Shown here in pieces: positions 1 through 45,386 of a stretch of DNA of 45,386 nt (the first letter of the stretch is position 1; every line of letters begins with the position of its first letter). The DNA comes from Aromatoleum diolicum. Its GTDB lineage: Bacteria; Pseudomonadota; Gammaproteobacteria; Burkholderiales; Rhodocyclaceae. A model generated the notes under the pieces. The model was not told where the DNA came from, did not search any database, and saw only the letters and a program-made list of their open reading frames with translations. The stretch is from contig NZ_WTVQ01000039.1 of NCBI RefSeq assembly GCF_012910955.1, positions 1 to 45,386 on the forward strand. The letters are read 5' to 3'. A program made the translations under genes and the position numbers.

Positions 1-409
1 CCCCCCAGGCGTCGATCTCGACTTCCAGCACCTCGCGCAGCCGCTGCGGCTCGACGCCATCGACCAGCAATTGCAGCCCTTTGCGCATGAACGGGTCGGA
101 TATGCGCGCGATCTGCGCCTCCAGCGCCAGCAGACCTTCCTTGCGCGCAATCATGCTCCAGCTTGCGGCTTGGCGAATCAGCTCGGCATGGCTGGAGGTT
201 GGCGGCACGAATACCCATTTCGTCATGCGCATACCATCGCGAAACACCCGTATCGGACTCTGCAGCATCACCGCCCCGAGGGTGCCGCCGATCACGATCA
301 GGAAGGCGGTCGGCTGCACCAGCGACGCGATGTGGCCGCCTTCGATCACCTGTCCCATCAGGATGGCAGCGATGCCGAGGGTGATGCCAACGAGACTGAT
401 CTTGTCCAT
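1..409 (-). CDS. motC: Flagellar motor stator protein, MotA/MotC family (partial, C-terminus off the edge)
   Basis: The first 136 residues are present; the gene runs off the left edge. It begins MDKISLVGITLG and has a hydrophobic first helix, then the family signature of a second helix with the short motif GGTLGAVML (about residues 41-49), followed by the cytoplasmic segment with LREVLEVEIDAW. MotA-type proteins form the proton channel of the stator with a MotB/MotD partner, which would be expected just beyond the edge. It lies 26 bp downstream of fliA on the same strand, the order seen in Pseudomonas-type flagellar clusters (fliA then motC), so motC is preferred to motA. The start ATG is at 407-409. 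The family call is firm; the exact paralogue name is inferred from context. Confidence 0.85.
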   Translation of the reverse strand, partial: MDKISLVGITLGIAAILMGQVIEGGHIASLVQPTAFLIVIGGTLGAVMLQSPIRVFRDGMRMTKWVFVPPTSSHAELIRQAASWSMIARKEGLLALEAQIARISDPFMRKGLQLLVDGVEPQRLREVLEVEIDAWG

Positions 410-435
410 GATCGCGATCCCCCGTCAGACCGCGC

Positions 436-1212
436 TCAGGCGTCCGACGCCGGCACCTTGGGCGGTCGGCCGCGACGCGCCCCGGTCCCCGAGCCCTTCG
501 CCGCACCGCCGGCGATGCGCGAGCGCAGACGCGCGACCGCCTGACTGTGCAGCTGGCACACGCGGGATTCGGAAACCCCCAGCACTTCGCCGATCTCGCG
601 CAGGTTCAGTTCCTCGTCGTAGTACAGCGCCATCATCAGCTTTTCGCGCTCGGGCAGATCTTCGATCGCGCGCACCAGCGTGCTGCGCATGTCCGCCGCT
701 TCGAGCAGATCGAGCGGATTCGATTCGTGCTCGCCAAGATGGCGTTCGAAGTAATCCTCGCCCTCGCCATCGGTGAAATCCTCGAAATGCACCAGCTGGT
801 AGCCGCGTGCGTCCTGCAACATGCGCTGATAGTCGGCGAGTGGCATTTCCAGCGACGCGGCCAGTTCGATCTCGGTCGGCTGGCGGCCATGCTGCTGCTC
901 GAGGCTGTGGATTGCGCTCTCGATGCGCCGCATGTCGCGCCGCATGCTGCGCGGCAGCCAGTCATTCTCGCGCAGGCCGTCGAGCATCGCGCCACGGATC
1001 CGCTGCACCGCATAGGTCTCGAACTGCGCCCCGAGGCCGTCCTCGTAGCGACCGATCGCGTCGAGCAGACCGAGCATGCCGTTCTGGATCAGGTCATCCA
1101 TCTGCACACTGGCCGGCAGCTTCGCCATCAGGTGATAGGCGATGCGCTTCACCAGCGGTGCGTAGGCCTCCACCAGATGGCTCTTGTCGAGATTTCCTTC
1201 AGCGTCGTACAT
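436..1212 (-). CDS. fliA: RNA polymerase sigma factor FliA (sigma-28)
   Basis: A 258-residue sigma-70 family factor that directs RNA polymerase to late flagellar and chemotaxis promoters. Region 2 is seen as YAPLVKRIAYHLMAKLP and the core-binding DLIQ segment near residues 20-45, with GAMLDGLRENDW after it. Region 4 shows LPEREKLMMALYY and LNLREIGEVLGVSESRVCQ. The C-terminal tail is Gly/Arg-rich. The frame is open to an upstream ATG at 1330-1332 that overlaps the flhG stop, but the extra 40 residues are unlike the family and FliA proteins start close to the YAPLVK motif, so the ATG at 1210-1212 was chosen. That leaves about 116 bp after flhG. It sits between flhG and motC in the usual order. 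Confidence 0.92.
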   Translation of the reverse strand: MYDAEGNLDKSHLVEAYAPLVKRIAYHLMAKLPASVQMDDLIQNGMLGLLDAIGRYEDGLGAQFETYAVQRIRGAMLDGLRENDWLPRSMRRDMRRIESAIHSLEQQHGRQPTEIELAASLEMPLADYQRMLQDARGYQLVHFEDFTDGEGEDYFERHLGEHESNPLDLLEAADMRSTLVRAIEDLPEREKLMMALYYDEELNLREIGEVLGVSESRVCQLHSQAVARLRSRIAGGAAKGSGTGARRGRPPKVPASDA

Positions 1213-1328
1213 CCACTTCGCCTGTATCTTCTTCCGGCCTGAACGGGGCTCCGGGCTGGAGTCCAACCCGACGGAGTGCCATTGTCCCGCAGCGGCGCCC
1301 GCTTTGCCAGACGAATACGTGAGGCGGA

Positions 1329-2138
1329 TCATGAACGCGGGCCCAAGGGGATGGACGGATCGGCGCGACCGCTTCCGGAATGGGCCAGACGGCGCAGGAA
1401 TGCGGCCTCCGCGTCACGCGGCGAGGCCTCGGACATGCCGTTGCTCAGTCCGGAGGCAAGGTCATCGCGCTCAACTTCGCCGACCCAGGCCAGCGCTACG
1501 CCGACATGGCGGCGCACCAGTTCGTCGAGGCTTGCAAAGAATGCCGTCGCATCGGCCCGTCCACGCGCGCGCGCCACCGCCACATGCAGCGAACCGGCAC
1601 CGGCCGCCGCAAGCCGCTTGATGACCTGATAGGCTTCGGTCGCGCCCCGATGGCTGGCCTCCGCCACCACCAGCCGGCGCGGCGCGGCAAAGATGAAGGG
1701 CGACGGATCGGCCGCAGCCTCGCACGCCGAATGGATCAGGATAAAGCTGGCGGAGCGCTGCAGGGCATGCAGCGCGCCAACCAGGCGCTCACGACGCTCG
1801 GCGTCCAGCAGGGGCAAGGCCAGCGCCGCGGCGGCCACCGGCACCCGGCCCAGCAGGCCTGGCACGGCCTGCACCAGCTCACGAGGCTGCACCTTGCCGC
1901 CGAGCACGGTCAACAGATCGCTTCCGGCCGGCAGACCCAGCGTGGTGGCCAGAGAATCGGCGCCTTGCGCCTCGTCGAGGAGTAACACGCGTTCGGCCCG
2001 CCCGGCGATGCGGTGCGCCGCCTGCAGCGCGATATGGGCATGCTGCCGGCCAGTCGCATACAGGGCTACGACGGTCGGCGGCGCGCGGCGAAAAAGCCGT
2101 CGCAGTCCGGCTGCCTGGTCTTCACGAGGGTCGATCAT
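1329..2138 (-). CDS. flhG: FlhG/FleN-like flagellar number regulator with degenerate ATPase motifs
   Basis: A 269-residue protein at the exact position of flhG (also fleN), between flhF and fliA. Canonical FlhG is a MinD-like ATPase that limits flagellar number. Here the overall plan of the family is visible: a hydrophobic strand VVALYATG, the strand RVLLLDEAQGADSLATTLGL, then LDELVRRHVGVALAWVGEV. However the deviant Walker A box (KGGVGKT type) is replaced by ATGRQHAHI, and the strand that usually ends in an Asp reads ILIHSACE. ATP binding therefore looks lost. The start ATG 2136-2138 has a strong AGGGAGG ribosome site 7 bases before it. Assignment rests mainly on synteny plus weak similarity; a divergent MinD-like protein is the alternative description. 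Confidence 0.75.
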   Translation of the reverse strand: MIDPREDQAAGLRRLFRRAPPTVVALYATGRQHAHIALQAAHRIAGRAERVLLLDEAQGADSLATTLGLPAGSDLLTVLGGKVQPRELVQAVPGLLGRVPVAAAALALPLLDAERRERLVGALHALQRSASFILIHSACEAAADPSPFIFAAPRRLVVAEASHRGATEAYQVIKRLAAAGAGSLHVAVARARGRADATAFFASLDELVRRHVGVALAWVGEVERDDLASGLSNGMSEASPRDAEAAFLRRLAHSGSGRADPSIPLGPRS

Positions 2139-2182
2139 GTCAGGCCTCCCTGGCTGGTCGCGAACAAAGTGGCGACCGCATC

Positions 2183-3676
2183 CTAGGCCCCGGCACCCGC
2201 CGCGGCGAGCATCAGCGCGGCCTCGTCGCCTTGCAGCTTCCACGGCGAATCAGCAGCCTGTTCACGCAGCGCACGATGCAGTAAATACGCGCGGTTCGGC
2301 AGATGCAGATCTTCCGGTACGCGCTGACCGTTGGCCACATAGAACACGTCCAGTTCATTGCTGACCGCCACATCGATGGCAGGAGCAAGCGATGCGGCTT
2401 CGTCGACCTTGGTCAGCACGCAACCGGCCAGATCGGGGCCACGATAGGCACGCACCACGTCTGCTAGCGTATCGCCGCGACAGGTCGCATTGAGCAGCAA
2501 CAGGCGACGCACGTCACCTGCGCCGTTGAGCATCGCAGCCTGGTCGGCGACCATGCTGTCACGCTGACTCATGCCCATCGTGTCGATCAGCACCATGTGC
2601 TTGTTACGCAGTTCGGCCAGCGTCTGGCGCAGGTCGGCAGCATCGCGCACCGAGAACACCGGCACGCCGAGAATGCGGCCATAGATGCGCAGCTGCTCCT
2701 GCGCGCCGATGCGGTAACCGTCGGTGGTAATCAGCGCGAGCTTATCGGCGCCGTGGCGCACCACGCAACGCGCGGCGAGCTTGGCGGTGGTGGTAGTCTT
2801 GCCGACTCCGGTGGGACCGACCAACGCATACACGCCGCCCCGATCGATGATGTCCGCGTCCGACGCGACGGCACGCAGATCGCGCGCCAGAGCACTCTTT
2901 ACTGCGGCACGCGCGGCCTCGGGCGAAGCCTCGTCACCGACCGCATCGGCAAGTCGGCGCGCAAGCACGCCGGAAAAGCCGGCTTCGAGCAGTTCGCCGA
3001 CGATTTCGGCGCGTGCCGGCGCCTTGCGGCGCGTCTCGCCCCAGGCAAAGCCGGCGAGCTGGCGTTCGATCAGGCCGCGAATTCCGGCCAGCTCGCTCAT
3101 CAGTGTGACGTTGGACTCCTGCAGGGCACGAATGCGATCGTCTTCGACTTCGGGCACGGGAGCAACGGCAGGCTGCGGTACGACGGGCGCCGAGTACACC
3201 GGCATGGTTTGCGGCGGTGGCGCAACGGCCACGACGGGACGGGCCAGCGCTTCCGGCGTATTCCAGTCGTCGATCGAATATTCGTCGGCAAACGGGGCAC
3301 GACTGCGCATCAGATAATCGGCGGTTTCCATGCGCGGCGGATTGAAAGGCCGGATCGCCGGCGCCGTGCGCGCCGGTTGCTGTGCCGTCGGCCGGCCTGC
3401 CGGTGCACGCCCGGAGAGACTCACCTGGAAATCGTCATCGTCAAGGCCGCGTACGAGCGGCTGCGGGGCCCGTTCGACACTCGGTGCCTGCACGGCGGGC
3501 GCGGCGGGGCGTGCGGCACCCGGCAGCGCACCGACATCATCGGCCGGCAGGGCGAGGATTTCGACACCCCCGTCGACCGCCCGATTGGACAGCACGATGG
3601 CATCCGCTCCGAGTTCGGCCTTGAGGGCGCGCAGCGCCTCACGGGCGGTTTGGGCGAAATAGCGCTTGACGTTCAT
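2183..3676 (-). CDS. flhF: Flagellar biosynthesis SRP-type GTPase FlhF
   Basis: A 497-residue signal-recognition-particle family GTPase that places polar flagella and recruits early basal-body parts such as FliF. The N-terminus reads MNVKRYFAQTAREALRALK, typical of the FlhF B domain, followed by a Pro/Ala-rich linker (about residues 70-190). The NG domain has the P-loop GPTGVGKTTTTAKLA, then TTDGYRIGAQEQL, the switch segment VLIDTMGMSQRD and the base-recognition motif LTKVDEA. The ATG at 3674-3676 is preferred over an upstream codon because it opens with the family N-terminus and has a GGGAGAG site in front. The gene is 44 bp upstream of the flhG start and 115 bp downstream of flhA. Confidence 0.95.
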   Translation of the reverse strand: MNVKRYFAQTAREALRALKAELGADAIVLSNRAVDGGVEILALPADDVGALPGAARPAAPAVQAPSVERAPQPLVRGLDDDDFQVSLSGRAPAGRPTAQQPARTAPAIRPFNPPRMETADYLMRSRAPFADEYSIDDWNTPEALARPVVAVAPPPQTMPVYSAPVVPQPAVAPVPEVEDDRIRALQESNVTLMSELAGIRGLIERQLAGFAWGETRRKAPARAEIVGELLEAGFSGVLARRLADAVGDEASPEAARAAVKSALARDLRAVASDADIIDRGGVYALVGPTGVGKTTTTAKLAARCVVRHGADKLALITTDGYRIGAQEQLRIYGRILGVPVFSVRDAADLRQTLAELRNKHMVLIDTMGMSQRDSMVADQAAMLNGAGDVRRLLLLNATCRGDTLADVVRAYRGPDLAGCVLTKVDEAASLAPAIDVAVSNELDVFYVANGQRVPEDLHLPNRAYLLHRALREQAADSPWKLQGDEAALMLAAAGAGA

Positions 3677-3791
3677 TTGGACTCTCCCGACTGCCACGCT
3701 CGCAGCACAGCATGGTTCCGATTATGGTCGCGGCCGGGTAGCTCGATAGCGCGGAATAAACCGGGTTTCTCCCCGTTAATCTGCCCCGTAT

Positions 3792-5894
3792 TCAGCGCGC
3801 CCCGGCACCGACCATGGCAGTAACGCGAATCGTGCGCGTCTCGGGGACCTCGGAATTGGCGATCACCTTCAGAGACGGTACTGCGCGGCGCAGGAAGCGC
3901 GACAACAGCCAACGCAGTTGCGGCGGCACCAGCAGCACCGGCGGCAGGCCGATGTCTTCCTGGCGCTGCGCGACTTCCGCGGTATGGCGCAGCAGGCCGT
4001 CCGCTAGGCTCGGCTCGATGACGCCACCCTCGCCACCACCCGCGGCCATTGCCTGCATGAGGATGCGCTCGAGCGCCGGTTCGATCGCCATCACCTGGAT
4101 CTCGGCGTTGCCCGGGAACAGGCTCTGCAGGATCGAGCGCCCGAGCCCCTGGCGCACGCGCGAGGTGAGTTCCAGCGGATCCTGCATGCGCGGCGCGTTT
4201 TCGGCCAGGATCTCGATGATCGTGCGCATGTCGCGGATATTGACGCCCTCTTCGAGGAGGTTCTGCAGCACGCGCTGCACCGTCGACACCGGCAGCAGCG
4301 CCGGCACCAGATCCTCGACAAGCTTCGGCGTGTTCTTGCTGATGTGATCGAGCAGTGCCTGGGTTTCCTGGCGCCCGAGCAGCTCGGCCGCATGGTTCAG
4401 GATCAGGTGGTTCAGGTGGGTCGCGACCACGGTGCTCGCGTCGACCACGGTATAGCCCAGCGCGTGCGCCTGCTCGCGCTGGCTGGCGTCGATCCAGAAC
4501 GCCGGCAGATCGAAGGCCGGATCGCGCGTCTCGCGCCCGGCCAAGGGCCCGGTGACGCGCCCCGGATTGATCGCGAGAAACTGCCCTGGATAGGCCTCGC
4601 CACTGCCGATCTCTACGCCCTTCAGCGCGATGCGGTAGGCATTCGGCTTGAGTTCGAGGTTGTCGCGGATATGCACTGGCGCCGACAGGAAGCCGACATC
4701 CTGGGCGAATTTCTTGCGCAGCCCGCGAATGCGCTTGAGCAGCTCGCCGTCCTGTCCCTTGTCCACCATCGGAATCAGGCGGTAGCCAACCTCCAGCCCC
4801 AGCACATCGACTGGCGCCACGTCGTTCCAGCTGGCCTCCTGGCTTTCCGCCGCCGGCTGCGCCGCTGCGGCCTGCGGTGCCGCACGCATGGCCGCTTCCG
4901 CTTCGCGCTTGTTCACGCCCATCCGGCGCCACGCAAGCCATCCCAGAATGCCCGCGATCATGATGAACACCAGGTTCGGCATCCCCGGAATCAGCCCGAG
5001 CACCCCGATGATCGCTGCGGTCAGCATCAGCACCTGCGGATTCGAGAACACCTGGGTAATGACCAGCCCGCCGATATCGCCCTCGTCGCCAACGCGCGCC
5101 ACCACCAGGCCCGCCGCCACCGAAATGATCAGCGCGGGGATCTGCGCGACCAGACCATCGCCGATCGTCAGCAGCGTATAGGTCTCGATCGCGATACCCG
5201 CGTCCATGTCGTGCTGCACGATACCGACCATCAGGCCGCCGATGATGTTGATCAGCAGAATGACAATGCCGGCGACCGCGTCGCCGCGGACGAACTTCGA
5301 CGCACCGTCCATCGCGCCGTAGAATTCCGACTCCTGCCCCACCTCCTTGCGTCGGCGTTTGGCCTCACCCTCGTCGATCAGACCGGCATTCAGATCCGCG
5401 TCGATCGCCATCTGCTTGCCCGGCATCGCGTCGAGGGTAAAGCGGGCGCTCACCTCGGCGATCCGCCCCGCACCCTTCGTGACCACGACGAAGTTGATCA
5501 CCACCAGGATCACGAACAGCACCAGACCGATCGCCGTGTTGCCGCCGACCAGGAAGTGGCCGAAGGCCTCGATTACCTTGCCCGCCGCATCCGGGCCGGT
5601 ATGACCTTCCAGCAGCACGATTCGCGTCGAGGCCACGTTCAGCGCCAGACGCAACAGCGTCGTCACCAACAGCACCGTCGGGAACACCGAAAACTCCAGC
5701 GGCTTGCGCGTGTACATCGCCACCAGCATCACCATCACCGACATCGCGATGTTGAAAGTGAAGAAGATGTCGAGGGCGAATGCCGGCAGCGGCAGCACCA
5801 TCATGGACAAGACCATGATGATGAAGATGGGCGCACCCAGCATCCGCAGGTTCGTGGGCGTCATTAGCGCACGCAGGTTGAGGGCTTCGATCAT
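3792..5894 (-). CDS. flhA: Flagellar export gate protein FlhA
   Basis: A 700-residue inner-membrane component of the flagellar type III export apparatus; the C-terminal cytoplasmic domains form the ring that receives chaperone-substrate complexes. The N-terminal half has the expected series of membrane helices, the conserved FHIPEP-type stretch TLLRLALNVASTR and the charged loop LDAMPGKQMAIDADLNAGLI. The cytoplasmic half starts after the last helix near residue 320 and contains RETRDPAF and WIDASQREQA. The ATG at 5892-5894 has an AGAGG site six bases upstream; a TTG two codons earlier is in frame but less likely. It follows flhB by 35 bp, and the length is normal for the family. Confidence 0.97.
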   Translation of the reverse strand: MIEALNLRALMTPTNLRMLGAPIFIIMVLSMMVLPLPAFALDIFFTFNIAMSVMVMLVAMYTRKPLEFSVFPTVLLVTTLLRLALNVASTRIVLLEGHTGPDAAGKVIEAFGHFLVGGNTAIGLVLFVILVVINFVVVTKGAGRIAEVSARFTLDAMPGKQMAIDADLNAGLIDEGEAKRRRKEVGQESEFYGAMDGASKFVRGDAVAGIVILLINIIGGLMVGIVQHDMDAGIAIETYTLLTIGDGLVAQIPALIISVAAGLVVARVGDEGDIGGLVITQVFSNPQVLMLTAAIIGVLGLIPGMPNLVFIMIAGILGWLAWRRMGVNKREAEAAMRAAPQAAAAQPAAESQEASWNDVAPVDVLGLEVGYRLIPMVDKGQDGELLKRIRGLRKKFAQDVGFLSAPVHIRDNLELKPNAYRIALKGVEIGSGEAYPGQFLAINPGRVTGPLAGRETRDPAFDLPAFWIDASQREQAHALGYTVVDASTVVATHLNHLILNHAAELLGRQETQALLDHISKNTPKLVEDLVPALLPVSTVQRVLQNLLEEGVNIRDMRTIIEILAENAPRMQDPLELTSRVRQGLGRSILQSLFPGNAEIQVMAIEPALERILMQAMAAGGGEGGVIEPSLADGLLRHTAEVAQRQEDIGLPPVLLVPPQLRWLLSRFLRRAVPSLKVIANSEVPETRTIRVTAMVGAGAR

Positions 5895-5929
5895 TGTCAA
5901 CCTCTATCGCATTCGTTCCGGCCACGCGC

Positions 5930-7069
5930 TCATTCGGGCGCGCCGGGGTCCATTTCTGTCGGCACCGGCAGCTTGCCGGGCACCGCGGGCGGAAGGCCGC
6001 CATTGGCCATCCAGTGATTCAGCTGATACACATAGGCCATCACTTCCGCCACCGCCGTGTACAGCGCACCCGGTACCGCCTGCTCCAGCTCGCAATGCTT
6101 GTAAAGCGCGCGAGCCAGCGGCGGCGCCTCGAGCAGGGGCACCTTATGCTCCTTCGCCAACTCGCGAATCTTCAGCGCAACTTCGCCACGCCCCTTCGCG
6201 ACGACGATCGGTGCCCCCATTTTCTTGGCGTCGTACTTCAGCGCCACCGAAAAGTGCGTCGGGTTGGTCACCACCACGTCGGCTTTCGGCACCTCGGCCA
6301 TCATCCGGCGCCGCGCCATCTCCCGCTGCATGCTGCGGATACGTGCCTTGACGTGCGGGTCGCCCTCCTGCTCCTTGCTCTCGCGCTTGACCTCTTCCTT
6401 CGTCATGCGCAGCTTCTTGTTGTATTGCCACAGCTGGAACGGCACATCGATCAAGGCCAGGATCGCCAGCCCCATGATGATCAGCAGGGCGGAAAACAAT
6501 ACCGTCTGCAGAAAGTCCGGCACCGCACTCTCCACCGTCTCCGTCATCAGCGTAAAGATGTGCTCGTGCTCGCGCCACACCGCAAAGGCGCCGACGCCAC
6601 CAACGATGGCGGCCTTCATCAGCGATTTCACCAACTCCGCCAGACCGTGCATCGAAAACATGCGACCCAGCCCCTGAATCGGATCCATCCTGTCCAGCTT
6701 CAAACCCAGTGCCTTCGGCGAAAATACAAAACCGCCGATCAGGATCGGTGCAGCGACCGCGGCGACCAGCAGGATCGCGAACAGCGGCAGCATGGTCAGC
6801 AAGGCGTCGGTAAATTGGCCACCCAGGCTCGCAAGCATCAGACGCGTATCGAACGCCACGGCGCGCTCGATGTGGAACCCCTCGCGCAGCAGTCCGAGGA
6901 TGCGCCCGGAGATCCAACCTCCCATCAGCCACAGGCCACTCACCCCGGTAATCAGAACCAGGAAGGTCGACAGCTCACGCGACTGTGGAATCTGCCCTTC
7001 CTCGCGGGCCTGTTCCAGTCGTCGTGACGATGGTTGTTCTGTTTTTTCGAGATCGCTGTCTTCGGCCAT
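5930..7069 (-). CDS. flhB: Flagellar export switch protein FlhB
   Basis: A 379-residue membrane protein of the flagellar type III export gate that switches substrate class from rod/hook to filament. Four hydrophobic segments lie in residues 35-210 and the family signature KTEQPSSRRLEQAREEGQ is at the N-terminus. The cytoplasmic domain carries the NPTH autocleavage motif at residues 269-272, between the Asn and Pro of which the family cleaves itself. The C-terminal tail is Pro-rich. It is the first gene of the minus-strand run flhB-flhA-flhF-flhG-fliA-motC. The 180 bp before it, back to the DUF192 gene, should hold the operon promoter, but no convincing sigma-28 or sigma-54 site was found there. 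Confidence 0.97.
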   Translation of the reverse strand: MAEDSDLEKTEQPSSRRLEQAREEGQIPQSRELSTFLVLITGVSGLWLMGGWISGRILGLLREGFHIERAVAFDTRLMLASLGGQFTDALLTMLPLFAILLVAAVAAPILIGGFVFSPKALGLKLDRMDPIQGLGRMFSMHGLAELVKSLMKAAIVGGVGAFAVWREHEHIFTLMTETVESAVPDFLQTVLFSALLIIMGLAILALIDVPFQLWQYNKKLRMTKEEVKRESKEQEGDPHVKARIRSMQREMARRRMMAEVPKADVVVTNPTHFSVALKYDAKKMGAPIVVAKGRGEVALKIRELAKEHKVPLLEAPPLARALYKHCELEQAVPGALYTAVAEVMAYVYQLNHWMANGGLPPAVPGKLPVPTEMDPGAPE

Positions 7070-7249
7070 GGCCGGCTCCTTGCCTGCGCGCCGCGAGGCG
7101 TCCGCTCAGCGCGGCCCCTCAGTACGAACACTTTGCGACGTGCGGCAATTATCACCGCCGACCGGCAAGACCCGCCGCCCGATAAACGCGGGGAAAAGGC
7201 CCTAATTCGACAGTTGGAAAACGCGATCCGGACGACGTCCGGGCTCGAC

Positions 7250-7708
7250 TCAGCGCCCGGCGGGCAGGCGCTCGATTCCGCGAATACGTTCGCCGGCGGC
7301 GACCCCGCGCCCCGCAAACCAGCCCTGGTTCATCTCCAGCGCATATCGAGCGGGGGCGGCGGCGCAATGGCTATCCTCGGTCTGCGGCTTCATGTCGGCG
7401 ATATTCAGGATGCGCCCGTCGCGGTCGAGAAAGGCCACTGACAAGGGGATCAGGGTGTTCTTCATCCACATGCAGTGCCGCGCCTCCTGCGTGAACACGA
7501 ACACCATGCCGCGCTGCGGCGGCATCGACGACCGCTTCATCAAGCCGATCTGGCGTGCCTGGTCCGTATGCGCAAGCTCTGCCTCGATGCGATGCATCCC
7601 CACCCCCAGCTCGACCAGCGGCAATTCGGCCCGCGCGACGGGAACCTGCCACATGCAGCCGGCCACGATGAGCGCCGCGACGCGGCTGGAAAAAGCTTGG
7701 AAAATCAT
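7250..7708 (-). CDS. DUF192 family exported protein
   Basis: A 152-residue protein with an N-terminal signal segment (hydrophobic about residues 8-20, then a likely signal-peptidase site at VARA). The mature part shows the DUF192 pattern: ELAHTDQARQIGLMKRSSMP, RGMVFVF, MWMKNTLIPLSVAFLDRDGRI and ADMKP. DUF192 proteins are small periplasmic or secreted beta-barrel-like proteins of unknown biochemical role. It is upstream of flhB on the same strand with a 180 bp gap, and no functional link to the flagellar genes is evident. No strong ribosome site precedes the ATG at 7706-7708, but the signal peptide supports this start. Confidence 0.85.
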   Translation of the reverse strand: MIFQAFSSRVAALIVAGCMWQVPVARAELPLVELGVGMHRIEAELAHTDQARQIGLMKRSSMPPQRGMVFVFTQEARHCMWMKNTLIPLSVAFLDRDGRILNIADMKPQTEDSHCAAAPARYALEMNQGWFAGRGVAAGERIRGIERLPAGR

Positions 7709-7767
7709 GACCGGAACGACCCGAAACGATGAGGACGGAGGATTCTAACCCGACGCCGGCCAATCGG

Positions 7768-8433
7768 CTAAGACCGCCCCGCGCGCCGCGCGCCACCCGA
7801 ACGTGGCTGTGGCGCACGTGCCACCGGCATAGCCCGGCCGCTTCGTGCGGGCGCCGAACGTTGCGCCACGGCCCGGTGCGAGTCGAAACCCGCACACTCC
7901 TCGCTGCGCCACTCTCCCGGCGACAATCCCGCCAGTGACCAATCGCCGATTGCCATACGAATCAGGCGCAGCGTCGGGAACCCCGCTTTCGCCGTCATCC
8001 GTCGCACCTGTCGATTCTTGCCCTCGCGCAGCACGATCTCCAGCCACGCTGTCGGCACACTCTTGCGAAAGCGCACCGGCGGATCACGCGGCCACAGCCA
8101 GTCCGGCGCCGCGATTTGCCGCGCCTCGCACGGCCGCGTCACAAAATCCCCCAGATCCAGCCCCGCGCGCAGATGCGCCAGCGCCGCCTCGTCCGGCTCG
8201 CCCTCCACTTGTACCAGATACGTCTTCGGCAGCTTGTGTCGCGGGTCCGCAATGCGGTGCTGCAGGGCGCCGTCATCGGTCAACAGCAACAAACCCTCGC
8301 TATCCGTGTCCAGCCGCCCCGCCGCATACACCCCCGGCACCGGCACGTAATCCTTCAGCGTCGGCCGCCCCGGCTCACCGGAAAACTGGCAGATCACACC
8401 GAACGGCTTGTTGAGGAGAATTACACGAGACAT
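7768..8433 (-). CDS. rluE: 23S rRNA pseudouridine synthase RluE-like, with basic C-terminal tail
   Basis: A 221-residue RsuA-family pseudouridine synthase. The N-terminus [17 protein letters not shown] and the catalytic motif [18 protein letters not shown] (the Asp of RLD is catalytic) are clear, followed by KTYLVQVEG and the signature [16 protein letters not shown]. It lacks the N-terminal S4 domain of RsuA/RluB, which fits RluE (modifies U2457 in E. coli). The family normally stops shortly after the motif GEW; here about 45 extra residues rich in Arg, Ala, Pro and Ser follow. The start ATG 8431-8433 fits the family N-terminus although upstream in-frame codons exist. It is divergent from the HDOD gene. 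Confidence 0.9.
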
Positions 8434-8747
8434 GGGGAAGAGATGAACTCCAAGGGCAGGAAAGTCTGGGCATCGCAGCGTAAAGGAAAGCGCTTGGCGC
8501 AGGCAATGTCCACACCGCGGTGAATCGTCGCTCGCGGAACACCATCGGCGATGGATCACAGCCACCAGCTTCGGCGATACTTCCCCACATCACATTGGAT
8601 TTCCTATCCTTTAATATCGCAACTACCACGCGCGCGGTGCAATTTCATGAGCACCCGTTGCGCGACGGGGAATCGCGTGACGCACCGCGGAGACGGTGGC
8701 CGAGGGCTTCCGGCTTTTCCGGCGACGATGCACAGGAGGAATCGGCG
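8434..8747. other. Divergent intergenic region, no gene seen
   Basis: These 314 bases separate the divergent rluE and HDOD genes. An AT-rich patch lies near 8595-8625. No promoter with acceptable spacing and no conserved coding sequence was found. The region must hold the start signals of both genes. A 26-codon basic open frame at 8443-8523 on the plus strand is not supported by anything else. Confidence 0.6.
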
Positions 8748-9626
8748 ATGAGTCGAGAAGGCAGTGATGTGAGCGTTGCGGGCGTTGATGCGACATTGGC
8801 CGATTCGCTCGCACGAATCGAGCTTCCGCCGCGTCCGGCAATCCTGGATCAGGTGATGGCCGAGATGCAGAGCGAGGAGCCCGATTACCGCCGCCTCGCG
8901 ACAATGATCATGTCCGATGTCGGGCTCTCCGCCTGGCTGGTCAAGACGGCCAACGCCCCGATCTTCGGCTACCGCACCAAAGCCCGCACAGTGCGCGACG
9001 CCCTGACCATGCTGGGGCTGATCATGGTGCTGCGCACTGTCGCCGGCTACGCGGTGCGCCAAGCCCTGCCGGAAAGCCCTGCCCTCACGGGATTCTGGGA
9101 CACGTCGGCGCGTGTCGCGCACCTTTCCGGCTGGCTGGCCCGCGAGATCGGCATCAAGGACGGCGTCCGGCCGCAGGATGCCTACACGTACGGACTATTC
9201 CGTGACTGCGGGATTCTGGTGCTGCTAAGGGCGAACGCTTCGTATGAGGACATACTCGCCGAAGCCATGGCGGAGCCGCTGAGGCCATTCACCGAGGTGG
9301 AATCCGAGCATCTCGCACTGAATCACGCGATTGTTGGCAGCGCGATGGCGCAAAGCTGGTATCTGCCCGAAGCGCACTGCGCAGCGATCCTGCATCATCA
9401 TGACCTGGCAAGCCTGGCGGACTCCTCGGCCGACTTGTCACCCGCGGCCCGCCGACTCGTCGCCTTGGCCCAATTGGCCGAGTTCCTGCAAGGTAAAGAC
9501 TCACCGCCCACCATCAACGAATGGCACAAAATGGGCGAATCCGTGCTTTCGGCCCTGCAACTGACCCCCGATCAGATTGAGCCGCTCCACGTCGCGGCAC
9601 AAGCCGTCTTGCAGCAGCTCGAATAA
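8748..9626 (+). CDS. HDOD domain protein
   Basis: A 292-residue protein made almost entirely of one HDOD domain. The domain runs from about residue 20 (IELPPRPAILDQVMAEM) through the helical repeats MIMSDVGLSAWLVKTANAP and RDALTMLGLIMVLRTVAGYA, to SYLPEAH-like and ILHHHDLASL segments near residue 220. HDOD proteins are degenerate HD-domain proteins without phosphohydrolase activity that act in signalling, often with cyclic-di-GMP or chemotaxis circuits; the target here is unknown. The ATG at 8748-8750 has an excellent AGGAGGA ribosome site and was chosen over an in-frame start 228 bp upstream. It stands alone on the plus strand. Confidence 0.88.
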   Translation: MSREGSDVSVAGVDATLADSLARIELPPRPAILDQVMAEMQSEEPDYRRLATMIMSDVGLSAWLVKTANAPIFGYRTKARTVRDALTMLGLIMVLRTVAGYAVRQALPESPALTGFWDTSARVAHLSGWLAREIGIKDGVRPQDAYTYGLFRDCGILVLLRANASYEDILAEAMAEPLRPFTEVESEHLALNHAIVGSAMAQSWYLPEAHCAAILHHHDLASLADSSADLSPAARRLVALAQLAEFLQGKDSPPTINEWHKMGESVLSALQLTPDQIEPLHVAAQAVLQQLE

Positions 9627-9744
9627 CCGCCGGGGAAACTCGGCACAACGATCGGTCCCCGCTCCCGCGGCCAGGCAGCCGAAAGGCAGGGTGCCCCGGC
9701 CAAGTCCCGGCGTCATCGCGAAACCGCGGCACCCCCATGCACGC

Positions 9745-10395
9745 TCAGGCCGGACGTTTCCGCCGCACTGTCGCGAGGCCGAAAAGGCCTGCTCCGATGA
9801 GGACCAGCGTCGCTGGCTCCGGAACGGCGTTAACACTGATCTGCTCGCTCGGGAGCCGCAGCAGCGTAATCGTCGCGAACTGCGTTTGCATACCCCCTTC
9901 ACTGAATGAAAGATCGCTCAGCGCGACGCGGAATAGACCACCGGATCCGAAACTCACATCCAGCGGGTTCCACACCAGGGTGTAATCGCTCGCCGAATCG
10001 GCAATCGAACCGGCAAAGGCCGAACCGCTCGCCACCAAGTTCGAAGTCGCCCCCTGCGGGTTGGCGAAAGTTAGGAAAGCCAGCACGCCAAGACTGTCGG
10101 TTTCGCTGGCTCTGATCCCACCGTTTGAATTTGGCTCCTGCAAACTCACCGTGCCGAAAGAGAAAGTGAATGCGCTGTCAATCGACGACAGTGAGAAATC
10201 CTGCTGGCTGAAGATTGACGTACTGAAGCGCACGTCGAGAAGGGTGCCGCTACCTTCACTCGAGTCAACCCCGTAACCCGCACCCGCGGAAAACGATGCG
10301 GCGTTGATCTCGAACGGCACTGCGTGCGCGACAGAAGCGCCCGCGAGGATAACCACCGCGGCCGCGACCCCGGTGACTTGTCGAAACAGGTTCAT
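9745..10395 (-). CDS. PEP-CTERM sorting domain protein
   Basis: A 216-residue exported protein. It has a signal peptide (hydrophobic VAAAVVILAGASVAHA, cleavage likely after residue 25) and a textbook C-terminal PEP-CTERM signal: VPEP at about residues 191-194, a hydrophobic helix and the basic tail RRKRPA. Such proteins are processed by an exosortase (EpsH) and are linked to exopolysaccharide production in Gram-negative bacteria. The Ser/Gly/Asn-rich middle has no recognised domain. The ATG at 10393-10395 has a GGGAGG site. No exosortase gene is in the window, so its partner must be elsewhere. The function of the mature part is unknown. Confidence 0.9.
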   Translation of the reverse strand: MNLFRQVTGVAAAVVILAGASVAHAVPFEINAASFSAGAGYGVDSSEGSGTLLDVRFSTSIFSQQDFSLSSIDSAFTFSFGTVSLQEPNSNGGIRASETDSLGVLAFLTFANPQGATSNLVASGSAFAGSIADSASDYTLVWNPLDVSFGSGGLFRVALSDLSFSEGGMQTQFATITLLRLPSEQISVNAVPEPATLVLIGAGLFGLATVRRKRPA

Positions 10396-10711
10396 TGCGC
10401 ACCTCCCTGGTACGTTTTGTATGTTTTGAAACAATCCGTAAGCACATCGCATGCCTGCAACGCAAGATCCTGTCTGGATAAGCATTTCTTGCCCAATGCC
10501 GGACAGCGTGGAGCTTGACTGTAAGTTTTTCCGACACTTCGGGCATCCGATCAAACGTGGTGGCGCAGCACCGAGTACGGTGCATCGAGCCGCCCGAGCT
10601 ACCAGCACAACAAGTCCGCGCCATCGGAAGATCGAATTACGTCGATTCCGACACGGGAACACGCCTGGAGCTGATCAAACGCATCGTCTTTGTGCTGCGG
10701 GTATTGGGGCC
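10396..10711. other. Intergenic region upstream of the PEP-CTERM gene, no gene seen
   Basis: About 316 bases lie between the start of the PEP-CTERM gene and the tRNA-Ser terminator. They should contain the PEP-CTERM promoter. On the minus strand a GG/GC pair near 10480-10500 resembles a sigma-54 element, but its spacing is one base short of the required ten. No coding sequence is supported; the long plus-strand frame here runs through the tRNA gene. Confidence 0.5.
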
Positions 10712-10741
10712 AAAAAAAACGCGCCCTATGGCGCGTTTTTT
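10712..10741 (-). terminator. Intrinsic terminator of tRNA-Ser
   Basis: A hairpin with stem ACGCGCC/GGCGCGT and a 4-base loop is flanked by A and T runs. Read on the minus strand it ends in a run of eight T, eight bases after the tRNA-Ser gene. Confidence 0.88.
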
Positions 10742-10749
10742 GGGGCATC

Positions 10750-10837
10750 TGGCGGAGGCGGTGAGATTCGAACTCACGAACGGTTGCCCGTTGCCGGTTT
10801 TCAAGACCGGTGCAATCGACCACTCTGCCACACCTCC
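10750..10837 (-). tRNA. tRNA-Ser (anticodon TGA)
   Basis: An 88-base tRNA with an encoded CCA (10750-10752). The acceptor stem is GGAGGTG pairing with CGCCTCC (one G-T pair). The anticodon loop is CTTGAAA with TGA in the middle, and a long variable arm (CAACGGGCAACCGTT) marks it as a class II serine tRNA. The T-loop TTCGAAT is canonical. A terminator follows it immediately. Confidence 0.97.
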
Positions 10838-10848
10838 GGAAGGCGCGC

Positions 10849-10877
10849 AGTATATCATTCCGCCGGACTGGATCAGT
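10849..10877 (-). promoter_or_regulatory. Probable sigma-70 promoter of tRNA-Ser
   Basis: On the minus strand a -10 box TATACT lies at 10849-10854 and a weak -35 box ACTGAT at 10872-10877, with 17 bases between. The -10 box is 11 bases from the mature tRNA 5' end. The site lies just beyond the rlmD stop codon. Confidence 0.55.
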
Positions 10878-10883
10878 CCCGAA

Positions 10884-12185
10884 TCAGACCCGCTCGAACA
10901 GCGCAATCGACTCGACGTGCGAGGTCTGCGGAAACATATTGGCGATGCCCGCGCCCCGCAGCACGTAACCCCTCTCGCGCACCAGCACCGCGGCATCGCG
11001 CGCCAGCGTCGCCGGATTGCACGACACATACACGATGCGCGCCGGCGACTGTTGCGTGCTCAGCGCCTTGACCACGGCAATCGCGCCCTCGCGCGGCGGG
11101 TCGATCAGCAACTTGTCGAGCCGCCCCAGCGCCGCAAGGCTGTCTTCCGTGGCTTCGAACAGGTTCGCGGCGTGGAATTCGCTGTTCCCTTTGAGCCCAT
11201 TGCGACGGGCGTTCTCACCTGCGCGAGCGACCAGGATCTCGCTGCCCTCCACCCCTACCACCGTCGCGCCGCTACGGGCGATTGGCAGGCTGAAGTTGCC
11301 CAGACCGCAGAACAGGTCGGCAATTCGCTCCCCCGGCTGCGGATCGAGCAGCTGCATCGACCGACGGATCAGCAACCGGTTGATGTCCACATTCACCTGG
11401 GTGAAGTCGGTCGGCAGGAATTCCATCGTCACGCCGAATTCAGGCAGCGTATATGCGAGCCCCGCTCCGGTCTTCGGATGCAGCGGATGCGCCGTCGCCG
11501 GCCCGCCCGGCTGCTGCCATACCTGCACCCCACGCTTGTCGGCAAACGCAGCCAGCCGCGCGAGGTCCCCCGAGGTGAAGGGCAGCAGGTTGCGGAACAC
11601 CAGCACCGTCGCCGTATCACTGACTGCGATCTCGATCTGCGGCAGGCGGTCGGGGATCGACAAGCCAGCGATCAATTCACGCAGCGCCGGCAACATCGCC
11701 GAAATATGCGGCGGCAGGATCGCGCAGCTGCGCATGTCGGCGATGTAGCTGCTGCGCCGCTCGTGAAACCCGACCAGCACGCCCCCCTTCTTCGGCACCA
11801 GTCGCACGCCGATGCGTGCACGGTAACGATAGCCCCACGAGGGACCGTGAATGGCCGGATAGATGATTTCGGGCGTCACCTTGCCGACGTGCCACAGCGC
11901 ATCTTCCAACACCCGCTGTTTCACCGCCGTCTGTGCCACGGAGTCCAGATGCTGCATCGAACAGCCCCCGCACACTCCGAAATGCGGGCACCGCGGCGTT
12001 ACCCGCTGCGCACTCGGCTTGATGATGCGGCTGACCTCCGCAAGGTCGAAGCTCGGGCGACTGCGGTGGACCAAGTACTCGACCTTCTCGCCCGGCAAGG
12101 CGCCGTCAACAAAGACAACCTTACCCTCGACATGCGTGACACCGCGACCTTCGTGGTCCAGCGATTCGATGACTGCGACCGGCAT
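10884..12185 (-). CDS. rlmD: 23S rRNA (uracil-1939-C5)-methyltransferase RlmD
   Basis: A 433-residue SAM-dependent RNA methyltransferase. The N-terminal TRAM domain reads [20 protein letters not shown]. Four cysteines that bind an iron-sulfur cluster in this family are at residues 66, 72, 75 ([10 protein letters not shown]) and 154 (RSCAIL). The SAM-binding motif is [16 protein letters not shown], followed by the substrate motif [10 protein letters not shown] and the catalytic-cysteine motif [10 protein letters not shown]. The ATG at 12183-12185 gives the standard N-terminus. The start of the gene is 152 bp from the divergent gene at 12338, and its stop lies next to the tRNA-Ser promoter. Confidence 0.95.
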
Positions 12186-12337
12186 GGGGAAACTCGCCAA
12201 AAAGATCGCGATTTTACCGGGCGATGCAGCGCTTTTTACCCAGGTACCTATAATTCGTTGGAAAATCACAGGCACCAACCAGCGGCACGGACACATCCCC
12301 TCTCGCCGCGGGCTTCCCTCTCCCGCAGGAAACGAAC

Positions 12338-12826
12338 GTGGGCACATTCTCGGAACGATATCTCGACAGTTACGGCGAATTCCGCGACGCCGTCCTCGAA
12401 GCGCTTGGTCTGGCCCACCAAACTGTGTCGATCTTCGATCCGGACCTACGCGAATGGGGACTCGAAAGCGTCGCCGGCACCAATCTGCTCGAAGCCTTGT
12501 GCTCGCAATCACCCCGCCCCGACACCCTGCGTATTCTCGTGCATACCACGACTTTTCTTGAGCAGGAATGCCCTCGACTCATCGGCGTTCTCCGACGCTT
12601 TGGTCATTGTGCAAGTGTTCGCACCACCGATCCAGGTGCCCGCGCATGGACACAACCCTTCCTCGTTGCGGATCGCCACTATTTGGTAACGCGCTTTCAT
12701 CAGGAACTTCCCCGCGGCAAGGTCTGTTTCGCAACGTCCAGCACCAATGCATACGTAATCACACAATTCGAGACAATGTGGTTACGTGGCGAGCATCATG
12801 CAAGCGGCGCTCCGCTTAGCATCTAG
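12338..12826 (+). CDS. Conserved small protein resembling DUF7931
   Basis: A 162-residue soluble protein with no signal peptide or membrane helix. The pattern of an N-terminal helix ([17 protein letters not shown]), a strand SIFDPDL, the strand LRILVHTT and the closing QFETMWLRG resembles the DUF7931 module. That module is found alone or fused to acetyltransferases in Proteobacteria and looks like a reduced phospholipase-D fold lacking HKD motifs. The start is a GTG at 12338-12340 with AGGAAA seven bases before it. It is divergent from rlmD and followed by the lipoprotein gene 157 bp on. Its function is unknown, and the family assignment is from memory of the pattern only. Confidence 0.6.
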
Positions 12827-12864
12827 CCACGCGTTTCGACTTATTGCATTGCACCAAATAAATA

Positions 12865-12892
12865 TTTGCATGCACCAGGCGCGTGCTAGAAT
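12865..12892 (+). promoter_or_regulatory. Strong extended -10 promoter of the Ala-rich lipoprotein gene
   Basis: A -35-like TTTGCA (12865-12870) and a -10 TAGAAT (12887-12892) are 16 bases apart, and TGC directly precedes the -10 box (extended -10). Transcription would start near 12899, leaving a leader of about 85 bases before the ATG at 12984. Confidence 0.7.
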
Positions 12893-12983
12893 TCTACGAG
12901 GTTCGCCAACCGGATACTCAACAAAGCCCGCTTGGCCGTAACTCCTCAGCCACGTCTAGACCCCATCGATAAGGACATAGAAC

Positions 12984-13268
12984 ATGAAACAATCGCTCCT
13001 CGTTGCCTCCCTGCTGGCCCTCGCCGTTGCCGCCTGCAGCAAGACCGAAGCCCCCGCCCCGGCGGCCCCGGCTCCGGCTGCCGCCCCGACCGCTCCCGCT
13101 GCTCCGGCTCAGGAAGCCGCCGCTCCGGCTGCTGCCCCGGCTGAGGCCGCCAAGGACGCTGCTGCAACCGCCGTCGACGCCGCCAAGGACAGCGCTGCCG
13201 CAGCCGGCACCGCTGTCGACGCCGCCAAGGACGCAGCTGCTGCAGCCGCCGACGCAGCGAAGAAGTAA
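12984..13268 (+). CDS. Small Ala/Pro-rich lipoprotein
   Basis: A 94-residue putative lipoprotein. The signal peptide ends in the lipobox LAVAAC, giving a lipidated Cys at residue 19. The mature part is almost entirely Ala, Pro, Lys and Asp: first an Ala-Pro block (residues 25-55), then a helical region built of repeated AAKDAA and VDAAKD units (residues 55-94). At the DNA level an 18-bp segment is repeated exactly at 13173-13190 and 13215-13232, and its last 12 bp also occur at 13146-13157. The composition suggests a surface or periplasm-spanning helix, loosely similar to Lpp-like or LEA-like sequences, but no family is assigned. An AAGGA site precedes the ATG. The gene has its own promoter and terminator. 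Confidence 0.8.
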   Translation: MKQSLLVASLLALAVAACSKTEAPAPAAPAPAAAPTAPAAPAQEAAAPAAAPAEAAKDAAATAVDAAKDSAAAAGTAVDAAKDAAAAAADAAKK

Positions 13269-13285
13269 CGCTCTTCCAGCGACGC

Positions 13286-13315
13286 AAAAAAGCCGGCTCG
13301 CGAGCCGGCTTTTTT
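13286..13315 (+). terminator. Bidirectional intrinsic terminator
   Basis: A perfect 30-base palindrome: six A, GCCGGCTCG, CGAGCCGGC, six T. It lies 18 bases past the lipoprotein stop and can work for the plus strand, and for the converging bamC transcript if that reads this far. Confidence 0.93.
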
Positions 13316-13383
13316 GTTCCTGTCTGATTCGCGCTTTCTCCGATCGGCCTTAGTGCCAACCGCAAACACGGAACGCCGCTGCT

Positions 13384-13418
13384 CACGGCTCACGGCACAC
13401 GGCACACGGCACACGGCC
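13384..13418. repeat. Tandem 7-bp repeat, five copies
   Basis: Five head-to-tail copies of the 7-mer CACGGCA (the first ends in T and the last in C) occupy 35 bases between the terminator and the bamC stop. It is non-coding. Confidence 0.9.
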
Positions 13419-13451
13419 TGCAAGAGACCGTTGCCGCGCCGCAGCGGATTG

Positions 13452-14594
13452 TTATCGCAACTGCTGCTGCAACAAGTTGAGCATCTTGCGCGCCGTCTCG
13501 GACGAATCCTCTCCGCCCTCGCGGGTCATCACGGTGATGACTGACGCATCGCCCTCGCCCTTCACGCGCAGGCGATACTCACTGCCCTTTGCAACGGCCT
13601 TGTCATCGCTGCGCCAGAAGGCGAGCTTGGACAGGAAACCCTCGGATTTCTTGCTCTGCACATCCGCATCCGGATCGACGTAGCGTACGAAGTACATGCC
13701 CTTCGAACGATCGCGATCTTCGACGGTAAAGCCGATGCGATCCAGCGCCAGGCCGACTCGTCGCCACGCACGATCGAATGACTCGTCAAGCGAGAGACTG
13801 AGTTTGCCACCGGATGCCGTCTGCAGAGACGCACGTTCAGCCGCGGGCGCTGCCGCCACGATTGCCGCGGCACGCTCCTCCGCCGCCCCCAGCCGAACCA
13901 TCAGGCGCCGCAACATCTCGGCCTCCAGCTCTGGGTCAGCCAGACGCGGCTGCCAGACGGTGGTGTCCTTGGCTTCGTTCGGATAGATTTCCATCATGCC
14001 GCGGTGGCTGATATAGATCTCCACGGTATTCGGCTCCTTGCCTGCTTCCAGCCGAGTGCGGAACTTGTCGCGCTCGGGCGTGGAAAACATGCCGTCGAGC
14101 ACCTTACCCAGCGCTGACCGAATGACATCCTGAGGAATCTTTGCGCGGTCTTCGGCCCAATCGGTCTCCATCACACCGACTTCAGGGCGCTCGACGTTCA
14201 GGATGAAGCCGAGTTCAAGCCAGAAATCCTTGACCTTCGGCCACATCGCGTCTGCTGTTCCCGACACGACCAGCCAGCGCTGCGTCCCGGCGCGCTCCAC
14301 GCGCATGCTTTCCACGGCGGGCAGCACTTGTTGCTGGGTCGCGCTCGTCTGCGGCTGCCCTGCACGATCGTTGGCATAGGCAGAGTAGGTCGCGACGCCC
14401 TTCGGCGACACGTCAGGCACCACGTAGCGGTCATCGCGCGTTGGCGCAGTGAGGTCGGGCGGAATCTCAAGCGTCGGCAGTTGCCGGGCACTCTTATAGT
14501 CGATCTTCTTCGACTCCAGCAAGGAACCGGAACAACCAGACAGGGCAACAGCCAAGGCAATCAGTGAAGCAGAAGTACGCAGGGTACGATTCAT
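13452..14594 (-). CDS. bamC: Outer membrane protein assembly factor BamC
   Basis: A 380-residue lipoprotein (lipobox LSGC, Cys 21) of the BAM complex that inserts beta-barrel proteins in the outer membrane. After the lipobox comes the unstructured segment that binds BamD in the family, with YKSARQLPTLEIPPDL (residues 33-48). Two helix-grip domains follow: one around RWLVVSGTADAMWPKVKDFW and VMETDWAE, and a second around LDESFDRAWRRVGLALDRIGFTVEDRDRS and YFVRYVDPD. It is directly downstream of dapA (24 bp), the classic dapA-bamC arrangement, so co-transcription is expected. The length is typical for betaproteobacteria. Confidence 0.95.
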   Translation of the reverse strand: MNRTLRTSASLIALAVALSGCSGSLLESKKIDYKSARQLPTLEIPPDLTAPTRDDRYVVPDVSPKGVATYSAYANDRAGQPQTSATQQQVLPAVESMRVERAGTQRWLVVSGTADAMWPKVKDFWLELGFILNVERPEVGVMETDWAEDRAKIPQDVIRSALGKVLDGMFSTPERDKFRTRLEAGKEPNTVEIYISHRGMMEIYPNEAKDTTVWQPRLADPELEAEMLRRLMVRLGAAEERAAAIVAAAPAAERASLQTASGGKLSLSLDESFDRAWRRVGLALDRIGFTVEDRDRSKGMYFVRYVDPDADVQSKKSEGFLSKLAFWRSDDKAVAKGSEYRLRVKGEGDASVITVMTREGGEDSSETARKMLNLLQQQLR

Positions 14595-14618
14595 GAGTCT
14601 CAGTAAATCCTTGAAAAA

Positions 14619-15497
14619 TCAGACGTTCACGCCAGCACGACGCATCGCCAGACGGACGCGTTCGTGCAAGCCTTCCGACAACGTCGTAAGCGGCAGCCGG
14701 ATACCGGCCTGGATCATGCCCATCTGCTGCACGGCCCACTTCACCGGAATCGGATTGGCCTCGCAGAACAGATCGCGGTGCAGCGCCACCAGACGCGCAT
14801 TGATCTCGCGCGCCTTGATGGCATCGCCGGCAAGCGCCGCAGCACACATCTCATGCATTGCCCGTGGCGCCACGTTTGCGGTCACCGATATCGTGCCGTG
14901 GCCACCCAGCAGGATAAAGGCCGCGGCGGTCATGTCGTCACCGGTATAGAGCGCAAAGTCCTTGGGCGCACGCTCGACCAGGTCGCAGGCGCGCTCGATG
15001 CTGCCAGTGGCATCCTTGATGCCGATGATGTTCGGAATCTGCGCCAGGCGCAGCGTGGTGTCATTGCCGAGATCCGCCACCGTACGACCGGGCACGTTGT
15101 ACAGGACCAGCGGCAATTCAACGGCCTCGGCAATCGCACGGAAGTGCCGATACAAGCCTTCCTGGGTTGGTTTGTTGTAGTACGGCACGACCGAAAGATG
15201 CGCGACGGCGCCTGCCTTCTCGGCATAGCGCGTCAGTTCGATGGCCTCTGCCGTCGAGTTTGCCCCGGTGCCGGCAATCACGGGGATGCGTCCGGCCGTG
15301 TGCTCAACCGCCACACGGATAAGTTCGCAATGCTCATCCACGTCCACCGTCGGTGACTCGCCGGTGGTACCAACAATGACCAGCCCGTCAGTGCCTTCGG
15401 CCACATGGAAGTCAATCAATGCACGCAGACGCGGGTAATCCAGGCTGCCATCCTCGTTCATCGGGGTGACGATGGCGACAATCGATCCGGTAATCAT
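14619..15497 (-). CDS. dapA: 4-hydroxy-tetrahydrodipicolinate synthase DapA
   Basis: A 292-residue aldolase that condenses pyruvate with aspartate semialdehyde in lysine and diaminopimelate synthesis. Key residues are in place: Thr44/Thr45 in GTTGES, Tyr133 in LYNVPGRT and the Schiff-base Lys161 in GIKDATGS. The length is standard. It is the first gene of dapA-bamC. The 160 bp before it, back to the deacetylase gene, hold its promoter, with an A-rich patch next to the start codon. Confidence 0.97.
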
Positions 15498-15657
15498 GGA
15501 AAAGGCCGAAAGTTTAAAAAGTCGATTCTACCTGATCGCCGCGAGACGGCCACTCCGGCGCTTGGCCTCACCGGCATGGGCACCCAATGACGCACCCTAC
15601 GACGGCCACAAACCGCGCATCGGCCCCACACGACAGTACGAGCCCGCAGCGCTGCAA

Positions 15658-16584
15658 TCAGAGATCTGCCAGCGCCTTGATGTGCGCCACCACCGAACGC
15701 GCCAGCGACGACAGTGAATAGCCACCTTCCAGGATCGAGACAACGTTCTTGTGCCCGCACTCTTCCGCCACAGCCTTGACCTGTTGCGTCACCCAGACGT
15801 AATCGGACTCGACGAGACCGATCGAGCCCATATCGTCTTCGTAATGGGCGTCGAACCCGGCCGAGATAAAGATCATCTGCGGCTTGTGCGCGCGCAGAGC
15901 GGGCATCCAGGTATCGGTGACGATCTGCCGGAATGCGTCACCACGCGTGCCTGCCGGTATCGGCACATTGACCATGTTGGGTGCCGTGCAGTCGGCCCCG
16001 CTGTATGGGTAGAACGGGTGTTGGAAGATGCTGACCATCAGTACGCGCGGGTCGTCGCGGAATGCATCCTCGGTGCCGTTGCCGTGATGCACGTCGAAGT
16101 CGACAATCGCGACGCGCTCCAGTCCGTGCGCATCGACCGCATGACGCGCGGCAATCGCGATATTGTTCAGGAAACAGAAACCCATCGCCTTCGAACGCTC
16201 AGCATGATGGCCCGGCGGGCGCACCGCGCAGAAGGCATTCTCGATCTCACCCTTCAGCACCAGATCGGTTGCCAGCACGCCTGCACCGGCCGAGCGCAAT
16301 GCCGCCTTCATCGTACCGGGACTCATCGCGGTATCCGGGTCGAGGTGGCGGATGCCATGTTCGGGCACGCTGGAGGTCAGCTCATTGAGGTAACTTTCCG
16401 GATGCACGCGCCGGATCTGTTCCGGCGTTGCCTCGGGCGCGTCATAAAACGATAGGTACAGATCCAGCCCCGCTGCGATCAGTCGGTCGTTGATAGCGGC
16501 AAGCCGGTCCGAACATTCCGGGTGAAACGTCCCCATGTCGTGCAGCCAGCAATCGCGGTGCGTAATGAACGCAGTCGTCGTCAT
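15658..16584 (-). CDS. Histone deacetylase family protein (class II-like amidohydrolase)
   Basis: A 308-residue zinc amidohydrolase of the arginase/deacetylase fold. Conserved elements are PECSDRL near the N-terminus, RPPGHHAERSKAMGFCFLNN (tandem His 126-127), VDFDVHHGNGTEDAF (Asp164 and His166 as zinc ligands) and SAGFDAH (Asp245 as third ligand). Bacterial members deacetylate polyamines, acetoin-related or other acetylated amines; the substrate cannot be told from sequence. The ATG at 16582-16584 has a purine-rich AGAGGGGGG site and was chosen over an in-frame upstream start. It is divergent from the moxR operon across 137 bp. Confidence 0.92.
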   Translation of the reverse strand: MTTTAFITHRDCWLHDMGTFHPECSDRLAAINDRLIAAGLDLYLSFYDAPEATPEQIRRVHPESYLNELTSSVPEHGIRHLDPDTAMSPGTMKAALRSAGAGVLATDLVLKGEIENAFCAVRPPGHHAERSKAMGFCFLNNIAIAARHAVDAHGLERVAIVDFDVHHGNGTEDAFRDDPRVLMVSIFQHPFYPYSGADCTAPNMVNVPIPAGTRGDAFRQIVTDTWMPALRAHKPQMIFISAGFDAHYEDDMGSIGLVESDYVWVTQQVKAVAEECGHKNVVSILEGGYSLSSLARSVVAHIKALADL

Positions 16585-16721
16585 ACCCCCCCTCTTTCGC
16601 ATGCGGGCGAACTTTCCCGCGCCACGGCCTTCAAAATGGCTTGCCGCCTGCACCGGGCGCAGCCTGATGATATTTGTCGTCTATTATCACCGCTTCCCGG
16701 CCAATTTCACAGTACGCCCAC

Positions 16722-17639
16722 ATGCCCCATCGCCACGCCATTCGCGTCCTCGAAGCCGCCAACTGCATCATTCTCGGCAAGGAGCGCGAGTTGCGGCTCG
16801 CATTGACCTGTCTGATCGCTCGCGGACACCTGCTGATCGAGGACGTACCAGGGGTCGGGAAGACCACCCTGGCGCATGTGATCGCACGCCTCAGCGGCTT
16901 GCAGTTCCAGCGCATCCAGTTCACCAGTGATCTTCTGCCGGCCGACATCATTGGCGTTTCGATATTCGATCGAGATGCCACCACCTTCCGTTTTCACCCC
17001 GGCCCGGTATTCGCGCAACTTATCCTCGCAGACGAAATCAATCGCGCCACACCCAAAACGCAGAGCGCCCTGCTTGAAGCGATGGAAGAGCATCAGGTCA
17101 CCGCCGACGCCGAAACCCATGTCCTGCCTGAACCCTTCTTCGTTATCGCGACACAGAATCCGTCGCATCAGATCGGCACCTTCCCGCTGCCCGAAAGCCA
17201 GCTCGACCGCTTCCTGATGCGTATCCGCCTTGGTTACCCTGACCGCAGCGCCGAACGTGCGCTGCTGATGGGCGAGGATCGACGCGAACTGCTGGAGCGC
17301 CAGAACGCGGTCATCCGCCCGGAAGACCTGCTGACGCTGCAGCGCGCCGCTCACGGCGTCACCGTCGCCGAGCGACTGGTGGATTATGTCCAGGCCTTGC
17401 TCGGCAGCACGCGCCACAGTCCCGAGCTTGCCGGTGGCCTTAGTCCGCGCGCCGGTCTCGGACTGATCGGCGCAGCACGCGCCTGGGCCTTGATCGACGG
17501 TCGCGACCACGTGCTCCCGGAAGACGTGCAGACGGTCTTCCCGCATGTCGCAGGGCATCGCCTGCACGCCGCCGGTGACGGTCGTAGCGCCCCACCCGAG
17601 TTACTCGCGCAACTCGTGCGGGACGTTGCCGTCGCGTGA
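16722..17639 (+). CDS. MoxR-type AAA+ ATPase
   Basis: A 305-residue AAA+ ATPase of the MoxR family, chaperone-like proteins that act with VWA or DUF58 partners. The Walker A is GVGKTTL with Lys47, the Walker B is LILADEINRA (Asp104/Glu105), and the family segments TQSALLEAMEEHQVT and ATQNPSHQIGTFPLPESQLDRF follow. The C-terminal lid contains LSPRAGLGLI. An in-frame TTG lies upstream, but the ATG at 16722 gives the usual family N-terminus. Its stop overlaps the start of the DUF58 gene, so translation of the pair is coupled. Confidence 0.93.
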   Translation: MPHRHAIRVLEAANCIILGKERELRLALTCLIARGHLLIEDVPGVGKTTLAHVIARLSGLQFQRIQFTSDLLPADIIGVSIFDRDATTFRFHPGPVFAQLILADEINRATPKTQSALLEAMEEHQVTADAETHVLPEPFFVIATQNPSHQIGTFPLPESQLDRFLMRIRLGYPDRSAERALLMGEDRRELLERQNAVIRPEDLLTLQRAAHGVTVAERLVDYVQALLGSTRHSPELAGGLSPRAGLGLIGAARAWALIDGRDHVLPEDVQTVFPHVAGHRLHAAGDGRSAPPELLAQLVRDVAVA

Positions 17640-18619
17640 TGGCGCGGCAACGATTCGATTCCCTACGTCGCCAGGTCGACCGCTGGCTGTTTCGCGTCGG
17701 ACGACCGGATCCCACGCCGCTCGTCCTCCGGCAACGCCGCATTTTTGTCCTGCCGACACCTGCAGGGCTGGCTTTCGCCGCAGCGTTGATGGTGATGCTG
17801 CTGACGTCCATCAACTACAACCTGAGCCTCGGCTACGCCCTGGTCTTTCTTCTGGGCGGCGTCGCATTCGCCAGTATCGTGCATGCGTTTCGCAACCTGC
17901 TGCATCTGTCGCTGCGCCCCGGGCGGTCCGAACCGGTATTTGCCGGCGAACGGGCCCGGTTCAGCATCCTCGTGAGCAATGCACGCCCGACACGGCGCCC
18001 CGGACTGCGACTGAATGCCCATGGCGCGATTGCGGCATTTGAACTCGCGGCCAACGACACCGCTGACATCGCGCTGTCCTGCCCGACCGAACGGCGCGGC
18101 TGGATGCGGCTCGGACGCGTGGTGATCGAGACGACGTACCCGCTCGGCCTGATCCGCGCATGGAGCGTACTCGTACCGGATCAGCGCTGCCTTGTCTATC
18201 CAGCCCCGGAACCATTCCCGCCACCGCTACCCGAAGGCACCGCCGACAGCGCGGGACGTCGCCCGGGGCACGCTGGCGACGACGACTTTGCCGGACTGCG
18301 CCCCCACCAGCCCTCGGATTCGCCACGCCACGTAGCGTGGAAAACCCTCGCGCGTGGGGGGCCGATGCTCACCAAGCAATTCGCGGGACTCGTTGCCGGA
18401 GAAATTCACCTCGACTGGGACACCCTTCCCTGGGCGCTTGGCACAGACGCCAGACTGTCGCGACTCGTCGCCTGGGTGCTTGCAGCGGAACGGGGCGCGC
18501 AGGCGTATTCACTTGCACTGCCGGACGGCATTACTGCTGTCGACCGCGGTCCACAGCACACTGCCACCTGTCTCAAGCGGCTAGCACTTTTCGGCAATGG
18601 TGCCTCCGCCGATGTCTGA
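17639..18619 (+). CDS. DUF58 domain protein
   Basis: A 326-residue protein with two membrane helices near residues 42-80 (LAFAAALMVMLLTSINYN and ALVFLLGGVAFASIVHA) followed by a periplasmic-type beta domain. The DUF58 signature is GDDDFAGLRPHQPSDSPRHVAWKTLARGG (residues about 218-246, given in part). DUF58 proteins accompany MoxR ATPases and transglutaminase-like proteins; their mechanism is not established. The stop and start codons of moxR and this gene share a base (TGATG at 17637-17641); a GTG one codon earlier is also possible. It overlaps the next gene by 23 bp. Confidence 0.9.
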   Translation: MARQRFDSLRRQVDRWLFRVGRPDPTPLVLRQRRIFVLPTPAGLAFAAALMVMLLTSINYNLSLGYALVFLLGGVAFASIVHAFRNLLHLSLRPGRSEPVFAGERARFSILVSNARPTRRPGLRLNAHGAIAAFELAANDTADIALSCPTERRGWMRLGRVVIETTYPLGLIRAWSVLVPDQRCLVYPAPEPFPPPLPEGTADSAGRRPGHAGDDDFAGLRPHQPSDSPRHVAWKTLARGGPMLTKQFAGLVAGEIHLDWDTLPWALGTDARLSRLVAWVLAAERGAQAYSLALPDGITAVDRGPQHTATCLKRLALFGNGASADV

Positions 18620-20558
18620 CGCGCGCGCGCCCTCCGTCGTCCAGCAACTCTGGCTGCTCGCCACTACCACAACCACGCTGGCTCCCCACGCGACGCATCT
18701 GCCCGCCTGGCTTACAGCGGTTTGCGCAAGCCTGTTGGGGCTGCGCGTACTGTTGTCGTGGCGACGAGGCAAAGTTCCACACCAGGCCTTGATCCTGCTG
18801 ATCGCGGTCGCCGCCGGCGTCGGCGTGAAAATCGACTTTGGCCATTTCTTCGGCAAGGATCCCGGGGTCGCGCTGCTTGCCGTGCTGCTGTGTCTGAAGC
18901 TTCTGGAAGGGCGCAGCACGCGCGACATTCGTGCTGCGATACTTTTAAGTTTATTCCTGCAACTCGGGCTGTTCTTCTACGACCAGACCCTAGCAATCGC
19001 CGGCCTTGCCCTGACCGGCGCATTACTCGCCACGATCACCCTGCTGAGTCTGCAGGACGAGAACGCGCCCCCCGTTGCGCAACTGCGTACAGGCGCCGTC
19101 CTGCTGGCCCAGGGCCTGCCCTTCATGCTTATTCTGTTCGTGCTTTTCCCTCGCGTTCAGGGGCCGCTATGGGGGCTCCCGGCGGACGCCTACAGTGGCA
19201 TGAGCGGACTGTCCGACTCGATGACCCCGGGGTCGATCAGCCAGCTGGGTCTATCGGACGCCATCGCCTTTCGTGTCGAATTCCACGGCAGCCCACCGCC
19301 ACCCACGCAGCGCTACTGGCGTGGCCCGGTGCTCACCTCCTTTGACGGCCGAACCTGGCGCACAGGCCGTTTCACGACCGCCGCCGAACCGGCCTATGTA
19401 CCCGCCGGCCCCGCCTACGACTACGGGTTGACGCTCGAGCCGCACAACCAGAACTGGCTGTTGGCGCTCGACTTCCCCCCTCCCGGCGTGCCACAAGCAC
19501 GCTATACCAGCGATTACCGGCTAGTAGCGAACGCCCCGGTGCGCACCCGAGCACGATTCAATCTGCGCGCGTACCCGACGACTGCTGTCGGGGTCGACGA
19601 AAACCGCGACGTGCTCACAGACGCAGTTCGACTGCCGGCCACCTTCAACCCACGCAGCCGCGCCCTCGCGCGGGATTTGGCCACAGGCACCCCCTCGCAC
19701 GACCTAATCCTGGCACGGACAATCGAACATCTCAGGCGGAGCGACCTGACCTACACGCTCAACCCACCGCTCCTCGGCACCCACGCCATTGACGAGTTCC
19801 TCTTCGACACCCGCCGCGGTTTCTGCGAACACTTCGCCTCCGCCTTCGTCTTCGTGATGCGTGCCGCCGGAGTCCCCGCACGTGTCGTCACCGGGTATCA
19901 GGGCGGCGAGATCAATCCGATCGACCGCACTCTGGTGGTACGCCAGTCGGATGCGCATGCGTGGGCAGAGGTTTGGCTCGCCGGGCGCGGCTGGACACGT
20001 ATCGATCCCACTGCCGTGGCAGCCCCCCGGCGCATCGAATCGGGACTGGCTGCGGCCCTGCCCGAGTGGGAAGCGCTGCCCTTCATGATGCGCCCGAGCT
20101 TTTCCTGGCTGCGCGACCTGCGCCATCACTGGGAAGCACTCTCCAATACGTGGAACATTTGGGTTCTTGGATACAATCCCGATCGACAACAAGATCTGCT
20201 TAAACGCATCGGTTTTTCGCGCCCTGACTGGCGAACGCTTGGCCTTTTGCTGGGATTGAGCGCCGGGATATTGACGCTGCTCCTGTTCATATGGGCCTTT
20301 GCACTTCGCCAGCAGCGCGACCCGCTCGATCGCGCGTGGTCATCATTCTGCCGCAAGCTCGCCCGTCACGGTGCCGCGCGGCATCCGTGGGAAGGACCCG
20401 TCGATTACGGCAAGCGTCTGGCGATGACCTTCCCCCGGCACGCCGCCCGCCTGAAAGACATCGCCGGCCGCTACGCCAGGTTGCGCTACGGCTCAAGTAC
20501 CGATGATCGCCACGTACGTGATCTTGTCCAATGTATCCGGAGGTTGAATCTGAAATGA
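18597..20558 (+). CDS. tgpA: Membrane transglutaminase-like protein, TgpA family (DUF3488 + transglutaminase + DUF4129)
   Basis: A 653-residue inner-membrane protein. The N-terminal third has about six membrane helices (residues 12-185). The periplasmic transglutaminase-like core has the triad Cys410 (GFCEHFA), His454 (DAHAWAEVW) and Asp470 (RIDPT). A further helix lies near residues 550-570 (LLLGLSAGILTLLLFIWAF), and a cytoplasmic C-terminal domain follows. In Pseudomonas aeruginosa TgpA is essential and has transglutaminase activity. The gene starts inside the DUF58 gene; an ATG five codons later is an alternative start. It ends overlapping mltB by 4 bp. All three genes and mltB thus form one overlapped unit. 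Confidence 0.93.
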   Translation: MVPPPMSDARAPSVVQQLWLLATTTTTLAPHATHLPAWLTAVCASLLGLRVLLSWRRGKVPHQALILLIAVAAGVGVKIDFGHFFGKDPGVALLAVLLCLKLLEGRSTRDIRAAILLSLFLQLGLFFYDQTLAIAGLALTGALLATITLLSLQDENAPPVAQLRTGAVLLAQGLPFMLILFVLFPRVQGPLWGLPADAYSGMSGLSDSMTPGSISQLGLSDAIAFRVEFHGSPPPPTQRYWRGPVLTSFDGRTWRTGRFTTAAEPAYVPAGPAYDYGLTLEPHNQNWLLALDFPPPGVPQARYTSDYRLVANAPVRTRARFNLRAYPTTAVGVDENRDVLTDAVRLPATFNPRSRALARDLATGTPSHDLILARTIEHLRRSDLTYTLNPPLLGTHAIDEFLFDTRRGFCEHFASAFVFVMRAAGVPARVVTGYQGGEINPIDRTLVVRQSDAHAWAEVWLAGRGWTRIDPTAVAAPRRIESGLAAALPEWEALPFMMRPSFSWLRDLRHHWEALSNTWNIWVLGYNPDRQQDLLKRIGFSRPDWRTLGLLLGLSAGILTLLLFIWAFALRQQRDPLDRAWSSFCRKLARHGAARHPWEGPVDYGKRLAMTFPRHAARLKDIAGRYARLRYGSSTDDRHVRDLVQCIRRLNLK

Positions 20559-21559
20559 AACGCCCCTTCAGCGCCGCCCTGCTATGCCTCAGCCTGCTTG
20601 CCGGGCCGGGCCTCGCCAACGGCTCCTACGCGGAGCGCGAGGAAGCAATCGCATTCTCGCGGGAAATGCAGGAGAAACACGGATTTGACAGTGGCGAACT
20701 ACTTGCTGCGCTCGCCCGAGCCCAGCACGAACCCCGCGTACTCGAACTCATCCGCCCGCCCAGTTCGCCCGGCACTCGCTCATGGCAACGCTATCGCGCG
20801 CGGTTTCTTGAAACCAGGCGCATCGAAAGCGGCCTCGCCTTCTGGCAGGAACACGAGGCGACGCTTCAGACTGCCAGCGAACGCTATGGGGTACCGCCGG
20901 AAATCATCGTGGCGATCATCGGCGTCGAGACCTTTTATGGCCGCAACACCGGCAATTTCGAGACCGTATCGGCGTTGGCAACGCTCGCGTTCGACTACCC
21001 GCCACGCGCACAGCTGTTCCTGCGCGAACTGGAACAGCTGTTTCTGCTAGCCCGCGAACAGGGACGCGACCCCTTCACCTATTACGGCTCCTACGCGGGC
21101 GCGATCGGGTATCCGCAGTTTCTGCCCAGCAGCATCCGCAACTATGCGGTGGACTTTGATGGCAGCGGCCGCATCGATTTCGACAATGAGCCTGCCGACG
21201 CCATCGGTAGCATTGCGCATTACCTTGCACAACATGGCTGGGCACGTGGCGAACCGGTCGCGGTGCCCGCGCTGCTGGCCCCCGAAACCAACGCCCAGGC
21301 GCTCATTGACATCGGCATCGAACCTGCGCTCACCCCGGAACAGCTCGCAAACGCAGGCGTCACGCCGGCAACCGCGTATCCGCATACCGCACCCGCAACC
21401 CTCGTCGACCTCGCCAGTCCCGGCGCCGAGACCGAATACTGGCTTGGCTACCGGAACTTCTACGCAATCACGCGCTACAACAAGAGCAGCTTCTACGCGA
21501 TGGCTGTATTCGAGCTAGCGCGGGCCTTGCTCGATCAGTACACGCCGCCCGCGCGGTAA
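20555..21559 (+). CDS. mltB: Lytic murein transglycosylase B
   Basis: A 334-residue peptidoglycan-cleaving enzyme. The signal peptide (AALLCLSLLAGPGLANG) ends near residue 23 without a lipobox Cys, so it is probably a soluble periplasmic form (SltB-like) rather than the lipid-anchored MltB. The catalytic Glu125 is in the motif GVETFYGRNTGNF, and the family motifs GSYAGAIGYPQFLPSS and DFDGSGRIDF follow. The ATG at 20555 overlaps the TgpA stop (ATGA) and has a GGAGG site at 20539-20543, which argues against an in-frame ATG 24 bp upstream. Convergent with rpoS. Confidence 0.93.
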   Translation: MKRPFSAALLCLSLLAGPGLANGSYAEREEAIAFSREMQEKHGFDSGELLAALARAQHEPRVLELIRPPSSPGTRSWQRYRARFLETRRIESGLAFWQEHEATLQTASERYGVPPEIIVAIIGVETFYGRNTGNFETVSALATLAFDYPPRAQLFLRELEQLFLLAREQGRDPFTYYGSYAGAIGYPQFLPSSIRNYAVDFDGSGRIDFDNEPADAIGSIAHYLAQHGWARGEPVAVPALLAPETNAQALIDIGIEPALTPEQLANAGVTPATAYPHTAPATLVDLASPGAETEYWLGYRNFYAITRYNKSSFYAMAVFELARALLDQYTPPAR

Positions 21560-21578
21560 AGGTGCCCCGCGGGCAAAG

Positions 21579-22514
21579 TCAGAACAACTCGTCGCGGGAG
21601 ATCCCGCGACGCTTCACCGTGCGACGCAACTGGCCGAGCGCCTCGAGCTGTATCTGGCGCACACGCTCGCGAGTCAGCGACAGGCGTGCAGCCAACTCCT
21701 CAAGTGTCATTACTTCGCACTCGTCGAGTCCGTAGCGATGGCGAATCACCAGGCGTTGTTTTTCGTTCAGCATGCCGATCCATTCACGGATCAGTTCTTC
21801 GACCTCGGCATCGTGGATATGCACATCAGGCGACGTCGCCTGATCGTCCGCCAGCGACTCGCCGATTGAAAGCGTCGGATCGATTTCCAGTGGCGCGTCC
21901 AGCGACGCCGTGTGCTCGCTCAATGCGAGGATCGCTCGCACCTCCTCCACCGACTTGTCCAGTCTGACCGCCACCTGCTCCAGGGTGTACTCACCGTTAC
22001 CCGATGCCTCAAGACTGCGCTGTGCGCGCAAGACCTGATTCAGTTCCTTCACGACATGTACCGGCAGGCGGATCGTGCGCGACTGGTTCATGATCGCACG
22101 CTCGATATTCTGCCGAATCCACCATGTCGCGTAGGTCGAAAACCGGAAGCCACGCTCGGGGTCGAATTTTTCCAGCGCATGCATCAGACCGAGGTTGCCC
22201 TCCTCGACCAGATCGAGCAGCGGAATCCCGCGATTCAGGTAATGCTTGGCGATATTGACGACCAGGCGCAGGTTGCGCTCGATCATGGTCTGACGGGCCG
22301 CAAAATCGCCCGTTCTTACCCGCCGCGCGAGGGCGGCTTCCTCATCGGCGGTCAGCAGCGGATTGGCGCCGATTTCATTGAGGTAAATCTGTGTAACGTC
22401 GCTGAGAAACTCGTTCTCGAAAGCCGGGGCAGCACGCTCGACGAACACCTCCACCTCGGGAGGTAGATCCGGCTCCTGACTTTCTACGTCGTCATGACTT
22501 GCCGGATCGTACAT
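21579..22514 (-). CDS. rpoS: RNA polymerase sigma factor RpoS
   Basis: A 311-residue stationary-phase and general-stress sigma factor. Region 1.2 is [22 protein letters not shown], region 2 is [17 protein letters not shown] and [18 protein letters not shown], and region 4 is [19 protein letters not shown]. It carries [17 protein letters not shown] in region 3, as RpoS does. The ribosome site AGGAGG precedes the ATG at 22512-22514. It is 10 bp downstream of nlpD. In E. coli the main rpoS promoter lies inside nlpD; the same is possible here but was not identified. Confidence 0.96.
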
Positions 22515-22524
22515 AGCCTCCTCG

Positions 22525-23427
22525 TCAGCGTGCAGGGAGATATTTTAGCGGATCTACCGGGCGGCCCTGCTTGCGGATCTCGAAGTGTACCTTGGGTTGA
22601 TCCGCGTCAGTACTGCCGAGCTCGGCGATCTTCTGGCCCTTTGACACCGAGTCACCTTCCTTCACCAGCAGCTGCTGGTTATGCGCATAGGCAGTCAGGT
22701 AATTCGCGTCGTGTTTGATGATGACCAGTTTTCCGTAGCCGCGCAAGCCACTCCCGGAGTACACCACTTTCCCCCCCGCCGAGGCAATGACCGGATCACC
22801 TGGCTTGCCCGCGATATCCACGCCCTTGTTCGTTGCCTCATCGAAGGTTTCGATAACCTGCCCACCCGCCGGCCACAACCATACGGTATTCCCTGCTGCC
22901 GCCTTGTCCGGATCCGCAGTCGGAGGGATCGGCGCTGGCACACTGCTGGCCTTGGGGTTGATCGCCGCCCAAGCCTCCTCGCTGTAGGGCTGCTTGCCCC
23001 CGCGGGGCTCCTGCTTTAATCCCGCGACGGTCGGGGGCATTTCGCCAGCCGGCTTGACTGGCTGGATGTCCACCGGCTGAGTCGTCGCAATCGGTTGGAC
23101 CACCGTCCCCGTTGCGCCACCAGGCGCCACACGCAGGGTCTGACCGACGACAATCTGGTTTGGGTCCGCGAGATTGTTCCACGCGACGATGTCCTTGACG
23201 CTGACAGCGTACTGCCGCGCAATCCCGAGCAAGGTTTCGCCCGGGCGCACGACATGCGTACCTTCCTGCTTGACCACAGAAGGTGCCGTTCCGGTTTCGG
23301 CAGGCGGGGGCGGAGTGGTATCGCGAACGGGGGCCGGACGCGGTGCCGCACAACCCGTCAACGTTGCAACAAACGCGGCCAGGATCAGCCAACGGCGCGA
23401 ATAGGTAAACTTCACTGAATCGATCAT
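22525..23427 (-). CDS. nlpD: NlpD-like amidase activator lipoprotein (LysM + degenerate M23)
   Basis: A 300-residue outer-membrane lipoprotein (lipobox LTGC, Cys 26). A LysM peptidoglycan-binding domain lies at about residues 57-100 ([20 protein letters not shown]). The C-terminal LytM/M23 domain is at about residues 190-300. Its first zinc-ligand His is missing (NKGVDIAG instead of the usual H..D pattern), while HFEIR is kept, exactly as in E. coli NlpD. It is therefore expected to activate a cell-separation amidase rather than cut peptidoglycan itself. It overlaps pcm by 4 bp and precedes rpoS by 10 bp. Confidence 0.94.
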
Positions 23428-24092
23428 TCCGTACCAGTCAACAAAGGGACAAAACGCACAGCCTCAAGCCGGCTCTCCCTGAAAACATTCCCCTGCCGCT
23501 CGATCATCACCAGGCGTTGATCGGTACCGCCCAGCGGAATCATCAGACGCCCGCCAGGAGCCAGTTGCTTCTTGAGTGAGTCCGGCACGCTCGGCGCAGC
23601 AGCAGCGACAATAATGGTGTCATATGGCGCAGCCTCGGGCAATCCGAGATTGCCATCGGCACATTTCAGGCGGACGTTCGGTAGACGCAAGGGCCGAAGA
23701 TTTTCTCGTGCCAGATCAAGCAGTGGCCGGATACGTTCCACGGCATAAACCTCCGTTGCAAGGAACGACAGCACTGCGGCCTGATAGCCACACCCCGCTC
23801 CGACCTCAAGCGTTCGCCCGAGTTCGCGCCCGGCGCGCAGCACTTCGATCATTCGCGCGACAACCAGCGGTTGCGAGATGGTCTGCTGGTAGCCGATCGG
23901 CAATGCCGTGTCATCGTATGCACTGTATGCCAAACCTTTTTCGACGAATGCATGGCGCGGCACCTGCGTCATTGCCGCCAGCACCCTTTCGTCGGAAATT
24001 CCCTGCGCACGCAGACGTTCGACCATTCGCGCACGCGCACGACTGGCCGCCTGCGCCGGGTCGGGCTGCCGCAACATCATCGGCACAGCCAC
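23424..24092 (-). CDS. pcm: Protein-L-isoaspartate O-methyltransferase
   Basis: A 222-residue SAM-dependent enzyme that methylates isoaspartyl residues to start repair of aged proteins. Seen motifs: [32 protein letters not shown] in parts near residues 45-75, the SAM-binding motif [15 protein letters not shown], and [10 protein letters not shown]. The start overlaps the end of surE by 16 bp and the end overlaps nlpD by 4 bp, so the operon is translationally coupled. The stretch of the first 15 residues is variable in the family. Confidence 0.95.
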
Positions 24093-24820
24093 TCCGAAAC
24101 ACCGGAAATCTGACTGTTGTGGGTCAGATCAATCTGCAGTGGTGTAATCGAGACAAAACCCTCTGCCACCGCATGAAAATCCGTTCCCTCGCCAGCGTCC
24201 GCCGCCTGTCCCGCCGCACCAACCCAATAGACCGTCTCATTGCGCGGGTTCACACTGCGGATTACCGGCTCGGCCTTGTGTCGCTTGCCTAGCCGGGTTA
24301 CCCGCTGCCCGCGCAACTCGGAATACGGCCGATCGGGAACATTGACGTTCAACAGCACCGGCTGACGGAAGGGCTCGCGCATGAAACGCTCAGCAAGGTC
24401 GCGCGCCACCCGCGCCGCTCCCGAAAAATCACCGGGATTCTTGCTTACCAGCGAGATTGCAATCGACGGAACGCCCAACAGATAACCTTCGGTGGCTGCC
24501 GCGACCGTACCGGAATAGATCGTATCGTCGCCCATATTGGCACCGTGATTGATGCCGGAGACCACCATGTCAGGCAGATGATCGAGCATTCCGGTGACAG
24601 CCAGATGGACGCAGTCGGTCGGGGTTCCATTGACGAAATGGAAGCCGTTGGCAGCACGCCGCAGCGACAGAGGCCGATCAAGAGTCAGGGAATTGCTGGC
24701 GCCACTCCGGTCACGCTCGGGTGCGACAACCGTTACTTCCCCTACCTCGGCCAAAGCAGCGGCAAGCGCCGCAATGCCGGGGGCAAAATAGCCATCATCG
24801 TTACAGACCAGAATGCGCAT
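24077..24820 (-). CDS. surE: 5'/3'-nucleotidase SurE
   Basis: A 247-residue metal-dependent nucleotidase. The N-terminus [16 protein letters not shown] holds the metal-binding Asp8-Asp9, followed by [14 protein letters not shown] and [21 protein letters not shown], all family signatures. The ATG at 24818-24820 is the family start; an upstream in-frame codon is rejected. It is the first gene of surE-pcm-nlpD-rpoS. An extended -10-like TGCTAAGAT lies at 24887-24895 on the minus strand without a good -35 box and may be its promoter. Confidence 0.96.
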
Positions 24821-24941
24821 GATTCTTCCGTTCGGAGTGCTACAAACCGCCACGCCGTGCCTGATGTATCGCAGAAGCGGCGGAGCATCTTAGCATACGG
24901 CGCCCCGCGCTCCGGGCTGCCGCCCACGAGGAATAACGCAG

Positions 24942-24969
24942 AAAAAATAAACCGGCCAGCGGCCGGTTT
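24942..24969 (-). terminator. Intrinsic terminator of tRNA-Pro
   Basis: Stem AAACCGGCC/GGCCGGTTT with a 3-base loop. On the minus strand it is followed by a T-rich run, and it lies 10 bases after the tRNA-Pro CCA end. Confidence 0.9.
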
Positions 24970-24979
24970 CGGTATCTAT

Positions 24980-25057
<78 letters not shown>

Positions 25058-25068
25058 CACAAGCGCGC

Positions 25069-25096
25069 ATTATAGCAGCATTCGGCGCATTTACCA
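25069..25096 (-). promoter_or_regulatory. Promoter of tRNA-Pro
   Basis: A perfect -10 TATAAT (25069-25074) preceded by TGC (extended -10) and a -35-like TGGTAA (25091-25096) with a 16-base spacer on the minus strand. The -10 box is 12 bases from the mature 5' end. Confidence 0.8.
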
Positions 25097-25104
25097 GCCC
25101 TGCG

Positions 25105-25485
25105 TCACGCTTTCAACTGCTCGAGCACTGCGACGATTTCGGCGCGTACGGACGCCAGCACTGCGCGCAGGCGATCAACCTCCTCGGCCTCTTCCTGCTC
25201 ATGAATCGCCGTCTCGCCCAGCTTGTTCCTTGCCCCGGAAATGGTGAAACCTTCCTCGTAGAGCAGTTCGCGGATGCGCCGCACCAACAGCACCTCGTGG
25301 TGCTGATAGTAACGCCGGTTACCGCGCCGCTTCACCGGTTTGAGCTGGGTGAACTCCTGTTCCCAGTAGCGCAGCACGTGCGGCTTGACCGCACACAGCT
25401 CGCTGACTTCACCGATTGTGAAATAGCGCTTTGCCGGGATCGGCGGCAGAGGTACCGAGGTCTCGTTATGGCTGCTTGCCTGCAT
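25105..25485 (-). CDS. MerR family transcriptional regulator
   Basis: A 126-residue regulator with an N-terminal MerR winged helix ([25 protein letters not shown] and [23 protein letters not shown], residues 21-75) and a short C-terminal coiled coil ([22 protein letters not shown]). It has no metal-binding cysteine cluster and no large ligand domain. This orphan MerR gene next to ihfA is a common arrangement in beta- and gammaproteobacteria, but its target is not known. Its start overlaps the end of ihfA by 20 bp. Confidence 0.92.
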
Positions 25486-25777
25486 CGCTCAGCTGCTCCA
25501 CTGCTGCCTTCAGCTTCTGACTCGCGTGAAAGGTGACAACCCGACGTGCGGTAATTGGAATTTCCTCACCAGTTTTCGGATTGCGCCCCGGTCGCTGCGG
25601 CTTGTCGCGCAGCTGGAAGTTCCCGAACCCGGAGAGTTTGACGGTTTCGCCCTTCTCCAGCGCCAGCCGGATTTCCTCGAAAAAGCCTTCCACCATGTCC
25701 TTGGCTTCACGCTTGTTGAGACCGACACGCTCAAACAACAGGTCGGCCAGTTCCGCTTTGGTCAAGGTAATGTTCAT
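25466..25777 (-). CDS. ihfA: Integration host factor subunit alpha
   Basis: A 103-residue HU/IHF-family DNA-bending protein that pairs with IHF-beta. Seen: [48 protein letters not shown] and the beta-arm [22 protein letters not shown] with the DNA-intercalating Pro region. The ATG at 25775-25777 was chosen; a GTG two codons upstream overlaps the pheT stop and is an alternative. It follows pheT immediately, as in E. coli, where IHF is made from the pheST operon. Confidence 0.96.
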
Positions 25778-25782
25778 TTTCA

Positions 25783-28161
25783 CTATCCACGCAAGCGGGC
25801 GCCGAGCACAGCCTCGGCATGACGAATGATGACAGCGATCGCTGCGTCGACTTCGGCATCCTCAAGCGTGCGCTGAGTATCTTGCATCAACACCCTGAAC
25901 GCAAGGCTCTTTTTCCCGGGATCGATGCCCTTGCCATGGTAAACATCGAACAGCTCGATACCCTTGACGACGGCCGGCGCGACCTCACCGAGGACTTCGA
26001 CGACACGTGCCACCGCAAGCCCCTGCTCCACCACCAGTGCAAGGTCGCGCGTGACGGCAGGCTGGCGGGAAATTTCCTGATAGGCCGGCAGGCACGCCAG
26101 CAGCGCATCATCCATATCCACTTCGAATACAACCGGTGCAGCACCCATCTCGTAGCGCTGGACCCACACCGGGTGCAACTCGCCAACCACGCCAATGCGG
26201 TGACCATCGAGCAGGACCGCAGCGGCACGCCCGGGGTGCAGGGCAGGGTCGGAAACCGGTTCGAATTTCAGAACACGCGGCGCGAACAATGCCTCAAGGT
26301 CGCCCTTTACATCGTAGAAATCGACCAGCCGTGTGGGTGCCCCCCATTGCTCGGGCAGCGCCGGTCCGGCAGCGAGAGCGGCGACGCGCACAGGCTGGTG
26401 GAATCCCGCGACCGGCTCGCCGTCAGCCTTGCGTTCGAAGCAGCGGCCGATTTCGAACACGCGCACGCGATTCAGCTGCCGCTTGCGGTTGGCAACCAGA
26501 TTCCCTGCAAGACCGGGGACCAGGCTCGAACGCATCACGCTCATCTGACTGGCGATCGGGTTGGCGAGCCGGATGGGCGCATCGTTGGCGCAGAAGTCGC
26601 GTTCCCAGGCTTCTTCGACGAACGCGTAGTTGACGACTTCCTGGTAGTCGCGCCCAGCGAGCAGGTGGCGCACGTCCCACGCGGAGCGACCCGACTCGGA
26701 ACGGTCGAGCATCGCCAGCCCGCCCTGCGGCGGCAGCGCGGGGATGTTGTCATAACCGTATAGCCGCGCGATTTCCTCGATCAGGTCTTCCTCGATCTCG
26801 ATGTCGAAACGGAACGAGGGCGGCACAACCAAGAGATTGTCGCCATCGCGCTGCACCGTGAGGTGGACGCCTTCGAGAAGCTTGCCAATTGCAGCGTCGT
26901 CAAGATCGATCCCGAGCAGGCGACGGGCACGCCCGGGACGCAGACGCACCGGCTTGCGCGCCGGCAGGTGATCCACGGACACGGCCTCGACGACAGGACC
27001 GGCCGCACCGCCGCAGATCTCGAGAATCAACTGCGTTGCACGCTCGATGGCCGGCACCGCGAGCGCGAAATCGACGCCGCGCTCGAAGCGATGCGAGGCA
27101 TCCGACACGAAACCGTAGCCGCGCGCACGTCCGGCGATGGCGTTCGGCGCGAAGAATGCGCTTTCAAGAAACACATCGGTCGTGTCGAGCGTAATGCCGC
27201 TTTCCTCACCTCCCATGATGCCGGCGAGCGCCAGAGCACGCGCATCGTCGGCAATCAACAGGGTGTCAGCTGCCGGCGTGACGGTCTGCTCGTTGAGCAA
27301 CAGTAGCTGTTCACCTTCACGCGGATAGCGCACGTGAATCGCGCCGGTCAGGCGGGCATTGTCGAACGCATGCAGCGGCTGACCGAGCTCCAGCATCACG
27401 TAGTTGGTTATGTCGACCAGTGCACTGATCGAGCGCACGCCGCTGCGCAGCAGACGCTGCTTCATCCATTCCGGGCTCGGAGCCTTCGCGTCGACACCGC
27501 GCAGGATGCGACCGCAATAGCGCGGGCAGCCGTCCGGCGCGTCGAGCACGATCTCACGACGATCGTCGAGAGTCGGCGCGACGCCGTCAATTTCCGGCAG
27601 AACCAGCGACTGCCCGGTCAGCGCTGCCACTTCACGCCCGACGCCGGCGAGACTCAGGCAGTCGGAACGGTTTGGCGTCAGCTTGATTGTGAACAGCGTG
27701 TCATCGAGCGCGAGGTAGTCGCGCACGTTCTGGCCGATCGGCGCATCGGCGGCCAGCTCAAGCAGGCCGCCATGATCCTCCGACAAACCGAGTTCGCGTG
27801 CCGAGCACAACATGCCGAACGATTCGACACCACGCAGCTTGGCGGCCTTGATCTCGAAACCCGGCAATTTCGCGCCAACCACGGCACACGGCACCTTCAT
27901 GCCGACTGCGGCATTAGGCGCACCACAGACGATCTGCAACAGTTCGCCCTGCCCCGCATCCACCTTGCACAGCTTGAGCTTGTCGGCGTTCGGGTGCTTC
28001 TCGGCTTCGACGATGCACGCGACAACGACGCCGGAAAACGGCGGCGCCACCGCGGCAGATTCTTCGACCTCGAGACCCGCCATGGTCAGAAGGTGACCCA
28101 GCGCCTCGCTGTCGAGCGGCGGATTGACGAGGCTCCGCAACCAGTGTTCCGAAAATTGCAT
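25783..28161 (-). CDS. pheT: Phenylalanine-tRNA ligase beta subunit
   Basis: A 792-residue subunit of the heterotetrameric synthetase. Domains in order: the EMAP-like tRNA-binding domain (about residues 40-150, [23 protein letters not shown]), B3/B4 editing domain (residues 210-370, with FDNARL), B5 (residues 400-475), the catalytic-like core and a C-terminal FDX-ACB anticodon-binding domain ([16 protein letters not shown]). The length is standard. It is 7 bp downstream of pheS. Confidence 0.97.
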
Positions 28162-28168
28162 GATTCGA

Positions 28169-29218
<1,050 letters not shown>

Positions 29219-29223
29219 TCAGT

Positions 29224-29253
29224 AAAAAAAAAGGAGGCCAGGCCTCCTTTTTT
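29224..29253 (-). terminator. Terminator or attenuator between rplT and pheS
   Basis: On the minus strand a GC stem GGAGGCC/GGCCTCC is flanked by A and T runs and followed by nine T (29224-29232). It lies 15 bases after the rplT stop and 24 bases before the pheS start. It has the form of an intrinsic terminator. Because the genes are otherwise contiguous it probably only partly stops transcription, as in the attenuated pheST operon of E. coli; no Phe-rich leader peptide was seen. Confidence 0.8.
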
Positions 29254-29267
29254 CGTGCTGCGTTGGC

Positions 29268-29627
29268 TTACGCAGCGAGTTTGGCCCGGGCTTGGTCGGC
29301 GAGCGCCGCAAATGCGGGCTTGTCGAACACGGCCAGGTCGGCCAGCACCTTGCGGTCCACTTCAATTGCAGCCTTCTTCAGACCGTTCATGAAGGTGCTG
29401 TAGGTCAGGCCCACTTCACGCGCTGCGGCGTTGATACGGGCGATCCACAGCGCGCGGAACTGGCGCTTGCGTTGACGACGGTCGCGGTAGGCGTATTGAC
29501 CGGCCTTCATCACCGCCTGTTTGGCGATGCGATATACGTTCTTGCGACGGCCGCGGTAACCCTTGGCCTGATCAAGAACCTTTTTGTGACGCGCGCGCGC
29601 GGTTACACCACGTTTAACTCTGGGCAT
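29268..29627 (-). CDS. rplT: 50S ribosomal protein L20
   Basis: A 119-residue ribosomal protein, full length. It opens [18 protein letters not shown] and contains the helical [18 protein letters not shown] and [21 protein letters not shown] segments. In E. coli it represses its own operon by binding mRNA upstream of rpmI. It is 12 bp after rpmI. Confidence 0.98.
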
Positions 29628-29639
29628 GGTGGTCTCCTA

Positions 29640-29837
29640 TCACGCGTAAGGCAGCATGGCGCGGATCAGCTTCTCGTCGGCGGCGTGGACTCCCGTCATG
29701 CCGCGCAGCTGGCGCTTGCTCTTGGTGGTTTTCTTGGTAAGGATGTGGCGCTTGAACGCCTGGCCCCGCTTGATCCCGCCACTAGCGCGGACCTTGAACC
29801 GCTTGGCGGCTCCGCTCTTGGTCTTCATCTTGGGCAT
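29640..29837 (-). CDS. rpmI: 50S ribosomal protein L35
   Basis: A 65-residue ribosomal protein: [21 protein letters not shown] type N-terminus and [16 protein letters not shown] toward the C-terminus. Full length and in the standard infC-rpmI-rplT order. Confidence 0.98.
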
Positions 29838-29913
29838 TGCTAACTCCAGGTTTATGAATGCCGTCAGGTAGCGTCGCCATGCGGCGCGTTTTCAACCTGA
29901 CACCACTTGTATT

Positions 29914-29961
29914 CCGGCAGGCTTTGCCCGCCGGTATGTGCTTCCCGCCCGAGGACGGGAA
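29914..29961 (-). promoter_or_regulatory. Two tandem hairpins between infC and rpmI
   Basis: In the 144 bp between infC and rpmI there are two inverted repeats. One is CCGGCAGGC/GCCCGCCGG with a TTT loop (29914-29934, one mismatch). The other is TTCCCG/CGGGAA with an 8-base loop (29942-29961). Neither is followed by a T run on the minus strand, so they are not simple terminators. This is where the L20 operator is found in E. coli and Bacillus, so a translational control role for rpmI-rplT is a reasonable inference. Confidence 0.5.
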
Positions 29962-29981
29962 ACAAATTCCGCATCGCCCGA

Positions 29982-30503
29982 TCAGCGATTCTTCTTCGGA
30001 GAGATCACCATGATCATCTGACGCCCTTCCATCTTGGGCATCTGCTCGACCTGGCCAATCTCTTCCAGATCGGCTTTCACACGCTCAAGTTGCCGCAGGC
30101 CGAATTCCTGGTGAGCCATCTCGCGCCCGCGGAAGCGCAAGGTAACCTTGCACTTGTCGCCTTCTTCAAGAAAACGCTTCAGATTGCGCAACTTGATCTG
30201 GTAGTCGTTCTCGTCAGTCGCAGGCCGAAGCTTGACTTCCTTGATCTGCACCTGCTTCTGTTTGAGGCGGGCTTCGTGGGCCTTTTTCTGCTCCTGATAC
30301 TTGAACTTGCCGAAATCCATCACCCGGCACACCGGGGGCTGCGCCATCGGCGCAATTTCGACGAGATCCAGCCCGGCCTCTTCGGCTGCACTCAGGGCTG
30401 CGTTCAGGGAGCAAATTCCGATCAGTTCGCCGTCTTCACCGAGCAGACGAACTTCGGGCGCGCTGATCTCCTCATTGACGCGCTGCTTTTTTTCTTGAGC
30501 GAT
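29982..30503 (-). CDS. infC: Translation initiation factor IF-3 (ATC start codon)
   Basis: A 173-residue initiation factor that keeps ribosomal subunits apart and checks start codons. The N-terminal domain [18 protein letters not shown] begins before any ATG; the frame reaches back to an ATC at 30501-30503, preceded by GGAG ten bases upstream. infC is the classic gene with a rare AUU-type start that lets IF-3 repress itself, so the ATC is very likely real. An annotation from the first ATG (30345-30347) would wrongly drop 52 residues. The C-terminal domain with [16 protein letters not shown] and [13 protein letters not shown] is complete. It starts 28 bp after thrS. Confidence 0.95.
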
Positions 30504-30531
30504 GGTTCAGTTCTCCACGAATGCCAAAAAA

Positions 30532-32448
30532 TCAGATCGAGCCCGACCGCGCTTCAACTTCGCGCTGCCAACGCTCGATCAGTGTCTCCAGGGTCATCTG
30601 GCCAAGGTCCTGGCCACCCCGAGCGCGCACGGCAACGAGGCCCGCCGCTTTTTCCTTTTCGCCGATGACGATTTGGTAGGGCAGCTTTTGCACGCTATGT
30701 TCGCGGATTTTATAGGTAATCTTTTCGTTACGCAAATCCGCCTCAACCCGGAAACCCGCCTGCTTCAAGCGTTTGGTCACTTCGGTGGCGTATTCGGACT
30801 GACCTTCGGAGATGTTGAGCACCACGGCGTGAACCGGGGCAAGCCACAGCGGCAGGGCGCCGGCATAGTGCTCGATCAGGATGCCGATAAAGCGCTCGAG
30901 CGAACCGACGATCGCGCGATGCAGCATGACCGGAAACTTCTTCGTATTATCTTCGGCAACGTATTCGGCCCCGAGACGTACCGGCAGGTTGAAATCGAGC
31001 TGCAGCGTGCCGCACTGCCACACGCGATTGAGGCAGTCCTTCAGCGAGAACTCGATCTTCGGGCCATAAAACGCGCCTTCCCCGGGCTGCAGGTCATAGC
31101 TCAACCCTTGGGCATCCAGCGCCGCGGCGAGCGCAGCCTCGGCCATATCCCACTGCTCGTCGGTGCCGACGCGCTTGTCCGGGCGCGTCGAGAGCTTGAT
31201 CTGGATGTCGTTGAAACCGAAGTCGACATACACACGCTGCAACAGCTTGATGAATGCCGCAGCCTCGGTCTGCACCTGATCGTCGGCACAGAAAATGTGC
31301 GCGTCATCCTGTACAAAATTGCGCACGCGCATGATGCCGTGCAGCGCCCCGGACGGCTCGTTGCGGTGACACGAACCGAATTCGGCCATGCGCAGCGGCA
31401 GGTCGCGGTAGCTCTTGAGCCCCTGATTGAAGATCTGGATGTGACACGGGCAATTCATCGGCTTGACCGCGTAGTCGCGCTTTTCGGATTGCGTCGTGAA
31501 CATCAGGTCGGAGTACATGCCCCAATGGCCGGACTTCTCCCACAACGAGCGATCGACGATCTGCGGCGTCTTCACTTCCTGATAGCCGTTTTCGAGGATG
31601 GTGCGACGCAGGTACTGCTCGACCTGCTGCCACAGCGTCCAGCCCTTGGCGTGCCAGAACACCATGCCAGGAGCCTCTTCCTGCAGATGAAAGAGATCGA
31701 GCAGCCGGCCGAGCTTGCGGTGATCGCGCTTTTCGGCTTCCTCGAGCATATGGAGGTAGCTTTCCAGATCCTCCTTCTTGGCCCAGGCCGTGCCGTAGAT
31801 CCGCTGGAGCATCTCGTTCTTCGAGTCGCCGCGCCAGTAGGCCCCGGCGAGCTTGGTCAGCTTGAAGACCTTGAGCTTGCCAGTCGACGGGACGTGCGGA
31901 CCACGGCAGAGATCGATGAAGTCGCCCTGACGGTAGAGCGAGACATCCTCGGCCTGTGGAATCGAGGCGATGATCTCGGCCTTGTAATGCTCGCCCTGCG
32001 ACTTGAAGAAGTCGACGGCCCTGTCGCGCGCCCAGACTTCCCGTGATACGGGGATTTCGCGCTTGGCGAGCTCAGCCATGCGCCTCTCGATCTGCTCGAG
32101 ATCTTCCGGCGTAAAGGGACGCTTGTAAGCGAAGTCGTAGTAGAAGCCGTTTTCGATCACCGGCCCGATGGTGACCTGAGCATCCGGGAACAGCTCCTTG
32201 ACGGCATGTGCGAGCAGGTGCGCCGTTGAGTGCCGGATGATGTCGAGCCCTTCGTCACCCTTGTCGGTGATGATGGCGAGCGACGTGTCGACCTCGATGC
32301 AGTAAGAGAGATCGACCAGACGGCCGTCGACTTTGCCGGCGAGCGCCGCCTTGGCGAGACCGGCGCCGATCGACGCTGCGACCTCGAGAACGGTGACCGG
32401 ATTATCGAAGCTGCGTACGGAACCGTCGGGAAGCGTGATGTTCGGCAT
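30532..32448 (-). CDS. thrS: Threonine-tRNA ligase
   Basis: A 638-residue class II synthetase. Domains: TGS (residues 1-60, [21 protein letters not shown]), the editing domain with [16 protein letters not shown] near residue 75 and YCIEVDTS, the catalytic core with the zinc-ligand motif MNCPCH and motif 2 [15 protein letters not shown], and the anticodon-binding C-terminus ([15 protein letters not shown]). Length is standard. It heads thrS-infC-rpmI-rplT-pheST-ihfA, the order found in E. coli. Confidence 0.98.
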
Positions 32449-32490
32449 GATCTCGAAGCCTCGGACAATGGGTTTGGCAAAATCTGGACG

Positions 32491-32521
32491 AAAAAAAAGT
32501 GCGGGCGGGCCGCACTTTTTT
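32491..32521 (-). terminator. Intrinsic terminator of tRNA-Val
   Basis: Stem AGTGCGG/CCGCACT with a 5-base loop between A and T runs; on the minus strand it ends in eight T. It separates tRNA-Val from thrS. Confidence 0.9.
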
Positions 32522-32603
32522 CCTGGAGTACTACAGCGAAGCCCGATTGTTTATTTTCCGGCTGCGACAGTAGTTCGGAACTTCATTGTCCAACTCCATG
32601 TGT

Positions 32604-32680
32604 TGGTAGGCGCGATTGGACTCGAACCAACGACCCCCACCATGTCAAGGTGGTGCTCTAACCAGCTGAGCTACGCGCCT
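32604..32680 (-). tRNA. tRNA-Val (anticodon GAC)
   Basis: A 77-base tRNA with encoded CCA (32604-32606). Acceptor stem AGGCGCG/CGCGCCT with discriminator A, D-arm AGCTCAGCTGGTTAGAGC, anticodon stem CCACC/GGTGG around loop TTGACAT (GAC), T-arm with TTCGAGT. Confidence 0.97.
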
Positions 32681-32694
32681 GCTAAGAGCCGCGA

Positions 32695-32722
32695 ATTATA
32701 CAAGCCGTTCGAAGCGTGTCAA
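32695..32722 (-). promoter_or_regulatory. Near-consensus sigma-70 promoter of tRNA-Val
   Basis: Consensus TTGACA (32717-32722) and consensus TATAAT (32695-32700) separated by 16 bases on the minus strand, 14 bases before the mature tRNA. Confidence 0.9.
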
Positions 32723-32766
32723 ATATTTTCGACGACTTTTGGCATTTTTCTGCAAAGCGTCAAATC

Positions 32767-34374
32767 TCAGTGGCTCGTCCCTTCCTCGCGGGTGATCTTG
32801 TTCCAGACGTTGTACTTGCCGACCGGCTTCTTCATCGGGATGCGCTTGACCTCCTCAAGGGTCTGCGCATCGTAGATGATCAATGCGCCGTCCATCTCCC
32901 ACAGGCTGGCGAGCGCGTAGCGGCCGTCGCGAGTGAATTCGACGTGTGCGAGGGTCTGTCCAGGCGCGGCCTTAAGTTCCTTGACGATTTCAAGGGTCTG
33001 CTTGTCGATGACCTGCAGGGTGTTCTTCGCCTCGCGGCTCATCATCGAGTCGACGAAGGCGTAGGGGCTGTTCTCGTGGCTGCGCAGGAAGAAGCCGGGG
33101 CCGCGCGTCGGGATGCGCTTTACGACGCTCCAGTCCTTGAGGTCGATGACGGTGACTTCGGCGGCCTTCAGATTGGTGCTCGCCATCACGCGTCGGCCGC
33201 GCCATTCCCACGAGATGCCGGAGCCGAGATGCGGCATGCCGTCGAGCGGCAGGTCGGCGATCTTCCTGCGCACGTCGAGATTGACGACCTGACCGACGCC
33301 TTCACGCGAGGCGCCAAGCACGGTGGAATAGTCCTGGGTAAAGAAGAAGTCGTCGAGCACCTGCCCGAGTTCGGTGCGGCGCGGATTCAGATAACCGGGA
33401 ATGAATGCGCCTTCACGGTACTTGTAGTCATGGACAAAGCCCGCGGGGATGTCCTGCGCGGCGGGGTCGAAGCTGATCTCCCAGACTTCAGGCACATCCT
33501 TGAGCGCGGCGACGAAGGACTTGCGCGGAGTGGCCTCGTACACCGCGGAGACGCGCGAACTGGCCTTGCCTTCGCGGTCGGTGACGGGGATCGATTTGAG
33601 CAGATTGAGATCGCCGTCGAGTAGTACGAGCGTGTGCGGCAGATAGTTGGCGACGGCGACGTACTTGCCGTCGGGCGAGACGGCCACATTGCGGGTATTG
33701 ATGCCGCCGCGAACTTCGGTGACGACCTTGAGGTTCCACAGGTCGTACTTGGTGATCCAGCCGTCACGCGACGCGAAGAAGACGTAGCGCCCGTCGGCGG
33801 TGAACTTGGGCCCGCCGTGCAGCGCGTGACGGCTCTGGAAGCGGTGGATGCGTTCGAGCTTGTCGCCGTCGAGCACGGAGACGTGGTGGTCGCCGGTTTC
33901 GACGACAAGAAACAGGTTCATCGGATCGGCGGAGAATATCGGCTTCGCCGCGAGCGTCGCAGGATCGACATGCTGGATGCGCGAGGCACGAATGTCGGCC
34001 TCGCTCCAACTTGGCGCAGGAACGACCGGGGTGTAGATCCACGCGACGAGGGCGGCGAGGTCGTCCGGCGGGATCAGCGCGCCGAACGCCGCCATCTGCG
34101 TCGCGGTGCGCCCGTCGCGGACGACGGCCTGCGCCTCTTCCTTGCGCAGGCGCGCGAGGTTTTCCGGCAGCAGGGCCGGACCGGTGCCGCCGAGGCGATC
34201 CGCTCCATGACAGGCCGCGCAATGCTGCTGGTAGGAGCGTGCTGCGTCCGGCACATCGGCAGCGCGGGCGGCGGGAGCAAGCGACAGCAGAAACACGCCG
34301 AGCAGCAGTGCCGCAGACTGCACATAGACGGAAGAATTGGCGACCGTTGCCGGATAGGTGCTCGGGGATTGCAT
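32767..34374 (-). CDS. nirN: NirN, c-type cytochrome with cd1-like propeller, heme d1 maturation
   Basis: A 535-residue periplasmic protein. The signal peptide has a hydrophobic core at residues 21-33 and ends APAARA near residue 38. A cytochrome c domain follows with CAACH (Cys52, Cys55, His56), then an eight-bladed propeller related to the d1 domain of NirS (for example FTADGRYVFFASRDGWITKYDL and PDGKYVAVANYLPHTL). NirN oxidises dihydro-heme d1 to heme d1 and helps load NirS. It is the last gene of the minus-strand nir run, 19 bp after nirJ. NirS is excluded because NirS is the separate plus-strand gene. A longer in-frame start exists upstream but lies inside nirJ and lacks a signal peptide. 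Confidence 0.92.
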   Translation of the reverse strand: MQSPSTYPATVANSSVYVQSAALLLGVFLLSLAPAARAADVPDAARSYQQHCAACHGADRLGGTGPALLPENLARLRKEEAQAVVRDGRTATQMAAFGALIPPDDLAALVAWIYTPVVPAPSWSEADIRASRIQHVDPATLAAKPIFSADPMNLFLVVETGDHHVSVLDGDKLERIHRFQSRHALHGGPKFTADGRYVFFASRDGWITKYDLWNLKVVTEVRGGINTRNVAVSPDGKYVAVANYLPHTLVLLDGDLNLLKSIPVTDREGKASSRVSAVYEATPRKSFVAALKDVPEVWEISFDPAAQDIPAGFVHDYKYREGAFIPGYLNPRRTELGQVLDDFFFTQDYSTVLGASREGVGQVVNLDVRRKIADLPLDGMPHLGSGISWEWRGRRVMASTNLKAAEVTVIDLKDWSVVKRIPTRGPGFFLRSHENSPYAFVDSMMSREAKNTLQVIDKQTLEIVKELKAAPGQTLAHVEFTRDGRYALASLWEMDGALIIYDAQTLEEVKRIPMKKPVGKYNVWNKITREEGTSH

Positions 34375-34393
34375 GGCGGGTCTCGGTGGGGAG

Positions 34394-35599
34394 TCAGGCG
34401 GTGCGGCGCGGCGACACAAACGGCGTGGTGACGACGCGCTCGCCACGACACTCTGCGGCGCTGAGGCCGATTTCCTCGTCGCTGAGGTAGCAGCCCGGAT
34501 CTTCGGCCCAAGCGTCGCCGGTGATCTGCTGGGCGCGCACGCGCGAACTGCCATTGCAGATATCCAGGTGACGGCACGCGCCGCAACGGCCGCCGAGCAC
34601 GCGCGGGTGGCGTTTGAGCCCGGCCATCAATGGATTTGAGACGTCGCTCCAGATTTCGGAGAACGGCCGCTCGCGGACCTTGCCGAGCGGGACGTGCCAC
34701 CACATGGTGTCGGGATGGACAATGCCGAGGTTGTCGATGTTGGCGACGTTGACGCCACTGGCGTTGCCGCCCCATTGCACGAGCTTGGCGCGGATGTGCG
34801 CGGCGCGTTCAGGGAAGCGCCGGGTAACCCAGTGCAGCAGATATACGCCGTCTGCGTCATTGTTGCCGGTAACGAACTCCTTGTCGATGCCGCGCCGGTG
34901 CAAATCGAGACAAGTTTCGAAAAGCAGATCCATCGCATCGCGTGTGGTCTGATGGCGCGCATCGTCAGCGCGGTGCTTGTTGCCACGGCCGGCGTAGTTG
35001 AGGTGCGAGAAGTAGAACTTGTCGATGCCCTCATCCTCGACCAGCCGCAACAGTGCGGACAGGTCGTGGGCGTTGTCCTCGGTCATCGTGTAGCGCACGC
35101 CCACCTTGATGCCACGCGCGTGGCACAGGCGAATGCCGGACATCGAGGCGTCGAAGGCGCCATCGAGGCGGCGGAATTTGTCGTGAGTGGCACCGATTCC
35201 ATCCAGGCTGACGCCGACATAGTCGAAACCGGTATCGACGATGGCGTCGATATTGCTGCCGTTGATGAGCGTACCGTTGCTCGACAGGCCGACATAGAAG
35301 CCCATCGCTTTGGCATGGCGCGCGATATCGAAGATGTCGGCGCGCAGCAGCGGCTCGCCGCCGGAGAGGATCAGCACCGGTACGCGGAAGGCCTTGAGGT
35401 CGTCCATGACGCGAAACACGTCGGCGGTGGAGAGCTCACCGGGGAAGTCACTGTCGGCGGAGATCGAATAGCAGTGCTTGCAGGTGAGGTTGCAGCGGCG
35501 GATGAGGTTCCAGATGACGACCGGCCCGGGCGGATTGCGGCGCGGAGCGACGGGTGTCGGATGGTCGAGCTCGCGGATGAAGTGTGAGATGCGAAACAT
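34394..35599 (-). CDS. nirJ: Radical SAM heme d1 biosynthesis protein NirJ
   Basis: A 401-residue radical SAM enzyme. The cluster motif CNLTCKHCY is at residues 36-44 (Cys36, Cys40, Cys43), followed by LILSGGEPLLR and YVGVSLDG. The C-terminal SPASM-like region holds further cysteines (GRCGACRHLDIC and DPGC). NirJ removes propionate side chains from didecarboxysiroheme on the way to heme d1. The ribosome site GGAGG lies six bases before the ATG at 35597-35599. It is separated from nirH by 260 bp of structured non-coding DNA, the only sizeable gap in the run. Confidence 0.95.
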   Translation of the reverse strand: MFRISHFIRELDHPTPVAPRRNPPGPVVIWNLIRRCNLTCKHCYSISADSDFPGELSTADVFRVMDDLKAFRVPVLILSGGEPLLRADIFDIARHAKAMGFYVGLSSNGTLINGSNIDAIVDTGFDYVGVSLDGIGATHDKFRRLDGAFDASMSGIRLCHARGIKVGVRYTMTEDNAHDLSALLRLVEDEGIDKFYFSHLNYAGRGNKHRADDARHQTTRDAMDLLFETCLDLHRRGIDKEFVTGNNDADGVYLLHWVTRRFPERAAHIRAKLVQWGGNASGVNVANIDNLGIVHPDTMWWHVPLGKVRERPFSEIWSDVSNPLMAGLKRHPRVLGGRCGACRHLDICNGSSRVRAQQITGDAWAEDPGCYLSDEEIGLSAAECRGERVVTTPFVSPRRTA

Positions 35600-35654
35600 G
35601 GCTTACCTCCGTATCGCTGACGATTAGACCGCGGCGCGGGCGGCGGGAAAATGA

Positions 35655-35821
35655 CGGGTATCAAGTGGCGCCCGGATACCCGGTTACGCCACGGCGAATT
35701 GCCCGGGCGATCCTTCGCGTAACTGAATCCTGCGGGAACGGCCCGCCCCCGAGCGCGGGAGTTCCACACTTCGTTGGACGCGTGGCGGACGCCTCAGCGC
35801 GGAACTCCCACCCTCGGGGGC
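35655..35821 (-). other. Run of four consecutive inverted repeats between nirH and nirJ (structured RNA or dispersed repeat)
   Basis: The 260 bp between nirH and nirJ hold four stem-loops one after another. (a) CGGGTATC/GATACCCG at 35655-35662 and 35675-35682. (b) GTTACGC/GCGTAAC at 35683-35689 and 35717-35723. (c) GCGGG/CCCGC at 35732-35736 and 35742-35746. (d) A long two-part stem: GCCCCCGAG (35745-35753) with CTCGGGGGC (35813-35821), and inside it GGGAGTTCC (35757-35765) with GGAACTCCC (35801-35809), plus a small hairpin at 35780-35792. Elements c and d overlap by two bases. There is no T run, so it is not a standard terminator. No protein is supported. It would form the 5' leader of nirJ, or be a dispersed repeat inserted in the operon. 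Confidence 0.75.
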
Positions 35822-35859
35822 TACACCTTGCCGCGATCGGCTGATGCGGGCACGCGGGG

Positions 35860-36396
35860 TCAGTCCGATGTTCCAATCCGCAGGCCGGTCTTCTTGAGGA
35901 TTGCCGACGAGAACAGCACGTCGTGGCTGCGGCAGGCGCCCGGGAAGCGGCCATGGAGCAGCGCGGCGATATCGTCGAGTTGCTGCCGGACCGCATCGCG
36001 GCTGCGGCCATGGACCATCGCGAACAGGTTGTACGGCCAGTCCGGCAAGCGGCGCGGGCGGCGGTAACAGTGGGTGACGGCGTCGAGCGCGCCGAGCCAT
36101 TCGCCGACCGCGTCGATGGCCTCGTCGGCGATGTCCCACACGCTCATGCCATTGGCGGTGTAACCGATCGCGTAGTGGTTGGGCACGGCGCCGATGCGGC
36201 GGATGAGTCCGCGATCAAGCATCGCTTCTACCCGGACGAGCAACTCGTCGACCGGCACTCCGACCTTGCTGGCGACCTCGTTCCACGGGTCCGCGACGAG
36301 TGGCAGGCCGCCTTGCGTGGCGAGGATGATGCGCCGATCGATGTCATCGGCAGGCGCGGAGACTGTCTGGGGGATTTCGGCGCCGCGAGTGCTCAT
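35860..36396 (-). CDS. nirH: Siroheme decarboxylase subunit NirH
   Basis: A 178-residue Lrp/AsnC-related protein without use as a regulator; NirD, NirL, NirG and NirH together decarboxylate siroheme at C12 and C18. It has an N-terminal winged helix (DDIDRRIILATQGGLPLV, VGVPVDELLVRVEAMLDRGLIRRIG) and the signature CYRRPRRLPDWPYNLFAMVHGRS. The ATG at 36394-36396 is preferred since GGAGG lies four bases upstream; the adjacent ATG three bases earlier overlaps the nirG stop by four bases. Either way nirG and nirH are translationally coupled. Confidence 0.88.
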   Translation of the reverse strand: MSTRGAEIPQTVSAPADDIDRRIILATQGGLPLVADPWNEVASKVGVPVDELLVRVEAMLDRGLIRRIGAVPNHYAIGYTANGMSVWDIADEAIDAVGEWLGALDAVTHCYRRPRRLPDWPYNLFAMVHGRSRDAVRQQLDDIAALLHGRFPGACRSHDVLFSSAILKKTGLRIGTSD

Positions 36397-36878
36397 CATG
36401 CCTCCAGCTTCATCTCGACAAAGTATTCGCGCTCCTTCGGGAACAGGAACACCGGCAATCCGGTCGCCACCTCGATGCGTCGCGCACAGTCGGCGATGCC
36501 ATCGGGGCGCTCGGTGGCGAGGACGAACCACATGTTGAGGGCGTGCTCGCGCCGGTAATTGTGCGCGACTTCGGGAAAATCATTGACCTGTGCACTGACG
36601 CGCCCGAACTCGCCCTCGGGTACGCGCATCGCGGCGAGGCAGAACGCGCCGCCGATGCGCTCGATCTGGAACATCGGTCCGAAGCGCGTGAGCACGCGTT
36701 CGTTCAGCAGCCGCTGCAGGCGTGCGATCACTTGAGCCTCGTCCAGCCCGAGACGCGCGGCGACATCGAAGAAGGGCTGGCGCGTCAGCGGGAAGTCGCC
36801 CTGCAGCGCATTGATGAGTGCGCGGTCGGTGTCGTCGATCACCGATGCAGTTCGGGGGCGTACGGCGGGATCGATCAT
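36396..36878 (-). CDS. nirG: Siroheme decarboxylase subunit NirG
   Basis: A 160-residue AsnC-like protein with the winged helix VIDDTDRALINALQGDFPLT and LGLDEAQVIARLQRLLNERVLTRFGPMF, and the signature NYRREHALNMWFVLA. It belongs to the siroheme decarboxylase complex. Its start overlaps the end of nirDL (ATGA, 36875-36878) and its stop overlaps the start of nirH. The choice of G rather than D/L follows gene order. Confidence 0.87.
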   Translation of the reverse strand: MIDPAVRPRTASVIDDTDRALINALQGDFPLTRQPFFDVAARLGLDEAQVIARLQRLLNERVLTRFGPMFQIERIGGAFCLAAMRVPEGEFGRVSAQVNDFPEVAHNYRREHALNMWFVLATERPDGIADCARRIEVATGLPVFLFPKEREYFVEMKLEA

Positions 36879-37930
36879 GTATCGGCATCCGTGAGGTAAC
36901 AGGCGCCCTGTTGCTTGAAACGCCGGCAGCTGAACAGCACGGCGTGCGGCCAGTCGTCGAGCCCGAGCCGCCGGACAATATCGTCACGAGTCGCGCAAAC
37001 GGCCTCGCGCGAGCGGCCGTGGATCATGCAGAACAGGTTGTACGGCCAGTCGGGCTGTGCGCGGCGGCGGCGATAGCACAGCGTGACCGCGGGCTCGGCT
37101 GCGAGGAGACGGCCGATGCGGGTGACTTCGTCATCCGGCACATCCCACACGCACATCGCGTTGGCGCGAAAGCCGAGTTCATGATGGCGCACGATCACCC
37201 CGAAGCGCTTGACGAGACCTTCGTCAAGCCAACGCTCAATCAGCTCGATCACCATCGCTTCGCTGAGCCCCGCCATGCGCCCGAGAGCCTCGAACGGACG
37301 TGATAGCAGGGGCAGCCCTGCCTGCAGTGCAACCATCAAGCGACGTTCGAGCGCCGGCAAGGCGCACGCCGCTTCGCCGACCAGGGCCGGGCGCGTTTCC
37401 GCCGCGCATGTAAGCGTGCGCGCTCCGCCGGCGAGGTCGAAACCGAGATCGATGTGAAATTCTTCTTCCAACGGCAGCACGATGACGGCACAGCCGGTGT
37501 CCTGCTCGATGCCGGCAACGATCTGGCGCAGCCGCTGTGCCGACGCGGCAGTGACGACGAACCACAGGTTGAAGGCGTGTTCGCGCTGGTAATTGTGATT
37601 TACCTCGGCCACCGCACTGATGCGGGCGGCGATTTCCTCGAGGCGGCCGGCGGGCGCTGAGAGCGCCGCCAGTGCACTCGCACCCACGCGGCGCGGCGCG
37701 AACACCGCACCCACGCGGCTGACGACGCCGGACGCGACCCAGGCCTGCAGCGCGCTCAGCACCGCAGCCTCGTCCAGGCCGCAGGCTGCCGCCATCGCAA
37801 CAAAAGGTTCGGAAACCAGCGGAAAGCCACGCTGATAGTCGTTGAGCAGGCGGAAAGTGCCGGATCCCGCAGGGGCGCCAGCGAAGTCCGCCGCCCCTGC
37901 ATCGATCACCCGGGCGCTGTGGCAACTCAT
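36875..37930 (-). CDS. nirDL: Fused siroheme decarboxylase NirDL
   Basis: A 351-residue protein with two AsnC-like halves. The first (about residues 22-175) has LLNDYQRGFPLVSEPF and NYQREHAFNLWFVV; the second (about residues 195-351) has LMVALQAGLPLLSRPF and CYRRRRAQPDWPYNLFCMIHGRS. Separate nirD and nirL genes in Pseudomonas match these halves, so this is a nirD-nirL fusion as known in other denitrifiers. It removes acetate side chains of siroheme with NirG and NirH. The ATG at 37928-37930 comes directly after the nirF stop; a GTG 24 bp earlier is possible. Confidence 0.9.
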   Translation of the reverse strand: MSCHSARVIDAGAADFAGAPAGSGTFRLLNDYQRGFPLVSEPFVAMAAACGLDEAAVLSALQAWVASGVVSRVGAVFAPRRVGASALAALSAPAGRLEEIAARISAVAEVNHNYQREHAFNLWFVVTAASAQRLRQIVAGIEQDTGCAVIVLPLEEEFHIDLGFDLAGGARTLTCAAETRPALVGEAACALPALERRLMVALQAGLPLLSRPFEALGRMAGLSEAMVIELIERWLDEGLVKRFGVIVRHHELGFRANAMCVWDVPDDEVTRIGRLLAAEPAVTLCYRRRRAQPDWPYNLFCMIHGRSREAVCATRDDIVRRLGLDDWPHAVLFSCRRFKQQGACYLTDADT

Positions 37931-37931
37931 G

Positions 37932-39122
37932 TCAAAACCCGGTGCGGAACGCACGGCTGGTGAAGAAGATGCCGCTCGGGCTCGCCGCCGGCAGTTCAGC
38001 GAGTTTTTGTCGGTTGCGGGTGTCGTAGATCAGCACCTTGTTGTCGTCGCGTGCGGAGATCCACACTGCCTCCCCCTTTGGCGTGAATTCCATGTGCAGG
38101 ATCGCGCGACCGGGCTGGAAAGTATCGACGAGCCGGTTGCTGAAGGTATCGATAACCTGCATCCAGGCGTTGTCGGGGAAGGCGAAGTTCACCCACACCT
38201 CGCGCCCGTCGGGCCGCGCCATCACGAATACCGGCTGGCTCTTCACCGGGATGCGCGCGACTTCCTTCCAGTCGTCGAGATCGACAACCAGTACCTCGTG
38301 GCGGCCGATCGCCGGCAGGTAGGCGCGCCCGGCGGCAACCGCCCAGCCGCGCAAATGCGGCATCTTGTATACCGGCAGGGCCTGCTCACCGCGACCATAA
38401 CCTGGCAGGATCGTGCGCACGCCCTTCTCCGGCTGCCATAGGTCGAGCATCGACAAGCCGTCTTCGCCGAACAATCCGGCGATGTAATACCGGCCATCCG
38501 GCGTCACCAGCGCATCATAGGGTTGCTTACCGGCCGGATAACGATCGGTTTTCGGGTTCTTCGGATCGGAAAGATCGGTGACACGGATCTCGTTTGCATC
38601 GAACAGTGCGTACGCAAAGCGATTGCCCGGCAGATCCGCGAGTCCCACAACTTTGGAGCGCTTGCCGTCGGCACCGTAACTCGCCGGCACGTCGGCGAGA
38701 AGTTCCAGCGTGTCCGAATCGAAGGCCTTGATGCCGCCGGGCTCGTAGTTCTGCGCGACAAGAATGCGTCCGTCCTGCGAGATCGCGCCGCCGATCGCGT
38801 TGCCCGCCTGCACGACGCGACCGGCAATGCTTGCGGTGAGCAGATCGACTTTCGTGAGCCCACCGTCGCGACCAAACACGTAGGCATAGCGGCTGTCGCG
38901 CGAGAACACCACCGACGCATGCGACAGATCGCCCAGCCCCGACACTTGTGCGAGCGCGCGGCGGCCGGTGGTCTCGATCACCTGCACCTGTCCGGTGGCA
39001 CGTTCGATGACAACACCCAGATCGCCGGTACCACGCAGCGGCTGCGGCTGCGAAGTGGCGCATGCGGATACGAGCAATACCGGCATCCAGCAAATGGCAC
39101 ATTTCACTACCTTGCGGAACAT
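37932..39122 (-). CDS. nirF: Heme d1 biosynthesis protein NirF
   Basis: A 396-residue periplasmic protein with a lipoprotein signal (LVSAC, lipidated Cys21). The remainder is a single propeller related to the d1 domain of NirS, with repeats such as FSRDSRYAYVFGRDGGLTKVDL and SQDGRILVAQNYEPGG and no c-type heme motif. NirF binds heme d1 or its precursor and works at the last steps of d1 assembly with NirN and NirS. An AGAGG site precedes the ATG. It follows nirC by 16 bp. Confidence 0.94.
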   Translation of the reverse strand: MFRKVVKCAICWMPVLLVSACATSQPQPLRGTGDLGVVIERATGQVQVIETTGRRALAQVSGLGDLSHASVVFSRDSRYAYVFGRDGGLTKVDLLTASIAGRVVQAGNAIGGAISQDGRILVAQNYEPGGIKAFDSDTLELLADVPASYGADGKRSKVVGLADLPGNRFAYALFDANEIRVTDLSDPKNPKTDRYPAGKQPYDALVTPDGRYYIAGLFGEDGLSMLDLWQPEKGVRTILPGYGRGEQALPVYKMPHLRGWAVAAGRAYLPAIGRHEVLVVDLDDWKEVARIPVKSQPVFVMARPDGREVWVNFAFPDNAWMQVIDTFSNRLVDTFQPGRAILHMEFTPKGEAVWISARDDNKVLIYDTRNRQKLAELPAASPSGIFFTSRAFRTGF

Positions 39123-39138
39123 CGTCGGCCTCTTTCTG

Positions 39139-39528
39139 TTATTGCATGCGCGGCTGGAGCGGGGGTGGCGCGATCGCTGCCGGCCCGCCGTCAGCAGGGA
39201 AACCTTCGATCAGCCGATCCACCACCCACACCGCCTCGTCTTCGCTGACGATGCCACGAAATGGCGGCATCGGTGTGCCGGGACGCCCTCCGACTATCGT
39301 CGCAATCAACCCTTCGCGCGGCTTGTCGCGCAGCGCAGCGGCCGTCAGCGCCGGCCCCAGGCCGCCCTGCAAGGTGAGCCCGTGGCACGAGCCGCAGTCC
39401 TGGCGCACCAGGTGCACCAGTGCGCGCATGCGCTCCGGCTGCGGCGCGGCCACTTGCGCTTGCGCGCTCGGCACGGCGGACATCGCCACGCATACCGACA
39501 TCATCATTCCAGCTACTCGACACAACAC
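39139..39528 (-). CDS. nirC: Small periplasmic c-type cytochrome NirC
   Basis: A 129-residue monoheme cytochrome c. A signal peptide (GMMMSVCVAMSAVPSAQA) precedes the heme motif CGSCH (Cys45, Cys48, His49), and the likely axial Met is in GTPMPPF. NirC is encoded beside nirF in many nir clusters and may donate electrons in d1 maturation or to NirS. The start chosen is a GTG at 39526-39528 with GAGGG seven bases before it. The frame stays open far upstream, but that part is antisense to nirE. Starting at an ATG seven codons later would leave a very short signal peptide without a basic head. Confidence 0.85.
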   Translation of the reverse strand: MLCRVAGMMMSVCVAMSAVPSAQAQVAAPQPERMRALVHLVRQDCGSCHGLTLQGGLGPALTAAALRDKPREGLIATIVGGRPGTPMPPFRGIVSEDEAVWVVDRLIEGFPADGGPAAIAPPPLQPRMQ

Positions 39529-39642
39529 GCCTGATCCCTCGCGAATCGACACACGGACTTGCCTGCGCTCCTGACGCCGCCGACACACAGCAGCAGTCCG
39601 ACCCGACCGGCCAAGTATCGGCTGCGTGGCGTCCGGCACTCC

Positions 39643-39656
39643 TTGATATCGGTTAA
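39643..39656. promoter_or_regulatory. FNR/DNR-type box between nirC and nirE
   Basis: TTGATATCGGTTAA matches the FNR/DNR pattern TTGAT-N4-ATCAA in 8 of 10 conserved positions. It is 107 bp before nirE and 115 bp before the divergent nirC. A start at the usual -41.5 distance would lie near 39691 for nirE, with GATACAGT at the expected -10 place. It probably mediates induction by low oxygen and nitric oxide. Confidence 0.65.
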
Positions 39657-39762
39657 TTTCCCGGACGACATGTAGGGATACAGTGTCGGCGCGAACCAGC
39701 TGTTTGCCAACATAGAACCAGCCGTCTGGACACGTCCTCGCGGCATATGCGGAGAGCGATTC

Positions 39763-40593
39763 ATGAGCGAGCATATCAGCGGCCTTGATGCGGTACGGCA
39801 CAAAGCCGGCGCCGCACCCATCCGCCGGCGACCCGGCAAGGTGTACCTGGTCGGCGCCGGTCCTGGTGACCCGGAACTGCTCACCCTCAAGGCTGCACGC
39901 CTGCTCGGCGACGCACGGGTGGTGGTATACGACCACCTCGTCGGCGAAGGGGTGCTGGCGCTGGTCAGCCGCAACGCGCGCATGATTTACGTCGGCAAGG
40001 AAGCCGGCAACCACTCGCTGCCACAGGACCAGATCAATGGTCTTCTCGTCGAACTGGCGCGCACCGGCCTCGACGTCGTGCGCCTGAAAGGCGGCGACCC
40101 GTTCATGTTCGGACGCGGCGGCGAGGAAATGGAAGAACTGCTCGCCAGCGACATCGCCTGCGAAGTGGTCCCCGGCATCACCGCGGCGTGCGGCATCTCC
40201 GCCTGTACCGGCATGCCGCTGACGCACCGCGACCATGCGCGCTCGGTGATCTTCACCACCGGACATCTGAAGGACGGCACGGTCAATCTCGACTGGCCGG
40301 CGCTGGCACGCCCCCGTCAGACGGTCGTCATCTATATGGGCCTCGGCGCACTGGAGATCATCTCCCGCGAACTCATCGCTCATGGCCTGCCCGGTGACAC
40401 CCCCGCGGCAGTCGTCCATGCCGGAACGACGCGCGAACAGCTCACCCTCACCGACCGACTCGACCAGCTGCCGGCGGCCGTCAAACGCGCGAAGCTCAAG
40501 TCGCCGGCGCTGATCATGATCGGTTCCGTCGTCTCGCTGCACGCACTTCTCGGGCACCCGCAGGAGCTCGACGAAGTGGTGCTGGCCGAGTGA
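39763..40593 (+). CDS. nirE: Uroporphyrinogen-III C-methyltransferase NirE
   Basis: A 276-residue SAM-dependent methyltransferase that makes precorrin-2, the first committed step to siroheme and heme d1. Family motifs: VYLVGAGPGDPELLTLKAAR, VVRLKGGDPFMFGRGGEE, VVPGITAACGISA and the signature PLTHRDHARSVIFTTGH. No CysG-like dehydrogenase/chelatase part is fused. Its place beside nirS and nirC points to NirE rather than CobA. GGAG lies nine bases before the ATG. It is 148 bp upstream of nirS, which has its own box. Confidence 0.92.
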   Translation: MSEHISGLDAVRHKAGAAPIRRRPGKVYLVGAGPGDPELLTLKAARLLGDARVVVYDHLVGEGVLALVSRNARMIYVGKEAGNHSLPQDQINGLLVELARTGLDVVRLKGGDPFMFGRGGEEMEELLASDIACEVVPGITAACGISACTGMPLTHRDHARSVIFTTGHLKDGTVNLDWPALARPRQTVVIYMGLGALEIISRELIAHGLPGDTPAAVVHAGTTREQLTLTDRLDQLPAAVKRAKLKSPALIMIGSVVSLHALLGHPQELDEVVLAE

Positions 40594-40647
40594 TGCGCCC
40601 CCCCACGGCGGTCACCCTGTCATAAACACGATGATTAAGACCCCAAT

Positions 40648-42469
<1,822 letters not shown>

Positions 42470-42520
42470 GAGTTCGGACGCGCAGGGGAGACTAACCCCC
42501 TCCCCCTGCCGTACGAGCGT

Positions 42521-42554
42521 CGATGGCCAGCCTTGTGCTGGCCATCGGCTTTTT
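42521..42554 (+). terminator. Intrinsic terminator after nirS
   Basis: Stem CGATGGCCAG/CTGGCCATCG with a 7-base loop and then five T (42550-42554). A second hairpin, GCAGGGG/CCCCTGC, stands before it at 42482-42509. The T run reaches the stop codon of the converging exonuclease gene. Confidence 0.9.
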
Positions 42555-43341
42555 ACGCCGCCGGCCAGGCCGCGAGAAATTCCTTCCAGTGCGGCGCATC
42601 GATTCGCGCCAGCGCCTCACGCACGGTCGCGACTTCTGCGGCGTATCCGGCCCCATCGAGCTGCCCGCGCATGCGCTGGAAACGCAAATACACCAGATAA
42701 GTATTCACCACATCGGTCTCGCAGTAGTCGCGAATCTCCGTGATGCGCCCTTCCTGCCACGCCGGCCACACCGCCGAACCGTCCATCCCGAGCTTGCCGG
42801 GAAAACCCATCAGCTTCGCCAGTTCGTCCAGCGGCGCATTCGCCCGCCCCTGATACATCGCCAGCAGGTCCATCAGATCGAGATGACGACTGTGATATCG
42901 GCCGATGTAGTTGTTCCACTTGAAATCACGCGAGTCGTGGTAGTCGCCCTCGCCCTGATCCCAATAACGCGGCGCCGACACGCCGTGCTTCAGCCCACGG
43001 TAATGCAATACCGGCAGATCGAAGCCGCCCCCGTTCCACGACACGATCTGCGGCGTATAGCGCTCGATGCCGTCAAAGAAACGCTGAATGATTTCACCCT
43101 CGCCGCTATCGGGTTCGGACAATGAAAACACGCGGAACTGGTTCGCATCGCGCAGCGCACAGGAAATGGTCACCACGCGCTGGAGATGCAATTGCAGGAA
43201 ATCGCTGCCGGTGGCCGCGCGCCGCTGCTGGGAAGCGAACTCCGCAACCTCGTAGTCGCTCAGTTCATCCGGCAATTCATTCAGGACCCGGATTCCGGCC
43301 ACATCCGGAATCGTCTCGATATCGAAAACCAGGACCGGCAT
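42553..43341 (-). CDS. PolB-like predicted 3'-5' exonuclease
   Basis: A 262-residue DnaQ-like protein of the stand-alone PolB-exonuclease family. The N-terminal ExoI motif is VFDIETIPD (Asp6, Glu8), ExoII is SWNGGGFDLPVL with its Asp, and ExoIII is RDYCETDVVNTY. Polymerase domains are absent. It probably trims DNA, but its physiological role is unknown. The ATG at 43339-43341 gives the standard start; its first base is also the last base of the ydbL stop, so translation is coupled to ydbL. Confidence 0.88.
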   Translation of the reverse strand: MPVLVFDIETIPDVAGIRVLNELPDELSDYEVAEFASQQRRAATGSDFLQLHLQRVVTISCALRDANQFRVFSLSEPDSGEGEIIQRFFDGIERYTPQIVSWNGGGFDLPVLHYRGLKHGVSAPRYWDQGEGDYHDSRDFKWNNYIGRYHSRHLDLMDLLAMYQGRANAPLDELAKLMGFPGKLGMDGSAVWPAWQEGRITEIRDYCETDVVNTYLVYLRFQRMRGQLDGAGYAAEVATVREALARIDAPHWKEFLAAWPAA

Positions 43342-43763
43342 CACTTGCGTACCCAGCCGGCACCACCCTGTACCCACCAGCCCGGCTGGGCACGCTCGAT
43401 CCAGCGCTGCGCGAAAGTCTTGCGCACGTCGGGCTCCCACTCCGGATGACCATTCGCGCGCGCAATCTCACGGTATAGCGCCACCCGATCCGCATTTTCC
43501 GCGGCAATCCACGCACTGGCCTGCCCACGCTGAGCCAGCGGCACGCCGGACGCATCGCGCAAGGCAACAGTCCCGTCCGCTGCCAGCCCGACCGCACCCG
43601 ATGCATACAAGGGCGCGAGCTGCGCATGCCGTTGCTGCATCGACTGCTTGAGGGCCTCGATCGCTGGCGTGTTCACCTCCAGATTGCCCTGAGCCCCCGC
43701 CAGACTGGCGAAACTCAGCAGCAGCGCGCCGATCCATCCAAAAATCATGTTCGTCGTCTTCAT
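43341..43763 (-). CDS. ydbL: YdbL family protein (DUF1318)
   Basis: A 140-residue periplasmic protein: signal peptide (IFGWIGALLLSFASLAGA, cleavage near residue 24), then TPAIEALKQSMQQRHAQLAPLYASGAVGLAADG and ENADRVALYREIARANGHPEWEPDVRKTFAQRW, the DUF1318 pattern. In E. coli YdbL works with YdbH and the lipoprotein YnbE in glycerophospholipid transport to the outer membrane. GGAGAGG precedes the ATG, and the start overlaps the ynbE stop by 4 bp. Confidence 0.92.
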   Translation of the reverse strand: MKTTNMIFGWIGALLLSFASLAGAQGNLEVNTPAIEALKQSMQQRHAQLAPLYASGAVGLAADGTVALRDASGVPLAQRGQASAWIAAENADRVALYREIARANGHPEWEPDVRKTFAQRWIERAQPGWWVQGGAGWVRK

Positions 43764-43945
43764 TTCGCCTCTCCGTTCGCTTTCGGCTGCGCCGCTGCCC
43801 CCTCGCGCAACTGCCACACTTCCTCGATGATGCGGTCCGCCGCTTTTTCTGCCGCGGCAGCCGGAAAATAAATATTGATCGTCACGCAGGCGCTCAAGCC
43901 GGCCAGGATGGCGGCACATAGCGCGAGTTTCGGCACAGAAATCAC
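43760..43945 (-). CDS. ynbE: YnbE family small outer-membrane lipoprotein
   Basis: A 61-residue lipoprotein. Signal peptide with lipobox LSAC (Cys20), then the short conserved VTINIYFPAAAAEKAADRIIEEVW. In E. coli YnbE multimerises and binds YdbH to bridge the envelope. It is 57 bp after ydbH and overlaps ydbL. Confidence 0.92.
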   Translation of the reverse strand: MISVPKLALCAAILAGLSACVTINIYFPAAAAEKAADRIIEEVWQLREGAAAQPKANGEAK

Positions 43946-44002
43946 GGGAATCTCCTTTTCGGACGTCCACGGCCCCTGCCCGGGCTCATGGCATGAGCGG
44001 GA

Positions 44003-45386
44003 CTACTCGATGATCGGCGCGGCGTTCGAGGCAATCACGCGCTGCAGACGTTCGATCAGCTCGTTCCAATCGACGCGGCGATTGTAGCCGATGACATTCA
44101 GCGCCGGGACGCCGCCACCTCGCACGATCGGGAAGCCGCCCCCCACACCCGATGGCGCCAACCGGGCAATGCCCCCACCGCGCACGGTGTCGCCCGCTTC
44201 GTCGAGTCCGCCCATCCGGCATACTCCGTCGACCAGAGCGCACGACACGCCGATCTCACTGTAGCCAAAAGTCTCGAAGATCCCCAGCATGCTGCGCTGG
44301 ATCGCCGCCACCGCACCGGGACCACCCAGCGCGCTGATGTTCTGTACCGCCCGCTGACTGATGCGCCGCGGATAATCGCCGGGACTGCTCGCCACCCGCG
44401 CATCAAAGCGGATCGGTCGCCAGCGCACCAGTTCCAGTCCATGAACATCCGCATCGATAAAACCGGTGACACTTCCGAAGGAGAAGGTATCGGTCAGTTG
44501 AGCGAGATCGAGGTGACGCGCCTCGATGTCCGCATACACCCGCGCTGCAACACCAAACGGCTCGAGCACCTGCAACCGCGTCGCCTGCAGGTAGCCGTCG
44601 AACACCGAGATCACGAGTGCGCCGTCGAGCGCGATTTCGCCCGGCGCGACGCGCAGACCAGGCAGCGACGCCGCCAGCACACCACGCATCGGCGGCAAAC
44701 CCACTGTGTCGGTGAGACGCTGCATCGAGATGGGCTCCACTACCGCGCCGCCGTGGCCGTTCCAGCCAGTGGGCGCGCGCCGCAAGGAGAGCTTTTCGAG
44801 CACCAGCGCACCATCCAGCACCGGAATTCTGACGCGATCGACATCCAGGCCATTCCCGTCCAGCCGCGCCACGACGTCGAAAGCCCCCAACGTCAGCTTC
44901 TGCCAGCGACCGCCACCGACTGTCAACTGCCCCTCCGTCGCGCCATTCGCCCGCCACGGCAGCGCCCCGTTCAAGGGGCCGAAGCTCAGCTCGCGATCCG
45001 TCAAGCTGAACCCCGCATCGCTGAATGCTACTTCGGCAGCCTGCAAGGACTGGTTGTCGAAAACCAGCCCGGCGCTGACGTGCCCCGCGAAACGCAGAGC
45101 ATTCGCCCTCTCGGGAGCCAGCAGGGGCGCCAGGAAACGCGGCCCGATCACCGCCAGATCGGCGTCCGCAACCGTCAACGCTCCACGACGCAGCACACCG
45201 CGGGCGAGATCGAAATCCGCCGACGCGGCTACCATGCGCGTGCCTTCCATCTGCAGCGACGCATGCGTGACGGTCAGCGTTCGCGCGTCAACCCGGCCGC
45301 GCGCCTCGACCATCGGACCCGCTGTCAGGTAGAACGGATGCCAATACGCCTCACCGGCGCTCCATGCTGCACGCCCCTCCCATTCC
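44003..45386 (-). CDS. ydbH: YdbH family AsmA-like intermembrane transport protein (partial, N-terminus off the edge)
   Basis: The C-terminal 460 residues of a large AsmA-like protein; the frame is open to the right edge. Repeating beta-strand units (for example LTVTHASLQMEGTRMVAASADFDL and LDGALVISVFDGYLQATRLQ) lead to the conserved YdbH end with SQRAVQNISALGG, SMLGIFETFGYSEIGVSC and YNRRVDWNELIERLQRV. YdbH, TamB and YhdP form bridges that carry phospholipids between membranes. The order ydbH-ynbE-ydbL is the same as in E. coli. Confidence 0.92.
   Translation of the reverse strand, partial: EWEGRAAWSAGEAYWHPFYLTAGPMVEARGRVDARTLTVTHASLQMEGTRMVAASADFDLARGVLRRGALTVADADLAVIGPRFLAPLLAPERANALRFAGHVSAGLVFDNQSLQAAEVAFSDAGFSLTDRELSFGPLNGALPWRANGATEGQLTVGGGRWQKLTLGAFDVVARLDGNGLDVDRVRIPVLDGALVLEKLSLRRAPTGWNGHGGAVVEPISMQRLTDTVGLPPMRGVLAASLPGLRVAPGEIALDGALVISVFDGYLQATRLQVLEPFGVAARVYADIEARHLDLAQLTDTFSFGSVTGFIDADVHGLELVRWRPIRFDARVASSPGDYPRRISQRAVQNISALGGPGAVAAIQRSMLGIFETFGYSEIGVSCALVDGVCRMGGLDEAGDTVRGGGIARLAPSGVGGGFPIVRGGGVPALNVIGYNRRVDWNELIERLQRVIASNAAPIIE

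Follow-up and report, generated by a model that had tools for sequence, protein, structure and literature searches.

A genus-level dispersed hairpin repeat between nirH and nirJ in Aromatoleum diolicum

Introduction

In Aromatoleum diolicum, nirH and nirJ are separated by a gap of 260 bases (35600-35859 of the window, i.e. the whole analysed stretch of 45,386 nucleotides, contig NZ_WTVQ01000039.1). A preliminary description had correctly reported this gap and four inverted repeats within it, all of which can be read directly in the sequence. It treated the four as one compact element and offered two readings, a structured RNA leader controlling nirJ and a copy of a dispersed palindromic repeat. 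Here, we ask what this element is, where else it occurs and what may keep it folded. Our main reading, to which we assign a probability of roughly 0.72, is that the gap holds one copy of a genus-level dispersed repeat that was inserted in the past, belongs to a mostly fossil family and may have a role at the 3' end on the nirH side. The earlier interpretation as a whole is partly supported.

A single structured element in the gap

The features of the region are as follows.

36399-35860, minus strand: nirH-like siroheme decarboxylase gene (gene call; PF17805, PF22451)
35833-35735, minus strand, shared with nirH and nirJ: copy of the dispersed hairpin repeat, span of the model match (R1, E 3.3e-15; fold z −6.53)
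35821-35796, minus strand: 5' stem arm (25 bases) together with the closing G (35821), at which the GTAG tag ends (from covariation)
35795-35771, minus strand: conserved apical loop (25-nt type), bordered by GA on either side and containing an inner mini-hairpin (from the pattern match)
35770-35745, minus strand: 3' stem arm plus closing C (from the comparison of copies)
35732-35746, no strand assigned: hairpin 3 (5/5 pairs; arms 35732-35736 and 35742-35746), overlapping the 3' edge of the repeat
35683-35723, no strand assigned: hairpin 2 (7/7 pairs; arms 35683-35689 and 35717-35723), outside the repeat
35655-35682, no strand assigned: hairpin 1 (8/8 pairs; arms 35655-35662 and 35675-35682), outside the repeat, its first arm inside the DNR/FNR-type box
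35664-35651, minus strand: DNR/FNR-type box TTGATACCCGTCAT, candidate nirJ activator site
35626-35623, minus strand: TAAT, candidate −10 element of nirJ
35599-34394, minus strand: nirJ-like radical SAM gene (PF04055)

The repeat copy lies 26 bases behind the nirH stop codon and 135 bases before the nirJ start. Its 99 bases (35735-35833) folded as minus-strand RNA with −67.6 kcal/mol, a value that none of 200 shuffles equalled, whereas the plus strand of the same segment gave a z of −3.05. In the remaining 135 bases (35600-35734), which contain hairpins 1 and 2 together with three bases of the third, z was +0.73 and 150 of 200 shuffles folded at least equally well. The entire gap reached −3.29 on the minus strand, and positions 35640-35845 of the plus strand, folded as DNA, only −0.91. 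Above-chance folding in the gap is confined to the fourth hairpin. The difference between 35735-35833 and 35600-35734 therefore points to a single genuine structure, beside which the other three repeats are accidental or overlap it. The idea of a single compact element of four hairpins is not supported, since hairpins 1 and 2 lie outside the repeat and hairpin 3 touches no more than its edge.

The fourth hairpin had been described as a two-part stem with a 3x3 internal loop. On the plus strand, its arms (35745-35765 and 35801-35821) are indeed present as a 9+3x3+9 stem. On the minus strand, which is the sense strand of the nir genes, the supposed loop consists of a G.G mismatch, a G-C pair and a T.G wobble; the unit is therefore a 25-nt loop on a stem of some 25-26 bp.

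Distribution of the repeat

A BLAST search of the spacer against its own genome, the check proposed in the preliminary description, returned ten further places with E<0.002, all of them within query positions 133-265 (hairpin 4 and its edges), which supports a dispersed repeat; no clear genomic copies of hairpin 2 were found. Like-oriented copies share the loop consensus GAGGCGTCCGCC(A/G)CGCG(T)CCAACGA, while their stems vary with pairing kept. The loop pattern occurred at 9 places in the own genome versus 0 in a reversed control. A collection of 84,980 species yielded 18 stretches, all titled Aromatoleum or Azoarcus sp. Aa7, and a sample of relatives yielded 13 of 61 genomes including the own, every one from the same genus. 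Viral contigs contained no match.

The covariance model R1 detected 16 places in the own genome. Across the genus it produced 106 matches at E≤0.01 (the E-values being rough), which comprise 91 places in 16 of 17 genomes and 15 opposite-strand echoes that were dropped before the count. Copy-bearing genomes contain between 1 place (as in G005) and 17 places (G014); G011 has a weak match only and G009 no copy. Family-wide, 8 of 199 genomes matched, two of them outside Aromatoleum. The three distant members in these two other genera have different loops in which the same inner pairs are possible. In the order-wide search with model R2, a single genome of 399 matched, namely the own, with 10 of its 16 known places. 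As ten candidates were scored per genome and the filters were stricter, the absence of the repeat elsewhere in the order is weakly supported by this search. In Rfam 15 there was no match at gathering score for 35400-36100 and two matches lay far below it. No paper found in our literature searches was recognised as describing the family in Aromatoleum. The hairpin behind nirH is thus one copy of a genus-level dispersed repeat, referred to here as the Aromatoleum repeat family, and the second of the two earlier readings is borne out by the many unrelated places at which it occurs.

Compensatory changes and strand bias

The repeat unit measures about 98 bases and is composed of a GYAG-like tag, a stem of 25-26 bp and a conserved loop of 23-25 nt. 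Between copies the sequence of the stem is free and its pairing strict, while the loop is nearly constant. In 42 loop-bearing copies, 96.7% of the cells are standard pairs and both sides have changed in 19 of 30 pairs. Cells with both sides changed numbered 193, compared to 46.3 ± 5.6 in shuffles and 20-37 with slid partners. A set of 44 more diverse copies gave 204 such cells versus 42.4 ± 5.2 (slid: 19-48); the shuffle-based counts are inflated by the relatedness of the copies. For alignment A2, 46 rows were chosen and the weak rows G011 C25 and G000 C66:42298 (G000 being the own genome) were left out. Since the 42 copies were found by their loop, loop conservation in this set is partly a matter of choice, which does not affect the stem covariation. 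In the 44-copy set, distant members included, covariation extends to the loop pairs 43-63, 46-60 and 49-57.

In the tag of the 42 copies, A and G are invariant, the first G is at least 90% conserved and the second base is mostly C or T; it is degenerate in some of the 91 copies. Some loops are 23 nt long and carry GCTTGC at their tip; in RNA form we take this to be a CUUG tetraloop, and the GA at both loop edges presumably forms tandem G.A pairs.

On the loop-sense strand, wobbles are predominantly G.T (203 cells versus 22 A.C cells in 90 of the 91 copies, the class '?' copy of G011 being left out). Without three positions that are rich in T.G or mismatches, the 91 copies still showed 94 versus 21 cells, or 59 versus 21 distinct locus-positions (p = 2.5e-5). 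The bias was also present in groups antisense to their neighbours (25 versus 10 locus-positions, p = 0.017), and sense groups alone tended in the same direction (13 versus 6, not significant, p = 0.17). Because antisense groups show the bias and sense groups the same trend, this suggests a constraint on the loop-sense strand regardless of gene direction. Such a one-strand constraint appears to fit neither a plain mRNA element nor plain copying between the arms, though mutation with a strand bias might produce a similar G.T excess.

Genomic placement and history of the copies

Based on genes called with a simple codon-based caller, 38 of the 91 places lie antisense and 24 sense to codirectional genes on both sides, 12 between convergent genes, 16 within genes and a single one between divergent genes; the latter, in G011, is one of the two weakest matches. 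Flanking proteins define 24 locus groups, within which a common orientation is built into the grouping, and 19 groups are common to at least two genomes. The codirectional groups are divided between antisense (9) and sense (8), and in 15 of these 17 groups the copy is closer to the stop-codon side than to the start-codon side of its neighbours. Such a position might reflect no more than where insertions are tolerated.

The NCBIfam scan covered 30 neighbouring proteins, one of which had no family, and the nir proteins and the two in-gene hosts were scanned with Pfam. No common functional theme emerged among the 30 scanned neighbours, a set that leaves out the neighbours of five locus groups (G014 5052229, G011, C63, C111 and C66 42298). 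The use of both orientations, together with the lack of a theme among the examined neighbours, argues against a specific role in gene control. An intrinsic terminator was ruled out: no terminator-like site exists in 35590-35870, in agreement with the earlier remark that a T run is lacking, and few stem ends are T-rich: of the 91 copies, 6 in sense and 1 in antisense have at least four T among the 15 nt that follow the stem.

All 16 in-gene copies are in sense, 99 bases long and open in frame, compared to 96 to 101 bases in the other 75, and the frames differ between the two host genes. One host, with copies in nine genomes, encodes formyl-transferase and enoyl-CoA hydratase domains and is presumably hypX/hoxX-like. 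The other is a UvrA-like gene with copies in seven genomes; its product in the own genome has 1927 aa, which we take to be about double length. The hypX-like match carries one TGA in G002 and G013. Other palindromic-looking sequences were seen at or near the hypX-like linker in genomes with or without the repeat, G013 among them, and this linker seems to collect repeats.

Most copies look inherited, since the most similar stem is found at the same locus for 63 of the 86 copies that have a same-locus partner, and since the median stem identity is 0.92 to the nearest same-locus copy versus 0.75 to the nearest paralogue in the genome. Movement or replacement, with independent arrival of the repeat, is seen in the livF-paaK-like spacer. 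Here, G015 and the own genome have antisense copies 21 and 41 bases past the stop codon, and G013 and G014 have sense copies at 107 in a different spacer sequence, while G013 and G015 share 95 and 99% identity in the proteins on either side. The cysB spacer of G015 seems to be a deletion remnant of the copy in G013. A MITE would have terminal inverted repeats and a target-site duplication. In comparisons of flanks at the hypX-like, cysB and livF-paaK-like loci, neither a clear target duplication nor exact ends were detected; the spacers were too divergent for insertion ends to be read from empty sites.

Two further observations concern spacers. The cysB spacer of G003 contains a small hairpin (GCAG, a stem of about 10 bp and a GAG loop), which is absent from the spacer of G010 and might have arisen through collapse of a repeat copy. 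Between the convergent genes hisC and hisD, G008 and G014 have two inverted copies about 80 bases apart.

The region upstream of nirJ

A nirJ match is present in all 17 genomes of the genus, with the repeat upstream in two, the own genome and G014, whose nir copies have very different stems. In seven genomes nirH directly precedes nirJ. The gaps measure 83-89 bases in the five of these without the repeat versus 170 (G014) and 260 (window) in the two with it. Translations indicate a small cupredoxin-like gene, not nirH, directly before nirJ in nine genomes, and the genus thus has two or more arrangements of the nir cluster; in G011 a gene on the opposite strand precedes nirJ.

Common to all 17 genomes is a box of the form TTGA(C/T)-N4-(G/A)TCA(T/A) before nirJ, with TAAT exactly 24 nt behind it in 16 of the 17. 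In the window, the box TTGATACCCGTCAT ends 51 bases before the nirJ start and resembles the DNR motif of denitrification genes, given in PMC1274295 as CTTGATnnnnATCAAG, with a partial match in the second half of the motif. Judged by this resemblance, a regulator of the DNR/FNR type would be expected to bind there. A scan for the sigma-70 consensus identified no promoter at the candidate −10 region. Owing to the conserved box, nirJ is probably not driven solely from the upstream nir genes. In both repeat-bearing spacers the box stands between the repeat and nirJ. A transcript starting from the box region would accordingly not contain the repeat, and the gap is best read as the nirJ promoter region with an added repeat.

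Discussion

We propose that past insertions dispersed the family to tolerant places, chiefly at gene 3' ends, and that most copies today are fossils. The pairing of the stem would be kept by selection on the fold, perhaps aided by arm-to-arm copying. With less certainty, the transcribed hairpin in the nir cluster might act like a REP or BIME in a 3' untranslated region, where it could block 3'-5' exonucleases or serve as an RNase III cut site. It would then mark the 3' end of an mRNA that extends up to nirH, with nirJ restarting from a DNR-type promoter of its own. Such a REP-like role behind nirH is favoured by the position and stability of the hairpin and by precedent.

Almost as good as the REP-like role is the explanation that the repeat is a neutral fossil with self-correcting arms, devoid of function, whose arms remain complementary through template switching in replication, one arm serving as the template for the other; we regard it as a real possibility, though short of an even chance. 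The copies share neither an orientation nor a function among the neighbours scanned. Copies at one locus often differ by an exchange of Watson-Crick pairs (287 of the 883 cells that differ when every pair within a group is compared). Moreover, the same 5' arm occurs at different loci (C33 in the own genome and a C60-type locus in G014), which suggests exchange. Simple arm copying does not, however, predict the excess of G.T over A.C on one strand unless mutation is strand-biased, and the conserved loop with its three covarying inner pairs also speaks against it. The strand-specific bias, which extends to antisense groups, would fit a single-stranded DNA substrate of recombination or transposition that is recognised via its loop, comparable to attC or to IS200/IS605-type ends. 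A conserved loop on an arbitrary stem, the GYAG-like tag and the opposite-orientation copies in one livF-paaK-like spacer would agree with this. We nevertheless consider such a substrate improbable, since searches for a Y1 transposase found none in the own genome or in G014, G013, G015 and G010, the last four of which have 7-17 copies, and since signs of recent movement are few, given the predominance of same-locus stems. A related idea does without this enzyme: a putative Aromatoleum protein could recognise the GA-edged mini-hairpin loop on an arbitrary long stem, on one strand and as RNA or single-stranded DNA, and move or use it while the stem drifts compensatorily. Such a hairpin mobile element, defined by its folded loop, is speculative and seems to us unlikely.

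The length of the repeat, its occurrence in a betaproteobacterial genus and its position between genes or inside open reading frames recall the Beta-proteobacterial repeat element (BRE), which Hot et al. 2011 (PMC3110155) describe as about 75-91 bp long, mostly intergenic and sometimes inside ORFs, with one copy in Azoarcus sp. EbN1. That R1 finds one place in G005 resembles this single EbN1 copy. The same source, however, reports BRE from other families, with up to 29 copies in Comamonadaceae and 8-22 in Bordetella, and as tandem VNTR arrays. No tandem array was seen among our 91 places, and R2 was without a match in 398 other genomes of the order (ten candidates each, strict filters). Compared by description, identity with BRE seems improbable to us. 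Very unlikely, in our view, is a cis-acting RNA leader or riboswitch controlling nirJ. The strong fold of the repeat and its sense-strand position in the nirH-nirJ gap would be compatible with it, but the repeat is absent upstream of nirJ in 15 of 17 genomes and from five of the seven with an adjacent nirH, lies upstream of the conserved DNR/FNR-type box instead of between promoter and start codon, has other copies near unrelated genes, often in antisense, and is without an Rfam match near gathering scores.

The combination of one conserved loop with rewritten but still paired stems, in 16 genomes whose loci are open to comparison, provides a natural experiment on selection for a fold versus arm-copying during replication. 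Dispersed palindromes are common in general. The covariance model can be used for annotating Aromatoleum genomes, including the repeat-coded segments in HypX-like and UvrA-like proteins. If a loop-recognised element exists, structure would be the defining trait of its class, be it mobile or regulatory, and no Y1 transposase would be involved.

Some palindromic elements of Rickettsia are short repeats that are read in-frame inside proteins. The enterobacterial RU-1, RU-2 and RU-3 are likewise small mobile repeats, some of them in-frame within proteins (PMC2759123). The Aromatoleum repeat shares short length and in-frame copies with both. It differs from them in the genera concerned, and in that the loop and not the stem is conserved; no clear terminal inverted repeats or target duplications were seen in the flanks compared.

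As a dispersed GC-rich palindrome with GTAG or GYAG beside the stem at one end, the repeat also resembles the REP/BIME/REPIN elements associated with RAYT. Published GTAG units are 20-40 bp long with stems of 5-13 bp; they show complementary stem changes and G.T pairs, and some GTAG-14 loops are long and self-complementary with up to 27 bp (PMC3733652). Covariation as such is therefore not new. What is new is the extent of stem covariation under a fixed loop. The unit of about 98 bp with a stem of 25-26 bp exceeds the REP size range, its stems are hypervariable under a conserved loop, and there are 0-17 places per genome. The own genome had 0 matches to the Y1 transposase family (PF01797), and G002, G003 and G006 were, like the four copy-rich genomes named above, without a RAYT/Y1 transposase. 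Y1 transposases are present in 9 of the 17 genomes, among them G016 with seven copies of the repeat. Stem length and missing transposase thus place the family outside REP/RAYT, even though the repeat may still work like a REP. Behind cysB, G011 has a palindrome of the GTAGCCCGGATG type, which is like a published GTAG REP and unrelated to the Aromatoleum repeat family.
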